Positions 1 through 64,000 of a DNA stretch of 64,000 nt are shown here, piece after piece (the first letter of the stretch is position 1; each line of letters begins with the position of its first letter). The position numbers were made by a program, and so were the translations under genes. Source of the stretch: Candidatus Kuenenia stuttgartensis (GTDB lineage Bacteria; Planctomycetota; Planctomycetia; Planctomycetales; Planctomycetaceae); the NCBI GenBank assembly GCA_945904015.1, contig CAMDPK010000019.1, positions 1 through 64,000 of the forward strand. The letters are read 5' to 3'. The notes below the pieces were generated by a model that worked only from the letters and a program-made list of their open reading frames with translations, searched no databases and had not been told where the DNA came from.

Positions 1-5
1 GCTGC

Positions 6-32
6 ATAACCGGGGCTAGCGCCGCGCGGCTA
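6..32. repeat. Half-arm of a CTAGCGCC-type palindrome
   Basis: The stretch AACCGGGGCTAGCGCC followed by GCGCGGCTAAT closely resembles the right arm of the palindrome at 10043-10109. Its partner arm would lie to the left of the window edge, so it cannot be confirmed. The remainder of 1-78 shows no gene. Confidence 0.4.
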
Positions 33-78
33 ATTTGTGCAAGGCGGATCATCGCTCACACGAAGGCGGGACCGCGGA

Positions 79-1527
79 TCAAACAAGAATCTCGCCGATC
101 GGCTCACCGCCGTGAGCGATCGGGATCGGGCGGCCGGAGCGGTCGTGGATCAGCAACTCCGGGTCGATGCCGAGGCAGCGATAGATCGTCGCGCAGATGT
201 CGGCGGGACGAGTGGGACGATCGGCGACGTACGCCGCGAGAGCGTCGCTGGTTCCGCAGAGCGTGCCGCCTTTGATGCCGGCTCCCGCCAACAGCACGGA
301 GTAACAGTGGGTCCAGTGGTCGCGACCCGCGGTGGCGTTCACTCGCGGCGTGCGGCCGAAATCGGACGACAGGACGACCAGCGTCTCGTCGAGCAGGCCG
401 CGTTGGTCCAAGTCGGTCATCAAGGCATCGAACGTCTGATCCAGGTTCGGCAGGTTGCACTGCTTGAGCCTGATGAAGTTGTTGTCGTGCGTGTCCCAGT
501 ACGGATCGAAGCTGGTGCGAATGCGATTTTCGTAGAAGTCCCAATAGACATCGATGAATCGCACGCCCGCTTCGACCAGCCGCCGCGCGATCAGCACGCT
601 CGCCCCGACCAAGTTCCGGCCATAGCGGTCGACGAGTCGCGGGTCTTCGGTATCGAGCTGGAACGCGGCCTTGATTGTCGACTCGGTCATCAAGCGGAAA
701 GCTCGCTGCTGAATCTGGTCGTACTGCGCGACTGAATCTGCTGCGAGGGAAGCCGCTGCGAGTCGGACGTGATCGTCAAACTGCTGCAACAGACTGCGCC
801 GCGAATTCAGTCGGTCGAGCGTGCTGTCCCCGTTCAACGCCGCGTCGGCCAGAGTCGGCGTGCCGAGCCACATCGGCTTACGGCCTTCGGGCGGATGCGG
901 GTCGGTCGCCGGAGTGCAGACGCTGCACAGCGGGTCGTACCGCTTGCCCAGAAACCCGGCCTGCGGTCCCGGTCGATGCAGCAGGCCGCCCCAGCCGAGA
1001 TAATTCGGCAGCACGACATAGTGCGGCAGGTCGATGTGCGACGGTTTGAGGAATTCGCAGACCGCACCCATCGCCGGCGGGAACGAGCCTTTTGGGTTTG
1101 GATTGTTGATATCGACCGGCTGCTCGTCGCCGGTGAAGCTCGGCAGCGTGTTGTGGCAGCCCGCGTTGTGATGGACCGTGCGAACGATCGCGCAGCGGTG
1201 CATCCATCGAGCCATGCGCGGCAGGTGCTCGCAGATTTGAATGCCGGGGACGTTCGTGTCGATCGGCTGGAACTCGCCGCGAATCCCGACGGGAGCGGCG
1301 GGCTTCAGGTCGAACATGTCCTGCGTCGGCGCGCCGCCATGCAAATACAGATGAATGACGCTCTTCGCCTTCCCCAGCCGAGCATCCACCGTGCGCCGCT
1401 CTTCAGCCGCCAGCAAGTGCGACCGTGGGAAGCCGCCACTCAGCGCGGTCAACGTACCGACCGTCAACGCTTCACGCCGAGTGACCCCATCACAAACCCG
1501 CCGAGGATGACCGACCACTCGCAGCAT
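79..1527 (-). CDS. DUF1501 domain protein with Tat-type leader
   Basis: 482 aa, ATG start. The N-terminus holds a twin-arginine-like motif (TRREALTVG, residues about 16-24) followed by a hydrophobic stretch, so export by the Tat route is likely. The body has the DUF1501 signature layout (alkaline-phosphatase/sulfatase-like fold): an early LYLHGGAPTQDMFD segment, a central block ending in DPYWDTHDNN, and a C-terminal SSDFGRTPRVN/GRDHWTHCYSV block. In planctomycetes such genes usually sit beside a DUF1549/DUF1553 cytochrome-type partner; none is seen here, and the window ends 78 nt downstream. The family has no settled biochemical function. Family call is firm, function unknown. Confidence 0.93.
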   Translation of the reverse strand: MLRVVGHPRRVCDGVTRREALTVGTLTALSGGFPRSHLLAAEERRTVDARLGKAKSVIHLYLHGGAPTQDMFDLKPAAPVGIRGEFQPIDTNVPGIQICEHLPRMARWMHRCAIVRTVHHNAGCHNTLPSFTGDEQPVDINNPNPKGSFPPAMGAVCEFLKPSHIDLPHYVVLPNYLGWGGLLHRPGPQAGFLGKRYDPLCSVCTPATDPHPPEGRKPMWLGTPTLADAALNGDSTLDRLNSRRSLLQQFDDHVRLAAASLAADSVAQYDQIQQRAFRLMTESTIKAAFQLDTEDPRLVDRYGRNLVGASVLIARRLVEAGVRFIDVYWDFYENRIRTSFDPYWDTHDNNFIRLKQCNLPNLDQTFDALMTDLDQRGLLDETLVVLSSDFGRTPRVNATAGRDHWTHCYSVLLAGAGIKGGTLCGTSDALAAYVADRPTRPADICATIYRCLGIDPELLIHDRSGRPIPIAHGGEPIGEILV

Positions 1528-1704
1528 AGTTCTGCTCCTGTCGTCGCGAATCCGAGTGTCGGGATTTTAGCAGCGTTCGATTTGGCTGGCAGCGCCGCGA
1601 GTGGACCAGCCCGCCGCGGCGGGTTGGTTGCGAAGCGAGAGAAACCTCAAGCCGATCGGAGCATCCTGCGCTCGGCGCGGGTTTCCCGACCGCGTCGCTT
1701 GACT

Positions 1705-1747
1705 GGACCGCAGGTCTCCTCGAATCGTTGGAGACCTGCGGTCGTCC
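1705..1747. repeat. Perfect hairpin in a 368-nt gene-free stretch
   Basis: GGACCGCAGGTCTCC (1705-1719) is answered by GGAGACCTGCGGTC (1730-1743) across a 10-nt loop. It lies in the gene-free interval 1528-1895 between the PilZ gene and the DUF1501 gene, both on the minus strand. The interval also holds a smaller CCCGCCGCGGCGGG palindrome near 1610 and a CATCCGGCCTTCGGCC stretch near 1820. No ORF there looks coding. Confidence 0.6.
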
Positions 1748-1895
1748 AAGTGCGGGGGCAGGAGGCCCGCGCACAACGCGGGCCGGAGTGTAGAAGCCGT
1801 TCGTCGCGGAATCCCTCATCCGGCCTTCGGCCACCTTCTCCCAAGGAGAGAAGGGATGAAGCGATCCATTCAGCAAGCACGCCGACTGACCATCG

Positions 1896-2306
1896 TCATG
1901 AGCAAGCTGCTAGGGCCATTTCTGACAGTCGTTGCAGTTGGGCTCGCTGTTTGAGCGACAGGATCGTGCAGAATTCGCAGCCGGCGATGAAGCACTCTTC
2001 GGGAGTGTCTTCGACCCACATGATTTGCGCGGTGATGTTGAAGCCGCCGTGAAAATCGGAGCTGACCTCGACCAACAGTTGCTCGTTCTTGCGGACGGGC
2101 TTGTCCAGGATGACGCGCATGCCGGTGAGCGAGGCTTCCATGACGTCACCGTCGATGACTTCCGGGCCGTCGTCGGTCGCTCGCAGAAATCGGACGCTGG
2201 CCGAGACTGGAAAGCGGGGGGACTCGCGCCGTTCGTCCTCACGTCGTTCAGGATTGATGCGAGTCAGAGTGAAGCGACGCAGCGGTGGTTGACGGCGATC
2301 GTTCAT
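1896..2306 (-). CDS. PilZ domain protein
   Basis: 136 aa from the ATG at 2306; an upstream in-frame TTG at 2339 is less likely. The protein is essentially one PilZ domain, the usual receptor fold for cyclic di-GMP. The RxxxR motif is present (RESPR, residues about 28-32). The second motif, normally D/NxSxxG, reads EASLTG, so its first position is Glu. The rest alternates beta-strand-like segments (VIDGDVMEASLTGMRVILD, then IMWVEDTP and AGCEF) as expected of the barrel. It is a stand-alone adaptor type. The palindrome at 2523-2632 separates it from the upstream M32 gene, so separate transcription is plausible. Confidence 0.88.
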   Translation of the reverse strand: MNDRRQPPLRRFTLTRINPERREDERRESPRFPVSASVRFLRATDDGPEVIDGDVMEASLTGMRVILDKPVRKNEQLLVEVSSDFHGGFNITAQIMWVEDTPEECFIAGCEFCTILSLKQRAQLQRLSEMALAACS

Positions 2307-2522
2307 GGCCGGTGAATTCCTTCGGCGAGAGAGAAGCAAATCCGGCCGCCAATGCCGATCGAGGGAGAACAGGAGGATTTAGGTCTCGATTTCGACCGCG
2401 TCAAACGCCCGTTGGCCGAGTCGCTCAGCAACGCGGTGAACCTGCGGACGGAGACAGGCTGATGCCGATTCGCTCCGGTCGGATGTTGCCGATTCGCGAC
2501 GGCGAAGATTCCGCGAGGAAAC

Positions 2523-2632
2523 GTGGGGCAGGTTTTCAACCTGCCCAGCCAAGGTGAATTCGCATCGGTGCTCTCGAAGCCTATCGATCATCGATTGGCA
2601 CTTGTGACGGGCAGGTTGAAAACCTGCCCCAC
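2523..2632. repeat. Composite palindromic element (CAGGTT family)
   Basis: The left arm 2523-2546 begins GTGGGGCAGG and the right arm 2609-2632 ends CCTGCCCCAC; the arms are reverse complements of each other. Each arm is also a small hairpin (GGGCAGGTT against AACCTGCCC), so the element can fold as two small hairpins or one large one. It ends 5 nt before the stop codon of the M32 gene. Other copies are at 11823-11900 (inside a gene) and 55438-55493. Nothing else is evident in 2307-2636. Confidence 0.85.
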
Positions 2633-2636
2633 GGAA

Positions 2637-4157
<1,521 letters not shown>

Positions 4158-4229
4158 CACGCGGTCCTTTCGATCGTGGCCGACGCGTCTCGCGTCGAAC
4201 GGATGCGAGACGCATCCGCCACTCAGAGG

Positions 4230-4331
4230 CTATCCGAGAAGGTCCGTGGCGTAGGCTTCCAGCCTGCGAAACTGTGGAAAACACGACAGGCTAGAAGCCT
4301 ATCCCACGGTCAAACGACACTTTTCGGATAG
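4230..4331. repeat. Nested palindromic element (AGGCT family)
   Basis: Outer arms CTATCCG (4230-4236) and CGGATAG (4325-4331) enclose inner arms starting CCGTGGCGTAGGC (4244) and ending CCTATCCCACGG (4309). Each inner arm carries its own small AGGCT/AGCCT hairpin. The element fills most of the 178 nt between the M32 gene and the cyclase gene and ends 4 nt from the cyclase stop codon. A related copy is at 36097-36177. Confidence 0.75.
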
Positions 4332-4335
4332 TCAC

Positions 4336-5274
4336 TCAGTCGGTCATTGGCGGTGGTTCGGTCGTGACGTCGTGCCAGGTCATTGGGGTGCGGTCCATCG
4401 GTTCGATGCGCAGCACGACGTGTCCGTTTTGGAAGATTCGCACGGTGCCGGTCGATTGCGAGACGGCGATGGCGATGGCTTTGGTGACTTTCGAGATCGC
4501 TGCCGCTGCCCAGTGTCGAGCACCCAGGCCCTTCGACAACGCGACGCCGCTGGCCGGAGCGTCCAGGATGCGCCCCGCCGAAATCATGACTCCGTCCGCC
4601 GAGACCACGAACGCACCGTCGATCTGAGCCAATTCTTTGACGCTCTCGCGCACGCGAGGAGATCGAATCAGCCGCTCTTTCCGAGCGTAGCCGCGGAACG
4701 GATCGTGAATCTGCTCGTGTGAGAATTCCAAAACCTTGCGGTGCTGGCCGACGACGAATAGCGCTCCGACCGGTTGTCCTTCACGGCCTTCGCGGCCGAT
4801 CTCGATGGCGATGTCGGTTACCTGTCGGAGGGTTTCCAGCGGCACTTGAGTTTCCAGCTTCTGCAAATCTCGCGCGGTCAACGACGTCAAGTGCTCGCCC
4901 AGACGGATGTAGGTCAGCGTGTCGAGCGTTTCCTTGTCGAAGCCGGCGTAGACCGCGACGACGGTATCGCCGCTCCGCAGCAGTTCGTCGCTGATGGCTT
5001 CCAGCAATGCCTGGCTGACTTGGTATTGCCGAGTCTGCGGCTCAATTTGCAGAGGCACGATGGCCACTTCGTCGTCTTCGGCCGCTTGCTGCACCTCGAT
5101 CTTGTCGGAGGTGACGATCAACCGCGTTTTTTTGAGCGAGTCGCGAATCTCGGCGAAGTTGTACGGCACCTCCGCCAACATCACGACTGCAACGGCCTCG
5201 GTGTCTTCCGCGACTTTGCGCGCGGCGAACAACAGGCTTTCGGACTGGCGCGAAAGTTCGTGACGCTTGATCAT
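4336..5274 (-). CDS. Diadenylate cyclase (DacZ-like: PK-C-like domain plus DAC domain)
   Basis: 312 aa from the ATG at 5274; the longer in-frame extension upstream overlaps the next gene and is not credible. Residues about 1-150 resemble a pyruvate-kinase C-terminal-like alpha/beta domain (SGDTVVAVYAGFDKETLD). Residues about 160-285 form the DAC domain that makes cyclic di-AMP from ATP: DGA motif at 219-221 and GARHWAA at 251-257. The canonical second motif is (T/S)RHRAA, so here Thr/Ser is Ala and the last Arg of RHR is Trp. The fused layout is that of archaeal DacZ rather than DisA or CdaA. No membrane segment is seen. Activity is likely but not certain given the motif changes. Confidence 0.82.
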   Translation of the reverse strand: MIKRHELSRQSESLLFAARKVAEDTEAVAVVMLAEVPYNFAEIRDSLKKTRLIVTSDKIEVQQAAEDDEVAIVPLQIEPQTRQYQVSQALLEAISDELLRSGDTVVAVYAGFDKETLDTLTYIRLGEHLTSLTARDLQKLETQVPLETLRQVTDIAIEIGREGREGQPVGALFVVGQHRKVLEFSHEQIHDPFRGYARKERLIRSPRVRESVKELAQIDGAFVVSADGVMISAGRILDAPASGVALSKGLGARHWAAAAISKVTKAIAIAVSQSTGTVRIFQNGHVVLRIEPMDRTPMTWHDVTTEPPPMTD

Positions 5275-5294
5275 GCGGCGGAAAGTCCTGGTGG

Positions 5295-6224
5295 TTACTT
5301 CTCTCGATTGGCGAGTTTCGGATTCGGGACGAGGCGTTCGGACTGCGTCATCACGGTGTTGACCAGTGTGTTGGGGCCGATGCCGTTGAGGACTTGGCTT
5401 TCCATCCGCATCTCGCGAGAGACAATCTGCCCTCGTTGGTGATCGAAGACGATCTTTCCGCTGAGCAGCCGGGCGGTGATTTGCATCTCGATCAACGGAT
5501 CGCGGAGTGGCGTCAAACAAGAAGTCTGCAATTCGATCTCGGTTTGTGCCCCGTCCAGCTTCAGCAGCCGGTATTCGCGGCGCAGCTTGACTCCTTGTTT
5601 GAGCGTCTTGTCCAGTTTCGCAAGCACTTCGAATTCGTCTTTCCAGGTGTCGCCGACTCGCACCGGATGATCCGGAAAGACGATCAGGAAATTCAGCGTG
5701 GGATCGTCCTTGAAGTCTTTGGAGACCTTGCCGTCGCCGGTCACGCTGTCCGCCACGATGAGCCTTCCGTTGGGGGCAAATTTGATTCGCACCAGTGGCT
5801 TGCCCACAGTCGCCAGCAGCGGTCGGTATTCGGACGGGCAACTGTCCGGTCCATCGGCCGAGTCGAATTTCGATTCCGCGTCATCGTCTTGCTGGCTGGT
5901 CATGCGCGTGCGGTCGATGATTGGCTCGACGAGTGCGTTGCCGTTCTCGTCGACGGAGATGACTCGCAGATGTTTGTTCGCAATCGTTTGGCTGACCAAC
6001 TTCCGTTTGAGGTTCGGAAGCCGAATGTCCATCGTCATGTTCTGTTTGTATTCGAGGTGCAGCGCTTCGCTGGGTTGGAATTGATATGCCAGCCGCACCG
6101 CTTCGCCTTCGGCCGCCGCCAATTCGCGGACGATCAGGCCGAGGCTGGCCAGACAGAATGCCAGACAGAATGCCAGCCAGAGTCCTTGGCGAAATCTGAC
6201 TCTCAGCGGTGGTGCGTCGTCCAT
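5295..6224 (-). CDS. Secreted protein of unknown function (DUF6263-like)
   Basis: 309 aa from the ATG at 6224. A hydrophobic leader (residues about 13-35) contains a short tandem repeat, LAFCLAFCLA, caused by a direct DNA repeat near 6150-6181. The mature part is strand-rich with a VGKPLVRIKFAPNGRLI segment and HPVRVGDTWKDEFEV further on. This pattern resembles DUF6263 secreted proteins; I recall it only by style, so the family name is tentative. It starts 58 nt after the stop of the upstream four-module lipoprotein gene and ends 20 nt before the cyclase start, so the three are probably co-transcribed. Confidence 0.7.
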   Translation of the reverse strand: MDDAPPLRVRFRQGLWLAFCLAFCLASLGLIVRELAAAEGEAVRLAYQFQPSEALHLEYKQNMTMDIRLPNLKRKLVSQTIANKHLRVISVDENGNALVEPIIDRTRMTSQQDDDAESKFDSADGPDSCPSEYRPLLATVGKPLVRIKFAPNGRLIVADSVTGDGKVSKDFKDDPTLNFLIVFPDHPVRVGDTWKDEFEVLAKLDKTLKQGVKLRREYRLLKLDGAQTEIELQTSCLTPLRDPLIEMQITARLLSGKIVFDHQRGQIVSREMRMESQVLNGIGPNTLVNTVMTQSERLVPNPKLANREK

Positions 6225-6282
6225 TGATGGAATCCTTGGTCGTGTGGATGACTTCGGACGTGGGAATCCGAACGACGACGGG

Positions 6283-8202
6283 TTAACGCGCGCCGCTGAC
6301 CGGTTTGATTTCTTCTCGCGGCTGTTTGCCGACGCCGAAGGAGGCGATGTGCAATCGCAGGTGGCGTTTGAGTTCGACGTGGTCACGCGGCATTGTTCCG
6401 GTGATCAGCATCAATTCATCGACGACAAATCGGCCTGACTCGCGGATCAACGTGACTTGAGCACCGAACTTGTCGTTGCCCAGGATCAGCTTTGCTCGGT
6501 CATCGGTCTGTTCGATCGAGACCAGCGGGGCGTGCAAGTGCTGAACAATGTCGTGTCCGATGTTGGGAATCTTGGGTGTTTGATGCCACACCAGCCGATT
6601 GAAGTCGCTGGAGGAATGGCGCTGCAAAGCGTCCAGTTGCCCCAATCGCAGGCCAGCGGCGAAATCGAGCACCGGCAACATCAATTCCAGCGTGGATTTC
6701 AACGAGCTGGGGCGGCCAATTGTGGGCAACAACACGTCATCGACCAACAGTTCCCCTTGGCGGTCTTGCAGCATGTAGGTCAACGCTCGCGTGCCTTGCG
6801 TGACCGTGACTTCCGTGAGAGACCCGGAGAAGACGGTCGATTGAACTTTGGGTGGTGCGTCTTCGATTTCGTTGAGCGGCATCTCATGCACCAGTCCGGC
6901 GTGCAGTGAACGCCACACACGACGGTCGAAGTCGGGCGAGGAGCTGGCGCGGAGCGTGTCCAGATCGCGGGAAGCCAGCGCTTCCGCATAGATTTGCACC
7001 AGCGCGTGAGCGGTGAAGAGCGCGGACAACCGCTTCTCCTGCCGGCTGTCGAGTTCGTACAGGGTCACTTCTTCGATCAGGTACTTCGCTTTGTGATCAG
7101 AGTCGTCGGCCTCTTCGCGGAGCAGGCTCAGCTTGAGCACTTCGTTCGGTCCTTCGACCACGAAGTCGGAATGCTTGCCGCGAAGCTGAGCCTCCTGCGG
7201 ATCGGTTGTGGAGAATCCCTGCCAGGCCACATGAATCTGCACGCTGTCGGCTGGCACGTCGCCGCTGGGCAGCGTCACATGCGACAGATTTGCGGGAGCG
7301 AGACTGCCGCTGAAGAATTTCGGCGTGGAAAGTGATTGCAGACGCGACTTGTCACCCGCTTGATACGCGTTGAGGAACGCCGTCGCCGTTTGTGTGACTT
7401 GCGCCAGTTGCCGCGTTGAAGGGACGGCTTCCTTCTCCTCGCGCGAATTGACTTCGACTTCGTCCACCAGCCAGTGACCGTCAGCACGCTTGGCCGTCAG
7501 CCACAGTTCGCCGACCGCGATCGGCAGGCGGATATGTGCGGTGTTTTCATCGAGTTGTGCTCGCGGTTGCAGCCGCTTGCCGGTCTTTTGTTTGCCGATC
7601 ACTTGCTGCGTCAGCCGGTTCAAGTACGCGGGAGGCAGCGGTCGCAGCGTCTCCGCGAATTCGGGAGTGACCGTGCGGAGTACGTCGTCGCGGTCGCCAT
7701 CCTTCCAGGCGTCGAGGAATTCGCGCACCGAAAGGAGCAGGTCCATTTGCTCGGTGACGGATTTCGTGGCCGTGACGCCGTCTTTTTTCTGCTTGAGGTA
7801 AATGTCATCCACGACCCACTTCTTCGTCTGCGGGTCGAGCTTCAATTGGTACTTCAGCTTCTGCTTGGATTCGCCGACCAACACGGAGACACGCTTCACC
7901 GTCGGTGAAACTTGTTCGACCTTGTCGATCTCCAGATCGCCGGTCGGCAGCCGCAGCAGTTTGAGGTCGTCCAACGCGGCGTCCTGCCGTAAGGCCCGCT
8001 CTCCAAACTGCGGCGTGGTCGCATCCTTGAGCTTTTGCATGTCTTCGCTCGCGAGCGCAATGCCAAACCGCTCGATGCTGCGCGTCTCGACGACGTTGGC
8101 GCAACCGGAAAGGCTCAGCCAGCCGAGGCACAATGCCAGCCAGCAGGCATTCGATCCGCAGTGACACGGGAGAGTCACGCAACTACGCATATTGCCATCC
8201 AT
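6283..8202 (-). CDS. Lipoprotein with four tandem NTF2-like modules
   Basis: 639 aa, ATG start (a second ATG lies 12 nt in). A signal peptide ends in the lipobox LSGC (Cys at about residue 34), so it should be a lipoprotein. The rest is four repeats of about 140-150 aa. Each has a helical part ending in a phrase like 'FLDAWKDGDRDD', a P-x-F core (TTPQFGER, TPEFAETL, TPKFFSG, SPDFDRR, SSDFNRL), and a strand part ending in a phrase like 'WVVDDIYL', 'WLVDEVEV' or 'FVVDELML'. This is how NTF2/SnoaL-like cone folds read. No catalytic residues are recognised. A scaffold or ligand-binding role is possible but unproven. Confidence 0.75.
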   Translation of the reverse strand: MDGNMRSCVTLPCHCGSNACWLALCLGWLSLSGCANVVETRSIERFGIALASEDMQKLKDATTPQFGERALRQDAALDDLKLLRLPTGDLEIDKVEQVSPTVKRVSVLVGESKQKLKYQLKLDPQTKKWVVDDIYLKQKKDGVTATKSVTEQMDLLLSVREFLDAWKDGDRDDVLRTVTPEFAETLRPLPPAYLNRLTQQVIGKQKTGKRLQPRAQLDENTAHIRLPIAVGELWLTAKRADGHWLVDEVEVNSREEKEAVPSTRQLAQVTQTATAFLNAYQAGDKSRLQSLSTPKFFSGSLAPANLSHVTLPSGDVPADSVQIHVAWQGFSTTDPQEAQLRGKHSDFVVEGPNEVLKLSLLREEADDSDHKAKYLIEEVTLYELDSRQEKRLSALFTAHALVQIYAEALASRDLDTLRASSSPDFDRRVWRSLHAGLVHEMPLNEIEDAPPKVQSTVFSGSLTEVTVTQGTRALTYMLQDRQGELLVDDVLLPTIGRPSSLKSTLELMLPVLDFAAGLRLGQLDALQRHSSSDFNRLVWHQTPKIPNIGHDIVQHLHAPLVSIEQTDDRAKLILGNDKFGAQVTLIRESGRFVVDELMLITGTMPRDHVELKRHLRLHIASFGVGKQPREEIKPVSGAR

Positions 8203-8288
8203 GGCAAAGACGGAACACGAGAGGACAGTGACCAGTCATCCGAGACCGGTCGGAAGGGAGCGGCTTGTCCCAGATTTCCCGAAGAGGG

Positions 8289-9371
8289 TCAAGATGGAGC
8301 TTTCAGCACCGGCTTCGACGTCCCGTTCGACGCCACAAATTGGCCAACATCCTGGTTCGAGCGTCTCCGCCAGATGAACCCATCGAGGACGTAATGTGTG
8401 ATCTGCGGAACGGCCAGCAACGGCACGAGCACCTGATCCCAACCGCCAATGTTCCAAGCGGGGCCGAACAGCCACGATCGGTCGTGCCAGACGCCGCAGT
8501 CCCACAGAAGCTCCTCGGCATAAGCCAACAGCCACAACAAGCCCAGGAATTGCCACCAGCGCCAGCCAGGGCGTCTGCTGACCGGGGCAGGCGAGGACTC
8601 AGTGCGGTCAGCGGATTGGAACCATGCAACCAAGACCATGTACGGCACGCCGTGCGTGATCACGTTCGTCACCGTGAAGGCGTAATCAGAGTTGAGGCCG
8701 ACAATCCCGACGTACCAGCACAATGCCGTCGTCGCGATCACGAGATCCTTGCCCGGATTGAATTGACGCTGCCAGATCGCCCGGTACGACGAGCGCGCAG
8801 CGTACACACCCAACGCACCCCAATAAATCGGAGCCAGGACTCGTTCTGCGATCACTGGCAGTTCGACGAAATCCGACGACACGAACCACGAGAAACGACG
8901 CGAATGCGAATGCCAAAAGACCAACGGGTAAATCGTTGCCAGATAAACCGCCGCCGAGTCGATCGCTCGGCCGAGGCGGTCTCGTTCGCCGGCTTTGGCT
9001 CGGTACAGCGCGACCCAGCCGTATTGCTGGCGGACAAAATGAAAGACCGCGACGTACGCCAACGTCCTCCAGAACAGACTCGCGCCTTCGGAATACAACG
9101 CCGCTCCGATTCCGAACGCCAGCAGCGGCACCAGCGCGTACAACCAGGCTCGACGTTGCAGTTCCGCGCGATCGAAGTACACACGGAACCCCGTCGCGTA
9201 GACGTGAGCGACGTCGATCAACAGCACCGAGACCACCCACAACCAATCGGGCGTCTCTTTCTCCAACCAGCCCAGCGGCCAACCCAGAGCCACCAGCAAC
9301 AACGCCAGGACCGCGCTGCCGCCAAACGTCAGCAGATCGGTCTTCGCAGAAAATAACCACGGGTAGGACAT
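8289..9371 (-). CDS. Conserved multipass membrane protein, last gene of the polyamine-linked operon
   Basis: 360 aa, ATG start. Eight or so hydrophobic segments alternate with short loops. Conserved-looking motifs are HFVRQQYGWVALYR at about residues 110-123 and a C-terminal THYVLDGFIWRR. His and Asp at membrane borders suggest a possible metal or quinone site, but I do not recognise the family. It starts 7 nt after the stop of the FAD oxidoreductase gene, so the two are almost certainly co-transcribed and may be functionally linked, for example as an electron acceptor or transporter partner. That link is inference. Confidence 0.75.
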   Translation of the reverse strand: MSYPWLFSAKTDLLTFGGSAVLALLLVALGWPLGWLEKETPDWLWVVSVLLIDVAHVYATGFRVYFDRAELQRRAWLYALVPLLAFGIGAALYSEGASLFWRTLAYVAVFHFVRQQYGWVALYRAKAGERDRLGRAIDSAAVYLATIYPLVFWHSHSRRFSWFVSSDFVELPVIAERVLAPIYWGALGVYAARSSYRAIWQRQFNPGKDLVIATTALCWYVGIVGLNSDYAFTVTNVITHGVPYMVLVAWFQSADRTESSPAPVSRRPGWRWWQFLGLLWLLAYAEELLWDCGVWHDRSWLFGPAWNIGGWDQVLVPLLAVPQITHYVLDGFIWRRRSNQDVGQFVASNGTSKPVLKAPS

Positions 9372-9378
9372 GTTGGGA

Positions 9379-11088
9379 TCAGGGGCGAGGGGTCAGATCG
9401 GCCAGAACCTCGTCGGCCGCACGCAGGCCGTGGTCGAAGGCTTCCTCGAACAACGCGATGCCGCTCAGGTCAGTGTTCGCGAAATGGATGCGACCGTCCG
9501 GCAGCGCAGCTTCGCGGCGCTGGCGACTTGTGATGAAGCCAGGACGTGGGCGAATCATCGCGTGTCCCCAACGGAAGACATCCAGCCGAGTGACCAGCGA
9601 ACGAATCTCCGGGTGCGGCAGTTCGAGATCGGTGAGCACGACATCGGCCAAGTCCGCCCACTTCGCTTTCAGCAATTGCTGCCGCGCCGCTTTGACGTTG
9701 TCGTCGCAGAGTGGGTGGTACCACGTCAGTACAGTCGGCCCGTGATCGTTGCCCGATTGATGCGTCGCGACGACGTAACCGAGCGAACGACTGTCGTGGA
9801 TCACGTTGTCCCAGCTCAGCGGAAAACTCGACTCGCGCGGGCGGCGGCTGAGATGCACGTTCGCCACCAGCCACGAGCCGTATTCAAACTGCTCGGCGCT
9901 GCGGCCGGTTCGTTCCGCAAATCCGTCGATCAAGCGCGGCGCGAGAAACTGCGGAGCCGCGAAGATGACCGACTTCGTTCGGAAGCCGACAGGCTGCTCT
10001 GACGCGGTGTCGAAGGCGAGGACTTCGAGTCCGTCGTTGCGCATCAGCCGCAAGGCGCTAGCCTCCGGTTGAGTCTGGCGTAACCGAGGGCTAGCGCCCT
10101 GCGGCTGATTCGAGACATCGCCAGATGGCGGCGTGCCCGAAATCCGCGCCACGGCGATACCGGTCTTCAATCGCGCGCCCGCTTGCGAGGCCAGGTGCTC
10201 GACGATTCGGCCGTTGCCTTCCGGCCAGGTCATCAGCGGCTGATGTTCGGTTCCCGGACCCCTCAGCCGAGCGGCGAAGTACAGCACGCCGGCCCACGCA
10301 CTGGTTTGCTCGGCAGTCAAGCCGTAGTCGTCGCGGCAACTGTAGTCGACCAGCCAGTGCAATCGCGGCGAGGTCCAACCGTGTTGACGCAGCCATTCGG
10401 CCATCGACAGTTTGTCGAGTTCCAAAACCTCGGAGTCGTCGGTCGCGTGGCGAATCGGGATCGAGAACGCTCGGCGACCGGCCGCGTCGTGCCACGCGGA
10501 CCAGCGGTCGATCTCTTTCCGAAACGCGGCAAGCTGCGCGAAGTCTTCCTCCGAGGCACCCGTCGCCGGATACAAACCTTCGATCCATTCTCCGTCTACG
10601 AACACTCGCTCATCGGGATCGCGGCACAAAAACTGTTCGGCGATGACCGGCGATCCGTCGTCGGCCAGCGACTCGACGACGCCCATTTCGTCCAGCAGCC
10701 GAATCAGATCGCGGTTATGAGGCAGCGGCACCGGCAGGTAGTGAGCGCCCCACGGAAACGGAGTCAGCTCACAACGTCCCGATCGCGATGTCCCTCCTGG
10801 CTGCGACTCCAATTCGAGGACCACGAAATCCTCGCGGCCGTTTTGTTTCAACCTCCACGCGGCCGACAGACCGGCGACTCCGCCCCCCACGATGACCACG
10901 CCAACGTCCTGCCACTGATCCGCATTCGGCTGCGGTCGAAAACCGTCTCGTAACCGATGCCCGATCTCCAGCGACTGGCCGAGCAACTCTCCCGCCGGCG
11001 GCAGACGCGGCGCTGTCGAACATCCCGACGTCAGCAACGCCGGTGCTCCCAGCAGTATCAGGATCAGTTCGCGGCGAGTGAGTGTCAT
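9379..11088 (-). CDS. FAD-dependent amine-oxidase-like oxidoreductase, Tat/lipoprotein leader
   Basis: 569 aa from the ATG at 11088 (an in-frame ATG at 11175 gives a non-leader extension). The leader MTLTRRELILILLG has a twin arginine, and LTSGC supplies a lipobox with Cys23, so the enzyme should be exported folded and lipid-anchored. The FAD-binding Rossmann motif VVIVGGGVAGLSAAWRL is at about 48-64, with the second GG motif in ESQPGGTSRSG. The C-terminal FAD signature lies around DGRIHFANTDLSGIALFEEA. The flavin amine oxidase fold and its position in an operon with speD and spermidine synthase suggest a polyamine or amine substrate. A 67-bp palindrome (10043-10109) adds about 23 residues in frame near residues 327-349. 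Confidence 0.85.
   Translation of the reverse strand: MTLTRRELILILLGAPALLTSGCSTAPRLPPAGELLGQSLEIGHRLRDGFRPQPNADQWQDVGVVIVGGGVAGLSAAWRLKQNGREDFVVLELESQPGGTSRSGRCELTPFPWGAHYLPVPLPHNRDLIRLLDEMGVVESLADDGSPVIAEQFLCRDPDERVFVDGEWIEGLYPATGASEEDFAQLAAFRKEIDRWSAWHDAAGRRAFSIPIRHATDDSEVLELDKLSMAEWLRQHGWTSPRLHWLVDYSCRDDYGLTAEQTSAWAGVLYFAARLRGPGTEHQPLMTWPEGNGRIVEHLASQAGARLKTGIAVARISGTPPSGDVSNQPQGASPRLRQTQPEASALRLMRNDGLEVLAFDTASEQPVGFRTKSVIFAAPQFLAPRLIDGFAERTGRSAEQFEYGSWLVANVHLSRRPRESSFPLSWDNVIHDSRSLGYVVATHQSGNDHGPTVLTWYHPLCDDNVKAARQQLLKAKWADLADVVLTDLELPHPEIRSLVTRLDVFRWGHAMIRPRPGFITSRQRREAALPDGRIHFANTDLSGIALFEEAFDHGLRAADEVLADLTPRP
10043..10109. repeat. Palindromic element inside the FAD oxidoreductase gene, read in frame
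   Basis: The left arm 10043-10070 (starting ATCAGCCGCAAGGCGCTAG) and right arm 10082-10109 (ending CTGCGGCTGAT) are reverse complements over 28 nt with 3 mismatches. The gene reads through it without a stop, adding a Gln/Pro/Arg-rich stretch (NQPQGASPRLRQ...EASALRLM). The same arm text occurs at the left window edge (6-32), marking it as a dispersed element. Confidence 0.85.
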
Positions 11089-11175
11089 GGGAATCACTTT
11101 GGGAGCGTCTGCATCGGGAAAAGTGGAAAACTCAGAAGGACTGCTGTCGCAATCAACCCGGAGGGTTTTCAGCAA

Positions 11176-11332
11176 TTAGCCGGGGGTTGAGCGAAGCGAT
11201 ACCCCCGGTTTGAAAGATTCAAAAAAATTGCATCCCAGCGGGATGCCAGCAAACTTGGCTGCGACCCCGCCGGGGTCGAATTAACGTCACGGGCTCAAAC
11301 CGGGGGCGTCGCTGCGCTCAGCCCCCGGCTAA
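11176..11332. repeat. Long inverted repeat between operon genes
   Basis: TTAGCCGGGGGTTGAGCG (from 11176) is answered by an arm ending CTCAGCCCCCGGCTAA (to 11332). Each arm is itself a hairpin around GAGCGAAGCG or GTCGCTGCGC. A smaller palindrome near 11232-11245 (ATCCCAGCGGGAT) lies inside. The element fills the 281-nt gap between the spermidine synthase gene and the FAD oxidoreductase gene, the only large gap in an otherwise tight operon, and may attenuate transcription. Confidence 0.75.
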
Positions 11333-11369
11333 TCGCTGCCAAGCCTCCGGCTTGAAATCTTCCAGACAA

Positions 11370-12986
11370 TCACTTCATCGCTCCCCACTCTTGGTCGTAG
11401 TAATGCACCAGCACTTGGTTGTTGAGCTGATTCACTTCCGCCTCGACACGAGCCAGATCGGGCGGCAGATCAAACAGGCTGTTCAGGATCTTGTCGGTCA
11501 AGAATCGCGACGGTCCGAGGAGTTCGGGCGACAGACTCAACGTCTCCGGAAGCGGTGCGGCGGAGGCCAACACAAAACCCCACTCGCCGAACGTCGGCAC
11601 GGCGGCGTGATACGGCCGAACCTGGAAGCCGACCGATTCGAGCGTCTTCACGATGCACCAGTACGATTGCGGTGCGACCAACGGCGACGTGCATTGCACA
11701 CTGATGATGGCATCGGCCGTCAGACGCTCGCGCAGCATTCGATAGAACCGGGTCGAGTACAGCTTGCCGACCGAGAACGTGCCGGGATCGGGGAAGTCGA
11801 TGATCGCGGTGTCGAACTTCTCGTGGGGCAGGTTTTCAACCTGCCCGGTCTCCGATGTCTTGGGCGATGAAGTGGCGGGCAGGTTGGAAACCTGCCCCAC
11901 GGGTCGGCCGACCCACAAGAACGCATCCTCGTTGATGATCGTCACGCGGCGATCCTTCAGCGACGAGCGGCTCAGTTCGGCCAGCGGAGGAAAACGATCC
12001 GCCAGCGAGGTCATGCCCGGATCGAGATCGACCAGCGTGACCGATTCGACCGACGAGTATCGCAGGATCTCACGCACAGCCAACCCGTCGCCGCCACCGA
12101 GCACCAGGACTCGGCGCGGCGACTTCACCGACGACAACGCCGGATGCACCAGCGCTTCGTGGTAGCGGTGCTCGTCCACCGAGTTGAATTGCAGATGCCC
12201 GTTGAGATGAAGCTGAAAGCCCCGCGCGTTGCGAGTCAGCACGATTCGCTGGTACGGCGTCGATTCGGCATGGATGATCGGCTCGCCCAGCACCTGTTCT
12301 TCGGCCAGAGTCGTCAGGCTGTCGGCTTTGATGATCCCCACGATCAGAAGACCGATCACCAGGCAGGCTCGGCCGCGCAGACCACTCAGCCCGCGCGACG
12401 ACAGCAACGGCCGCAGCAGGTACGTCCCCCACAAACCGACCACGGCATTCAGCAACCCACACAACAGAGACGTCCGCACCAATCCCAAGCGTGGCACGCA
12501 GAACATTGGAAACAACAGCGACGCGAACAACGCTCCGAGGTAATCGAACGCCAGCACGCGCGACACGAGATCTTCAAAATCGAGATGGTCCTTCAGCAAC
12601 CGCATCAGCAGCGGCAGTTCGAGCCCGACGAGCGTCCCGATCGCGAACACAATGCCGTACAGCACGACTCGAAACGCACCGACCGATGAGAAGGCCAGGA
12701 ACAGCACCGGTGCTGACGCCCCACCGATCAGCGCGACCGCCAGCTCGACTTCGATGAAGCAGCGAGCCAACCGCTCATCCACGAACCGCGAGATCCACGC
12801 TCCGGCCCCCAACGCCGACAGGTAGATGCCGATCACCAGCGAGAACTGCGTGACTGAGTCCCCCAGCAGGTAACTCGCCAGCGTGCCGGCCAGCAGTTCG
12901 TAGACCAACCCGCACGACGCGATGATCAGCACGTTGAGATACAACAGGAACAACGGCGCGCGGTTCATCGACTCTGCGGACTGCAT
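11370..12986 (-). CDS. speE: Membrane-fused spermidine synthase-like aminopropyltransferase
   Basis: 538 aa; ATG at 12986, with an in-frame ATG at 12968 equally possible. Residues about 10-220 contain six to seven transmembrane helices ([21 protein letters not shown] is a typical fused-SpeE opening). Residues about 225-530 form the aminopropyltransferase domain, which transfers aminopropyl from decarboxylated AdoMet to a polyamine: [12 protein letters not shown], then VDLDPGM, and the IIDFPDP catalytic segment. A 78-bp palindrome (11823-11900) inserts exactly 26 codons (residues about 363-388) just before that segment. The operon also encodes AdoMet decarboxylase, so substrate supply is local. 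Family firm; exact substrate unknown. Confidence 0.88.
11823..11900. repeat. CAGGTT-family palindrome inserted in frame in the spermidine synthase gene
   Basis: The left arm starts GTGGGGCAGG at 11823 and the right arm ends CCTGCCCCAC at 11900, the same text as the intergenic copies at 2523-2632 and 55438-55493. Its length of 78 bp is a multiple of three. On the minus strand it reads [11 protein letters not shown]...GQVENLPH: both arms give nearly the same peptide, because each arm is itself a palindrome. Confidence 0.9.
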
Positions 12987-12994
12987 GGCCGTGC

Positions 12995-13294
12995 CTATCC
13001 CTGAATCGCCGCCGCGATGATGATCGACATGCCGATGATGACCGCTCCCATGATGACCGCCAGCGCGACGTTATGGTCTTCTTCGATCTCTTTCTTGATC
13101 GAGAACGGCGAGAGTTTGTTCATCAGGCAGAAGCAGATCCCCAGCACGGCGATGCCGATCAACGAGAAGACGACGGCCGCCAACAAGTGCATCCATAACT
13201 TCCCCGGAGCGACTTCCTCGATGACCGAAGACACTTCCGCAAAGGCCAACGTGACCGGCAACATCCCGCCGGAAATGGATTCGATACTTATCAC
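12995..13294 (-). CDS. DUF350 small membrane protein (YjfL type)
   Basis: 99 aa from a GTG at 13294. That start is favoured because GGAGGAGG lies 6 nt upstream and the GTG overlaps the previous stop by one base (TAGTG), pointing to translational coupling; a TTG at 13312 has no such support. Three hydrophobic segments flank a charged loop ([21 protein letters not shown]), the DUF350 hallmark. DUF350/YjfL proteins often sit beside polyamine-linked genes such as glutathionylspermidine-synthase-like ATP-grasp enzymes; here the neighbours are SpeD and SpeE homologues. Function unknown; a membrane channel or sensor role is only a guess. Confidence 0.85.
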
Positions 13295-13497
13295 TATTTG
13301 CCTCCTCCCCAAGAGCCGCCGGAACTGCGGCCGTACGACGAGCCGCCTGAAGAATACGAATTGCTGTAACCCGAGCTAGGTAGAGTATCGAGGCTCAGTC
13401 CCTTCCAACCGCCGATCGCCGCCGCGGTGAAGTACCCGCACGTGAACAGGCAGTAGGTGAAGTAGCTCCAGCCCAACGGCGAAATGTTTTTCAGCAT
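13294..13497 (-). CDS. 67-aa membrane peptide with Ser/Gly/Tyr-rich tail
   Basis: 67 aa from the ATG at 13497, 4 nt after the DUF4178 gene stop. One hydrophobic segment (residues about 9-28, SYFTYCLFTCGYFTAAAIGG) is followed by a tail rich in Ser, Gly and Tyr ending GGSWGGGK. I do not recognise a family. Its stop codon overlaps the DUF350 GTG start, so it is embedded in the operon and probably works with its neighbours at the membrane. Confidence 0.72.
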   Translation of the reverse strand: MLKNISPLGWSYFTYCLFTCGYFTAAAIGGWKGLSLDTLPSSGYSNSYSSGGSSYGRSSGGSWGGGK

Positions 13498-13501
13498 CGG
13501 T

Positions 13502-15103
13502 TCACTCCTCGCTCTCGCTCGTGGCATACGGGCTGAAGTCGCTGTTGCTCCAGCGATTGACCTCGAAGGTGTGCCGTCCGAACAACATCAAGATCGGCCA
13601 CGCCAGCACGATGGTTTGCGCTGCGAAGAAATGAAACTGCGCCACTGGCTGTTTCAAGGCTCCCGACACGAAGATGAAATCGAGCAACGCCAGCAGCGAC
13701 GCGAAGCAGACCCACATGCCCCATACGTCCGCTCGACTTGGCTGCGGCTGGATCGTCCCGACAGCGAATGGGCGGGGCAGGTCTTGCAGATTGAACGCGG
13801 CCTCGATCTCCTCGACCGAGATGTACTTCCCCAGCGAGACGTTTTCTTCCGAGCCTTTGTCCGTCATCGTCCTCTCAAACGACAGCATCAGCGGCGGAGC
13901 GATGTAGTCCGAGGTATGAACTTTTTCCTCGGTCGTCACGCGCCAATAGAACTCGCCGACGACAAACTGCACATGGGCCGCCCCGCGGTCGTACAGCTTG
14001 AACTCCCGGCCGTCGAAGCCGACATCAGCTCTGTCGCCCCGCTGAGTGACCTTCGAGAGCGGGACTGCCTCCACAAAGCTCCAATGCCCTTGATTGCGAA
14101 CCAGCCATCGAAACCCTTTCGCCGGGTTGTAGAGCAGGTATTCGGTCCACGGAAAATGTTTGCCTTCCCAAACGGCGAAGCGTCCCATGAATCCGATGAC
14201 CGTGTATTCGGTGTCGAACAGCTTGCCGACCGAGCCCAGCGGAATCAGCGGCTTGTCGATCCCCCGCCCGCTGAGCGTCTGGAGGTATTCCAGCTTGCCT
14301 TGCCCGCAGTCGAGCAGTGAATGGCAACTGCCGCAGGTGACCCGCTGCGACTGATCGGGAGCGAACAGCGTCAGCGGCCCGCCACATTTTGGACAGTTGA
14401 CGTGCAAGGCGGGAGTGTTCGGGCCAGCCGGAAGCGCTGACGCCCAGCCGTCCGATTCGAGCCTCAGATCGGCGAGCGAAACTTCGTGCCCGAAGAATCC
14501 GCGCGGGCGATCCCCGCTGTATTCGAGTGTTCCGAATTCATCCCCTTCGCCATGCAAGTCGGCGAACCGATGCTCGGCGTTTTGCCGAAATGCCCACGGA
14601 ATTTCGCCGTCCGCCGTGGCCGCCGTCGCGATGCCCTTTTCAGCAACGACGTAGCCACCTCCGGTGGACGATTTGTCGGGCGGACTTTCGGCAGACGATT
14701 GGAAGCGATGCCCCACGTCGAGCGATTCAAAACTGGGCAACTCCGCTTCGTCTGCGAAGCGTCGCTCGAACATCAAATAGAACTTCCCCTGAGCCTCCGC
14801 CAACCAGCCAACCTTGTCCTGCGGGAATCGCAGATACCACTCGTTCCACACGCCCCCGGCCGGATGCTGATACTGCACGCGGCCGACGACCTCGAATCTT
14901 TTCTTTTCGTACTTTCCCGAAAGACCACGGTGGATCGGCGAATTCGTTTCGACCAAGTCCGCGACTTTGCCGTGGTCTTCGACTTTCTTGTCGGCACGGG
15001 CGACGACCGAGTGGCAGAAGTCACACACCGTGACCAGCGAAGTGCTGAGTTTGAACTCCACCGGCGCGGCACACGCGGGACAGGCAACGATTCGCTTCTT
15101 CAT
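13502..15103 (-). CDS. DUF4178 protein with two DUF4178 copies and zinc ribbons
   Basis: 533 aa; its ATG overlaps the speD stop (ATGA at 15100-15103). A zinc ribbon opens the protein (CPAC at about 8-11, CDFC at about 27-30). A first DUF4178 domain follows at about 60-190 (RFEVVGRVQYQH...WNEWYLRF). A second zinc ribbon (CPKC...CGSC, about 238-260) precedes a second DUF4178 copy (YTVIGFMGRFAVWEGKHFPWTEYLLY). The C-terminus has two hydrophobic segments (about 455-515). DUF4178 proteins recur in gene clusters with SpeD, spermidine synthase and DUF350. Biochemical role unknown; membrane-tethered, probably cytoplasmic. Confidence 0.87.
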   Translation of the reverse strand: MKKRIVACPACAAPVEFKLSTSLVTVCDFCHSVVARADKKVEDHGKVADLVETNSPIHRGLSGKYEKKRFEVVGRVQYQHPAGGVWNEWYLRFPQDKVGWLAEAQGKFYLMFERRFADEAELPSFESLDVGHRFQSSAESPPDKSSTGGGYVVAEKGIATAATADGEIPWAFRQNAEHRFADLHGEGDEFGTLEYSGDRPRGFFGHEVSLADLRLESDGWASALPAGPNTPALHVNCPKCGGPLTLFAPDQSQRVTCGSCHSLLDCGQGKLEYLQTLSGRGIDKPLIPLGSVGKLFDTEYTVIGFMGRFAVWEGKHFPWTEYLLYNPAKGFRWLVRNQGHWSFVEAVPLSKVTQRGDRADVGFDGREFKLYDRGAAHVQFVVGEFYWRVTTEEKVHTSDYIAPPLMLSFERTMTDKGSEENVSLGKYISVEEIEAAFNLQDLPRPFAVGTIQPQPSRADVWGMWVCFASLLALLDFIFVSGALKQPVAQFHFFAAQTIVLAWPILMLFGRHTFEVNRWSNSDFSPYATSESEE

Positions 15104-15534
15104 GCGGTCGCTCCTTCCGGTCGAATGTCAGGCGAGACGACACCGCCACGTTCCGCGATGCGCACCGAAACCAACTCCGCGCCGAGCATCTCCTGCAACC
15201 GATCCGCCCACGGCCAATCGCCGCGACGCCGGCACGAGAATAAGTTGAACGTCGCCAAGCCCGACTCCGGCCAAGTGTGGCAAGCCAGATGCGATTCGCT
15301 GAGCAAATAAAGTCCGGTGACGCCACCCGGTTCTGGAAACTGCCGCCACAGTGGCTGCCCGACGACCTGCAATTCCAGTTCACGAACCGCGCGCTCACAA
15401 ACGGCTCGCACTGTCTCCAGCGACCGCAGACATTCGCGCGAGCATCCGCTCGCATCGACGATCCACTCGCGACCCGCACCTTCGAGGGCACGATCGGTTT
15501 GAACCAATTTTTGTTCGACCAACGTCGTCATCAT
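15100..15534 (-). CDS. speD: S-adenosylmethionine decarboxylase, prokaryotic SpeD type
   Basis: 144 aa from the ATG at 15534 (a second ATG is adjacent; the 5' TTG at 15591 is less likely). The pyruvoyl-forming site is clear: LSESHLACHTWPE, where the Ser of ESH becomes the pyruvoyl group after self-cleavage. The following ATFNLFSCR carries the conserved Cys. The enzyme makes decarboxylated AdoMet, the aminopropyl donor for spermidine synthase, whose homologue lies downstream. It is the first gene of the operon that runs down to 8289; a promoter should lie in 15535-15675. Confidence 0.92.
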   Translation of the reverse strand: MMTTLVEQKLVQTDRALEGAGREWIVDASGCSRECLRSLETVRAVCERAVRELELQVVGQPLWRQFPEPGGVTGLYLLSESHLACHTWPESGLATFNLFSCRRRGDWPWADRLQEMLGAELVSVRIAERGGVVSPDIRPEGATA

Positions 15535-15675
15535 GCGGCGTACTTCGTTGCTCCGCGAATTTTCTTGCAGCCGTCCGTGAGGCAGCCACAAATTGGCGCG
15601 GGCATTAAATCATCCACCGACTCATGAGGAAAGCGATGCGGACTGTGGAACCGGTGTGGCAAACCAATCTGACGG

Positions 15676-16722
15676 CTACGTTGACGTGATCAGTGCATTC
15701 TCAGCGATTGGCTCCGCGTGCAGAGCTTGGTTGATCTCGCGGCGCGCCGTCAAATAGTACATCGCGCCGATCAGTGCGATGGCCAGCGTGACGGCTCGGT
15801 AAGCCAGGCAAGTCAAAATACCGGTGCCGTCAGCGGCTCCGTTGAGTTTGTAGAGTGCGTTGACCGCCTCTTCCAAAAGTCCGACTCCACCGGGCGTGAG
15901 TGGCACGATTCCGGCCAACTCGGCCGCCGGAATGAAGAACAAGTGCTGAGCATATCCCGGCACGAAAGACTCGCCGCTGATGGCTTTCGCGCTGAAGTAA
16001 AACGACGAGATCATGCCGAAGTGTCCCACGACACTGATTCCCAGTACGACGAACAGCACTCGGCGTTGCGATTGATACAGCCGAAGTCCTTCGACTAATT
16101 CGGCGATCATGTGCCCGACGACCGGCATTCGAGCGAGATGCTGCCAGGCTAGCGAGCGAGTCACCGCTGGAATCAGCATCAGCGTCAGCCCGACCAATCC
16201 GGCCGCGCTGCCGATGACCAGCAATCCGACGACCGCCTTCAGTTCGGTTCGTTCGCGAATCTCGGCCCACTGAAGCCAAGCCGCGCAGGCACCGATTAAA
16301 AACAGCGCGAGCATCCCCAGAATTCGGTCCAACAGAACGGTCGCAACGGCCGTTGTGCGCCGGTCGGGTTGCTCTTTCGCCAGCAACGCGGCTTTGACCA
16401 GATCACCTCCGACCGAGCCGGGCGCGACGAAGTTGAAGAGATAGCCGATGAATCCCAGTCGCAAGGCGTCGCGGATCGTAAACGCGAACCCCAACGCTTT
16501 GACCAGACAGAACCAGCGCAGAAATGTCAGCACGATCGCACCGCCGCACAATGCGAGCGCCGTCACAAAGCTGGGCCAGTGCAGCGGCTGATGAGTGATT
16601 TGCGACAATCCGGCTCGATGTCGCCACACGACAAACGTCAGCAACGCTGCCGCCAAGAGCCATTTGGCCCACGACCAATGTCGCCGCCAACCGGGTGAGT
16701 CGCCTGTGCTTGATTCCGTCAC
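15676..16722 (-). CDS. UPF0104/LPG-synthase-TM (YbhN-like) membrane protein
   Basis: 348 aa from a GTG at 16722 preceded by AAGAGGTG at suitable spacing. Seven to eight hydrophobic segments are visible. Family marks are FLRWFCLVKALGFAFTIRDA, GYLFNFVAPGSVGGDLVKA and FFIPAAELAGIVPLTPGGVGLLEEA. These occur in the lysylphosphatidylglycerol-synthase transmembrane/flippase-like family. No cytoplasmic synthetase domain is attached, so a lipid-flipping or accessory role is more likely than aminoacyl transfer. It is separated from speD by 141 nt and is divergent from the hydrolase at 17103. Confidence 0.85.
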   Translation of the reverse strand: MTESSTGDSPGWRRHWSWAKWLLAAALLTFVVWRHRAGLSQITHQPLHWPSFVTALALCGGAIVLTFLRWFCLVKALGFAFTIRDALRLGFIGYLFNFVAPGSVGGDLVKAALLAKEQPDRRTTAVATVLLDRILGMLALFLIGACAAWLQWAEIRERTELKAVVGLLVIGSAAGLVGLTLMLIPAVTRSLAWQHLARMPVVGHMIAELVEGLRLYQSQRRVLFVVLGISVVGHFGMISSFYFSAKAISGESFVPGYAQHLFFIPAAELAGIVPLTPGGVGLLEEAVNALYKLNGAADGTGILTCLAYRAVTLAIALIGAMYYLTARREINQALHAEPIAENALITST

Positions 16723-17102
16723 GACGCTGTCACCTCTTGGTTTTGAATTCGATGTCGCCCAAAGAAGTCATTGTTCGACGACTGGAACAGTTCGAACGTG
16801 CGGCGAGTGTCTTCGGTGCGATCCGTTTGATCGTCAGAATCGCGCCGGTCTGTTTGCTGTGAGTGTTGCAGTTTGGCAACACGACGCCAATTGCAAGCTA
16901 TGTTGCGGACGGTGACGGTTCCGACGGTGGCTTGGTTTCCGCTGCCGATTTCGTCGGCGCGACTGGCAAAAAGTGCTTGTGCGCTGTCCTCGGCAATCGG
17001 TGGGAAACTCACCGCTGAGTCCGTGTCTTCGTCGATAACTAGAGCGTTTGAAACCAGAAGGATGCTGGCGGCGCTCGCAAATAGACGGCCTGAGTCACAT
17101 CC
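16723..17102. other. 380-nt divergent intergenic region
   Basis: This lies between the minus-strand flippase-like gene and the plus-strand hydrolase gene, so it should hold both promoters. I see no convincing ORF, long palindrome or RNA gene; the minus-strand ORF at 16719-17012 has low-complexity, non-conserved-looking content. Confidence 0.5.
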
Positions 17103-18608
17103 ATGTTGCTCTCACAACAACGCATCGCACCCTGGATTATCTGGTTTTTGGCAGCACTGGCTTCGCTCGTGTGTCTGCCGCGATTGCTCGGCCAAGAGCC
17201 GGTCGGTCGACCGTTTCTGGCGAAACGACCGAGTGCCGTCCTGACGGGCATCACGCCTCTGCCAGATGAGCCAGTTAAGCAAGAGGTCTCAACTTCGGAC
17301 GAACTGAAGATGCTCGTTCCGCCGGTCACTGAACCCGATGAGGTTCCGACCGCCGACGAAGCAGTCGTCGATGAGAAAAGAGAGGTCGCTCCGGAGACTG
17401 AAGCACCGACCCCGTCCGTTCGATTTTCCGATGTCGCGTTCGAAGAGACTCCAGAGGAACCTTCGCTTCCAAAGATCGTCCCCGCGCCGGCGACGTTGGG
17501 TGAGCCGATCATCGAAGAAGACTTGCCCGGTCAGCCACCGGCCGGCCAGTTCGAATCGGCTCAGCCGAAACCAGAATTGCCGCACACGACGCTGAAGTTC
17601 GCTCCGCTCGAAGAAGAGCCGGCACCGAAGGTGGCGGTGCCACCGACCGTGGAACTGCAAGTTCCGATCGCAGCGCCCCGTCTCGCGGTGAAGTATTGGA
17701 TCGTCAGCACTCGCTGCTGCCGTCAGTCACATCACAAGTGCGGACTCAGTTGCCGGTTCACTTGCCACGCGGTCACCGAGGATTGTCAGTGCGTCCCGGT
17801 TTGCTTCGAGCAATTGATCGCCGGACAAATCCCTGGTGCTCCGACTTGTGTGCTGACGCATGGCAGCTTCACGCGAATGGACGATGTTTGGGAGGACTCC
17901 GAATGCACGTATTGCTGGCTGCGTGGAGCGTGTCCTCAAGTGCCGCTGAATTTCATCTACTTCACGTGGCCCAGCGAAGGACCGTTCGCGCTGGTGCCGA
18001 ACAATCCATTCTCGACAGTGATTCCGTGCCTTGATTTCGGAGTCTTGGGACGCCGTGCGGAACTGAACGGCTTCTATCTGGCCGACCTGATCGGCTCGCT
18101 GCCCGGCCCCACGACGGTCAGCTTGATTGGACACAGCTTGGGAGCGAGAACCGTTGCCAGCAGTCTGCATCTATTAGGTGGCGGGACGGTTCAAGGCCAA
18201 GCTCGTTGGAACCCAGCGGACTGCGGACATCGCATTCGAGTGGTTCTGGCGGCGGCCGCCATCGAACACGATTGGCTCAACCCCGGCGATCGTTATGGCT
18301 GCGCGCTCAACCGAGCCGAATGCCTGCTCAACCTTCGGAACGAATGCGATTTTGCATTGGCGCTGTACCCGCTCAGAAAGCCCTTCTCGAGCCGCGCACT
18401 GGCTCGCACCGGATTCACGAGCAAGGACCAACGAAAACTCGGCGACCGACTGGTGCAAGTTTCCGAATTGGACGTCGCGCCGGTGATCGGCAAAGGCCAT
18501 AGCTGGCCCAGCTACTGCCGACAGCCGGGAATCGCCGCCGCTGTGTCGCCTTACGTCTACTTTGAAGCAGCGCAAGGAATTGTCCAGAGCGCGGAATTGC
18601 CTCGCTGA
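17103..18608 (+). CDS. Secreted alpha/beta hydrolase with Pro/Glu-rich linker
   Basis: 501 aa, ATG start. A signal peptide spans residues 1 to about 30, then a Pro/Glu-rich low-complexity linker runs to about 195. The hydrolase domain follows: THGSFTRMDDVWE near the oxyanion region and the nucleophile elbow IGHSLGAR at about 342-349. It resembles DUF900-type lipase-like hydrolases. Cys-rich stretches (STRCCRQSHHKCGLSC) before the domain suggest disulfides. The ABC exporter gene starts 99 nt downstream on the same strand. Substrate unknown. Confidence 0.8.
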   Translation: MLLSQQRIAPWIIWFLAALASLVCLPRLLGQEPVGRPFLAKRPSAVLTGITPLPDEPVKQEVSTSDELKMLVPPVTEPDEVPTADEAVVDEKREVAPETEAPTPSVRFSDVAFEETPEEPSLPKIVPAPATLGEPIIEEDLPGQPPAGQFESAQPKPELPHTTLKFAPLEEEPAPKVAVPPTVELQVPIAAPRLAVKYWIVSTRCCRQSHHKCGLSCRFTCHAVTEDCQCVPVCFEQLIAGQIPGAPTCVLTHGSFTRMDDVWEDSECTYCWLRGACPQVPLNFIYFTWPSEGPFALVPNNPFSTVIPCLDFGVLGRRAELNGFYLADLIGSLPGPTTVSLIGHSLGARTVASSLHLLGGGTVQGQARWNPADCGHRIRVVLAAAAIEHDWLNPGDRYGCALNRAECLLNLRNECDFALALYPLRKPFSSRALARTGFTSKDQRKLGDRLVQVSELDVAPVIGKGHSWPSYCRQPGIAAAVSPYVYFEAAQGIVQSAELPR

Positions 18609-18707
18609 ATTCGTCTGGACACTCGGCCGCCAATCGGGTTGTAATCCCGCCCTTCAATCCGGCCGCCGGAGGTGCGCCGGGAGTGTCGCTTCAAGGATGA
18701 TTTCGCC

Positions 18708-20894
18708 GTGCAACAATTCGCGAGACTGCTGCCGTATCTCTGGCAACACCGTTGGAAGCTGTATCTGTCGACGGCGTTCGCGCTGGTCGTCGCACTGCTG
18801 TGGGCGGCCACGTTGTCGTTGACTTTTCTGGTCGTGAAGGTGCTGCTGCAAGACCAAAGCCTTCAGCAGTACGTCGAGGTCGAAGTCAAGAACAGCGAAA
18901 TTGAGATCGACAAGCGCCAGCGTGAGCTCGACGAACTGGATCGACAATTGGAGGCCCGTGCGTTTGGGGCATTCCCGGACGGAACGGTGTCTGCCTCAGA
19001 AAAAGAACTTCGTCGAGGCCAAGATCGTGTCGCCGGCAAACTCAAGTCAGCCACACGTCGGCTGGTCGCGTTTCGCTGGCTTCAGCGGCATGTGATGCCG
19101 TTGATTCCGAACGATCAATTCAAGACCTACGCCGTGATCCTCTTCATCCTGGTGATTGGGACGACTGCCAAAGGAACTGCGGTTTTCATTCAAGAGGTGC
19201 TGGTCGGAAGCGTTGTCGAATTGACGGTCATGGCGCTGCGGAAGGATTGCTTCCGGCACGCTCTGAAATTGGACTATCAGACGCTGATGCGGCACGGGAA
19301 ACCGGAATTGATGTCGCGGTTCACCAATGACATCAGCGTGGCGGCGGACGGCTTGAATCTGCTCGGCGGACGAATCGTGCGCGAGCCGCTCAAGGCTTTT
19401 GCCTGTATCTTCGTGGCATTCTTTGTGAGTTGGCAGCTCACCTTGCTGTCGATGGTGTGCGTGCCGGTGATGGCGGTGATCTTTCACCGCTACGGCCTGC
19501 TGTTGAAGCGAGCCAGTCATCACATGATGGAGCGGATGTCGCGTATCTACAAATCGCTGGAAGAGACCTTCGACGGACTGAAAGTCGTGATCGCTTTCAA
19601 CGGCGAGAGGCGGCATCGGAAGCGATTTCACCACGAGAACAAAGATTACTACCACCAGGCCATGAAGGTCGTGCAGATTGATTCGCTGACCAGTCCGACC
19701 ACGGAACTGCTCCTGACGCTCGCGGTCTGCGTGTCGTTGTTGCCGGGAGCGTACTTGGTGCTCCGACACGAAGACTCGATCTGGGGCATCAAACTGGCCG
19801 CTGAGCCATTGTTGATCGAAGACTTGTCGTGGTTCTATGCCTTGTTGGCCGGCACGCTCGACCCGGTGCGGAAGTTGTCGTCGATTTACTCAAAACTCAA
19901 ACGCACCTCCGCCGCGACCGAACGCATCTTCCAAGTACTCGATTGGCAGCCCGCGTTGAAGCTCACCGAACAACCGCAGCCAATGCCGCGTCATTCGCAG
20001 TCGATTGTCTTCAAAAAAGTCTCGTTCCAATACGACTCGGATGGTATCGACCGGCCCAACGCGCTCACGGATGTGACGCTCAAAGTCGCGGCGGGAGAAG
20101 TCGTGGTCGTCGTCGGGGAGAACGGCAGCGGAAAATCGACGCTGGTCAATCTGCTGCCAAGGTTCTACGACCCGAATTCCGGCTCGGTGCTGATTGACGG
20201 CGTCGACATTCGCAACGTGCGGTTGCGCGACCTGCGTTGCCAGATCGGTGTGGTCACACAAGAGACACTGCTGTTCGATGAATCGATTTACGAAAACATT
20301 CGCTACGGCAAACCGGACGCCACTCATGCCGAGGTGCTTGCCGCTGCCGAAAAGGCCCGTGTGCCGCAGTTCTTCGATCAACTACCGGAAGGCTTCTCGA
20401 CACGTGTCGGTCCGCGCGGCAGCCAGCTCTCTGGAGGACAACGGCAACGAGTCGCATTGGCTCGCGCGCTGCTGATTGATCCGACGATTTTGATTCTGGA
20501 CGAAGCCACGTCTGCCGTGGACGCACAGAGCGAGTTGATGATTCATCAATGCCTGGGCGACTTCGTCAAAGGGCGGACGGTGTTTCTCATCACGCATGCG
20601 GTGAAACCCGAAATTCTGGAGTTCGTCTCGCGGATCGTGGTCATGGAACAGGGGCAGCTTCTCGCCGTCGGACCGCATGACGAATTGCTGCAATCGTGCC
20701 CAGCGTACCAGCGGCTTTTTTGTGCTCAGTCTTCAGGCCGAGCCGGCGACAACCTGCCAGCGTCTCGCATCGACTTGCCGATAGTTGCCGACGCCGACTC
20801 GGATGCCTCGCCACCGATCGAGCCGCCGCACGTCATCAAGTTCACGCCTGCGAGCAAAACTGCACCGACCGAAGCGCTTCGGAAAGCGACCTGA
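18708..20894 (+). CDS. ABC exporter, fused permease-ATPase (MsbA-like)
   Basis: 728 aa from a GTG at 18708, chosen because AAGGATG lies at proper spacing; the GTG at 18672 has GGAG directly abutting it. The N-terminal half is a six-helix exporter domain. Between helices 1 and 2 it carries an unusually long charged segment (about 45-110, rich in E/K/R, predicted coiled coil: EIDKRQRELDELDRQLEAR). The ATPase domain has Walker A GENGSGKS near residue 470, signature LSGGQRQRVA near 573 and Walker B ILILDEATS. One chain carries both halves, so it should work as a homodimer. Lipid, peptide or drug export are all possible. Confidence 0.9.
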   Translation: MQQFARLLPYLWQHRWKLYLSTAFALVVALLWAATLSLTFLVVKVLLQDQSLQQYVEVEVKNSEIEIDKRQRELDELDRQLEARAFGAFPDGTVSASEKELRRGQDRVAGKLKSATRRLVAFRWLQRHVMPLIPNDQFKTYAVILFILVIGTTAKGTAVFIQEVLVGSVVELTVMALRKDCFRHALKLDYQTLMRHGKPELMSRFTNDISVAADGLNLLGGRIVREPLKAFACIFVAFFVSWQLTLLSMVCVPVMAVIFHRYGLLLKRASHHMMERMSRIYKSLEETFDGLKVVIAFNGERRHRKRFHHENKDYYHQAMKVVQIDSLTSPTTELLLTLAVCVSLLPGAYLVLRHEDSIWGIKLAAEPLLIEDLSWFYALLAGTLDPVRKLSSIYSKLKRTSAATERIFQVLDWQPALKLTEQPQPMPRHSQSIVFKKVSFQYDSDGIDRPNALTDVTLKVAAGEVVVVVGENGSGKSTLVNLLPRFYDPNSGSVLIDGVDIRNVRLRDLRCQIGVVTQETLLFDESIYENIRYGKPDATHAEVLAAAEKARVPQFFDQLPEGFSTRVGPRGSQLSGGQRQRVALARALLIDPTILILDEATSAVDAQSELMIHQCLGDFVKGRTVFLITHAVKPEILEFVSRIVVMEQGQLLAVGPHDELLQSCPAYQRLFCAQSSGRAGDNLPASRIDLPIVADADSDASPPIEPPHVIKFTPASKTAPTEALRKAT

Positions 20895-20934
20895 GTCGGC
20901 GTGACTTGTGCATCGTCGAGTTCCGTGCGGAAGA

Positions 20935-23130
20935 CTACTGGGATGTCCGCCGTTCGCTCAGGCGAGCGCACACCGCTTGCAACTCCGCTCGCAGGACTTC
21001 CTGAAGCTCTGGGCGAAAAGACATGCCGTAGCGTGTGGCGGCATATCGGAGATACCACTCAGCCGCATCCTGCAAATTGGGGTGCGATGACGCGCCGCGG
21101 CGCAGCCGCTCGGCAAACTGGTGCAACGTCTCATGCGTGGCGCGTTCGAGGTCGAGCCGCCGCAACCGGCGATCCAATTCTTCCAGCAGGCGCCGCAACT
21201 CGATCACCGCGGGTTCCAGCGGACCTGACTCGCTGGCCCGGCGAGTGAACCGCAACTTCCGAACCGCTAAGAACAGTAATCCGCCAGTCATCAATGCGCC
21301 CGGAATCGTGTTCAACAGGCTCAGGACGGACAGCTTCAACGCCAGCCATTTGCCGGACCAGCCTTCGCCGGCCAGCGCCGTGCGAATCATCTGACCGCGC
21401 AGAGTCAGCTCATCCCACAACTGCCACAGGCCAAACTCAGTGACGGTCGTGGGAGTGTGATCCGCCGGAGTCGAGTCCACGACGACCCAGCCTTCGTCGG
21501 GCAAGTAGGCTTCGACCCAAGCGTGTGCGTCCCGCTGCCTCACGACCCAGTATTTCCCCAACAGGTTGTATTCTCCTCCGGCATAACCGGTGACGTAACG
21601 GCATCGGATGTTGCCGATTCGCAACAGCACGGCCGTGCCGCTGGCAAAGTACTCGCAGTTCGCCGCCGGCTTCTCCAGTAGGAAGTACAACATGGGATCG
21701 ACCATCGGCGGGATCTCGATGTTGGTCGAGTAGCGATATTTTGCGAAGTGATTTTGAATCGCCGTGATTTTGTCGCTCGGCGTTTTGCAGCCGGCGAACA
21801 CTTGTGTCGCGAGTTGCAGGAGTTTTTGGTTTGTGGTCAACCGATCGGGAAGTTGCCACAACTTCACCTTGGCGGTCATGGTGGCCAGCCGATCCAATTC
21901 CCACGGCATTCCGGCTTCCCACAACATCGGTTGAATGATCGGTTCGATGGGATGGAGCTCGGATGGATCGGGCACCCAGGCCGTGAGGCTGACCTCCGTC
22001 GGCAAGTTGTCCGCGCCGACCACGCTGTGACGATCGAAGTTCAAGACGTCGACCGGAGCTTCCAACCGCGACGTGGTCAACGGCAGGAAGGTAAACCGGT
22101 CCATGGACGGTGCTCGCCAAATTGTGACCGGCCGCAGATTTTTCGCGGAATTCTCACGCAGCAGAAATACGGACTGTGACGGACGCGGCGCGCGAACCGC
22201 TGGATCGAACAGATTCGGTATTGGCAATGGCCTCCGACTGCGGCTGACGGGAATCCAGTCGCCGTGCGACTCCCAACCGCGAAACGTGTAGCGTTCAAAG
22301 ACCGCGCCGCGCAAGTAGCCCGGCGGTCGATCCGAGATGACTCGCACGGCGATTTCTTCGTCCAGCGACGAACGCAGCAACTGGATCGATCCCAACGGAG
22401 CATGCCCCGAAAAACCAATCATGAGATTCTGACGTCCCGCTGAAGGGCGTGCTCCCGGACCGCGCAGAAATTGGTCGATGTCCGACCATTTCTCCAAGAG
22501 CCAGGCATTGCCGGCACGGGTGCTCACAACGCAAACGACCAGCACGGCCACGCTCGCCGCCGGACGGACCCAGCGAGCTGAACGTGACTGCGGTTCCTGA
22601 CGTCGCCGCGCCAGCGAGTAATACGCGCAGGAAAGTCCGACCAAGGCCAACGTCGCTCGCTGATGCATGCGCCGCATGCGACCTGTTTTCGAGAGTTGCA
22701 CGTCTCCCAAGCAGATGAAAACCATAACCGCCAGCAACGGCAGGTAGACCGGCATCGGACGGTCGGGACGGCTCGCCCACAATCGAGCCACTTGCACGAG
22801 CAAGAAGAACTGGGCCGCTGCATGCACCAGCGGATAGTTCAGGATGGTGGTCATTGTCGGCGGTTCGTACGGCGCGAGGTTCCACTGCAATCCGCAACCG
22901 ATTGCGAGCACCAAGTCAATCCAGGGCAAAGACGCCGCAGAGACCTGCCACCGATGTCGCCACCACACCGCCGGCGAACTGATCACGGCCACCAGAATCG
23001 GAAACACGATCGTTTCCGACATGTACCAAAACATCGCCGCTTGCAGCAGGATGATCAGCCAGGCGATTCCAGCTTGGCGATTCATGGTGCGGACTTCATG
23101 ACGGGACGTGGAAAGCACATCGCCGATCAT
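20935..23130 (-). CDS. TgpA-like membrane transglutaminase
   Basis: 731 aa; ATG at 23130, with an in-frame ATG at 23085 giving a more typical leader. The N-terminal part has about six hydrophobic segments. A large extracytoplasmic region then contains a transglutaminase-like core: catalytic Cys in NCEYFASGTAVLLR (near residue 490), His in DAHAWVEAYLP, Asp in WVVVDSTPA. One more membrane segment (LLNTIPGALMTGGLLFLAV) and a charged cytoplasmic tail resembling DUF4129 follow. This is the TgpA/DUF3488 architecture. It converges with the ABC exporter gene, 40 nt apart. Confidence 0.9.
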   Translation of the reverse strand: MIGDVLSTSRHEVRTMNRQAGIAWLIILLQAAMFWYMSETIVFPILVAVISSPAVWWRHRWQVSAASLPWIDLVLAIGCGLQWNLAPYEPPTMTTILNYPLVHAAAQFFLLVQVARLWASRPDRPMPVYLPLLAVMVFICLGDVQLSKTGRMRRMHQRATLALVGLSCAYYSLARRRQEPQSRSARWVRPAASVAVLVVCVVSTRAGNAWLLEKWSDIDQFLRGPGARPSAGRQNLMIGFSGHAPLGSIQLLRSSLDEEIAVRVISDRPPGYLRGAVFERYTFRGWESHGDWIPVSRSRRPLPIPNLFDPAVRAPRPSQSVFLLRENSAKNLRPVTIWRAPSMDRFTFLPLTTSRLEAPVDVLNFDRHSVVGADNLPTEVSLTAWVPDPSELHPIEPIIQPMLWEAGMPWELDRLATMTAKVKLWQLPDRLTTNQKLLQLATQVFAGCKTPSDKITAIQNHFAKYRYSTNIEIPPMVDPMLYFLLEKPAANCEYFASGTAVLLRIGNIRCRYVTGYAGGEYNLLGKYWVVRQRDAHAWVEAYLPDEGWVVVDSTPADHTPTTVTEFGLWQLWDELTLRGQMIRTALAGEGWSGKWLALKLSVLSLLNTIPGALMTGGLLFLAVRKLRFTRRASESGPLEPAVIELRRLLEELDRRLRRLDLERATHETLHQFAERLRRGASSHPNLQDAAEWYLRYAATRYGMSFRPELQEVLRAELQAVCARLSERRTSQ

Positions 23131-23147
23131 TTTGCCGAATGCACGAA

Positions 23148-23198
23148 GGGGGTGACAGGGTGAAGCGGCGAAATCGCCACCGTCACCCTGTCACCCCC
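23148..23198. repeat. Perfect hairpin element
   Basis: GGGGGTGACAGGGTG is followed after about 20 nt by CACCCTGTCACCCCC. It lies between two minus-strand genes, upstream of the transglutaminase gene and downstream of the secreted protein gene at 23227, and may act as a terminator. Confidence 0.75.
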
Positions 23199-23226
23199 TC
23201 ACGTTGTCACCCCGTCATTCGCAGTG

Positions 23227-23970
23227 CTAGCGAAGCATCGAAGTCAATCGCGATTTGGCCTTCGCTGCCGTCTTGCCCTCTGCGGGTGGAGCCGCTGGAG
23301 TTGGTGGAGCCGGCGCGGCCGGTTCGAGTTCGAGCTTCTTCGGTACCGGATTCGGCTCCGGAGCCGGGGGGCAGCCCACTGGTCCTGCGGATCGAGCCGG
23401 CATCGGTTGTGTCCAGGTCCGATTGCCCAGCGGCTCAACCCAGTATTGCACGTTCGCGGATTGATGGTGATGGATCGGCGTGTAGCAGTCGTGCCAACGA
23501 CCGTGATAGCCACGATGAGGCTCGCGCACATGCCACTGCGACGGCACCGGTGGTGGCGGCAAGCGATTTGCCGGTTGCCAATACGGTACCTGCTGGTAGG
23601 TGTAGCCCAATTGCGTGGTGTCGGTTGGCGAGTAGACCTGCGGGTAACTGCGATATTGGCCCGCAGCCGGCGCGCCGGACCCGTACCACTGTTCTGGCCA
23701 ATAGCGTTGGTAGGTCACGCCGCGACGCACGACCGGCACTTTGACTGGAGCATTCCAACCGTAATCCGGCGGCAGGATGTAATAGTCACAGCACAACGCC
23801 CAGTTCACGATCGGTGCCAGGCAGCTTTCGTGGCAATTCGTGCGAGCGTATCCCGGACAGGATGGGCATTGCTGCGGACACGTTTCGTTCGCGCGACTGC
23901 TTGGCGCCGAAGCCAACGCCAACAAGCACAGTCCGGCGAAACTCAGACTCTTGAGAAAAATTCGACTCAT
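23227..23970 (-). CDS. Secreted Pro/Tyr/His-rich protein
   Basis: 247 aa, ATG at 23970 with GGAAGGG upstream. The signal peptide (about 1-27) ends after SSRANE. A Cys cluster (CPQQCPSCPGYARTNCHESC) opens the mature protein. A central Pro/Tyr/Trp-rich region with an HHH run follows, and then a Pro/Ala-rich tail. No known domain is recognised. Two further small secreted proteins follow upstream on the same strand (24028, 24977), forming a set. Confidence 0.72.
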   Translation of the reverse strand: MSRIFLKSLSFAGLCLLALASAPSSRANETCPQQCPSCPGYARTNCHESCLAPIVNWALCCDYYILPPDYGWNAPVKVPVVRRGVTYQRYWPEQWYGSGAPAAGQYRSYPQVYSPTDTTQLGYTYQQVPYWQPANRLPPPPVPSQWHVREPHRGYHGRWHDCYTPIHHHQSANVQYWVEPLGNRTWTQPMPARSAGPVGCPPAPEPNPVPKKLELEPAAPAPPTPAAPPAEGKTAAKAKSRLTSMLR

Positions 23971-24027
23971 GACTCGATCCCTTCCTGCGGGCTGCGCCCG
24001 TTTGCCTTCTGCTTTTCTGCCTTCTGC

Positions 24028-24915
24028 CTACCAGTGTCGTCCACCACGAGGCGGCACGACGTTGGAGATCGGCGTCAATCGGCTCGACGGCATGCCGGTC
24101 GAGTAGTTCATCGTGTGTCGCACGGTCGGAGCGAGCGGCACCGAAATTGGAACTCCATATCCCTGAGCCGCGTAGATTTGGCTGTCACGCGGATCGGAGT
24201 AGTCCGGATTCGCGGCATAGACCAAGTGATAGCAACCGAACGGAGGAGCTCCTTCGCCGCCATTTCCCATCGGATGGAAGTACGCGAGCTTGCCGTGAAT
24301 TTGTGCTCGCACGATCTCACCTTGCTGACGATTGCGAGCGTTGAACATCCCCCATTGATCGTGCAGCCAGCCGCAGCAATGCGGGCAGTTCCTGCAACCA
24401 TGCTCCGGGCACGTACCATTGCCAGACCACGAACCGGCTCCGGCTTCGTCATTCCAATCGCATTCCGGTCCGCGCCACATCGAGCCAACCGAATGGCTCA
24501 TGGCGTGTCTGGTCGCATGACCAACACCGCCCCAAGCTTGGCCAACATCGCTCATCGTGTAACCACTGCCGCGACTCCGACACGACGCACAGCCGTTGGC
24601 ACCGCAGCCTTGCGGCCCACAACCTCCCGCTCGTGCGGTGCAAGCGCCGTTCTGACACGCTGCGCTCGTGCAACCGGGAACTCGCGCCACGCCGGGGCCT
24701 TGGTTCTGGATTCGACCTGGTGGTTCCACCGACGGAGGCAGAGGAGCCTTCTCGTCCGAAACCAGCGAGACTTGCTTGCCGACCGATGCGTTGGAGGTCT
24801 GAAACTCAGCCGATTGCACGTCTTCGGCGATGGTCATCGCACTCAGCCCATGCAGAGTCGCTCCGGCGATCAGCATTCGCACGCCGTAGCGGAGGATTTT
24901 TTCGAGGTTCATCAT
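24028..24915 (-). CDS. Secreted Cys/Gly-rich protein
   Basis: 295 aa from the ATG pair at 24915/24912 with GGGAG at suitable spacing. A signal peptide (to about residue 32) is followed by a Cys/Gly-rich region with CxxCG-like repeats (CTSAACQNGACTARAGGCGPQGCGANGCASC) and CPEHGCRNCPHCCGW. The C-terminal half reads as a folded segment (AYFHPMGNGGEGAPPFGCYHLVYAANPDYSDPRDSQIYAAQGYGVPISVPLAP). The second part is also seen as a type in planctomycete exported proteins. Metal binding or disulfide-stabilised surface role is possible; no domain is named. Confidence 0.72.
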   Translation of the reverse strand: MMNLEKILRYGVRMLIAGATLHGLSAMTIAEDVQSAEFQTSNASVGKQVSLVSDEKAPLPPSVEPPGRIQNQGPGVARVPGCTSAACQNGACTARAGGCGPQGCGANGCASCRSRGSGYTMSDVGQAWGGVGHATRHAMSHSVGSMWRGPECDWNDEAGAGSWSGNGTCPEHGCRNCPHCCGWLHDQWGMFNARNRQQGEIVRAQIHGKLAYFHPMGNGGEGAPPFGCYHLVYAANPDYSDPRDSQIYAAQGYGVPISVPLAPTVRHTMNYSTGMPSSRLTPISNVVPPRGGRHW

Positions 24916-24976
24916 TGTCTGCTCCCACATCCGTGTGAGTGGATTGTTCAAATTTCTGTGTTTGGGAGACCGTTCG

Positions 24977-25450
24977 TTACCAGTTCGTCGGCGGGCAGAA
25001 ACCCGAGAACAGTCGATAGTGGCTGCGATATTTGACCTTCACTTCGGTCCCTTGCAGTTCCCATTTGTCGTGAGACTCCATGCCAAACGGAGTCCACCAC
25101 CACTTGCCGCTGACCTTGTGATAAAAGGGCGGGTACAAAGATTTGTACTCGTGCGGGTACAGCATCTCGTGCGGCGCGAACGCTTGGTTCGTGTAGATCG
25201 TGCCGCCGACATACGTCGGTACGTTCGGCACCGGACACGGATACATCGGCGCGTGCATCTGAGGATACCCGCGCGGAGCAGGCATCACGACGACGGCACC
25301 CGGCGGCAATTGGCCCGGCGCGGCTTGCGGAGCGTAACCCGACATCGACCGAACGCCGTACGCTCCGTTCGGTGCTTGAGCGATCGAATCCGAGGCCACG
25401 AATGCGACCAGCGCCGCGGCTCCCAGCGATAACAGAATTGACTTGAGCAT
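24977..25450 (-). CDS. Small secreted protein
   Basis: 157 aa from the ATG at 25450 with AAGGGG upstream. The signal peptide is residues 1 to about 24 ([20 protein letters not shown]). The mature part is rich in Tyr, Pro and Trp and contains the segment [20 protein letters not shown], ending [10 protein letters not shown]. It is the first gene of the three-gene secreted set. No family recognised. Confidence 0.7.
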
Positions 25451-25797
25451 GTTCGCCCCTTCACAACGTCCATGTTGTTCGTGTCGGCCGGCAACTCGCC
25501 CGATCATCCCTGACCGTCGGCCGGCAGCGACTTCTTGTGACGATTGTTCCAATCGGTCACGGCCGACCTGCCGCATCGGTTTTGACGGTTCTTCCATCGG
25601 GCTTGGTCGACAACGCCTTCCGTTGCTCGGCACAGCCGTCACTCGCCGAATTCCCGGAAAATCCCAACGAGTCCCCGAACCTTGCAAACTCAAGCCAACC
25701 GCTAGAATCTGCCCCCCTTCGGCTGACGCAGATTCTCCAGATTCACTGTGAGCAGTTCGGAACAGTTCCCAGGCGATGCGCGATTGAAGGATTCACC
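25451..25797. other. 347-nt divergent intergenic region
   Basis: This lies between the small secreted protein gene (minus) and the topoisomerase gene (plus) and should hold both promoters. The plus-strand reading frame extends upstream of the topoisomerase start, but its translation looks non-coding. No structured repeat is evident. Confidence 0.5.
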
Positions 25798-28185
25798 GTG
25801 CCCCGAAACGACGATGACGCGACGACTCCGGACAACGGCAACGGAACTGCTGACGCCGGCCAGTTGCAATACGTCTCGATCAGCCACGAGACGCGCCGCC
25901 GCTATTTGAACTACGCGATGAGCGTCATCATGTCCCGCGCGTTGCCCGACGTGCGCGACGGTCTGAAGCCGGTTCAGCGACGCATCCTCTACGCGATGTA
26001 TGAAGGGCTGCGGCTGCTCGCCACTGCCAAGCCGCGCAAGTGCGCGGGAATCGTCGGTGAGACGCTCGCCAATTATCACCCGCACGGTGATGTCGCGGTG
26101 TATGAGGCGCTTGTCCGCATGGCTCAGGACTTCACCATGCGGTATCCGCTGGTAAATGGGCAGGGGAACTTCGGCTCGATCATGGGGCTGCCTCCCGCGC
26201 ATCAGCGGTACACGGAAGCTCGACTGACCGCGATCAGCGAGCAGCTCATGAACGAGCTGCGGTTCGAGACCGTCGAGATGCGGCCGAACTACGACAATCG
26301 CACGCAGGAGCCGGTCGTGCTGCCGGCCCGCTTTCCAAACTTGCTGGCCAACGGATGCTCCGGCATCGCGGTCGGCATGGCCACGAACATCCCGCCACAC
26401 AACTTGGAAGAGCTGATCCGCGCGTGTCTGCACCTGATCGACGCCGACAGTGAGGTCACGGTCGCACAGCTCATGAAGTACGTCAAAGGCCCCGACTTCC
26501 CGATGGGGGGCCGCATCGTCACCGACCGCACGTCACTGCGGCTGATGTACGAGGAAGGCCGCGGCTCGATCAAAGTCCGCGCCGAATGGCGGCTCGACAA
26601 AGAGCGGCGGCAAGAGGTCGCGAATCGCATCGTGATCTACACGATCCCCTACGGCGTCGAGACCAATCCGCTGATGGCCGAACTCGGCGAGATCATCAAC
26701 GGCCGCAATCTGCCGCAAGTGCTGGAACTCAACGACGAGACGAACGAAAAACTTGGACTGCGGATCGTCCTGGAACTTAAGAAGGACGCCGACCCAGAGA
26801 TGGTCATGGCGTACCTCTACAAGCACAGCTCACTCGAATCGAACTTCGCCTACAACGCGACGTGTCTCGTGCCAACCGAATCGGGCACGCTCACGCCAGC
26901 CCGCTGCAATCTGGTCGAGATGCTCAAGCATTTCCTCGACTTCCGGCTGCAAACCGTTCGCCGCCGGTTCCAGTTTCTGCTGGCTCAACTCGAACGCCGC
27001 ATCCACATCCTGGAAGGCTTCGCCATCATCTTCAATGGCCTCGACCGAGCCATCAAGATCATCCGCGGCAGCGACGGCAAACAAGATGCCGCCGTCAAGC
27101 TGATGAAGGAGTTTCCGCTGGATGAAATCCAGACGATGGCGATTCTCGAAATGATGCTGTATCGGATCAGCAAGCTGGAGATCGACGACATCCGCAAAGA
27201 GTTGGCGGAAAAACAGGCCGAAGCCGAACGACTCCGCAAGCTGCTGAAATCCGAATCGCGTTTGTGGGGCGTCGTCCGCACGGAACTCGAAGAGTTGCTG
27301 ACTCAGTTCCCGGACAAACGCAAGACGAGCATCGGCTCTTCGGAAGAGATCACCGAGTTCGACGCCGCCGCGTACATCGTCAAAGAGAACGCCAACGTCG
27401 TGCTGACTCGCGAAGGCTGGATCAAGCGCGTCGGCCGACTGGCGAAGGTCGAGGGGACTCGCGTCCGCGAAGGAGACAGCGTTCTCGACGTCGTCCCCGG
27501 CAGCACTCTGGACACGGTCGTATTCTTCGCCAGCGACGGCATCGCCTACACGCTCTCGATCGACCAAGTCCCCGCCAGCAGCGGCTACGGCGAGCCGATC
27601 AGCAAGCACGTCAAACTGCAAGACGGCGTCAGCATCGTCGCCGCTCTGACCACCGACCCCCGCTTCACCCCCGAAGACGTGCAGAAGAAGAAAGACCCAC
27701 TGCCGCGCCCGCATCTGTTCGTCGTGACGGCATTCGGAAACGTGTTGCGGCTGCCGCTCAGCCCTTTCCGCACCGCCTCGAACAAGAACGGCCGCAAGTT
27801 CTGCCGCGTCGTCCCCGGCGACCGAGTCGTCTCGGTCGAATTGATCCGCGATGCGGATTCGGTCTTCATCGTCACTCGCAAAGCTCGCTTGATTCACTTC
27901 AACATCGACGACGTCCCGGTCCTCTCCGGAGCCGGCAAGGGAGTCCGCGGCATCAAGGTGGAAACCGGCGACAGCGTGCTTGGCTTCAAGCAGATGACTC
28001 GTCCCAGCGACGCACTGCGTGTCACCACGAACGCCGACAAATCGATGTCCTTCGGCCAAATGAAATACACTGTCACGTCGCGAGGCGGTCGAGGCATTCG
28101 CACCAGTCACCGCAGTGAGTACGTCGACATCGTCCGCGACCCCATCGAGCTTGTCGATTGGGCGACGATCGAAGGTGAGAAGTAG
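25798..28185 (+). CDS. Type IIA topoisomerase subunit A (GyrA/ParC family)
   Basis: 795 aa from a GTG at 25798 with GAAGGA 6 nt upstream. It cuts and passes DNA duplexes together with a GyrB/ParE partner, which is not in the window. The winged-helix segment [24 protein letters not shown] and the active-site Tyr in QRYTEARL (Tyr138) are intact. The loop before it reads [11 protein letters not shown] where GyrA normally has GSxDGDPPA. The C-terminal pinwheel appears shortened (about 330 aa after the coiled gate). The GyrA-box-like SRGGRG lies near the very end instead of in the first blade. So GyrA or a ParC-like paralogue cannot be decided here. Confidence 0.9.
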
Positions 28186-28226
28186 TCCAATCTTCCTGGA
28201 CTCCTCATTGACGGACGACGCCGAGC

Positions 28227-28331
28227 CTAGAAGCGGTTGCAGAACCTAGCACGACGCGCGAGCGAGTGGTCAAAACGTCGGAAAAACAACCACTCGCTCG
28301 CGCGTCGTGCTGGTTTTGAAACAGCCGCTAG
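28227..28331. repeat. Nested palindrome (GCACGACGCG family), left of the pilus locus
   Basis: The inner arms AGCACGACGCGCGAGCGAGT (from 28248) and a reverse complement ending CGCGTCGTGCT (28311) are near perfect. Outer arms begin CTAG at 28227 and end CTAG at 28331 with a looser match. A second copy of the inner palindrome is at 34432-34489. The rest of 28186-28577 shows no gene. Confidence 0.8.
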
Positions 28332-28577
28332 AGTCGGAGACGGTTACGTTCACGGGGCTGTCGCGTTGGGTTATTCCGACAGTGCCGATTTTGAGCGTGT
28401 CGGGAGTTTAGGCAAAGTCTTCGTGCAAAAACGGAGCGTGCCAGTTTGACTCGGTTGGGGGCTGACATAGGTTTCGAGTGACAGCACTGACTGCGACTCA
28501 AACGGTGATCACCAACAGAACGAGTCGTGAATCAGTTCGCGAACTGCGGCACAGCCAAGGAACGCGAAACAATTCGG

Positions 28578-28593
28578 TGGCCACTGAATTGCA
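28578..28593 (+). promoter_or_regulatory. Candidate sigma-54 (-24/-12) promoter for the pilin genes
   Basis: TGGCCACTGAATTGCA keeps the GG and GC dinucleotides at exactly the spacing of the consensus (TGGCAC...TTGCA). It lies about 70 nt upstream of the first pilin ATG. A sigma-54 promoter would need an activator protein, none of which is in the window. The match is by eye only. Confidence 0.35.
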
Positions 28594-28665
28594 GTTGTTA
28601 GTTCGAGACCTGAGAGAACTCGGAAGTCCAACCAAAAATCATCAAAAAGAGAAAGTGAGCTAACC

Positions 28666-28827
28666 ATGAACCTTTTGAAGAAATTCCTCGCGTCTGAAGA
28701 TGGCCCGACCGCGGTTGAGTACGCCGTCATGCTGGCCCTGATCGTTGTGGCTTGCATCACCACGATCACCGCCGTGGGCACGAAGGTCAACGCTTCGTTC
28801 AACGCCACCAAGACCGCTCTGCCGTAA
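28666..28827 (+). CDS. Flp-type type IVb pilin, copy 1
   Basis: 53 aa, ATG start. The pattern is that of Flp pilins: a short basic leader (MNLLKKFLASEDG), the processing site before a Thr-Ala-Val-Glu-Tyr segment (G-PTAVEYAVMLALIVVA), and one hydrophobic helix. The Glu-Tyr pair is the Flp hallmark. Cleavage is expected by the prepilin peptidase encoded at 29505. It differs from copy 2 by one residue near the C-terminus (Asn for Asp in NASFNATKT), so it is a recent duplication. The mRNA has strong hairpins just downstream, which could raise its abundance. Confidence 0.9.
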   Translation: MNLLKKFLASEDGPTAVEYAVMLALIVVACITTITAVGTKVNASFNATKTALP

Positions 28828-28832
28828 CCGGA

Positions 28833-28916
28833 CGTGGGAGTGACTCCCACGACCAGAACTCCGCCGCCCGTCTTGCCGAGGTTCGCCTTGACGGGGCGGC
28901 GGCGGATTTTGTTTCG
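28833..28916 (+). terminator. Two hairpins after pilin 1, the second terminator-like
   Basis: CGTGGGAGTGACTCCCACG (28833-28851) is a perfect hairpin 5 nt after the pilin stop. CCGCCGCCCGTC (from 28861) pairs with GACGGGGCGGCGGCGG (to 28905) and is followed by ATTTTGTTT. Partial termination or 3'-end protection would make pilin mRNA more abundant than the downstream genes. Confidence 0.55.
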
Positions 28917-29010
28917 CTGCTGATCGCGGGCCACCGTCTGGCCGAACGGAATTCGAATGCGGCTCAAGCCCCCAAGGCTTGCAGAGACTCAAGTACGAAG
29001 AGAGACAACC

Positions 29011-29172
29011 ATGAATCTGCTCAAGAAATTCCTCGCGTCTGAAGATGGTCCGACCGCTGTCGAGTACGCCGTGATGCTGGCACTGATCGTTGTGGCGTGC
29101 ATCACCACAATCACCGCTGTTGGAACGAAGGTCAACGCTTCGTTCGACGCGACCAAGACTGCTCTGCCGTAA
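29011..29172 (+). CDS. Flp-type type IVb pilin, copy 2
   Basis: 53 aa, ATG start, nearly identical to copy 1 (Asp instead of Asn at one position). The same leader, processing site and Glu-Tyr helix start are present. The 183-nt spacer after copy 1 is not itself duplicated apart from short stretches before each start. Hairpins follow it too: TCGAGGGCGTTCGCTCTCGA at 29177 and a GCCTCGCCGGG/CCCGGTCGAGGC pair near 29216-29242. Confidence 0.9.
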   Translation: MNLLKKFLASEDGPTAVEYAVMLALIVVACITTITAVGTKVNASFDATKTALP

Positions 29173-29274
29173 TGAAGTCGAGGGCGTTCGCTCTCGATGC
29201 CACTTTTCGCCGACTGCCTCGCCGGGGATGCCCGGTCGAGGCGGCTCGGCTGTTTGAAGCAAGGTGTGTGCGTC

Positions 29275-29388
29275 ATGTTTTTCTCCTGGATGAATTTGGA
29301 AATGGCTCAGCTCATTGAGCTGTTCACCGCGTCGTTGGTCGCAATGGCCTCGACGGGGAGTTGGCTATTCCTGTCGGCCCGGTCATAG
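29275..29388 (+). CDS. Possible 37-aa hydrophobic peptide between pilin and peptidase genes
   Basis: ATG at 29275, stop TAG at 29386-29388. The peptide is mostly hydrophobic (MNLEMAQLIELFTASLVAMA). It sits in the pilus operon with AAGGTG about 13 nt upstream. It could be a real small membrane peptide or chance. Confidence 0.3.
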   Translation: MFFSWMNLEMAQLIELFTASLVAMASTGSWLFLSARS

Positions 29389-29504
29389 ACGTGTCGCCCC
29401 CAAGCCTGTGTGCGACGTAGTGCCGACCAACCGCGAACGAGTCGCGGTCGAGCACAGTCGATCAACCCCCTCGAATCGAAGCCTCACACGAAAGGCCCTG
29501 AAAC

Positions 29505-30077
29505 ATGGACTGGCAAGAACTGTTACTGAATCACTGGCACGTCAAGCTGGTGACGATCGTGTTGATCGTCGCCGCGTGGATCGACGGCAAAGAGCTGCGC
29601 GTGCCGAACTGGATCACTTTCCCGATGGTGCTGTCGGGCCTGGTCTACAACCTGATCGCCGGTGGCTGGGGCGGCTGGAACAGCGGCTTGGCCGGAGCGT
29701 TGCTCGGCACGGTTGTTGGTCTGGCGACTCTGTTCTGGCTCTGGATGCTCGGCGGCATGGGTGCCGGTGACGTGAAGCTGATGGCTGGCATCGGTGCGTG
29801 GCTCGGCCCGGTCGTCATCACCGAAGTCTTCGTGGCGACGGCCATCATTGGTGCGGTCATGGCCGTGGTGATGGTCGCGATGCAAAAAGATTGGAAGCGT
29901 CACTCGACGAACTTCCTGGTGATCCTGCACGAATGGCGTGACATGAAGAAGTTGGGAGTCAGCGGCGTCGCTGAAAGCGCTGCGGAGCGCAAGCCGACGA
30001 TGCGGCTGTTGCCCTACGGCATTCCGATTTGCTTCGGAGCCATCGCGGTGTTCCTGTACGACGGCATGTTGATCTGA
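29505..30077 (+). CDS. cpaA: Prepilin peptidase, CpaA/TadV type
   Basis: 190 aa, ATG start. Six or so membrane segments. The two catalytic aspartates of the aspartic-type prepilin peptidases are visible: Asp27 (AAWIDGKELRVPNW) and Asp89 in GMGAGDVKL. The large methylase/zinc domain of PilD is absent, as usual for Tad systems. It should cleave the leaders of the two Flp pilins upstream. A hydrophilic loop (about 140-165, HEWRDMKKLG) precedes a last helix. Confidence 0.9.
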   Translation: MDWQELLLNHWHVKLVTIVLIVAAWIDGKELRVPNWITFPMVLSGLVYNLIAGGWGGWNSGLAGALLGTVVGLATLFWLWMLGGMGAGDVKLMAGIGAWLGPVVITEVFVATAIIGAVMAVVMVAMQKDWKRHSTNFLVILHEWRDMKKLGVSGVAESAAERKPTMRLLPYGIPICFGAIAVFLYDGMLI

Positions 30078-30248
30078 CCGGCAGAAATCACCGATCGTCG
30101 GGGGCCGCTCGGCCCCCTGCGGTTTGCGCGATGCGAATGGTGAAGGCGTTTCCTCTGATTCCGAAAGTCCCCGCGATCGGCAAAGGCGTTATAGGCTGAA
30201 GAGTTTGCCCAGACGGTGCCGATCATACGAAGGAAGGCATGGTGTCCC

Positions 30249-31181
30249 ATGCGACCGAAGACATTGGCTTTGTTGGCTGTCGCCGCGATGTGCGGATTGG
30301 TGGCCATGTTGGGAGTTCAGCAAGTCCTGTCGAAACAAGGCGACGGGACGACGCAAACAGGTCAGGTACTCGTCGCAAAGGCGGACATCCTGCCGGGGCA
30401 GCCGCTCGACGAGAGCAACGTGGAGTTCAAGGAATGGCCAGCCGGCACCATCCCAGAAGGGGCGGTGTCTCAGAAAGAGCAGTTTCAGGAACGGACGCTG
30501 AAGGTGCGAGCCTTTACCGGCGATCTGATCCTGCAAGCCAAGCTCGACAAGAAAGGAAGTCGGAGTGCGGCAAGCCAAATCCCGAATGGCAAGTGCATCG
30601 CGTCAGTGCCCATCGACTCGACGATGTCCGGCATCGGCTTGATGAATCCCGGAGACCGAGTGGATGTGCTGGTGACCTACAAGCCATCAACCGGAAGCCG
30701 AGATCTCGGCGGGATTGGAATGGAAGTCAAAACGGTTCTGGCAAGCGTGGAAGTGTTCGCTCTCGACGGTGTGACGGACTCGACCATGATGGCTCGTGCG
30801 GGCGACGCGAAAGCGGTCGCGATGAAAAACGTGTCATTGATCCTGACCAACGAACAGGCTCGGCTGTTGAAGCTGGCCGGTGATCTCAGTGGAGGAAAGC
30901 TGCATCTGACGTTGCGAGGCATGAACGACGACACACCGGTCGACCCGAAGGACTTGTTCGATCCGTCTCAAGCGGAACATGCCATGGTCCGTGACAGCGA
31001 TTCGGATCGCGATAAGCCACGAATCGTCGCTCCCGTGGAAAGAGCGGAACCAGTTCAGGCCGTGAAATCGGGCAAGATGAAATGGAAAATTGAAATCATC
31101 GCCGGTTCGGAGCGGCGGTTTGAAGAAGTGGATCTACCAGATGAGGAACCAGTGACCCTCAACAGTACGCAGGGAACATAG
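30249..31181 (+). CDS. cpaB: Flp pilus assembly protein CpaB (RcpC)
   Basis: 310 aa from the ATG at 30249; AAGGAAGG lies about 10-13 nt upstream, and a GTG at 30216 is an alternative. One N-terminal membrane anchor (LALLAVAAMCGLVAMLGV) is followed by a SAF domain (VLVAKADILPGQPLDESNVEFKEWP, then VRAFTGDLILQAKL) and the RcpC domain (GLMNPGDRVDVLVTY...). CpaB is thought to link the secretin to the inner membrane or peptidoglycan in Tad systems. The C-terminal tail is charged. It is followed by the secretin gene after a small hairpin. Confidence 0.9.
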   Translation: MRPKTLALLAVAAMCGLVAMLGVQQVLSKQGDGTTQTGQVLVAKADILPGQPLDESNVEFKEWPAGTIPEGAVSQKEQFQERTLKVRAFTGDLILQAKLDKKGSRSAASQIPNGKCIASVPIDSTMSGIGLMNPGDRVDVLVTYKPSTGSRDLGGIGMEVKTVLASVEVFALDGVTDSTMMARAGDAKAVAMKNVSLILTNEQARLLKLAGDLSGGKLHLTLRGMNDDTPVDPKDLFDPSQAEHAMVRDSDSDRDKPRIVAPVERAEPVQAVKSGKMKWKIEIIAGSERRFEEVDLPDEEPVTLNSTQGT

Positions 31182-31195
31182 GACGATTTTCGTTT

Positions 31196-31243
31196 GCCGA
31201 TTTTTGATTTTCGATTGGAACTGCGGTTCAATCAAAAATCGGC
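31196..31243. repeat. Hairpin between cpaB and secretin genes
   Basis: GCCGATTTTTGATT (31196-31209) and AATCAAAAATCGGC (31230-31243) form a perfect 14-bp stem with a 20-nt loop. It may attenuate read-through into the secretin gene. Confidence 0.65.
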
Positions 31244-31274
31244 ACTCGAAAAAACAGGGATGTGAGGTGCAGGG

Positions 31275-33119
31275 ATGCGCGGGATTCATCGAACAATTCA
31301 TGCCACTGGGACGCTGTTCGCTTTGCTGTCGAACAGCTTGTTGCTTTGTGGAATGCTTCCGGCTCAGGCTCAGCCGGTCGAGCCAGCGGTCGCCAACGTC
31401 AATGAAGCCGTCGTGCCGGTCACGTCGAACCGCACGCCAATCGAGCTGATCGAGAAGTTCTCGAAGGTCTTCGAGACCAAGAATCGAATCGTCCGTGTCA
31501 ACGGCTTCGATCCGCTGATCTTGGATGTCTCGGCATTGACTCCCAACCGCATCAGCGTGAGGGCTCTGCTGCAAGGCGTGACCAACTTCATCATCACGGA
31601 CGAGGCTGGATCCAACTTCACGGTCGAAGTCTTCGTCAAAGGGGACGCCCGCCAGTTGCAGTCGATCATCGACCGCAAGTTTCCGAATTGCTCGATCGAA
31701 GCGTTCAAGGTGCAAGAGGCTGTCGCTCTGCGCGGCTGGGTCACGAATCCCGAGCACATCACGCAGATCACGGAAATCGCGGAGCAGTTCTATCCCAAAG
31801 TGCTGAACCAGATGAAAGTCGGCGGCGTGCAGCAAGTGCTGCTCAAGGTCAAAGTCATGGAGGCCCAGCGATCGCTGATTCGCGAACTGGGCATGAACTT
31901 CACCTACTTGTCGCGAGGCGGATACGTCAACAGTGCTCCGGGGGCGTTGAATACTTTGGGGGGCATCACCTACAGCCCCTTGGCGTTCACGAGCACGAAT
32001 AGCCCGAGCCTCACCGGGTCGTTTGGAATCGTTGGCAACAACAGCATCTTCAACACTTACATCTCAGCACTGCACGACGAGGCGTTGTTGAAAATTCTGG
32101 CTGAGCCAGAGATGGTCGCGACCAACGGACGACCGGCGACGATGCTCTCTGGCGGCGAATTTCCGATCATCGTCCCGCAGGGGCTCGGAACGCAGAGTAT
32201 CCAATGGCGCGAATTCGGAGTCCGCCTGGAAGCGGTTCCCTTCGTGTTGGGTGGCGGAGCGTTGCGGCTAGATTTGCAACCCGAAGTCAGCGAGCGTGAT
32301 TTCTCAAACTCCGTGACAATTGGTTCGACGACCGTTCCCGGCCTGACTGTTCGTCGAGTCAACACGCAAGTCGAAATGAAATTCGGTCAGACTCTGATGT
32401 TGGCGGGGCTCATTTCCAAGCGGCAGACGGCGACGACGCACAAGATTCCGTTTCTCGGTGAGTTGCCGTACATCGGAGCTGCGTTCAGTCGCAAACACAA
32501 TGAGGATTCTGAAACCGAAGTGGTCATCACGGTCACTCCCGAATTGGTCTCGGCATTGGATGACGGACAAGCTCCCGCTGGCGGTCCGGGACAATTCACG
32601 GACACGCCGACCGATCGCGAACTGATGGGCTACGGTCTGATTGAAGTTCCCAAGTACGGGGAACGCTGCGCGAACTGCCCTCCCGGCCAAGCGGGACCGC
32701 TCATCGTGCCCGGTCTGAAACAGCAATACGGCCCTTCGTTGAATCCCACAGCTCCAGCGGTTGAGCCCACAGATCGAAAAGAATTGCTCGCCCCACCGGC
32801 TCCAAACGACACGGAAACAACGGAGGCGGCTCGTCGCTTTGCGGCTCAAATGGCCGCCAAGCAAAAGAGCAATTCGAGCGTGCGGCAAGTCGGCCACGAC
32901 GAAGCCACCCCCAAGCCGCGTGCTCGCGCCGCGACTCGTGCTCCGGCCCCGCAGACGGCCAATCGCACTGCGGAAACCACACCCAGCCGTTCCAACAACG
33001 CAACGGCCACGACGAATCGCAACAGCGTTCCCAATGGAACAGAGACGAACAACTCGAAGACCAACGCGAATTCGAACCGCAGCAAAAAACCGGGTTTAAT
33101 TGAGCCGACCGCCCGATGA
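31275..33119 (+). CDS. cpaC: Secretin of the Flp/Tad pilus (CpaC/RcpA)
   Basis: 614 aa, ATG start with signal peptide (to about residue 35). Residues about 40-110 are the BON/pilus-N domain typical of CpaC (NRIVRVNGFDPLILDVSALTPNRI). The secretin beta domain spans about 180-420: VLLKVKVMEAQRSLIRELGMNF, then MLSGGEFPIIVPQ and VVITVTPELVSAL. The outer-membrane ring is formed by multimers. A long Ala/Thr/Asn/Arg-rich tail (about 510-614) is unusual and may bind the cell wall. Confidence 0.92.
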   Translation: MRGIHRTIHATGTLFALLSNSLLLCGMLPAQAQPVEPAVANVNEAVVPVTSNRTPIELIEKFSKVFETKNRIVRVNGFDPLILDVSALTPNRISVRALLQGVTNFIITDEAGSNFTVEVFVKGDARQLQSIIDRKFPNCSIEAFKVQEAVALRGWVTNPEHITQITEIAEQFYPKVLNQMKVGGVQQVLLKVKVMEAQRSLIRELGMNFTYLSRGGYVNSAPGALNTLGGITYSPLAFTSTNSPSLTGSFGIVGNNSIFNTYISALHDEALLKILAEPEMVATNGRPATMLSGGEFPIIVPQGLGTQSIQWREFGVRLEAVPFVLGGGALRLDLQPEVSERDFSNSVTIGSTTVPGLTVRRVNTQVEMKFGQTLMLAGLISKRQTATTHKIPFLGELPYIGAAFSRKHNEDSETEVVITVTPELVSALDDGQAPAGGPGQFTDTPTDRELMGYGLIEVPKYGERCANCPPGQAGPLIVPGLKQQYGPSLNPTAPAVEPTDRKELLAPPAPNDTETTEAARRFAAQMAAKQKSNSSVRQVGHDEATPKPRARAATRAPAPQTANRTAETTPSRSNNATATTNRNSVPNGTETNNSKTNANSNRSKKPGLIEPTAR

Positions 33120-33186
33120 GCAGAGATGACTGACATTTCAAATCTGAGATTGGAAATCTTTTCTCGATCACAAGTGACCTGCCGCC

Positions 33187-34404
33187 ATGAATGTTGTCCG
33201 ACTCGCACTGGTTGACCCGAAGGATTCCAGCCGCGCGTCTTTGAAAAATCTGTTGCTGGGCATTGATGCCGTCTGGCTGGAAGCGGAATGCTCCAGTTAC
33301 GACTACTTCTTTGATGTCGTCACGCAGACTCAGCCGGATATCGCGCTGATCGCGATCGACTCGGACCCAACCAAAGCCCTGGACCTGGTCGCGCAGGTTT
33401 CGACGAACCTGCCGAACTGTGCCGCGCTGGTCATCAGTGGCTCGCAAGAAGGAAGCCTGATCCTGCGAGCCATGCGCAACGGCGCGCGCGAGTTCCTGAG
33501 TCAGCCGTTGCGGCTCGACGATTTCTTGCCCGCGCTGGACCGCATCGCGCACACTCAGAACAGCCGCACCGACGAAGGTAGCCGCACGAAAGCCTCGCAG
33601 ATCATTACCGTCGCCGGAGTTTGCGGAGGCGTCGGTTGCACAGCGATCGCTGTCAATCTCGCGTGCATCCTGGCTCAGAATCCGAACAACAACGTCGGAA
33701 TCATCGACCTCGATTTGGCGCTGGGCGACGCCGACGTCTGGCTGGATATCATCCCCGACTACACGATCCAGGATGTCGCCGACAACATCAGCCGCCTGGA
33801 CTACTCACTGCTGAAACGCTCGCTGACCAAGCACTCTTGCGGCGCGTACCTGTTGCCTCGGCCCGTGCAGATGGATGAGCGTCCGGCGATCTCGCCGGAC
33901 GAACTGCGCCGCGTGCTGACGCTTGTAAAAGCCACCTTCACGCACTTGATTCTGGACGTCAGTAAAAGCTTCAGCGCGTTGGATCTCGCCGCGATGGAAG
34001 CGTCGGACAGTGTGTTGCTCGTCACGCAGCTCGATCTGCCATGCCTGCGAAACGTGGTGCGGCTGATGCAGTTCTTCGACCAGCGGCCGGGGCTGACCGA
34101 AAAGATGAAGATCATTGTCAACCGCATCGGACTTCAGGACGCGAGCATCAGCCTCAACAAAGCTCTCGAAACGATCGGGCGGGAAATCTATTTCCAACTG
34201 CCCAACGACTACGTCTCGATGGTCGAGTCACGCAACAACGGAATTCCTCTGTTGCTGCACGCTCCCAAATCGCGCATCACGAAGGCGATCGAACAGCTCG
34301 CTCAACAGCTCGATCCGAAATCCGAAGAAGCCGACAAGAAGCCGGGCGAATCCGCCAAAGCCAAAAAAGGCTTGTTCAGCTTTCTGTCGAGCGCGACCCG
34401 GTAA
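33187..34404 (+). CDS. cpaE: TadZ/CpaE: receiver-like plus MinD/ParA-like domain with degenerate P-loop
   Basis: 405 aa, ATG start. Residues about 1-125 form a receiver-like domain (VRLALVDPKDSSRASL, with REFLSQPLRLDDFLPALDR). Residues about 136-370 form the MinD/ParA-like ATPase. The deviant Walker A normally reads KGGxGKT; here it is CGGVGCTA, with both lysines replaced by Cys, so ATP hydrolysis is doubtful. The switch Asp residues (GIIDLDLALGDADVWLD) are kept. TadZ proteins place the Tad pilus machine at a cell site. Normally cpaF/tadA and tadB/C follow; here the strand switches instead. Confidence 0.9.
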   Translation: MNVVRLALVDPKDSSRASLKNLLLGIDAVWLEAECSSYDYFFDVVTQTQPDIALIAIDSDPTKALDLVAQVSTNLPNCAALVISGSQEGSLILRAMRNGAREFLSQPLRLDDFLPALDRIAHTQNSRTDEGSRTKASQIITVAGVCGGVGCTAIAVNLACILAQNPNNNVGIIDLDLALGDADVWLDIIPDYTIQDVADNISRLDYSLLKRSLTKHSCGAYLLPRPVQMDERPAISPDELRRVLTLVKATFTHLILDVSKSFSALDLAAMEASDSVLLVTQLDLPCLRNVVRLMQFFDQRPGLTEKMKIIVNRIGLQDASISLNKALETIGREIYFQLPNDYVSMVESRNNGIPLLLHAPKSRITKAIEQLAQQLDPKSEEADKKPGESAKAKKGLFSFLSSATR

Positions 34405-34431
34405 TCCGGAATCGCTTTCCGATCTCACACC

Positions 34432-34489
34432 AGCACGACGCGCCAGCGAGTGGTTGCTCTCGAATAACCACTCGCTGGCGCGTCGTGCT
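34432..34489. repeat. GCACGACGCG-family palindrome between convergent genes
   Basis: AGCACGACGCGCCAGCGAGT and its perfect reverse complement enclose an 11-nt loop (stem of about 24 bp). It overlaps the stop codon of the minus-strand gene, which it supplies. It probably terminates both convergent transcripts. The same text at 28248-28311 lies on the other side of the pilus locus. Confidence 0.85.
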
Positions 34490-36080
34490 ACTTCGCGGCC
34501 TGTCCGACGGGCGTGGCTTGTTGGTACTCGCGCAGAAAGCGGTCGATTTGTTCGTGGACCGCCTTGGTCTGGCGAATGACGATCCGGTCATCGGCGGTGC
34601 CGATGAGTCCGCGACCGCCACTGGAGTCCCAAGTCGCGGGAGCCACAAAGGTCCGCAGCAAGCGTTCGATCGCTTTGGCTTCGGCCTTGGACCTGGCTTG
34701 AAGGAATCGCGTCTGGAACTCGGATTCCTTCGTTCGAGGCGATTGAGCCGCTGCCCGGAGCGTCTTTCGCAGGCCGCCGAGCAGCGACGCGATCTCATCG
34801 TGAACGTTCGCAATTTGACGAATGACAAGCACTCCACCGGGGAATTCGGTTTGCGTTCCTCCCTCGCCACCGGTGTTTAGCCAAGGCCCGGCAGTCGAGT
34901 CCTCAATGAATTGCAACAAGCCCTGCATCGAGTGTCCGACCTGCAAGAAATCGGCCACGTCGTAGACCACCGTTTGCAGACGTTCTTTCGACTTTGCGAT
35001 CGTGGTGACGTACACCGCGCCGTGACGGAATTGATGAGCGAGTTGGAGTGGTTCCAAAATCTGAGACAAGGCGATGCCCGCCGCGAAACGGCCTTGGAAC
35101 GTCACGGGGGAGTCGGTGCGAATCCCTTCTTCCGTCAACGCTTCGATGTCGATGGCGATTTCTTCGTCGAGCTTGTCGCTCAGCCTCTTGGTCACGTCGG
35201 TCAGCGGCGCGTCTGTGAAGTTGAATTCAATTTCCGTTTCGAGGAGGCGTTGCATCCGTGTGAGTTCAGTGAGTTCTTCGTCCGTCTCCGTGACGAGCAA
35301 CGGCGCTGATCCGAACGGACGTGAAAGTATTAGCTCCACGGTTCGCAGCAGAGCATTGATCTCGCGGTGCGCCTGCTGCGTCTGCTGCACGAGCATTCGC
35401 TCGGCGACGACTCGCGGGGTATTTCCGCCTTCGCCGTCGCGTTGTTCCCAAGGTCCGGAGGTCGCCTCTTGCAGGGCTTCCTCCAGCTTTCGGCTGGCCG
35501 CAGCCATGTCTCCGCGAATTGCGGCGGGCTGCAGATTGCCCTCGGCGTCGGTCGTCATCGACGGCGATCTCGGCAAGCGCACGTCTCGCTCGACCACCAA
35601 ACGCAGTAGCCGGCCGACGCGATACGCTCGTGTCTGTAGGAAGACGTTCGTCTTGGCAGCGGTCGTCACTCGGACCACGTTGCCGTCGATGTACCAACTC
35701 AGTTGTAGCGGCTGCAAAAGGCGGTCAAGCACGTCGGCGACTCGTTGCGGTTTGCGGGCGTTGAATGTGATGGGCGAGTCCGGACCGATACCTTCTTCTG
35801 CGAGTGCCCTCACGTCGATCTGAAACGAAGTCTTCGTCAGTTTCGCGAGTTGCTGGACGACTTGGTCCAAGGGCTGATTGTCGAATTTTGGGGACACCCG
35901 TCGGGTTTGGAAGAGGCTGAGGATTGCATCGCCCGCTTGCCGAGCTTGTTGCTGTTCCAGCACCAACTCGGCGGACGGAAATTCGATGAGGTCATCGTTC
36001 GACGTAGGCGTGCGATCGTCCGCTCCGGCCGCGAGAGTAAACAGCAGCGTGATCAGTACCCCGCAACGCAAAGTGGTCAT
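34488..36080 (-). CDS. Exported protein with two STN-like modules, paralogue A
   Basis: 530 aa, ATG at 36080. A signal peptide (to about residue 20) is followed by two modules. Each begins with an STN/secretin-N-like segment (FDNQPLDQVVQQLAKLTKTSFQIDVRAL; FTDAPLTDVTKRLSDKLDEEIAIDIEAL), continues through 'ILEPLQLAHQFRHGAVYVTT', and ends in 'RVGRLL' or 'YDVADFL' pieces. The C-terminal block TFVAPATWDSSGGRGLIG...AVHEQIDRFLREYQQ is shared with paralogue B. The secretin multimer-forming domain is absent. Location beside the Tad cluster is suggestive but may be chance. Confidence 0.75.
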   Translation of the reverse strand: MTTLRCGVLITLLFTLAAGADDRTPTSNDDLIEFPSAELVLEQQQARQAGDAILSLFQTRRVSPKFDNQPLDQVVQQLAKLTKTSFQIDVRALAEEGIGPDSPITFNARKPQRVADVLDRLLQPLQLSWYIDGNVVRVTTAAKTNVFLQTRAYRVGRLLRLVVERDVRLPRSPSMTTDAEGNLQPAAIRGDMAAASRKLEEALQEATSGPWEQRDGEGGNTPRVVAERMLVQQTQQAHREINALLRTVELILSRPFGSAPLLVTETDEELTELTRMQRLLETEIEFNFTDAPLTDVTKRLSDKLDEEIAIDIEALTEEGIRTDSPVTFQGRFAAGIALSQILEPLQLAHQFRHGAVYVTTIAKSKERLQTVVYDVADFLQVGHSMQGLLQFIEDSTAGPWLNTGGEGGTQTEFPGGVLVIRQIANVHDEIASLLGGLRKTLRAAAQSPRTKESEFQTRFLQARSKAEAKAIERLLRTFVAPATWDSSGGRGLIGTADDRIVIRQTKAVHEQIDRFLREYQQATPVGQAAK

Positions 36081-36096
36081 GTTGAGACTCTTGTCT

Positions 36097-36177
36097 GTAG
36101 GTCAGGCTTTCCAGCCTGACCGAATTGGCAAATCGACGTCAATCGTGGATCGTGTCAGCCTGGAAAGGCTGACCTAC
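36097..36177. repeat. Palindromic element (AGGCT family)
   Basis: GTAGGTCAGGCTTTCC (from 36097) is answered by an arm ending GGCTGACCTAC (36177). Each arm holds its own small hairpin. It occupies almost the whole spacer between the two STN-module paralogues. It is related to the element at 4230-4331. Confidence 0.85.
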
Positions 36178-36183
36178 GACGAC

Positions 36184-37773
36184 TCACTTGGTTGGCGTGA
36201 TCGGTTTGGCTTGTTGGTACTCGCGGAGGAATTGGTCGATCTGTTCGTGAACGGTTCTGGTCTGCTGGATGATGAGCCGGTCTTCGGCAGTTCGCAGCAG
36301 ACCCTTGCCGCCGCTGACATCCCACGAGTTCGGGGAGACGAAAGTCAGGATCAGTCGTTCGAGAGCCTCGGCTTCGTCCTTGGTTTTGGCTTTGTGGAAC
36401 TTCGTTTCGAGGTCGTTCGGCAAGGGCTTCGCCGCCTCTTTGGGGAGGTCTTTCTTCGCTTGCCGCAGTTCATGAAGCAGCAGTGCGATCTGCGTGTGAA
36501 CGGAATCAGACTGGCGAATCACAAACAGACCGCCGGGGAATTCGGTGAGCGTGCCGCCGTCACCGTCTCGCGTTTTCCACTGGCCGCTGGTGCTCTCTTG
36601 CAGAGTCGAGAGCAGCGTCGGAACGTCGTCTTCGGAACGGAGCAAGTCGGCGACGTCGTAGACCACGGTCTGATGGAACTTCGCAGCTCGCGGCGCGGTG
36701 GTGATGCGAATCGCTCCCTCGTCGAGGACGGCCAGCAACTGTCTCGGTTCCAACGCGAGCTGCATCGCCTTGTCCGCGGGGTATTGGCCGTCGGGGAGAT
36801 TCAGCGTGATCAACGTTGCCGGAATCTTGGCCGCCTCCAGAGCCGGATGATCGACGAAGACCTCGACCTCGGTTTGCTCGGCAAGCATCTTGACGACGTC
36901 TTCGAGCAGCGTCTCCGACAAGCTCAGCTTCAGTTCGCGGCGCAGAGCCTTTTGGGCGGTCAACCAACGCTGTGCGTCATCGGGCGACATCACCAGCAGC
37001 GACGGCGAACCCGGCTCACGCGCGAGCGCGGCTTCAAGGACTCGCAACAGCCGCGAGATTTGTTCCTGAGCTTGAAAAGACTGTCGGACGACCAGCAACT
37101 CTCCGAAGAGAGACAGCGAGCCTCCTTCGCCAGAGGTGTCCGCCCACGGTGCGTCGATCACTTCCTGCAACAGCATGTTGAGTTGAAACGGCACACCTTC
37201 GATCAACTCGGTTTGAATGGGGCCAGGAGCGAATCGACTGGGTCCGACAGCCGTGGCCGACGGCTGCAACGGTGCTCGCTTGGCCGACAATTGCAGCAAA
37301 CGTCCGACTCGAAAGACTCGTGTTTCGAGCGGTAGATTCTTGGGCGACGTGATGACGATGTCGCCCCGATGCACAGTCCAAGCCAACTCCGGACTCTGCA
37401 TCGCGCGGTTGAGCACGTGCGACAACGGCTGTCCCATCGCCGACACGGTAATCGGCGTGACGACATTGACACCCAGGGCATTTCGATCGATCCGAATGCG
37501 TGCCTTGTGAAGATCTGCGAGAAAGCGGACGACATCTTCCAACGCGGTCTCCGAGAACTCGACATCGGTGGGCTTCCGCAGCCACGCCTGCGCTTCGTCT
37601 CGCCAGCGCCGATCCGAGAGTTCGGCTTCCAGCGAATCTTCGACCGTGATTGCTGACTCGGCTCCCTTGATTTCACTGGGCTTTGCGGGTGCTTTCGGTT
37701 CCTGAGCTGGGCAGACCGCGATCAACGACAACCAGAGGATCAAGGCGCTCAAGGGGGATTGTCGATTCATCAT
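36184..37773 (-). CDS. Exported protein with two STN-like modules, paralogue B
   Basis: 529 aa from the ATG pair at 37773 with AGGAGC 8 nt upstream; the longer in-frame extension is not credible. The signal peptide is about residues 1-23 (LILWLSLIAVCPAQEP). Two modules are seen as in paralogue A: FSETALEDVVRFLADLHKARIRIDRNAL and LSETLLEDVVKMLAEQTEVEVFVDHPAL, each followed by 'EPRQLLAVLDEGAIRITT'-type strands. The last 60 residues match paralogue A closely (TFVSPNSWDVSGGKGLLRT...HEQIDQFLREYQQ). The pair arose by tandem duplication. Both lack a secretin pore domain. Confidence 0.75.
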   Translation of the reverse strand: MMNRQSPLSALILWLSLIAVCPAQEPKAPAKPSEIKGAESAITVEDSLEAELSDRRWRDEAQAWLRKPTDVEFSETALEDVVRFLADLHKARIRIDRNALGVNVVTPITVSAMGQPLSHVLNRAMQSPELAWTVHRGDIVITSPKNLPLETRVFRVGRLLQLSAKRAPLQPSATAVGPSRFAPGPIQTELIEGVPFQLNMLLQEVIDAPWADTSGEGGSLSLFGELLVVRQSFQAQEQISRLLRVLEAALAREPGSPSLLVMSPDDAQRWLTAQKALRRELKLSLSETLLEDVVKMLAEQTEVEVFVDHPALEAAKIPATLITLNLPDGQYPADKAMQLALEPRQLLAVLDEGAIRITTAPRAAKFHQTVVYDVADLLRSEDDVPTLLSTLQESTSGQWKTRDGDGGTLTEFPGGLFVIRQSDSVHTQIALLLHELRQAKKDLPKEAAKPLPNDLETKFHKAKTKDEAEALERLILTFVSPNSWDVSGGKGLLRTAEDRLIIQQTRTVHEQIDQFLREYQQAKPITPTK

Positions 37774-37831
37774 GAAGTGCTCCTGATGTGGGAGATGTCG
37801 GAATCGAGAGATGGGCGGCGAGCGACCAGAG

Positions 37832-37921
37832 TAACCCGAAGCGTCAGCGAGGGCGAACGCTCCGAGTGACTGCGAATTCAGAGCGTCGTGGAACATTCGC
37901 CCTCGCTGACGCTTCGGGTTA
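37832..37921. repeat. Long palindrome in a divergent intergenic region
   Basis: TAACCCGAAGCGTCAGCGAG (from 37832) is matched by its exact reverse complement ending at 37921, about a 26-bp stem. The interval 37774-38051 must also hold promoters for the divergent STN-module and cytochrome genes. No other structure is seen in it. Confidence 0.85.
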
Positions 37922-38051
37922 GTTTGTTGGGCCGCTTCCTTCGGAGCAAAAACATATTGGACAATCGCTTTGCGAATGGCGATTCGGCGGCGATACACTG
38001 CGGTCGCCTTTCGACTCTGCTTCTCCCCTCGTGGTTCCACGGAGATTCGCC

Positions 38052-39656
38052 ATGTCGCTGATTGTTCGGCGAAAAACACTCGGCTTGTGCTTTGGGTTGC
38101 TGTTCTGCGTTTGGAACGAGTCCGCGTTGGCTTGGCAATTCGGTGGCGGCGGAGGCGGTTCTGGCAAGGTTGACCGAAACCAGCGTCGCGATGCCACCGT
38201 GCCGCTTGAAAAGCGGTTGGCTCAGGAGAAAGAGGGACGCGAACTGTTCGTGCGCGACTGGAGCCGTTCGGATTCCAAGCCGGCACCGGGAGGCGATGGT
38301 CTCGGCCCAATGTACAACGCCGTCTCCTGCGTCGCGTGTCACGAGTTGTGGGGTATTGGTGGAGCCGGAGATGTCGGCAAGAACGTCCGACTGCTGCACT
38401 TGATCGGGGCCAACGGCGTTCCGCTGCGCACCGCGACGACCGGCGAGGCGATCGAGAAAAGTCGGCAGCAAGTGCATCCCGACTTTATGGCGGCCACTTC
38501 GTTGGTCCTGCATCGACACCAGATCGAAAGTGGAGCGGAGTCTCTGGAGTATCAGCACTGGCTGGGACGACGGCTGCCAGGTCATTTCGTCGATCGGCAA
38601 ACGCAATTGCCGCTCAAACCGGAAGCGCAGGTGGCTTTCGTCAACAACGCACGTCGCAGCCCGCTGGAGTCCGCATCGAATTCGTATCGCGTCGAAGGAT
38701 TGCCAGTGCGACTGACCGAACGCAACACCCCCGCGCTGTTCGGAGCCGGCCTGATTGATTCGATCCCCGACGCCGCGATCGTCGAACAAGCCGAGCGTCA
38801 AAAGAAATACCACGCCCCATTTATCACCGGCCGAGTCCCACAAAACGCGCACGGCGCGATCGGTCGATTCGGTTGGCGCGGACAGGTCAACACGCTCCAC
38901 GAATTCGTGCTGACCGCGTGCTCGGTGGAGTTGGGGCTGAGCGTGCCGGGGCATGCGCAAGCGCGTCCCGTGTTGGCTCGGCGAGAGTTCCTGGTTCAAG
39001 AAGCAAAACAACGGAATGCCCAGCCCAACGATTTGACCCAAGAACAGTGCGTCTCTCTGACAGCGTACGTCGCGAGCTTGTCCGAGCCGCAATCGGCTCG
39101 CGCGGGCAGTCTGAACCAAGCCAAGTCGGCGCAGCGCGGCACGGCGTTGTTCGAGAAGATTGGCTGCTCGATCTGTCATGCTCCGGATGTCGGCTCGGTC
39201 GTCGGGCTGTACAGCGACCTGCTTCTGCACGACATGGGGCCGAACCTGGCGGACCCGCTGCCGGCCAATCCTGAGATCAATGAGCAAACCGTTCCGGGTG
39301 GCGGCGGCGGGGCTTACAGCGGCTCGTTCTCGCAGATCGAGTTGGTCAAGCACATCACCACGAAAATTCATCAGGAGTGGCGGACTCCGCCGCTGTGGGG
39401 CGTGGCGAGTTCCGCTCCGTATTTGCACGACGGCCGCGCGGCAACTCTGGAACAAGCCATTCAATGGCACGGCGGCGAAGGCCAGCGCGCGGCCGAGGCG
39501 TTTCGAGCGCTCAAGCTCGACGAACGCGGCGATCTGGTTCAGTTTTTGGAGAGCCTCGCCGCTCCGGGCGACGGCCCCGTGATCAGGCCACGCCGCAACT
39601 TCGGTGGTGGAGGTGCTGGCGGTGGCGGAGGCGGCGGAGGTGGTGGGTTCTTCTGA
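38052..39656 (+). CDS. Di-haem c-type cytochrome (DHOR/thiol-oxidoreductase-like)
   Basis: 534 aa from the ATG at 38052 with GGAG 8 nt upstream. A signal peptide of about 26 residues is followed by a short Gly-rich stretch. Two haem-binding motifs are present: CVACH (about residue 96) and CSICH (about 374). The segment WRTPPLWGVASSAPYLHDGRAATLEQAI is typical of the second domain of di-haem peroxidase-like cytochromes. The C-terminus is a Gly-run tail (GGGGAGGGGGGGGGGFF). It probably acts in periplasmic electron transfer. It converges with the next gene, 6 nt apart. Confidence 0.87.
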   Translation: MSLIVRRKTLGLCFGLLFCVWNESALAWQFGGGGGGSGKVDRNQRRDATVPLEKRLAQEKEGRELFVRDWSRSDSKPAPGGDGLGPMYNAVSCVACHELWGIGGAGDVGKNVRLLHLIGANGVPLRTATTGEAIEKSRQQVHPDFMAATSLVLHRHQIESGAESLEYQHWLGRRLPGHFVDRQTQLPLKPEAQVAFVNNARRSPLESASNSYRVEGLPVRLTERNTPALFGAGLIDSIPDAAIVEQAERQKKYHAPFITGRVPQNAHGAIGRFGWRGQVNTLHEFVLTACSVELGLSVPGHAQARPVLARREFLVQEAKQRNAQPNDLTQEQCVSLTAYVASLSEPQSARAGSLNQAKSAQRGTALFEKIGCSICHAPDVGSVVGLYSDLLLHDMGPNLADPLPANPEINEQTVPGGGGGAYSGSFSQIELVKHITTKIHQEWRTPPLWGVASSAPYLHDGRAATLEQAIQWHGGEGQRAAEAFRALKLDERGDLVQFLESLAAPGDGPVIRPRRNFGGGGAGGGGGGGGGGFF

Positions 39657-39662
39657 GTTGAG

Positions 39663-41210
39663 TCAGCGAGTCAGCTTGAGGCGGCGGCCGTCGAGCGTTT
39701 TGACAACGATGTCCGGCTTGTCGAGCTTGCTGACGACGGCATGGAACTCGGCGGGTGTGTGGATCGGTTGCTGCTCGACGTGCGTGATGAAGTCTCCTTC
39801 TTGGAGGTTGCCATCAGCCGCGCTCGATTGCGGAGCGACCGACGTCACGACGACGGCGGACGGGTAGCGTTGCTCCGGCCAGTTCATGTATTTGGCTCGT
39901 GAGGTGGGGTAATCGACTCGCAGGCCGCGCCATTCGGGATGACGTTGCTCGGTGGCGATGAGAGTCTCCTCGTCGGAGAGGGGCCACTTGCCGAGTTCGG
40001 CTTGGACTCTCAGCTCGCGACGTTCGGCGGCGCGCCAGACGGTCAGCTCGGCGAAGACGCCGGGGCCGAGCAGGCCGACCTCGCGCAGCAAATCGAGCTT
40101 GCCGAAGATCGGTTTCCGGTTCACTGCGAGGATGATGTCGTCTCGGCGCAGTCCCGCGAGCGCCGCCGGCGAATCCGTGAAGACCATCAACACGCGCGCG
40201 GCGGTCGGCTGTTTGATTCGCGGCGAAAGATCACGCAGCGCCGCGAGCAGGATGTCGTCCGGTTGCAGACCGAGGAAACCGTATTCGGCTTCCAATCCTT
40301 TCGACAGCGACTCAACGACTCGCCGCAGGTTCGCGTCGATCGGGATCGCGAAGCCGACCGATTTCTCGTAACCCTCGATCGCGGCCAGAGAGGTCGTCAG
40401 GCCGATCAATTCGCCGCGCAGATTCAGCAATGGTCCGCCGCTGCCGCCGAGATTCAGCCGCGTGTCGATGTGCAGCAACGTGCCGAGATGATGGATCGAC
40501 GTGTCGCGCCGTGTCGGCGGGACGTTGGACTTGTCGGCCTCGGCGGGAGCCGGAAACCGCGAGATGTTGCTGATGATGCCCCAACTTGCACTGGCGGAAC
40601 CATCGCGAGCGATCGCGTACGGGTTGCCCAGCGAGATGACGAACTGTCCTTTGCGCGGCGCGGACGGCTCGGCGAGTTTCAACGGCTTCAAGTCCTCGCG
40701 GCTCAGCTTGGTGCCGGTCAGATCGAGCCGCAGCACGGCTAAATCGGAACGTGGATCGGCGGCGAGAATTTTGGCGTCGCAGATTTGGCGTCCCGGCAAG
40801 CGAACTCGCAACTGTCGATCCGCCGGTGCCTCTTTTCCGACAACCGGCCCGCCGCGCACGAGGTGATACATCGTCAGCACCAACCGCTCAGCAAGCGGTT
40901 CATCGGCGTTGCCGGCAGTGATGATCACTCCGCTGCCGAACTCATTGGGCAGGAATTCGGGGCTATGCTCGTCTGTCGCGCGAGGCTGAATCTCCAACCC
41001 GAATCCATCGACTCGCAGCGCGGCGGCCTCTCGTTTCAATATGCCAAGTGCCACGACCGACGACTCGGCCGAACCGATCACTTTGACGAGTTGTTCTTCG
41101 ACCGAGGCCAGTACTGTGACCGAATCGGCAGCAAGTGGTGGTTGAGCCAATCCAGCCGCCGCCCACGAACACAGCAGGAGAATCCCTGTTCCCAAGCGAA
41201 ACGTTTGCAT
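39663..41210 (-). CDS. HtrA/Deg-like periplasmic serine protease with PDZ domains
   Basis: 515 aa from the ATG at 41210; the in-frame start at 41285 precedes the leader. The signal peptide is about residues 1-22. The trypsin-like domain has the triad: His in VLTMYHLVRGG, Asp in ADPRSDLAVLRLD, Ser in GGSGGPLLN (GNSGGP is the usual form, so Asn is Gly here). Two PDZ-like domains follow (VLMVFTDSPAALAGLRRDDIILAVN and VAPQSSAADGNLQEGDFITHVE). The family degrades or refolds envelope proteins. Its stop is 6 nt from the convergent cytochrome gene. Confidence 0.85.
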   Translation of the reverse strand: MQTFRLGTGILLLCSWAAAGLAQPPLAADSVTVLASVEEQLVKVIGSAESSVVALGILKREAAALRVDGFGLEIQPRATDEHSPEFLPNEFGSGVIITAGNADEPLAERLVLTMYHLVRGGPVVGKEAPADRQLRVRLPGRQICDAKILAADPRSDLAVLRLDLTGTKLSREDLKPLKLAEPSAPRKGQFVISLGNPYAIARDGSASASWGIISNISRFPAPAEADKSNVPPTRRDTSIHHLGTLLHIDTRLNLGGSGGPLLNLRGELIGLTTSLAAIEGYEKSVGFAIPIDANLRRVVESLSKGLEAEYGFLGLQPDDILLAALRDLSPRIKQPTAARVLMVFTDSPAALAGLRRDDIILAVNRKPIFGKLDLLREVGLLGPGVFAELTVWRAAERRELRVQAELGKWPLSDEETLIATEQRHPEWRGLRVDYPTSRAKYMNWPEQRYPSAVVVTSVAPQSSAADGNLQEGDFITHVEQQPIHTPAEFHAVVSKLDKPDIVVKTLDGRRLKLTR

Positions 41211-41344
41211 GGCACGAGCCTCAATCAGTGAGCGGCGGGCAACCTCATCGCCTCTTAAGGTTGGCGGAGGTAGCCTACAATGCAAGCGTCGAGATTTTCG
41301 CGACCGGCGTTTTCCACGGACCTGCGATTGTTGGTGAGCCTGTC

Positions 41345-41998
41345 ATGCGTGTGCTTGTTGTCGAAGATGAACCGGATCTGCTGCGAGTCGTGGCGACGAC
41401 ATTGCGTGAGGATGGCTATGCCGTGGACACAGCCGCGGACGGAGAGGACGGGCTGTTCAAGGCCAAGGCGTGGGAGTACGACGCAATTGTCCTGGACGTG
41501 AATCTGCCCAAGCTCGATGGTTGGTCGGTGTTGCAGCGAGTGCGGACAGTCAAAAGGACTCCGGTGCTGATGCTGACGGCTCGCGACACTGTGGCGGATC
41601 GGGTGCGCGGCTTGAACAACGGTGCCGACGACTACCTTGTGAAGCCCTTCGCTTTGACGGAATTGCTTGCACGCTTGCGGGCGTTGATCCGACGATCCGT
41701 CGGGCAGGCCGTGGCCGTGATCGAGATTGGTGACGTCTGCATCGACACCGTTGCGAAGACGGTGACTCGCAACGAGGATCCCGTGGCGCTCACGCCGACG
41801 GAATATGCTTTGGTCGAATTGCTGGCGATGCACCGTCAGAAGCTGGTCTCGCGGACGACGATCTACGACCATCTGTTTGACGAGGAAGACGACAGCCTCT
41901 CCAACCTGGTGGATGTGCATGTGTCAAACATCCGCAAGAAACTGGGACGGGATTTCATTTCCACTCGTCGCGGACAAGGATACATCATCCAAGGCTGA
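41345..41998 (+). CDS. OmpR/PhoB-family response regulator
   Basis: 217 aa from the ATG at 41345. Residues 1-115 form a receiver domain with acidic pocket EDE (7-9), phosphoacceptor Asp51 (VLDVNLPKLDG), Thr of LMLTARD and Lys of LVKPFAL. Residues about 125-217 form a winged-helix domain (VALTPTEYALVELLAMH...DVHVSNIRKKLG...STRRGQGY). It pairs with the sensor kinase starting 30 nt after its stop. The preceding ORF extension is not needed. Confidence 0.95.
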   Translation: MRVLVVEDEPDLLRVVATTLREDGYAVDTAADGEDGLFKAKAWEYDAIVLDVNLPKLDGWSVLQRVRTVKRTPVLMLTARDTVADRVRGLNNGADDYLVKPFALTELLARLRALIRRSVGQAVAVIEIGDVCIDTVAKTVTRNEDPVALTPTEYALVELLAMHRQKLVSRTTIYDHLFDEEDDSLSNLVDVHVSNIRKKLGRDFISTRRGQGYIIQG

Positions 41999-42028
41999 GT
42001 CAGCGGAGTTGTCGCGGATGAGAGCATC

Positions 42029-43669
42029 ATGATTCGGTCATTGCGATGGCGATTGCAGGCATGGCATGCCGTGGTGCTGACGGCCGTGTTGTCGATCTTC
42101 GGCGTGGTTGTGTACCACCTGCAGTGGCAAACTCGGCTGCATCAGATTGATGCGGAGTTGAATCGGACGGCAGAGGTGCTCACGTCACGGTTGCGGCGGT
42201 TGTTTCCCAAAGGTCAGGTGCGCAATTGGCGACCACCAATGGAACTGTCTGAAGTTCTTGAACGCGAGTGGTTGCAGAGTCTGACTTCGTCTGGTCCATC
42301 GGAATCCGAGATTGAACCAACACGGCGAATCCCGCCCAGTCCAGCGATCTCCTCTGATGAAATGGAGCGCGGCTCTATCGAGGAGATTTCAGAGCAACGA
42401 TTCGGTCAATGGCCGTTTCCACCGGCAGAGCCTCGTGATGAAACGACGCCAAGTCTCGCCGATGAGCAGTGGCTGCCCGATGACTTCACGACCTTGTTCG
42501 AGGGCGAGGAGGCACCGTTGTACTACATCGTTTGGGACCGCGATGGGGTGATTCTCCGAAGGTCGAACTTTGCTCCGCAAGTGCCATTCAAGAACTTGTA
42601 CAAAGGTTGGAATTCGATGCCCGTGCAAGAAGTTCAATCGCGGGGCGGGCTGCGTGAGGTGGTTCATTGCACGAGCTTTGGGAACCACGTTCTCGTGGGG
42701 CGTTCGATCCAAGGAGACGTGGCCTCGCAACACGGAACGGGGTGGCTGTTGGCCGCGTGCGGATGGGCGGTTTTGACTTTGGGAGTGGTCGGCGGCGGGT
42801 GGCTGTCAGGTCGTACTCTGCGTCCAATCGCCGCGATGAGCGACACGGCGAAGAACATCTCTGGGGAGAACCTCTCGCAACGGCTCGACTTGGCGGAGAC
42901 CGACAGCGAACTGGGGCAACTGGCTCTCGTGCTGAACCAGACGTTTGATCGTTTGCAGGCAGCGTTTGAGCATCAATTGCGATTCACAGGGGATGCGTCT
43001 CACGAGCTGCGCACGCCGCTGGCAGTGATCGTGTCGCAGACTGAACTCACCCTCTCGAAGCCGCGTTCGAATGACGAATACCTCCTGGCGCTGGAGACCT
43101 GTCAGCGAGCCGGTCGCCGCATGCGTTCGCTGATTGATTCGTTGTTGTTGCTCGCGCGGTTCGATGCCGGGCATCCCGACTTGCAGCGTCGTGCGTTGGA
43201 CCTGGCCGAGGTCGCGAATGAATCGGTGGAGTTGCTGCGTCCTCTCGCCGACGAGAAGCAAATCACGCTTCGCAGCGAAACCTTGCCCATGCCGGTTGTC
43301 GGTGATCGAGACCGACTGGGCCAGGTGGTGACCAACCTGCTGGCGAACGCGATCCGCTACAACCAAGAGGGTGGCCGCGTGGATGTGCGAGTCGAACGGG
43401 TCAACGGACACGCAATTGTGTCGGTTTCGGACAACGGCATTGGCATTCCGACGGAGGAACTGCCGCACATTTTCGAGCGGTTTTACCGGGTGGACAAAGC
43501 ACGCACGCGAGCCGAGGGTGGCACCGGATTGGGGCTGGCGATCTGCCAATCGGTCGTCGAGGCGCATGGTGGCCAGATCACCGCTCGCAGTGAACCGGAA
43601 CACGGAACAACTTTGGAGGTTCGGTTGCCACTGCCCCCGGAAACTGGCAAAGATCCACAAAATCCGTGA
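42029..43669 (+). CDS. Sensor histidine kinase
   Basis: 546 aa, ATG start, 30 nt after the response regulator. TM1 lies at about 11-33 and TM2 at about 238-258, bounding a periplasmic domain of about 200 aa. A HAMP segment follows (SGRTLRPIAAMSDTAKNISG). The dimerisation/phosphoacceptor site is FTGDASHELRTPLA with His325. ATP-binding N, G1 and G2 boxes are present (NLLANAIRYN, VSDNGIGIP, GGTGLGLAIC). This is the CusS/heavy-metal sensor-like layout. The Spy-like periplasmic protein gene follows after 140 nt and may be a target. Confidence 0.95.
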   Translation: MIRSLRWRLQAWHAVVLTAVLSIFGVVVYHLQWQTRLHQIDAELNRTAEVLTSRLRRLFPKGQVRNWRPPMELSEVLEREWLQSLTSSGPSESEIEPTRRIPPSPAISSDEMERGSIEEISEQRFGQWPFPPAEPRDETTPSLADEQWLPDDFTTLFEGEEAPLYYIVWDRDGVILRRSNFAPQVPFKNLYKGWNSMPVQEVQSRGGLREVVHCTSFGNHVLVGRSIQGDVASQHGTGWLLAACGWAVLTLGVVGGGWLSGRTLRPIAAMSDTAKNISGENLSQRLDLAETDSELGQLALVLNQTFDRLQAAFEHQLRFTGDASHELRTPLAVIVSQTELTLSKPRSNDEYLLALETCQRAGRRMRSLIDSLLLLARFDAGHPDLQRRALDLAEVANESVELLRPLADEKQITLRSETLPMPVVGDRDRLGQVVTNLLANAIRYNQEGGRVDVRVERVNGHAIVSVSDNGIGIPTEELPHIFERFYRVDKARTRAEGGTGLGLAICQSVVEAHGGQITARSEPEHGTTLEVRLPLPPETGKDPQNP

Positions 43670-43809
43670 CACCTTGCGGCGGGTTTGGGTTTTCATTGGT
43701 GACTGGAGTGTGATCCGGTCGCTCGCATTGTCCCAGCCAACGCTGTCTGGGTCTGAGTTTTGAAGTGCGATGGAATCCAATTTGGTTGGCTCTTGAAGGA
43801 GAATCTCTC

Positions 43810-44700
43810 ATGTTGCGTCGATGTCGATGGGTCGCCGTGGTGGCCATTCTGATGAGTGCCTCGGTGGCGTTTGCTCAACAACGTCCTGGTGGTGCGCAGG
43901 GTGGACGACCGGGTGGCTTTGGTGGTGGCGGTGGCTTTGGTGGTTTCGGCGGAGGCGGGAATTCCCCGTTCACTCTGGTTGCCAACGAAGCAGTGCAAAA
44001 GGAGTTGAATCTGAACGACGAGCAGGTCGGCGACGTCAAGACGCTGGGGGATAAAGTTTCCGAAGAGATGCGTTCGGCGGGTGGTGGTCGCGAAGCTTTC
44101 CAAGGCTTACAGGATTTGTCTCGCGAAGAGCGTGAAAAGAAGATGGCCGAGCTGATGGCAAAGGCCGAAGAAACGCGGAAGAAGGTCACGGAGAAATTCC
44201 AGCCGGACCTCGACAAGATTTTGGAGGCTGCGCAACGCGATCGACTGAAGCAGATTCAGATTCAGGCGGACGGTTCCCGAGCCTACCAAAACGCCGAAGT
44301 TGTGGCGGCCTTGAAGATCAGCAAAGAGCAGCAAGATAAGCTGGCCGCGATCAGCAAGGAATTCGGAGACAAGGCGCGTGAACTGTTCCCACGCGGTGGC
44401 GCAGGGGGTGGTGGTGGCGAGCGTCCGAATTTCGAGGAGATGCAGAAGAAGATGACCGAATTGAATGCGACTCGCGACAAGCAACTGGCCGAAGTGTTGA
44501 CGGCCGACCAGAAGAGCGCCTTCGAGAAGCTGAAGGGTAAGACCTTCGACGTGGCCTTGCTGCGTCCGAACTTCGGCGGCGGTCGAGGTGGTCCGGGCCA
44601 AGGTGGCGCGAATCCGGGCGGTCGTCCGCAACGTCGCCCGCAAGACGGTGACAAAAAGGCGGGCGACAAGAAGGCCGACGAGAAAAAGTCGGACAAATAA
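43810..44700 (+). CDS. Secreted Gly-rich, helix-rich protein (Spy/CpxP-like pattern)
   Basis: 296 aa from the ATG at 43810 with AAGGAGA 7 nt upstream. The signal peptide spans residues 1-22 (cut near AFAQ). A Gly/Phe-rich linker follows. The charged helical region (about 60-230) contains repeats such as ELNLNDEQVGDVKTL, LKISKEQQDKLAAI and VLTADQKSAFEKL, which match the LTxxQ-style repeats of Spy/CpxP chaperone-like proteins in spirit. The C-terminus is Gly/Pro then Lys/Asp-rich. It lies just after a two-component system. Terminator follows. Confidence 0.75.
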   Translation: MLRRCRWVAVVAILMSASVAFAQQRPGGAQGGRPGGFGGGGGFGGFGGGGNSPFTLVANEAVQKELNLNDEQVGDVKTLGDKVSEEMRSAGGGREAFQGLQDLSREEREKKMAELMAKAEETRKKVTEKFQPDLDKILEAAQRDRLKQIQIQADGSRAYQNAEVVAALKISKEQQDKLAAISKEFGDKARELFPRGGAGGGGGERPNFEEMQKKMTELNATRDKQLAEVLTADQKSAFEKLKGKTFDVALLRPNFGGGRGGPGQGGANPGGRPQRRPQDGDKKAGDKKADEKKSDK

Positions 44701-44715
44701 ACTCACTTGCCGGAA

Positions 44716-44745
44716 CGAAGGACGGGCACTCTTGCCCGTCCTTCG
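44716..44745 (+). terminator. Strong hairpin terminator after the Spy-like gene
   Basis: CGAAGGACGGGCA, loop CTCT, TGCCCGTCCTTCG: a perfect 13-bp stem starting 16 nt after the stop codon. A short T-rich stretch follows only weakly. A related GATGGGCA/TGCCCGTC hairpin is at 57048-57069, so it may also be a dispersed element. Confidence 0.6.
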
Positions 44746-44870
44746 CTGGTTTAGTTCGGCGGCAGTGCCCGACCGATTGGCTCCTTCTCGTCGGTGCGTC
44801 CTCGTGTGAATGTTCGCGCCGATTTTCTTGCCGAGTGGTGGGTATCCGCCACAATTCTTAGAGGTCTCGC

Positions 44871-46175
44871 GTGACACAACACTTCAGCAAAGCCGGGATG
44901 ATTTTGGCGTTCGCCTTCGTCGCATTTGGCGGCGGTCCTGCGGGAGAAGCCGCCGATTGGTCGCGGTTCCGTGGACCGAATGGTTCGGCGGTCAGCGACG
45001 CTCACGGGGTTCCGACTGACTGGAGTGACTCGACGAACTTGGCTTGGAAGACGGAGTTGCCAGGCCCTGGAAGTTCCAGCCCGATCATCGTCGGCGATCG
45101 AGTGTTCGTGACCTGCTATTCCGGTTATGGCACCGATCGGCGCGCGGCGGGTGATGTCAAAAAACTGCAACGACACTTGATCTGCGTGTCGTTGAAAGAT
45201 GGCAAGATTCTGTGGGACAAAGCGGTCGTCTCGAAGCAGTCCGAAGATCGGTTCGACGGTTTTATCCAGGATCATGGATACGCGACGAGCACTCCGGCAT
45301 CGGATGGAGAACAGGTCTTTGTCTTCTTCGGCAAGGCGGGCGTGCTGGCGTTTGACCTCGACGGGAAAGAACTGTGGCAGACGCCGGTCGGGACTGGCTC
45401 GGCGATGAATGGTTGGGGTTCGGGCAGCAGCCCAATCCTGTATCGCGACACCGTCATCGTGAACGCAGCGGCCGAGAGCAAGTCGCTCATCGCGCTCGAC
45501 AAGAAGACCGGCAAGGAAGCGTGGCGTACCGATGCGGACAGCATTCACGGTTCGTGGGCGACGCCGGTGCTGGTCGATGTTCCCAACGGCAAGACGGAGT
45601 TGGTGCTGAACGCTCCGTACGAGATGTGGGGCTTCGATCCCGACAATGGCGATTTCCTGTGGTTCGCCGAGGGGATTCAAGACAACACAATTTGCGGCAG
45701 TGTCGTCGCCCGCGACGGAATCGTATACGCCGTCGGTGGCCGTTCCGGTAGTGCGGTCGCGGTCAAAGCCGGAGGCCGAGATGATGTCTCCAAGTCACAT
45801 GTGGTCTGGAAGAAATCGCTCAGCAGCTATGTGCCGTCACCCGTGCTGGCGGGGGACCGCATCCTCAGTGTCAACGAGCGTGGCATTGTCGGTTGCCTCG
45901 ATGCGAAGACTGGCGAGTCGCACTTCACGCAGCGTTTGAGCAACGCTGGCGGCGTGTATGCCTCGCCGATTGTCATCGGCGGCAAGGCGTATCTGGTGTC
46001 TCGCCAAAACGGCACATTCGTGATGGACATGGGCGGCAAGGGTGAGGTGCTCTCGCAAAACAAACTCGACGACGAGACGGACTTTAACGCCAGCCCCGCC
46101 GTGGCTGACGGCAAATTGTTGCTTCGATCCAACCGCAGCCTGTACTGCATCGCGAGCAAGTCGCAGTCGAAGTGA
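44871..46175 (+). CDS. PQQ-binding-like beta-propeller repeat protein
   Basis: 434 aa from a GTG at 44871 with AGAGGT upstream. A signal peptide runs to about residue 26. The repeats carry WSRFRGPNGSA, LAWKTELPGPGSSSPIIVGDRVF and similar W-and-G blades, the PQQ-like/outer-membrane-lipoprotein WD-like propeller common in planctomycetes. No haem or dehydrogenase motif is present, so PQQ binding is not implied. Extracytoplasmic scaffold or polysaccharide-related role possible. Confidence 0.85.
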   Translation: MTQHFSKAGMILAFAFVAFGGGPAGEAADWSRFRGPNGSAVSDAHGVPTDWSDSTNLAWKTELPGPGSSSPIIVGDRVFVTCYSGYGTDRRAAGDVKKLQRHLICVSLKDGKILWDKAVVSKQSEDRFDGFIQDHGYATSTPASDGEQVFVFFGKAGVLAFDLDGKELWQTPVGTGSAMNGWGSGSSPILYRDTVIVNAAAESKSLIALDKKTGKEAWRTDADSIHGSWATPVLVDVPNGKTELVLNAPYEMWGFDPDNGDFLWFAEGIQDNTICGSVVARDGIVYAVGGRSGSAVAVKAGGRDDVSKSHVVWKKSLSSYVPSPVLAGDRILSVNERGIVGCLDAKTGESHFTQRLSNAGGVYASPIVIGGKAYLVSRQNGTFVMDMGGKGEVLSQNKLDDETDFNASPAVADGKLLLRSNRSLYCIASKSQSK

Positions 46176-46352
46176 TGAGGTGTTTCAATCAGGAAGAACG
46201 AGACTTCCTCCGAAAAGTCAGGAGTTAAGATTTTCTGAAGCGGGTTCGCTCAGACTGGTCACCAGTCGGCAGAATTATCAATCTCGCAGAATTATCAATC
46301 TCAAAGTGATGCACTCGGGAGGGGCCAAACTCCGAGAGTGTGAAAGGAATTC

Positions 46353-47021
46353 ATGAACTTGCTGTCCACACGCCGCCAATTCATGGGCGGTCTTGCTGTT
46401 GGTGTCTCCGCGTTTTCCGTCCCTGGCCTCTTTGCGGAGGAGTTGACCCGAACTCCGAAACAAACGGAGGGGCCATTCTATCCCGACAAGCTGCCGCTCG
46501 ACACCGACAACGACTTGATTGTCATCAACGACACAATCACGCCTGCGGTCGGTGAGATCACGCATCTGTCGGGGCGCATCCTCGACTCACGCGGCAATCC
46601 GATCCGCAACGCCGTTGTCGAAATCTGGCAATGCGACAATGCCGGAGCGTATCTGCATTCCAAGACGGGCAATGCCGACAAGCGTGACGGACATTTTCAA
46701 GGCTTTGGCCGTTTCCTGACGGGGCGGGCCGGAGAGTATGGTTTTCGCACGATCAAGCCAGTTCCGTATCCCGGCCGCACACCGCATATTCACGTTGCCG
46801 TCAAAGTCCCCGGCCAAGAGAAATTCGTCACGCAGTGTTACGTGAAGGGTCATCCGGGCAACGAGAAGGACGGCATCCTTCGCAGCATCCGCGACGAGAA
46901 GGCTCGTGAGTCCGTGCTCGTGGATTTCAGGCCCATCCAGGGATCGCGAGTCGGCGAACTCGCGGCGCGATTCGATGTCGTGCTCGGCGTCACGCCCGTG
47001 GATGAGCCAAAGCCAAACTGA
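46353..47021 (+). CDS. Intradiol ring-cleavage dioxygenase (protocatechuate 3,4-dioxygenase-like)
   Basis: 222 aa, ATG with AAAGGAATT upstream. A Tat-like leader (STRRQFMGGLAVGVSAF) suggests export. The catalytic iron ligands are seen: Tyr in NAGAYLHS, Tyr in KPVPYPGR, and two His in TPHIHVAVK. The TEGPFYPDKLPLDTDNDL segment and SGRILDSRGNPIRNAVVEIWQ are family hallmarks. It lies after the PQQ propeller gene on the same strand. Exported intradiol dioxygenase-like proteins are common in planctomycetes; their natural substrate is unclear. Confidence 0.88.
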   Translation: MNLLSTRRQFMGGLAVGVSAFSVPGLFAEELTRTPKQTEGPFYPDKLPLDTDNDLIVINDTITPAVGEITHLSGRILDSRGNPIRNAVVEIWQCDNAGAYLHSKTGNADKRDGHFQGFGRFLTGRAGEYGFRTIKPVPYPGRTPHIHVAVKVPGQEKFVTQCYVKGHPGNEKDGILRSIRDEKARESVLVDFRPIQGSRVGELAARFDVVLGVTPVDEPKPN

Positions 47022-47110
47022 ACTCGCCCTGGTGGAGTGGCTGGTTTGAGTGGCTGATTCGGTTTCTGTGGATTCGATCTCATTCGTCGTTCGGGCAAAG
47101 ATTCAGTGCG

Positions 47111-48061
47111 ATGAACCCGCGAAGCGAACTCTTTGAAGTCTCTGCCACATACTGGCTGATCGTGTTTGCGCTCAGTTCCGGCGTAGTCGTGGGCTATCTC
47201 TGGAGGTTTGCCTTTGGCAAACCTGACGGCTCAGGGCGGTGGCAGCGAGTCACGGCATTTGCCGCCGCGCTTGTCTTGTGTTTGACCACAGTGGACGGTC
47301 TCCATTTCACGCAGCAGAAACTCAGCACGAACTTTCGCGTGTTCGGCACGGTTGCCGTCATCGCCGTGGCGGCTGGGCTGACGTGGTTGCATCTCAGCCA
47401 CTGGAAGATGTCACGGCACCATTTTCGGCATCATCTGTCCGGCTGGTTGATCATTCTTTCATCCGTGAGTTTGCCAGGCTGGTCGTATCACCGTTTTCAG
47501 GAGCGGCTGTATCCACCCTCGAAAAAATCAATTCTGCTCTTGAGCACTCCGGGGAAGAAGAAAGAGGTCCACGAATTCGTGGCGATGACGGATCGAAATC
47601 GTCCCATTCGCGTGTATCGGATGGTGGATGATGGATCCGAACCTCTCGACGTGAATGAAGCCTTCGAAGTGAATTTCATGGAATCCACGATCCAGCGTGG
47701 TCCTGCCGATCCTGTGGCCAACTGCCACGGCTGGGTGTTCTTGAATTCGCAGTTCTTGATTCCGGGAGAGGCCGTCCAGCAAATCTTGGACGACAACGGC
47801 TACGAGACTGTTTCGGAGCCAAAGGCGGGTGACGTCATCGTGTACCGGGCTGACAATCGAGAAATTGTTCACACGGGGTTGGTTCGTGGTGTGCTCAACG
47901 ATGGCACGATTATCATCGAGAGTAAATGGGGCATCGAAGGCACCTTCTTGCACGACCCTGAGGGGACGCCGTACTCCACGGTATTTGAGTACTATCGGTC
48001 GCCTCGCCCCGACAACCGCGTGAAGATCGTCCCCGTCGATGAGTTGCCGATGGACGAATGA
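47111..48061 (+). CDS. Membrane protein with C-terminal Cys/His papain-like-looking domain
   Basis: 316 aa, ATG start. Four hydrophobic segments occupy residues about 10-130. The C-terminal domain (about 150-310) contains NCHGWVFLNSQF (Cys candidate), GDVIVYRAD, IVHTGLVRGVLNDGTIIIESKWG (His candidate, then Glu/Lys), and GTPYSTVFEYYRS. That order of Cys, GD, H-x-G and a strand with a polar residue resembles NlpC/P60 or CHAP-like papain-fold hydrolases. I cannot confirm the fold. It may be a cell-wall or peptide hydrolase tethered to the membrane. Confidence 0.65.
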   Translation: MNPRSELFEVSATYWLIVFALSSGVVVGYLWRFAFGKPDGSGRWQRVTAFAAALVLCLTTVDGLHFTQQKLSTNFRVFGTVAVIAVAAGLTWLHLSHWKMSRHHFRHHLSGWLIILSSVSLPGWSYHRFQERLYPPSKKSILLLSTPGKKKEVHEFVAMTDRNRPIRVYRMVDDGSEPLDVNEAFEVNFMESTIQRGPADPVANCHGWVFLNSQFLIPGEAVQQILDDNGYETVSEPKAGDVIVYRADNREIVHTGLVRGVLNDGTIIIESKWGIEGTFLHDPEGTPYSTVFEYYRSPRPDNRVKIVPVDELPMDE

Positions 48062-48218
48062 GCCGCACGATCGACGTCAAAGAACCTTGGCCGCAAGCGG
48101 AGAAGTCGTCCGCCCGCTAAAATTCCCGCGCCGCTGGTTCCACGGTCTGCTGACCTCGTTTGGCGGCCCCTCTCAACCACCAACACCGTGAGGCCGCCGT
48201 CCGAAAGGCGACACAAGC

Positions 48219-48620
48219 ATGTTTCAAGTCTCGCAACACATCGACTTCTGCTACGGCCACCGGCTGCTGAATTATGCAGGCAAGTGCCGCAATCTCCACG
48301 GCCACAACGGCCGTGCGGTCATCGTTCTCGCCAGCGATCACTTGGATTCGCGGGGGATGCTGATGGATTTTTCGGACATCAAAAAAGTCGTGCGGACGTG
48401 GATCGACGAGCAGCTCGATCACCGCATGATCCTGCACGAGAACGACCCGGCTCTGCCCTCCCTGCAACAGCTCGGAGAGCCACTGTTCATCATGCCGGTG
48501 AACCCAACCGCCGAGAACATCGCCAAAACGATCTTCGAGTTCACGCATTCGCAGGGCTTTCCGGTCATCGAGGTCTCGCTGTGGGAAACGCCGAACGCTT
48601 TTGCGACGTACCGCGGCTAA
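48219..48620 (+). CDS. 6-pyruvoyl-tetrahydropterin synthase/QueD-family enzyme
   Basis: 133 aa, ATG start. Zinc ligands are the His in CYGHRL (His14) and the His pair in LHGHNG. The catalytic Cys lies in GKCRNLHGH, and a Glu is in NPTAENIAK with later ETPN. The size matches QueD/PTPS. The usual roles are 6-carboxy-tetrahydropterin synthesis on the queuosine path or related pterin steps; no queuosine genes are beside it to decide. Confidence 0.85.
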   Translation: MFQVSQHIDFCYGHRLLNYAGKCRNLHGHNGRAVIVLASDHLDSRGMLMDFSDIKKVVRTWIDEQLDHRMILHENDPALPSLQQLGEPLFIMPVNPTAENIAKTIFEFTHSQGFPVIEVSLWETPNAFATYRG

Positions 48621-48747
48621 GCGCGTCGCGGCGGCAAAGATTTTTGAACAATCGCCTCAAAGTTTTCGTTCGGCCGTCGAATCACGACCGTTGAGGCCAT
48701 TTGGGCCTGCGAAAACTCTTTGACCCCGGTGAATCGGAGACACGGCG

Positions 48748-49581
48748 ATGATCAAGCAAGCGGTTTACGGTGTGGCGGCGCTCGGAGCCTTGGCGTCGTT
48801 TGTGTTTGGACGGGATGTTTGGAGCTACGCTCGGACCTGGGGCAACTCGGTTCGGCAGACGGTCAAACGAGAAGTGCCGGTGGAATTCGAGGTCACTCGC
48901 GCCCGCGAGCTGGTCGAAAACATCGTCCCGGACATTCGTAACGTCATGCACGTCATCGCGGAACAGGAAGTCGATACCGAACAGCTCACCGCCGAACTGT
49001 CGCGCAAGCGGCTGGAATTGGCCTCGCAAAAGGACGCCATTCACGCTCGCACCGCAGAACTGAAGTCGGGACAGACCACTTTCGTTTATGTCAGCCAGAC
49101 GTACTCGGCCGAGCAGGTTCGCAACGATCTCGCCAAGCGGTTTGATCGGTTCAAGATGGCCGAGGAAACGCTCAAGCGGGAGCAGCAAGTCTTGGACGCT
49201 CGGCAGAAGGCGCTCACCGCCAATCGCGAGAAGCTCGACAACCTGTTGGCCGCTAAGACCGATTTGGAATTGCAACTCGAACAGCTCGAAGCCCGGCTGA
49301 AGGCGGTCCAAGCGGCCGAAACCGTCAGCACGGTCAGCATCGACGACAGCGAACTGACACGAGCCAAAAAGCTGATCCGCGAACTCAACAAGCAAATCGA
49401 CGTGCGTGAAAAGGTCATGGCCAGCGACGGCAAGCTCACCGATTTAATCCCAGTCGAAGCGAAGCACACCGCTCCGAAAGACTTGGAATCACAAATCGAG
49501 GCGTATTTCACGCCGAAAGCCCAAACGTCCGACGCGAAATCCGAAATGAAGATCGTGAATCTCGAAAAGCTGAAGCCCTAG
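48748..49581 (+). CDS. Membrane-anchored coiled-coil protein
   Basis: 277 aa, ATG start. A short N-terminal hydrophobic segment (AVYGVAALGALASFVFG) is followed by long charged heptad-like helices (about 60-110 and 125-240, e.g. KLDNLLAAKTDLELQLEQLEARL). Such proteins recur in planctomycetes near FHA/kinase genes. It resembles, but is not, PspA (no amphipathic N-terminal helix pattern). It is followed at 55 nt by the FHA gene, so the genes 48748-53705 form a probable operon. Confidence 0.75.
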   Translation: MIKQAVYGVAALGALASFVFGRDVWSYARTWGNSVRQTVKREVPVEFEVTRARELVENIVPDIRNVMHVIAEQEVDTEQLTAELSRKRLELASQKDAIHARTAELKSGQTTFVYVSQTYSAEQVRNDLAKRFDRFKMAEETLKREQQVLDARQKALTANREKLDNLLAAKTDLELQLEQLEARLKAVQAAETVSTVSIDDSELTRAKKLIRELNKQIDVREKVMASDGKLTDLIPVEAKHTAPKDLESQIEAYFTPKAQTSDAKSEMKIVNLEKLKP

Positions 49582-49636
49582 TTGCCCGGATGAGTCGCGA
49601 TTTGAGATTTGAAATTTGTGAATTGCGAGTCTCATC

Positions 49637-50296
49637 ATGCTCAGCTTTCTCCGTCATTCACCGGTCGTCAGTCGCCCTACGACGCAAGGGGCGATGTCCG
49701 CGATCTGGATCGACGGAGTTGGCTGTTTTTGGTTGAGCCAAAAGGACCGCGTGACGATCGGTGGACCGGGGGCACCCTCCGCGAAACCGGACGACGAGAG
49801 AGAGACGGCGGACTTGGCGATCCTCTCCGACTTGAAGCAGCGTCACGCGACGATCGTGCGAAACGGCGAGGGCTATTTGCTCGAGGCGCACGGCACGGCG
49901 AGAGTTGCTGGACGCGATGTGCTCGAACGAGCTGCCCTCAATGACGGAGCGATGATTGAACTTGGCCGGAGTGTTCGCCTGAGGTTTCGACAACCGTCGG
50001 CCCTCAGTCTGTCCGCGCGGCTCGACTTCGTGAGCGATCACCGGCCAACGCAATCGGTTGATGGAGTGGTTCTGCTGGCGGACACCTGCTTGCTCGGATC
50101 GGGCGACGAGAACCACGTCGTCTGTCACGATTGGCTCGGTCAGATCTTGCTTGTGCGGCAGGGGGCGGAGTTGTGGTGCCGATCGCGGCAGGCACTGACC
50201 ATCAACGGCCATCGGCTCGGCAGCGGCCGGCGGTTGCAATCCGGCGACGTCGTGTCAGGTGAGGATTCGCGATTCAGAATCGAAATCCCCAACTGA
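49637..50296 (+). CDS. FHA-like domain protein (two modules)
   Basis: 219 aa, ATG start. Two consecutive FHA-like modules are recognisable. The first holds VTIGGPGAPS, then LSDLKQRHATIVRNGEGYLLEAHG and LNDGAMIELGRSVRLRFR. The second holds CLLGSGDENHVVCHDWLGQILLVRQGAELWCRS and GSGRRLQSGDVVSGEDSRFRIE. The S/H residue positions that read phosphothreonine are partly kept. It precedes a Ser/Thr kinase gene and may read the kinase's phosphorylated targets. Confidence 0.72.
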   Translation: MLSFLRHSPVVSRPTTQGAMSAIWIDGVGCFWLSQKDRVTIGGPGAPSAKPDDERETADLAILSDLKQRHATIVRNGEGYLLEAHGTARVAGRDVLERAALNDGAMIELGRSVRLRFRQPSALSLSARLDFVSDHRPTQSVDGVVLLADTCLLGSGDENHVVCHDWLGQILLVRQGAELWCRSRQALTINGHRLGSGRRLQSGDVVSGEDSRFRIEIPN

Positions 50297-50492
50297 TCGA
50301 GCCGTCCGGCTCATTGAAATTGGCTGTCAAGGTCATCAGGCAGCAAGCGTCCGAACTGACTGGCCGTCTTCGGTTTGGATGCTCCAGAGACGGTTTGCAC
50401 CCGAACGGCGACTAAGATTTCCACGGCTGCGGCGAATCCCGCAGCAAGGTTTTCCCAACACGGCCGGCAACGGCTGGTCAAGCAGTGAGTTT

Positions 50493-50550
50493 GTAGTTCC
50501 GCCATCAGGCGATGCGACCTTCCCAAAACGCCGCTTGGCGGCGGAACTAC
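50493..50550. repeat. GTAGTTCCGCC palindrome upstream of the kinase gene
   Basis: GTAGTTCCGCC (50493) pairs with GGCGGAACTAC (50550). A CGCC/GGCG inner pair also occurs. It ends 19 nt before the kinase start and could affect its translation or mark a transcript boundary within the 273-nt interval 50297-50569. A half-copy (GTAGTCCCGCC...CCGGCGG) is near 56909. Confidence 0.75.
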
Positions 50551-50569
50551 GAACGAAGGCAACGATGCC

Positions 50570-52804
50570 ATGAAGTTCACGTTCGCTCCCGAATCGCGGC
50601 CGCTGGACGGATTCACGATCAAGCGAGCCATCGCCCGCGGTGGTTTCGGTGAGGTTTACTACGCGCTGACCGACTCCGGAAAAGAAGTCGCGATCAAGTT
50701 GTTGCAAGACAACTTGGAAGTCGAGCTACGTGGAGTGTCGCAGTGCTTGAACCTGAAGCATCCGAATCTCGTCACGCTGTTCGACATCAAACAGGATGGC
50801 GAAGGGGACCACTGGATCGTCATGGAATTCGTTGGCGGCAAGACGCTCGACCGAGTCGTCCACGAAAACCCAAACGGACTGCCGCTCGACGAAGTGCTGG
50901 CGTGGCTGGATGGCATCGCCGCCGGTATCGGCTTTCTGCATGACCGAGGCATCGTGCATCGCGACCTGAAGCCCGCGAACATCTTTCGCGAGAACGGCAT
51001 CGTGAAAGTCGGTGACGTCGGCCTGTCAAAGTTCATCGCGCCCAGCCGCCGTTCCGCGCACACGCAAAGCGTCGGCACGGTCTACTACATGGCTCCCGAA
51101 GTCGCGAAGGGACGCTACGGCCGTGAGGTCGATGTCTATTCGCTGGCGGTGATCCTGTACGAACTGCTGACCGGCAAGGTGCCGTTCGATGGGGAGACCA
51201 CCGCCGAAATTCTGATGAAGCACCTGACCGAGCGGCCGAATCTGGCCCCGATCTCGCCCAATCTGCGTCAGGTCTTGGAGATCGCACTGGAAAAGGACCC
51301 GGAGCGCCGCACGAGCGATGTGCTGGAGTTGGCTCGCCAGTTCCGCGCGGCGGCGACCCAACAGGTCGCGAGCGAAGACTTGAAGACCGACGACAAGGTT
51401 CTCGGTGCGGAGAGCAGTCCCGACTTCCACGAAATTCACGCTGAGCGTCTCTGGATCTGTGCGCAACTGAGAGAGCTGCTGGACAAAGCCCGTGAGCTGG
51501 AGACAGCGGCGGATCGAGACCGCGCCTGGAGTCAGAAACAACCACACATCGAAGAGCTGGTGAAACAAGCTCGCGAGATTCGGACCAAAGCGTTCAATCG
51601 AGACAACAGACTTTGGGACTACTCCGCGGAAGGCACGTTTGCGTCCGTGCTCACCGTCGCCGACAAGTTCCACAAATTGGCGAGTCCTCGTTTGCCGATT
51701 CTCGATTACGCCGACACGCAGCCGTACGAGAAGCCTGCGGCTGCGAAGCCAGCACCGCAGCGACCGAGCATGTTTCCAAACCCGAAACGGCCCGCCTCGC
51801 GTTGGGAAAAAGCTTGCTACACAACGGGTCGATCGGTGAGTGGTTTGCTGTCACTTTGGCAACGCCATCCGCTGTTGCTCATCGGTGCGGCTGTGGCGAT
51901 CTTGATCTGGACGATGCCTCGTGGTGTGAGTGCCAACGTGATGTCGGCTGGTCGAGGAATGAGCTTTCTGTGGGTGGTGTTTGGTGTTGTCGTCACGATT
52001 GAGTTGTTCCGAGGAGTCTCTCGTGGAGTGGACTGGTTATTTCTACCCGAACGCTCGTCGTCAACCGAAAGTCATGGACGATCTACGGGACACGGCCATC
52101 AGCAGCCGCACCAACAGTGGAGGGCGGAGTCATCGAGCCGGCTTCACGCAGCGGCCTTCCGTGCGGTGAATCCCAACACCGTGCGAGAGATTTCGTGGCG
52201 ACGTCGAATCACCGAACTGAGTGGCTCACTGGCGACCGCTGGTTTGGCGACTGCTCTCGTGACGGCGGTCCTGGCTTACGTGACGCAGTTTTTCGGATCG
52301 ACCGCGCTCGTCGGACAGTTTGCGGCCGGCACGTTGCTTGGTTCGTGGGGCTTGTTGATTGTCAGCAAGCTGCGCGAAGGATTGCCTCGCGAACGCTACA
52401 TCGACCGCATGCTGCTGGCGGGAGTCGGCGTGTTGGTCGGAGTCGCACTGTTTCAGTTGGATGGTTGGCTGTTGATCGACTTGCCGACCGACGGTTGGTC
52501 GCAGAAGCAAAGTTTGCTGGCGATGACCAGCACTTCGTTGTCGGGCAATCCGCAGCACATCTTGGCAGAAAGTTATGTCGCGTTCTTTGCGACGTTGTTT
52601 TTCTTCCGCCGCTGGTGGTGGCACACCGATTCGTTCCGCGCACATCGCTTCCGAGTCCTCTCGGTCTGCCTGACGGCGATCGTCGGAGCACTGGCCGCCC
52701 GTGCGTGGGGCTTCCCAGTTTTGTGGGGCACTGTCTGGGCCGCGAGTCTGTCGAGCGTCGTGCAACTCGCAGCGGTGTGGACACCGCGTGAGCAACGTCG
52801 GTGA
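50570..52804 (+). CDS. Ser/Thr protein kinase with C-terminal membrane region
   Basis: 744 aa, ATG start. The kinase domain spans about 14-265: glycine loop ARGGFGEV, Lys43 in VAIKLL, HRDLKPAN (His130), DVG at 149-151 (DFG is usual, Phe to Val), and APE at 175-177. A coiled linker (about 290-360) leads to a C-terminal region with eight or so hydrophobic segments (about 425-735). The variant DVG is seen in some active bacterial kinases. The upstream FHA gene and downstream membrane gene suggest a signalling unit. Confidence 0.92.
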   Translation: MKFTFAPESRPLDGFTIKRAIARGGFGEVYYALTDSGKEVAIKLLQDNLEVELRGVSQCLNLKHPNLVTLFDIKQDGEGDHWIVMEFVGGKTLDRVVHENPNGLPLDEVLAWLDGIAAGIGFLHDRGIVHRDLKPANIFRENGIVKVGDVGLSKFIAPSRRSAHTQSVGTVYYMAPEVAKGRYGREVDVYSLAVILYELLTGKVPFDGETTAEILMKHLTERPNLAPISPNLRQVLEIALEKDPERRTSDVLELARQFRAAATQQVASEDLKTDDKVLGAESSPDFHEIHAERLWICAQLRELLDKARELETAADRDRAWSQKQPHIEELVKQAREIRTKAFNRDNRLWDYSAEGTFASVLTVADKFHKLASPRLPILDYADTQPYEKPAAAKPAPQRPSMFPNPKRPASRWEKACYTTGRSVSGLLSLWQRHPLLLIGAAVAILIWTMPRGVSANVMSAGRGMSFLWVVFGVVVTIELFRGVSRGVDWLFLPERSSSTESHGRSTGHGHQQPHQQWRAESSSRLHAAAFRAVNPNTVREISWRRRITELSGSLATAGLATALVTAVLAYVTQFFGSTALVGQFAAGTLLGSWGLLIVSKLREGLPRERYIDRMLLAGVGVLVGVALFQLDGWLLIDLPTDGWSQKQSLLAMTSTSLSGNPQHILAESYVAFFATLFFFRRWWWHTDSFRAHRFRVLSVCLTAIVGALAARAWGFPVLWGTVWAASLSSVVQLAAVWTPREQRR

Positions 52805-52853
52805 GGGATGTTCGATTTGAAATTTCAAATTTCAAATTTCAGAAGGTCATGTG

Positions 52854-53705
52854 ATGAACTCCGTACCCCTGACCATTGAACCGACTTGGGCCATCTTGCC
52901 GAAGGTGTTCGTCCTCATCGGCTTTATCTTCGTTTTGACGCTCGTGATTTCAGGACGGCGGTTGCCGGAGATCGTTCGAGCCTTGGCGAAGTTTCTCGTG
53001 GTGGGAGTTTTGGGGCTGGTCATTGCCGGATTCTTTTGGACTCGTGGCGTCGCAATACAGACCGCCACCCGGCTGGAACCCCAACCCATGCCAGTCCACC
53101 TTCCGGATCCGCCGATCGATCCGGCGGCTTTGGAAAGTCGGTCGTCTCCGGTCGCCGGTGAATTGGAATCCGCGAAGCCTGATGTCGAGCGGCCCGAATG
53201 GACTCGGCAGCCCGTGCGGATCGACGGTGGCCGGAAGCTGATCGTTGTGAGTAGTGGCCTCTTCGCGGGCAAAGAGGAAGTGGAGCTACACGGCTTCCAA
53301 CAAGCGGCGGCGACCGCTGTGAAGGAGTATTCGTCGCTCGATCCTCGCGGCACCGGTGCCGTGCAGCCGCAACACGCGGATGTCGTCAAGGACACCGCGA
53401 TCAAGCAGCGGTTCTTGGAAGTCACTCAGCATGACTTCGGCAAGTTCCAAGCTCCGATGCACCAGCTTTGGTTGCAGGTGGAGCTGACTCCCGAACTCGG
53501 CGAGCGAATGGCCGAGCCGTGGCGGCAAGCGGCGGTCGAGGCTCGTTTGCGAACGCTCACCGGCTGGAGCTTGTGGGGCACGGCCGCTGCCGCGCTGGCC
53601 GCCTTCGCGCTGCGGCTGGATGCCGCTTGGAACGGACGTCGTCGAGTCGTGATTGCGGGGACGGCCATCGTGCTCACGCTGGGGAGCTTGGCATTCTTGG
53701 CCTGA
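52854..53705 (+). CDS. Membrane protein, probable partner in the kinase operon
   Basis: 283 aa from the ATG at 52854 (GTG directly before it). Two N-terminal membrane helices (about 12-62, VFVLIGFIFVLTLVISG) and two C-terminal ones (about 240-283) flank a Pro-rich, mostly hydrophilic region of about 170 aa. No family is recognised. It follows the kinase gene by 49 nt with a run of ATTTCAAATTT repeats in between. Confidence 0.65.
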   Translation: MNSVPLTIEPTWAILPKVFVLIGFIFVLTLVISGRRLPEIVRALAKFLVVGVLGLVIAGFFWTRGVAIQTATRLEPQPMPVHLPDPPIDPAALESRSSPVAGELESAKPDVERPEWTRQPVRIDGGRKLIVVSSGLFAGKEEVELHGFQQAAATAVKEYSSLDPRGTGAVQPQHADVVKDTAIKQRFLEVTQHDFGKFQAPMHQLWLQVELTPELGERMAEPWRQAAVEARLRTLTGWSLWGTAAAALAAFALRLDAAWNGRRRVVIAGTAIVLTLGSLAFLA

Positions 53706-53743
53706 GTGTGTGAACTTCGAGTCATCCAACCTGAGGAGGAATG

Positions 53744-54391
53744 ATGACCGGACACTCACACAGCTCCGCGCATTGGGATCAGCGATATCTCAGCGGCGAC
53801 GCGCCATGGAATTCGGGCATCGTCTCGCGTGAACTTATCCGTGTCTTGGCCGAGGAGCATGTCTCACCGTGTCGAGCGGTTGAACTCGGCTGTGGTGCTG
53901 GGACGAACGTGGTGCACCTGGCTCAGCAAGGCTTCGATGTCTTGGGCACGGATTGCTCGGCGGTCGCGATCGAACGCGCTTGCACGCTGGCTGTCGAATC
54001 TGGCGTGGTGTTGCAGTTGGCCGTCGCGGATTTGTGTCGAGTGTCGGATGTTCGCGAGGTGCTCGGAGATGTCGCAGCGAAGTTCGAACGACAGTGCTCG
54101 TTACTGTTTGATCGAGGCTGCTATCACTGTGCTCGACGCGTGAACTTGGCGGGATTCTTGGAAACGGTGGAATGGCTCGCCGCTCCGAATGCTCAACTGC
54201 TGATGTTGTGCGGCAACGCGAATGAGCCGGCTCAACAGGGACCACCGAAAGTGACCGAGGCGGAACTTCGCTCGGACTGGGGGCACCTCTTTGAGATCGA
54301 ATGGATTCGGGAATTCCGCTTTGAGGATCGAGGTGGGATTCCTGGCCCACTGGGATGGGTATGCTGGATGACTCGCCGCTTGTCAGCGTGA
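53744..54391 (+). CDS. SAM-dependent methyltransferase, class I, TPMT-like
   Basis: 215 aa; AGGAGG lies close upstream, which favours the ATG at 53744 over the one at 53741. The AdoMet-binding glycine motif is VELGCGAGTNVVHLAQ (about 41-56), then VLGTDCSAVAIERA. The opening HWDQRYLSGDAPWNSGIVSREL is the form used by thiopurine- or halide-type (TPMT/TehB-like) methyltransferases, which detoxify small anions and thiols. A D-x-G-C-Y segment (LLFDRGCYHC) agrees with this group. Substrate unknown. Confidence 0.83.
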   Translation: MTGHSHSSAHWDQRYLSGDAPWNSGIVSRELIRVLAEEHVSPCRAVELGCGAGTNVVHLAQQGFDVLGTDCSAVAIERACTLAVESGVVLQLAVADLCRVSDVREVLGDVAAKFERQCSLLFDRGCYHCARRVNLAGFLETVEWLAAPNAQLLMLCGNANEPAQQGPPKVTEAELRSDWGHLFEIEWIREFRFEDRGGIPGPLGWVCWMTRRLSA

Positions 54392-54824
54392 TCAGAAACC
54401 GAAACGCACGCGTCCAAAACTTGAACATTGCGTTTCACTTGGTGAAGTCGAAGTCATCGTTTGTGCCGGTCGTATCAGCAGTGTGGATTCCCGCGACCGC
54501 CGTGTGGTTGGAATCACTTCTGAAAACCGAGGCACGCAGGCACTCGGCATTTCTTACCTGGAAATGCGACTTTCTCGCACGAAATCAAAGATTCGTTGAC
54601 TCAGGAAAAACCTGAGTTGCAGAAGAATTGGAGAGAAGTCTCCTGCCGAGCGACCTCGTGCTTCCGAGTGTGAGAGGCGTCAAGAGGAAACTCGGAAAGT
54701 GGCATCCCGGTTGCGTGATGAGATCGGCAATCTCGGTGCATTTGGAAGAAGTCCTACAACCGAGAGGCACTCAGGACCAGTCGAATCGTCACACGTCGAC
54801 ACAGTCACGGAATGGAGCGTGCCC
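54392..54824. other. 433-nt region without a recognisable gene
   Basis: No convincing ORF. ACTCAGG, AAAAA, CCTGAGT near 54599-54617 forms a short hairpin. The remainder shows no repeat or RNA gene by eye. It precedes the orphan gene at 54825. Confidence 0.5.
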
Positions 54825-55301
54825 ATGCCACGGGAAGATCTGAAACCGAAAATCGACGACGTCGAGATTCGTGAACCGCAACCACCGAAATGGCTCGGTG
54901 AACTCGCCACGTTGGCGACGCAAGCATTTCACTCGCAGAGTCTTTTAGCGCCTGTCGGCTGTCACTTTCACAGAAATGACGAGGTCACGCCAACTCAATG
55001 GGAAGTGACACTCTTTATTTCGAGCACGGAGGTTTATGGCGGAGCACGCGACGGACAATGCGTGTTCTCACACTTCATGGTCGATCTGAGAGATCTGATG
55101 TCGGCCTTTGACGTCGTGGAGAGTTGCTATTGGCAAGCTCAATCGCAGGCGGATGACGATCAATTGGGACCGCATGTCGGCGTTGATGGTCGGTTTCGAG
55201 GCCACTCGGTTTGGTTGCGAATCACCGCCAAGCCGCCGAGCGAATTTGAGTCCGGTCGAATGTTCGATCAAGCCGCAGACGAACTGCAGAACCGCTGGTA
55301 A
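54825..55301 (+). CDS. Hypothetical cytosolic protein
   Basis: 158 aa from the ATG at 54825 with GGAG at 8 nt; longer in-frame starts look like upstream noise. No signal peptide or membrane segment. It opens with a charged segment (PKIDDVEIREPQPPKWLGELA) and has a TQWEVTLFISSTEVYGGARDG strand block and a RDLMSAFDVVESCYWQAQ helix. The style suggests a small alpha/beta protein; no family recognised. A clear terminator follows. Confidence 0.65.
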   Translation: MPREDLKPKIDDVEIREPQPPKWLGELATLATQAFHSQSLLAPVGCHFHRNDEVTPTQWEVTLFISSTEVYGGARDGQCVFSHFMVDLRDLMSAFDVVESCYWQAQSQADDDQLGPHVGVDGRFRGHSVWLRITAKPPSEFESGRMFDQAADELQNRW

Positions 55302-55393
55302 TCGAGACGTTACCAAGCTTCGGAGAATCGACTTTTTTGCTGAGAGGTTTTGCGTCTGTGAACCGTTCCTTTTGTGGACGCTGAACTGATGAG

Positions 55394-55430
55394 AAAAGGC
55401 CCGGCTTCGGAGGGGAAGCCGGGCCTTTTT
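55394..55430 (+). terminator. Rho-independent terminator
   Basis: AAAAGGCCCGGCTT (55394) pairs with AAGCCGGGCCTTTT (55429) across a short loop, and T residues follow. It lies about 90 nt after the orphan gene. The flanking A-run and T-run make it look bidirectional, serving also the minus-strand DUF1080 gene. Confidence 0.8.
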
Positions 55431-55437
55431 CCTTTTC

Positions 55438-55493
55438 GTGGGGCACGTTTTCAACGTGCCCGGATTTCAGGGCAGGTTGAAAACCTGCCCCAC
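55438..55493. repeat. CAGGTT-family palindrome, compact copy
   Basis: It starts GTGGGGCACG and ends CCTGCCCCAC. The left arm has CACG where other copies have CAGG, with the compensating change in the arm's own hairpin (CACGTT/AACGTG). So each arm keeps its small hairpin even though the two arms no longer match exactly: a sign that the small hairpins are under selection or independently arise. Confidence 0.85.
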
Positions 55494-55500
55494 GCAGCCG

Positions 55501-56880
55501 TTACTTCTTCGGCAACTCACGCACGTAGATGTTTTTGAAGTACAGCGTGTTGCCGTGGTTTTGCAGTTCGATCGGGCCGGTCTCGTAACACGGCTTGTCG
55601 CGTTCCCAGTAGTTCTCCAGCGTGACGTTGTTGACGACGGTCTTGCCATTGAGCGTGATCGTCACTTTGTCGCCGACCATGCGGATGAAGAACGTATTCC
55701 ACTGGCCGATCGGATTGTCGGCCTTCACGTCCGGAAAACGTGGATTCTTGGCGTTGTTCCACAAGCTGCCCGAACCTTTGTCGGCTCCGTTTTTCAGTTG
55801 AGCCTCGTCGCTGGGATCCCAGATTTGAATCTGAGGCGTGCCGCGAACGTAGATGCCGCTGTCCCCTTTCGGCTCGATCTTCCAATCGCAGTAGAGTTCG
55901 AAGTCCGCGTAGTCCTTGGCGGAGACGAGACTCTGGCCTTTGCCGTCGAAGAGGAGCACTCCGTTCTCGGCGCGCCAGTGAGCCTTCGCGCTCTCGTCAG
56001 CTTTGACTTGCTCGGCCGCGATTTGTTCGGCGGTCATCGACTTCCGCTCTTTGATGTTCTTGACGAGTCCCTGCCAGCCGGTCAGGTCTTTGCCGTTGAA
56101 CAGCGCGGTGAAACCTTCCGGCGGCGTGTTGTCCGGAGCGGCCTTCTTGCCGACGGGCTGAGCCTGTTGAGTTTGCTGATCCGCAACGGCGACTTCTTTC
56201 GGCTCGACCTTTGTGCCGAACAGGAACACGTTGTCGAAGTTCCCGGTGTCGTCGAACGTGCCGACGCCGACTTGTCCCCAGGCGAACGTCTTGTCGGTCG
56301 CTTCCATGACCGGTTCGGTCATGTTGTCGAAGAAGACTTTGATCGAGCCGCTCTTCACGTCGCGCGTCAGCCGAGCGTGATGCCGGTTGTCGGTCCAGTT
56401 CGTCCCGCTGCTGGTCTTGGTCGAGATCTTCTTTCGGTCGGCGTTGTTGACGATGAAGATCTGGTTGGCGTGATCGTCGGTCTGCTTGCCGAGATGCACG
56501 TAGTACAGATGAGCCGCGTCCTGGCAGCCGAAGAACAGGCACATGTCGCGATGCCCGTAATCCTTCACCGTCGATTGCAGCTTCACGTCCAGCACAAAAT
56601 CGCTAACGGTCACGTCCTTGATCATCGCCCGGTTGAACGGCGAGCGAACCGGCGTCTTGGTGTTGCTCTTCTGAAACTGGCTGAGGACGTGGCCTTTGTC
56701 CGTCTTCTCAATTTTCCAGGCGGCCGGATCGGTCGCGACCCAATTCGAGGAACTACCGGACTCGAAGTCGTCCGAGAAAATCAGCGGCAGGTTCGTGATC
56801 CCTTTCGGAGCGTCCGCCGCACCTGCGATCGCCGTCATCCCAAGCAATGCCCAAGCGAACAATCCAACCGAGCGCCTCAT
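55501..56880 (-). CDS. DUF1080 (3-keto-disaccharide hydrolase-like) exported protein
   Basis: 459 aa from the ATG at 56880 with AAAGGAA upstream. The signal peptide is about 1-20. The N-terminal half (about 22-230) resembles a LamG/concanavalin-like domain (LIFSDDFESGSSSNWVAT). The C-terminal half (about 250-459) is DUF1080: FTALFNGKDLTGWQG, LYCDWKIEPKGDSGIYVRG, and HGNTLYFKNIYVREL. DUF1080 proteins of planctomycetes act on sugars or glycans; the name 3-keto-disaccharide hydrolase comes from characterised members. Extracytoplasmic. Confidence 0.9.
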   Translation of the reverse strand: MRRSVGLFAWALLGMTAIAGAADAPKGITNLPLIFSDDFESGSSSNWVATDPAAWKIEKTDKGHVLSQFQKSNTKTPVRSPFNRAMIKDVTVSDFVLDVKLQSTVKDYGHRDMCLFFGCQDAAHLYYVHLGKQTDDHANQIFIVNNADRKKISTKTSSGTNWTDNRHHARLTRDVKSGSIKVFFDNMTEPVMEATDKTFAWGQVGVGTFDDTGNFDNVFLFGTKVEPKEVAVADQQTQQAQPVGKKAAPDNTPPEGFTALFNGKDLTGWQGLVKNIKERKSMTAEQIAAEQVKADESAKAHWRAENGVLLFDGKGQSLVSAKDYADFELYCDWKIEPKGDSGIYVRGTPQIQIWDPSDEAQLKNGADKGSGSLWNNAKNPRFPDVKADNPIGQWNTFFIRMVGDKVTITLNGKTVVNNVTLENYWERDKPCYETGPIELQNHGNTLYFKNIYVRELPKK

Positions 56881-57268
56881 GGTGGTTCCTTTCGAGAGTT
56901 TCGTAGTCCCGCCTTCCGGCGGCAACCAAATCCAACAGTGAAATCCAACAGGGGCGATAGCGTGACCAGCCTCGCGAACGATGACAAGCGTCGGCTGATG
57001 CGGTTGAAGCGTACGATCTCATCACTCACAACCGATGGAGTCTTGGAGGATGGGCACTCCTGCCCGTCCACTCTGGAGCATCTGAAAGACGGGCACGGCG
57101 AAAGCTTCTTGACAGACTGAACTCGCAACGACACTTTGACACCCAACCCGAACGAAACCAGAACACCGTCGTCCTCGTGCGATCCCGCGTGCCAGAGACA
57201 TTCAGGCGGTGACGGCCGGCGGGGTCTCAACCGCAGTGGCCGCCCTCACCGAAGGAGTCATTCAAACC
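56881..57268. other. 388-nt divergent intergenic region with element fragments
   Basis: It lies between the DUF1080 gene (minus) and the thioredoxin-like gene (plus). It holds a half-copy of the GTAGTTCCGCC element near 56909 and a GGATGGGCA/TGCCCGTCC hairpin at 57048-57069. Both promoters must lie here. No ORF is convincing. Confidence 0.5.
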
Positions 57269-58639
57269 ATGCTGATGAACAAACGAAAGATGATGTCGGT
57301 CGTCCTCCTGTTGTTGGTCAGCGCCGTCGAGCTGGCCTCTCGCATGTCGGCAGCAGAGCCGGCGGAGGCGCTGACAGCGACAACTTTCGCGCAGTATCAA
57401 AAGCACATCCGGCCGCAGCCCGGTGAATCGCGCTGGATGGAGATTCCGTGGTTCCTGGATCTGCATGCAGCCCGTCAGAAGGCGGCGATCGAAGGGAAGG
57501 CATTGTTTATCTACTCGTCCGGAGGTGCCACCGGCATTGGAGCGTGTTGAAGCGGCGGCCGAACGGTGGGCCGTGCGCCTGCCTTGTGGACCGAGGAAAA
57601 CACCAAGCTGATGCAGGACAACTTCGTCGCCGTCTCGCTGAGTGTCCTGGAGTACGACCGCACCGACGCAGTCGGACAATTCCTGCGGGACTCCGGCGTG
57701 AAGCTCCGCCGATTGGAGGGCTGCCTGTGGTGTGTGACACCCGGCGGCAAGATTCTGGAGAGCAACCTCGTCGTTGAAAAAGGGAAAGAGAGTTTCAAAC
57801 CCGATTTCGACTTGAAGGGAGCACTGGAAAAATGGCAGGCCCTTCCCGAAGCGGAGCGTGTACCGGGTGCCGTCCAGGTCGGCGAGATGGACACAGTCGA
57901 TCGCCAGCGTGCGGTCTTAACTCCGCCACCAGGAACGTTGATCCTCAAGCTCTATTACCGAGCCTTCATGTGCGAGGACAACAAGCTCCGTTACCTGACG
58001 GACAATGACCTTTGGCACGATGAGAAGGGAGAAAAGACGGAAGCGAAGTTGGTCCACCGGAGGATTACCACGCCCCAGGCTCACCCCGATCACATGTGGC
58101 TCTCGGAAGCCGAATGGAAATCGCTGATGCCAGTCAACCCGCGCGTCGGCGACAAGTTTGCGATGCCGGCGGGTATCGCCGATCGTCTCGTGCGCCGGCA
58201 CCTGAATCCGAGGTCCGTCTACGACGGGCATAGCGACGGGCTGGACATTGCTTCGGTCAGCGCCGCCGAGTTGAACCTGACGGTCGAGGCCGTCTCCGCA
58301 AACAGAGTTCGCTTGCGGCTGGACGGCCACGCCAAACTGGGCCAGCCACCGACCCCGGATGTGCTCGCCGGCAAGATCGCTTCGATGAGCCAGTGGGGCT
58401 ACGACCCAAAACTACTCGGCTTCCTGGAGTACGATCCGCAGAAGCAGGTCTTCACCCGTTTCGATGTGGTGGCTTTGGGGGATCAGTTCGGCAGGGTGGG
58501 TCTCACGATTGGTGCCGCACGCCCGGGCTGCCAGCCTCTGGGAATCACCTTCGAGCTAGTCACCGGCGACCGTCCCGCCGATCGCGTTCCCCCCGGTAGC
58601 GCGTCAACCGCCCGGCCCTACTTCGATCCAAAGCGCTGA
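57269..58639 (+). CDS. Thioredoxin-like exported protein with one in-frame TGA (possible selenoprotein or pseudogene)
   Basis: 456 codons including the TGA at 57548-57550; ATG at 57269 (another at 57275) with GAAGGAG upstream. A signal peptide spans about 1-28. Codons 29-93 read LDLHAARQKAAIEGKALFIYSSGGATGIGAC, a thioredoxin-like opening, then TGA. The same frame then continues for 363 codons without any stop, beginning SGGRTVGRAPALWTEENTKLMQDNFVAVSLSV and EGCLWCVTPGGKILES, which reads as the continuation of the same fold. Planctomycete relatives as I remember them keep a small residue cluster and Gly pair at this point. Either selenocysteine at the TGA, or a nonsense mutation. No frame change is needed. 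Confidence 0.6.
57552..57578 (+). promoter_or_regulatory. Stem-loop just after the in-frame TGA (SECIS-like)
   Basis: GCGGCGGCC (57552-57560) pairs with GGCCGTGCGC (57569-57578) with one bulged G and one G-U pair, giving a 9-bp stem and the loop GAACGGTG, which includes GGU. It starts 1 nt after the TGA. Bacterial SECIS elements lie directly downstream of the Sec UGA and have G/U in a small apical loop. The position and size fit loosely; GC-rich DNA makes hairpins common. Confidence 0.4.
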
Positions 58640-58690
58640 GGTTGTCGCCGCAAAGCGGGACCGCAACTATCTCGCGCGCGAGGTTTTTGG

Positions 58691-58855
58691 TGATAGGCCG
58701 CGCGCGGCATATCACAAGACGAGCCACCCGTGCAAAAAACAAGAAACGCTTCTTGACGTGCCGAGAAAGCAGCGGCATTCTCTCTCCCGAACATGTGACT
58801 CGCACCGACGGCTGAGACGTACTAGGCCGCGCGCGACTCACTTCACTGTTCTGCC
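58691..58855 (+). repeat. Cassette-junction repeat R1
   Basis: First of three related direct repeats (others 60179-60341 and 60829-60952). Shared parts are TGATAGGCCGCG at the left end (R1 and R2), TTGAC(A/G)TGCCGAGAAA, CATTCT, CTCCCGAACAT, and a right part near GGCCGCGCGCGACTCAC. It ends in the core GTTCTGCC (58848-58855). A weak arm pair GTGACTCGC/GCGACTCAC lies between CCCGAAC (58786) and the core. The preceding interval 58640-58690 is short with a small hairpin. Confidence 0.7.
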
Positions 58856-58891
58856 AAAATTCTGTCACACTGACACGTTGTGAGGTCCAGA

Positions 58892-59458
58892 ATGAGATGT
58901 CGTCGCTTTGCCCTACTGCTGGTGCTCTACTCGCTCACGACCTTTGCTGCTGAGCGACCCTCCCAGAATCCAACGTCGGCGTCGATCGCGCGGCAGCGAT
59001 TCAATCAGGTGTTCGTCAAGGTGATCATGCCGGTCACCGAGCGCACTCCGAAGCAGGATGGCCCCGTCGTCGAGTCCTGGGTTGCACAGCAACTCACACA
59101 ACTGGGCGGGGCCGAGTATTTCGCTGTCACAGACTGGGTGCCTGTTTGTGACGGGCTGCTTTCGGACGATGAATTCGACAATCGCGTCTGGAGTGGTCAA
59201 CTTGTCGGCAAGAAGTCTGGTAACTTTTGCCCTGTCGGCGGAGACCTTCCTGAACGCAAAGACGGCCGCGTGTTGGTTCTCGTTGGTGGCTGGGATCCAG
59301 GCGGGGGACACGAGGCGAAGGTCACGCTGGCGGATGAACCTGGCACTCGAGCCGTTGAGCCGGTGCTGCCTTCTTCTGCCCGCGGAAAAAGAAAGGCGAT
59401 TCCGGGTGAAAAACCGCTGGCTTATGTGGCCGTCCTGATTGGGCCGCCACCTCGGTAG
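58892..59458 (+). CDS. Small exported hypothetical protein, cassette 1
   Basis: 188 aa from the ATG at 58892 with GAGGT at 6 nt. A signal peptide covers residues 1 to about 22. The body contains IMPVTERTPKQDGPVVESWVAQQL and VPVCDGLLSDDEFDNRVWSGQL. No family is recognised. It lies in a cassette bounded by GTTCTGCC (58848-58855) and GGCAGAAC (59488-59495), exact reverse complements of each other. The start is 36 nt after the opening core, as in integron cassettes. Confidence 0.6.
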   Translation: MRCRRFALLLVLYSLTTFAAERPSQNPTSASIARQRFNQVFVKVIMPVTERTPKQDGPVVESWVAQQLTQLGGAEYFAVTDWVPVCDGLLSDDEFDNRVWSGQLVGKKSGNFCPVGGDLPERKDGRVLVLVGGWDPGGGHEAKVTLADEPGTRAVEPVLPSSARGKRKAIPGEKPLAYVAVLIGPPPR

Positions 59459-59487
59459 CGTGTCACGTCACACAGCAATGACGAATA

Positions 59488-59579
59488 GGCAGAACCATGC
59501 GGTGAACCGGAGCCGCCGATGACGCGGATTGTGAAGTCATAGTTTTTCGGCGGCGGACCGGTTACCGCCAGCGTTCGGC
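59488..59579 (+). repeat. attC-like recombination site B
   Basis: Order: core R'' GGCAGAAC (59488-59495); left arm GCGGT[G]AACCGG..GCCGCCG (59499-59518); 29-nt spacer; right arm (59548-59568, CGGCGGC..CCGGTTACCGC); core R' GTTCGGC (59573-59579). The left arm has an unpaired extra G, and the two cores differ at one base. An extra base in the left arm and complementary outer cores are defining traits of integron attC sites. Confidence 0.72.
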
Positions 59580-59596
59580 CGCCAGACCAATCGCCG

Positions 59597-60181
59597 ATGA
59601 GCGCGACGCACATGCGAACGAAAAGTCTGAAGCTGGTTCTACAGACCATCGAGGAAGCCCGCGCTGAGATCGAGGCGATGAGCCCGGCGGACAGGGCACA
59701 CGTGTCCGCCGACTGGCTCGCACGGCTTGGTGCCTTGACCTCGCCAGATCCGTGGACGCTGGGCTTCTCCTTGGTGCATCGAGACAGCGAAACGGTCGTC
59801 GGGTCGGCTGGCTTCAAGGGACCTCCGACAGCGGACGGCGTGGTCGAGATTTCTTATGGGGTCAATCCCGATCACCACGGAAAGGGATACGCGACAGAAG
59901 CCGCGCAGGCGCTGACCGCCTACGCCTTCAGCATCGGCAAGGTTCGCGTGGTCCGGGCACACACGCGGCCGGAGCCAAACGCCTCAACGCGGGTCTTAGC
60001 CAAGTGCGGTTTCCGACGGGTCGGCGAGGTGATCGATCCGGAAGACGGGTTGGTGTGGAGATGGGAGAAGGACTTGGAAGCGGTTGTCGCCGCAACTCTC
60101 CGCGCCGAGCGCGACGCGCGCCAATTTCAAGGCGATGACTCCGACCAACCCACGCACCCGCCGCGCCGTGGAGAGCGGTGA
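59597..60181 (+). CDS. GNAT-family acetyltransferase (RimJ/RimL-like), cassette 2
   Basis: 194 aa, ATG at 59597 (ATG at 59612 possible). The GNAT acetyl-CoA motif region is EISYGVNPDHHGKGYATEAAQALTAYAF, and the N-x-x-S..L-x-x-x-G-F block (PNASTRVLAKCGFRRVGE) follows. It should acetylate an amine of a protein, antibiotic or metabolite. GNATs are frequent integron cassette cargo. It starts 18 nt after core GTTCGGC and ends at the left end of repeat R2 (its stop TGA is in TGATAGG). Confidence 0.85.
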   Translation: MSATHMRTKSLKLVLQTIEEARAEIEAMSPADRAHVSADWLARLGALTSPDPWTLGFSLVHRDSETVVGSAGFKGPPTADGVVEISYGVNPDHHGKGYATEAAQALTAYAFSIGKVRVVRAHTRPEPNASTRVLAKCGFRRVGEVIDPEDGLVWRWEKDLEAVVAATLRAERDARQFQGDDSDQPTHPPRRGER

Positions 60182-60341
60182 TAGGCCGCGTGCGGGATAG
60201 CACACGATGAGTCCTCAGTGCGAACAACACCAACCGCTGCTTGACATGCCGAGAAAACAGCAACATTCTGTCTCCCGAACATCTAGCCATCCTGCCGACA
60301 GAGACCAATAAGGCCGAGTGCGTCACACTTAACTGTTATGC
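60179..60341 (+). repeat. Cassette-junction repeat R2
   Basis: Second copy of the junction repeat. It has TTGACA (60241-60246), 17 nt, CATTCT (60264-60269), a small hairpin GACATGCCG/CAACATTCTGTC region, CCCGAAC (60274-60280), and ends in GTTATGC (60335-60341). CCCGAAC differs by one base from GCCGAAC, the complement of the opening core GTTCGGC of the preceding cassette. I do not see long paired arms in this copy. Confidence 0.65.
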
Positions 60342-60628
60342 AGCAGAAAGAGACTGTCATGAAATCGGGGATTGCGATTGCGCTCATTGTTTGTGGCACG
60401 CTTCTAGTCATCACGCCAGCCGTCTATGACTACATGCTCCTCCGCAATGTGTCGAATGTGCTGCTGTCTCGCACCGACATGAGGACTGTTACCAGCGGCG
60501 AACCGCTGTCGTCGATGTATCGGTTTGTCTGCTGGTCGTTTGGGGCCATCATGATCGGCGTCGCCATTCTGCGGTCGTTAAAGAGTCCGCAAACGTCGGC
60601 ACTCGTTGGCCGTCCGACTTCTGCATAA
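60338..60628 (+). CDS. Small membrane protein, cassette 3
   Basis: 96 aa; ATG at 60338 lies inside the core GTTATGC; the ATG at 60359 (89 aa) is as likely. Two membrane helices (GIAIALIVCGTLLVITPAV; CWSFGAIMIGVAILR). The stop codon TAA lies within the closing core GCATAAC (60623-60629). Opening GTTATGCAG (60335-60343) and closing CTGCATAAC (60621-60629) are exact reverse complements over 9 nt. No family recognised. Confidence 0.55.
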   Translation: MQQKETVMKSGIAIALIVCGTLLVITPAVYDYMLLRNVSNVLLSRTDMRTVTSGEPLSSMYRFVCWSFGAIMIGVAILRSLKSPQTSALVGRPTSA

Positions 60629-60720
60629 CCAAACATTGCAATGGACCGGCCCGACGGCACGGTCCTAGTGAATCGCAAGCGTGGTTGGCACCGGGCCGGC
60701 CATTGAAGGCGCAGCATTAG
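60621..60720 (+). repeat. attC-like recombination site E
   Basis: Core R'' CTGCATAAC (60621-60629); left arm CAATGG[A]CCGGCCCG (60639-60653); right arm CGGGCCGGCCATTG (60692-60705). The left arm again holds one unpaired base. The right core should lie about 5-10 nt after the arm; the sequence there is GCATTAG (60714-60720), a degenerate form (ATTAG for GTTAG). Confidence 0.65.
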
Positions 60721-60828
60721 AAACCTGCGTTTGACATTCATTTGCCCTATCCGCCTCAACCTTGGAACCAGCGTCCACTCCAAGTTTCTTGTGCCTGCGG
60801 CACCCAGCTTCTGCGAAGCTGGGCCACC

Positions 60829-60952
60829 CGCGAACAACACCAACCGCTGCTTGACATGCCGAGAAAACAGCGGCATTCTGTCTCCCGAACATCGAGCCAT
60901 CCCGCCGACAGAGACCAATTCGGCCGCGTGCGTCACACTGAACTCTTCGGCG
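60829..60952 (+). repeat. Cassette-junction repeat R3
   Basis: Third copy of the junction repeat, lacking the left TGATAGGCCGCG part. It shares the TTGACATGCCGAGAAAACAG stretch with R2 exactly. GACATGCCG and CGGCATTCTGTC form a small stem-loop. It ends in TTCGGCG (60946-60952), preceded by C where other cores have G. A CCCAGCTT/AAGCTGGG hairpin (60803-60823) lies just before it. The stretch 60721-60802 holds no ORF. Confidence 0.65.
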
Positions 60953-60973
60953 GCGAAGAGCGTGGAGGCAACT

Positions 60974-61372
60974 ATGTCGGCAGCAGGAGCGAGCGCAGCG
61001 GCTGCGGCAGCGCGGCGGAGGCGGGAGCAGGAGGAGGAAGAAGTGAGCCTGATGAACACCGACCCCTCCGGGGCAGTCGAATACAAGATCCTCCGTAGCG
61101 CCACTCGGGCCTTCAAGGACCCCGCCAAGTTCCGCGCCGCGCTGGACGAGGAAGCCCGCGCCGGCTGGGAGCTGGTGGAGAAGCTGGACGACTCTCGGGC
61201 GCGGCTCCGTCGATCGACCGAGTGCCGTCAGCGTGACGCCGAGCTGGGCCAAGATCCCTACCGCACCCAGGTCGGGATGAGCGAAACCGAGCTGACCGTG
61301 TGGATCGTGGTTTCAATCCTCGTCGGCGTGGTGCTGCTCCTCGGTGCGGTGGCGGTTATGGTGCGGCGCTAG
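60974..61372 (+). CDS. Small membrane-anchored hypothetical protein, cassette 4
   Basis: 132 aa from the ATG at 60974 with GGAGG 6 nt upstream; longer in-frame translation upstream overlaps repeat R3. An Ala-rich start leads into an Arg/Glu-rich charged helix (ARRRREQEEEEVSL), a central part that reads VEYKILRSATRAFKDPAKFRAALDEEARAGWELVEKLDD (DUF4177-like in style), and a C-terminal membrane helix (VWIVVSILVGVVLLLGAVAVMV). It is bounded by TTCGGCG (60946-60952) and CGCCGAA (61385-61391). Confidence 0.6.
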   Translation: MSAAGASAAAAAARRRREQEEEEVSLMNTDPSGAVEYKILRSATRAFKDPAKFRAALDEEARAGWELVEKLDDSRARLRRSTECRQRDAELGQDPYRTQVGMSETELTVWIVVSILVGVVLLLGAVAVMVRR

Positions 61373-61384
61373 CGGAAGTCAAGA

Positions 61385-61482
61385 CGCCGAACCAGACGTT
61401 GCAGCAGACGGCCGCCCTCTTGCGTTGGTTGCGCGGCATTCCGTCTTTCGAGGGGCGCCGCTGCTGAACTGTGGCGTTCGCC
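61385..61482 (+). repeat. attC-like recombination site F
   Basis: Core R'' CGCCGAAC (61385-61392); left arm GTT[G]CAGCAG[A]CGGC..CCTC (61398-61419); right arm GAGGGGCGCCGCTGCTGAAC (61450-61469); core R' GTTCGCC (61476-61482). Two extra unpaired bases lie in the left arm. The remaining sequence to 61698 has no recognisable gene; a GGGACGTCCC palindrome is near 61560. Confidence 0.7.
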
Positions 61483-61698
61483 GCGTGAGACTCTCCACCG
61501 CGAACGACTCTTGGAATCGCGGCAGCGTGCTGGTGGTGCTGACGAGCCGCTGGGCTGGCAAGGGACGTCCCGTTGGGACTGAACCGCAGGGGACCGTCCC
61601 GAGCTCGGCGCGTCAATTCACGCGATCCATTTTGACATTCTTGATCGGCACGGATAAACCGACCGGATCGTCCTGATGTGCGAAGGGGAGGTGAGCAC

Positions 61699-62610
61699 AT
61701 GACAGTCTCTGAGAAGCTGGCACAGTCGCTTCGCGTCCTGGTGGGCACCTCGCTGGGGGACGTGTTCTGGTATGGGCTGTTGGCCGGCGGTTTGTGGCTG
61801 TTCTTTTATGTGGCCTTCCGAGCGACGTTTCGGCATCGTCGGATTTCCAGCGGCGAGCCGACGCGACAGCAGGTGACACGCGAGGTGTTCTATTCCCTGC
61901 GGAGCATTGCCATCTTCGGGCTGTTCACGGGGGTCATCGTCTATGCCGCTTACTCTGGGTGGACTCGGTTTTATGTGAGCATTGACGCTTATGGCTGGGG
62001 ATGGTTCGTGCTGAGCATCGGGCTGATGATCGTCATCCACGACGCCTACTTCTATTGGACTCACCGCCTGATGCATCACTCCTGGCTTTTCCGGAGGCTG
62101 CATCACACGCATCACCTTTCGATCAGCCCGACGCCGTGGGCCGCGTATGCCTTCAGCCCGTTCGAAGCGGTGGTTCAGGCTGGGATCGCTCCGCTGATCG
62201 TGTTCACGATGCCGGTTCATCCGCTGGCGTTCACCTTGTTCATGTCGTGGCAGATCGCGTTCAACGTGTTCGGGCATTGCGGTTACGAAATCTTCCCGCG
62301 CTGGTTCATACGGAGCCGCGCGGGGCTGTTCCTGAATTCGATCACGCACCATTCGCTGCACCACGAGAAGTTCCGAGCGAACTATGGCCTGTACTTCAAC
62401 GTCTGGGACCGGCTGATGGGGACGAACCACCCCGACTACGAACAGCGTTTCGAGATGGCCACCGGCGCTCCGACTCATGCTGCGCTTGATCATCTTGGGT
62501 CAGGTCTTCAAATTTCATTTTTGGGCTCGCAATCCACCCCTGACTTTGATTCCACGTCGCCATTGCAACTCACATCGCGACTCATTCGTGAAACCAAAAA
62601 TGAAATTTGA
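61699..62610 (+). CDS. Fatty acid hydroxylase/sterol desaturase family protein
   Basis: 303 aa from the ATG at 61699 with GGGGAGG upstream. Four or five membrane segments. The di-iron His clusters are complete: HDAYFYWTHRLMHH, HHTHH and, later, HHSLHHEKFRANYG. These enzymes hydroxylate or desaturate lipids using O2. The last about 38 codons (from 62497) are palindrome-derived (GLQISFLG...RETKNEI), so the natural end of the protein was probably near NHPDYEQRFEMATGAP. The following amidase reads in another frame from the same element. Confidence 0.88.
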   Translation: MTVSEKLAQSLRVLVGTSLGDVFWYGLLAGGLWLFFYVAFRATFRHRRISSGEPTRQQVTREVFYSLRSIAIFGLFTGVIVYAAYSGWTRFYVSIDAYGWGWFVLSIGLMIVIHDAYFYWTHRLMHHSWLFRRLHHTHHLSISPTPWAAYAFSPFEAVVQAGIAPLIVFTMPVHPLAFTLFMSWQIAFNVFGHCGYEIFPRWFIRSRAGLFLNSITHHSLHHEKFRANYGLYFNVWDRLMGTNHPDYEQRFEMATGAPTHAALDHLGSGLQISFLGSQSTPDFDSTSPLQLTSRLIRETKNEI

Positions 62611-62621
62611 AGGCCTGACCC
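62497..62621. repeat. Inverted-repeat element joining two genes
   Basis: GGGTCAGGTCTTCAAATTTC (from 62497) is answered by an arm ending GAAGGCCTGACCC (62621), 28 nt each with one mismatch. The left arm forms the end of the hydroxylase frame, the right arm the start of the amidase frame (ATG at 62600 in the arm). Its AT-rich middle (ATTTCATTTTTGG) differs from the GC-rich neighbourhood. Confidence 0.85.
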
Positions 62622-63985
62622 CTGCGCTTCCACTGGCGTTCGCAACCGTTGCCGAGCTTGGCCAGCGATTGCGGGCACGTGAGTTCACCTCGGTTGAGTT
62701 GACGCGGTATTTCCTTGATCGTCTGGAGCGTCTCGGCCCGAAACTCAACGCCGTTGTGACGGTGACTCGTGAACGAGCACTCGCCGAGGCTCAGCAAGCG
62801 GACACCGAACTCTGCTCTGGCCGTTATCGAGGTCCGCTGCACGGCATTCCGTACGGCGCGAAGAACCTGCTCGCGACGAAGGGTATTCCGACAACCTGGG
62901 GAGCGGCTCCGTTCAAAGAGCAAATGTTTGACGCAGACGCGGCCGTCATCACGAAACTTTGCGAGGCCGGAGCAGTGCTGGCCGCGAAGTTGGCGATGGT
63001 CGAGATCGCCGGCGGATTGGGCTATCGGCAAGCCAACGCGACGTTCACCGGGCCGGGGCTGAACCCGTGGAATCTCAAGCGTTGGGCCGGCGGTTCGTCG
63101 AGCGGTTCCGGTGCTGCGGTCGCGGCCGGGCTTGTCCCGTTTTCCATCGGCACCGAAACGTGGGGGTCAATCATGACTCCCGCCGGCAATTGCGGAGTCA
63201 CCGGACTGCGTCCGACATACGACCTCATCAGTCGTAAAGGTGCGATGGCTTTGACTTGGACGATGGACAAGCTCGGCCCGCTGGCACGGACGGCTCAGGA
63301 TTGCGGATTGATTCTCAATGCTGTTCAAGAATCGTCGGCGCAATCGCACTCCGCGTCGCCGGCTCAGTGTCCGTTTCGCATTGGAGTGCTCAGCGATGCC
63401 GTTACGAAAGTGCAGCCGGAAGTCAAAGCAAACTTCGAGGCGTCGCTGAAAGTGCTCGAACGCTTCGCGACGCTCAGCGAGTGCAAACTGCCGGACTTGC
63501 CGTATGGTTCGGTCAATTCGCTGATCATCTCGTGCGAGATGGCTGCCACTTTTGAAGACCTCGCGAAGAACGGCAAAGTTTGGGAGATGACCGCTGACGA
63601 AGATCGTTGGGGGCTGTACTCGGCACTGACGATCCCGGCCAAGGACTACATCAATGCGCAGCGCATTCGGGCGATCATGCAGCGCGAAGTGGACACCGCG
63701 CTGACTCCATTTGATGCGGTCGTCAGCCCGACGTTGCCGAGCGTCGCGTACCCGATCGATCGTCCCTGGGACGAGTACCGCAAGGGCCTCTCCGGTTCAC
63801 AAATCGGCGGAGCCGGCAATGCCGTCGGCATCCCCGCCCTCTCAATCCCCAACGGCTTCGGGGAAGAGGGCCTGCCCACGGGTCTGCAACTCGTCGGCCG
63901 AGCATTCTCCGAAGGCCGCCTGCTCGCGATTGCGCAGTCGTACCAGCAGCAAACCGATTGGCATTGCCGACATCCCGCGATGTAG
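62600..63985 (+). CDS. Amidase signature family enzyme
   Basis: 461 aa from the ATG at 62600, inside the palindromic element. The Ser-Ser-Lys triad is intact: Lys in PYGAKNLLATKG, Ser residues in GGSSSGSGAAVAAGLVPFSIGTETWGS. The early segment SVELTRYFLDRLERLGPKLNAVVTV is typical. The protein starts directly with the domain, so a leader, if the ancestor had one, may have been lost when the element inserted. It ends near the window edge, with 15 nt after the stop. Substrate unknown. Confidence 0.9.
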   Translation: MKFEGLTPALPLAFATVAELGQRLRAREFTSVELTRYFLDRLERLGPKLNAVVTVTRERALAEAQQADTELCSGRYRGPLHGIPYGAKNLLATKGIPTTWGAAPFKEQMFDADAAVITKLCEAGAVLAAKLAMVEIAGGLGYRQANATFTGPGLNPWNLKRWAGGSSSGSGAAVAAGLVPFSIGTETWGSIMTPAGNCGVTGLRPTYDLISRKGAMALTWTMDKLGPLARTAQDCGLILNAVQESSAQSHSASPAQCPFRIGVLSDAVTKVQPEVKANFEASLKVLERFATLSECKLPDLPYGSVNSLIISCEMAATFEDLAKNGKVWEMTADEDRWGLYSALTIPAKDYINAQRIRAIMQREVDTALTPFDAVVSPTLPSVAYPIDRPWDEYRKGLSGSQIGGAGNAVGIPALSIPNGFGEEGLPTGLQLVGRAFSEGRLLAIAQSYQQQTDWHCRHPAM

Positions 63986-64000
63986 CTCGTACCGGCTGGA

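Follow-up and report, generated by a model that had tools for sequence, protein, structure and literature searches.

A putative distributed integron with dispersed promoter-attI modules in a planctomycete genus

Integrons are usually pictured with one attI site beside the integrase gene intI and with cassettes that are mostly silent past the first few. Clusters of attC sites without an integrase (CALINs) are commonly read as integrons that have lost their platform (attI and the promoter Pc), although this loss lies outside the strict definition of CALINs. According to the description of IntegronFinder 2.0, integrons typically have one attI close to the integrase, and attI sites outside class 1 are not detected by this program (PMC9024848). 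The nearest precedent for cassettes located elsewhere is provided by Xanthomonas, in which seven conserved loci distant from intI carry CALINs (PMC12444791). Another possible location is represented by attG, a name for widespread non-classical sites distinct from both attI and attC (Loot et al. 2024, as cited in PMC11023631 and PMC12444791). A search of the open-licence literature for multiple, secondary, dispersed or attI-like sites revealed no equivalent.

Here, we describe a cassette region within a stretch of 64,000 nucleotides of planctomycete DNA, referred to as the window (on contig C19), and compare it with the remainder of its genome, with the genomes of its genus and with those of other genera of the family. 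From the sequence comparisons presented below, we consider it probable that these cassettes belong to a distributed integron, that is, to many sedentary promoter-attI loci whose cassettes would be exchanged in trans, most likely by IntI.

Gene cassettes and promoter-attI modules in the window

The attC sites were identified with a covariance model built from 14 attC sites of the genus, which was used in place of IntegronFinder; an alignment of 18 sites by MAFFT had misplaced some arms, and 14 of them were kept. A simple stem finder with AAC/GTT rules proved too unspecific, matching elsewhere in the window too, and the covariance model was substituted for it. Rfam contains no family matching the sites of the window. 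Under our model, the sites possess the features of integron attC, namely R''/R' and L''/L' pairing, extrahelical bases and a covarying stem: the outer R''/R' pairs are followed by 4 bp, an extrahelical base, 6 bp, another such base and the inner stem. The extra unpaired left-arm bases mentioned in the preliminary description of this DNA are real and correspond to these extrahelical bases. Two-sided changes occur in 14 of the 20 pairs, and the observed covariation was reached by none of 500 shuffles, a comparison mildly favoured by the derivation of the structure from the same sequences.

The model scan of the window, a check proposed in the preliminary description, gave three attC matches (82.4, 63.8 and 22.7 bits), the two strongest of which belong to the training set of the model, and beyond them nothing else stands out. 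All window features described below are on the plus strand. Cassette 1 (58849-59573) contains an ORF of 192 aa (58880-59458) without a Pfam or NCBIfam match and is closed by attC1 (59489-59579; 82.4 bits, E 1e-21), the crossover G of which is position 59573; its opening core is GTTCTGCC at 58848-58855 and its closing core GGCAGAAC at 59488-59495. Cassette 3 (60336-60722), with an ORF of 96 aa (60338-60628) lacking a Pfam match, includes a degenerate attC (60623-60722; 22.7 bits, E 3e-4), and its opening core GTTATGCAG (60335) matches its closing core CTGCATAAC at 7 of 7 bases. Cassette 4 (60946-61476) encodes a protein of 132 aa (60974-61372) with a weak DUF4177 match under the cut-off; it opens with C/TTCGGCG (60945), has the closing core CGCCGAAC at 61385-61392 and ends in attC4 (61386-61482; 63.8 bits, E 3e-16; crossover G at 61476).

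Four cassettes with attC-like sites had been proposed, with exactly self-complementary ends for three and a one-base deviation for the second. Both proposals hold for cassettes 1, 3 and 4, the attC of cassette 3 being degenerate, and fail for the second. The latter, an ORF for a GNAT acetyltransferase (59597-60181; Pfam PF13302), has no attC by the covariance-model scan of the window, and no 8-base closing core with at most one mismatch precedes the next module, the best having 2 mismatches; this ORF is not established as a cassette. Over 34 pairs of an attI and its first attC from the same genome and the genus, the opening and the R'' of attC are complementary at 7 of 7 bases in 26, deviate at 1-2 positions in 7 and at 4 in one. 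Since 26 of the 34 pairs agree at all 7 bases, the match between opening and closing cores is not due to chance.

Ahead of each of cassettes 1, 3 and 4 lies a module of approximately 160 bp (range, 120-165 bp) composed of a palindrome, a sigma70-like promoter and an attI-like core extending up to the G|TT crossover. Module A starts with a 26-bp palindrome, GTGATAGGCCGCGCGCGGCATATCAC (58690-58715), 158 nt ahead of the crossover, and continues with a Pc-like promoter (58753-58781; TTGACG - 17 nt - CATTCT), the -10 element of which starts 72 nt ahead of the crossover, and with the core GGCCGCGCGCGACTCACTTCACTG|TT (58825-58850; crossover 58848|58849). Module B consists of an imperfect palindrome (60178-60203; offset -157), a Pc-like promoter (60241-60269; TTGACA - 17 nt - CATTCT) and the core GGCCGAGTGCGTCACACTTAACTG|TT (60312-60337; crossover 60335|60336). 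In module C, the Pc-like promoter (60851-60879) again reads TTGACA - 17 nt - CATTCT, and the core GGCCGCGTGCGTCACACTGAACTC|TT (60922-60947) has C, not G, as the crossover base. Modules B and C share 92% identity over 118 bp and represent a local duplication. The predicted Pc-like promoters have a consensus sequence at a fixed spacing and would be directed into the cassettes.

With attC sites at 59489-59579 and 61386-61482 and no integrase match on contig C19, the region is a CALIN by definition, and the earlier reading of a CALIN-like cluster in a planctomycete was correct as regards an attC cluster without a neighbouring integrase. It overlooked the attI-like sites and promoters, as well as the IntI encoded by the genome. 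A degraded integron, in the sense of a platform having lost attI and Pc, does not describe the window, where an attI-like core and a promoter precede cassettes 1, 3 and 4.

Module distribution and integrase genes in the genus

The genomes of the genus are fragmented assemblies, apparently mostly MAGs, in which attI-linked contigs often stop at repeats, and the genome-wide counts, obtained with search tools, are lower bounds. The 26-base core GGCCGCGTGCGNCWCACTTAACTGTT occurs at 10 places in the genome of the window, compared to none for the reversed control. The core pattern was found in 11 of 12 genus genomes and in only 2 of 158 genomes from the other genera of the family. One of these two (G074) has three modules, every one followed by attC; the single core match in the other (G075), without attC, is probably a chance match. 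Sites for attC are present in all 12 genus genomes, with 22 in the genome of the window at E <= 0.01. The latter genome has about 14 attI-like sites on 12 contigs with attC sites after them, one attI-like site without a recognized attC (contig C161) and one interrupted by an insertion sequence (C164). Five attC matches have no attI by weight matrix, including one (C135) with a class I variant approximately 870 bp upstream.

About 50 modules, gathered from 11 of the 12 genus genomes, sort by eye into about five sequence classes, with poor alignment between classes upstream of the core. In 28 of 49 modules, the -10 element of the best sigma70-like promoter sits 70-75 nt ahead of the crossover; 200 shuffles gave 3 such modules on average and 8 at most, related modules not being independent. 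A palindrome at -152 to -158 from the crossover ranks top in 19 of the 49, e.g., GTGATAGGCCGCGCGCGGCATATCAC at 58690 or GTTAGGCAGCACGCTGCCTAAC in genome G010. In complete platforms, the same palindrome is found between Pc and intI. Because the modules retain this palindrome, they probably descend from intI-attI intergenic regions; no intI remnants were found in a search beside the dispersed modules.

The claim that an integrase is absent is true for the window contig, which has no integrase match in the genome profile search, and not for the genome. The proposed genome search for an IntI-type recombinase revealed an intact IntI of 460 aa on another contig (C36), which scores 416 bits with TIGR02249 in the genome search (cut-off, 265) and 421 bits when the protein itself is compared. 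Pfam recognizes Phage_integrase and SAM-like domains in this protein, which also has approximately 130 extra residues at its N-terminus without a Pfam match. By its signature, it is the predicted integron integrase of this genome, located outside the window contig. A second intI copy on contig C6 is decayed by a frameshift and the loss of most of the catalytic region, and therefore some modules may stem from dead integrons. An IntI exceeds the cut-off in 5 of the 12 genus genomes, and large partial matches exist in G005 and G008. Several genus MAGs have attI loci without a full IntI, possibly through incompleteness.

The intact intI of the genome is adjoined by the end of an insertion sequence and by a contig edge, and no attI lies beside it in the assembly. 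Homologous attI cores linked to intI, upstream and divergent, were identified in two other genomes (G010, contig C143, and G008, contig C52). In G010 (locus L030), GGCTGCACGCTGCTCAATTAACTG|TT is located upstream of intI and faces away from it, with 21 of 26 positions identical; a cassette array comes after it. The G008 site belongs to this family too and is positioned upstream of a partial intI, in divergent orientation. We term the sites attI-like because cores of the same family adjoin intI in these two genomes. In genome G004, the sequence of the intI-adjoining attI is unlike that of its dispersed sites.

Cassette exchange and alternative explanations

Comparison of related loci provided evidence for the exchange of cassettes at single-base precision. 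Module A is 94% identical to a module of G008 (contig C173), the identity ending exactly at 58850, in the GTT of attI, after which another cassette follows. A copy of cassette 1 with 91% identity stands behind a module of another class in G002 (C299), and the match stops at 59580, at the end of attC1; likewise, a copy of cassette 4 with 91% identity, matching exactly 60922-61478, stands behind another attI class in G008 (C47). The class IV locus, represented in the genome of the window by a module on contig C233, is orthologous in five species, with a conserved module and differing cassettes. Its left flank shows 77-86% identity among four of the five species; in the genome of the window, contig C233 ends there in an insertion sequence. 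The conserved sequence breaks off at the G|TT of attI; in each of the five species, the right flank sets in again precisely at the G|TT of the final attC. At a class II locus, G008 (C150) and G009 (C385) are 94% identical over 1.5 kb, to 6 bases beyond the crossover, and then have different cassettes; a like swap is seen at a class I locus between G008 (C3) and G010 (C303). The apparent swap junctions thus fall at G|TT, as would be expected of integron recombination. Cassette-sized differences among relatives at G|TT, the absence of which had been set beforehand as a refutation test, are present, and the finding survived. A locus of G009 (C28) was considered as an empty site and failed, the left flank being 95% identical up to 58651 and the right neighbourhood different. 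Because orthologous attI loci carry different cassettes with exact G|TT junctions, exchange continued after the species split.

The attC sites, the intact IntI, the repeated geometry of the modules, the single-base-precise swaps and the recurrence of cassettes after distinct attI sites are the observations to be explained. In the distributed integron, one intact intI (contig C36) would be accompanied by at least a dozen separate, mostly sedentary loci possessing Pc and attI without intI. IntI acting in trans would insert and excise cassettes at every attI through attC x attI recombination at G|TT, leaving therefore one or few cassettes per locus behind its own promoter, and the window would represent three such loci side by side. 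The C36 protein is the likely agent of this exchange, and the first cassettes would be expressed from the module promoters. The extension to the whole genus, in which one IntI would serve in trans at least 12 vertically inherited promoter-attI loci, with many cassettes in the expressed first position and loci reshuffled independently, seems to us reasonably likely.

The main rival is that several complete integrons have lost intI and that their cassettes are now frozen relics, the classical view of CALINs. The decayed intI on contig C6, the palindrome shared with the Pc-intI interval of complete platforms, the interruption of several class I modules by insertion sequences and the degenerate attC of cassette 3 give it some support. 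It leaves unexplained, however, why the cassettes of orthologous attI loci vary from species to species, with junctions falling precisely at G|TT; the promoter-attI geometry is retained, most attC sites are intact and intI remnants were not found beside the dispersed modules. We regard this view as rather unlikely. The window cassettes are not simply integrase-less remnants, because an attI-like site and a promoter of a genus-wide kind stand ahead of each one and the genome encodes a full IntI. Under another reading, which we hold to be unlikely, the promoter-attI module itself would be a small mobile element seeding landing sites, e.g., on insertion sequences. Module A and its G008 relative (C173) share 180 bp, with no homology found farther upstream, B and C are duplicates, and the genome contains 33 ends of an insertion sequence whose termini are GACCTTGAAAGGGGTG; of the ends read, at least 8 abut attI-type palindromes. 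Several modules, on the other hand, are found at orthologous positions in two to five species, where the flanks are conserved over kilobases, and therefore the modules are mostly inherited; constant module ends or target duplications are not established. Such mobility is compatible with the distributed integron as its origin story.

Dispersed single cassettes in an IntI-bearing genome also resemble insertions by IntI into non-specific secondary chromosomal sites of the attG kind (Loot et al. 2024, via the available parts of PMC11023631 and PMC12444791). This reading is disfavoured as very improbable: an attG target is neither attI nor attC, is scattered and has no conserved module, whereas the sites found here combine a common 26-bp core with a palindrome and a promoter, both at fixed distances, show conservation at orthologous loci, are similar to intI-linked attI and have a core pattern nearly absent from the other genera of the family. 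Chance inverted repeats or terminators around ordinary genes might be suspected from the matches of the stem finder to other places in the window; the covariance-model scores, the covariation and the exact core matches speak against them, and the cassette-precise differences between species refute this explanation, to which we assign a negligible probability.

Comparison with known systems

Should the dispersed attI loci be used in trans, a single integrase could serve numerous small arrays that are expressed, CALINs would not have to be dead remnants, and surveys seeking attI only beside class 1 intI would have missed this arrangement. The collection of some 50 natural attI variants is also material for attI sequence rules, which are poorly known outside class 1.

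The system is similar to sedentary chromosomal integrons in its TIGR02249-family IntI, its attC sites with two extrahelical bases, the G|TT crossover and the predicted promoter upstream of attI; it differs in that numerous attI-Pc loci lie far from intI, in place of the single adjoining attI. With the CALINs of Xanthomonas, it shares attC clusters distant from intI at conserved chromosomal positions, but here an attI-like site and a promoter mark the start of the clusters, and the cassettes differ among orthologous loci, attI not being mentioned for the Xanthomonas CALINs in the available text of that report (PMC12444791). As for attG, cassettes are found in the chromosome away from the integron, whereas the sites described here form one recognizable family with fixed promoter spacing (available parts of PMC11023631 and PMC12444791). 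The delta-attI-type cassettes of mobile integrons likewise provide more than one attI-derived site per cell; there, a partial attI stands for attC at the downstream end of a cassette within one array (PMC12901181), whereas complete promoter-attI modules are located here upstream of the cassettes, at separate loci.

An insertion sequence at attI-type palindromes

An insertion sequence with the terminal repeat CACCCCTTTCAAGGTC was found in the genome from which the window derives, where 33 of its ends, most of them at contig edges, were identified. These include ends at C36:129, C247:132, C98:132, C96:129, C233:8012, C6:83658, C95:29575 and C164:126, as well as one at position 64666 of the window contig. 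Because attI-type palindromes (GCWGCRYGCWGC) adjoin at least eight of the ends that were read, the regulatory palindromes of attI and intI are suggested to be preferred targets of this element.

Repeats and long stems in the window

Two high-copy repeat families that occur across the genus, at 62497-62624 and 60709-60854, are MITE- or REP-like; the latter repeat is located between the attC site of cassette 3 and module C, the promoter and attI-like core preceding cassette 4. Long perfect or near-perfect stems of at least 23 pairs, edged by AAC/GTT, at 28238-28320 and 37828-37925 are not attC sites and are probably terminators or palindromic repeats.

Additional integrase and attI loci

In the same genome, a second intI copy (locus L302, C6, about 82900-83660), with ~80% identity to the intact integrase gene product encoded on C36, carries a frameshift and has lost most of the catalytic region. 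Outside the genus, G074, a genome from another genus of the same family, carries three attI modules on contigs C414 and C435 (loci L332 and L333); the modules belong to classes II and III, and an attC site follows each of them. The IntI encoded on C36 possesses about 130 additional N-terminal residues (L006:220-640) without a Pfam match, and much of this stretch also occurs in relatives from a range of bacteria, Thiocystis and Imhoffiella among them.
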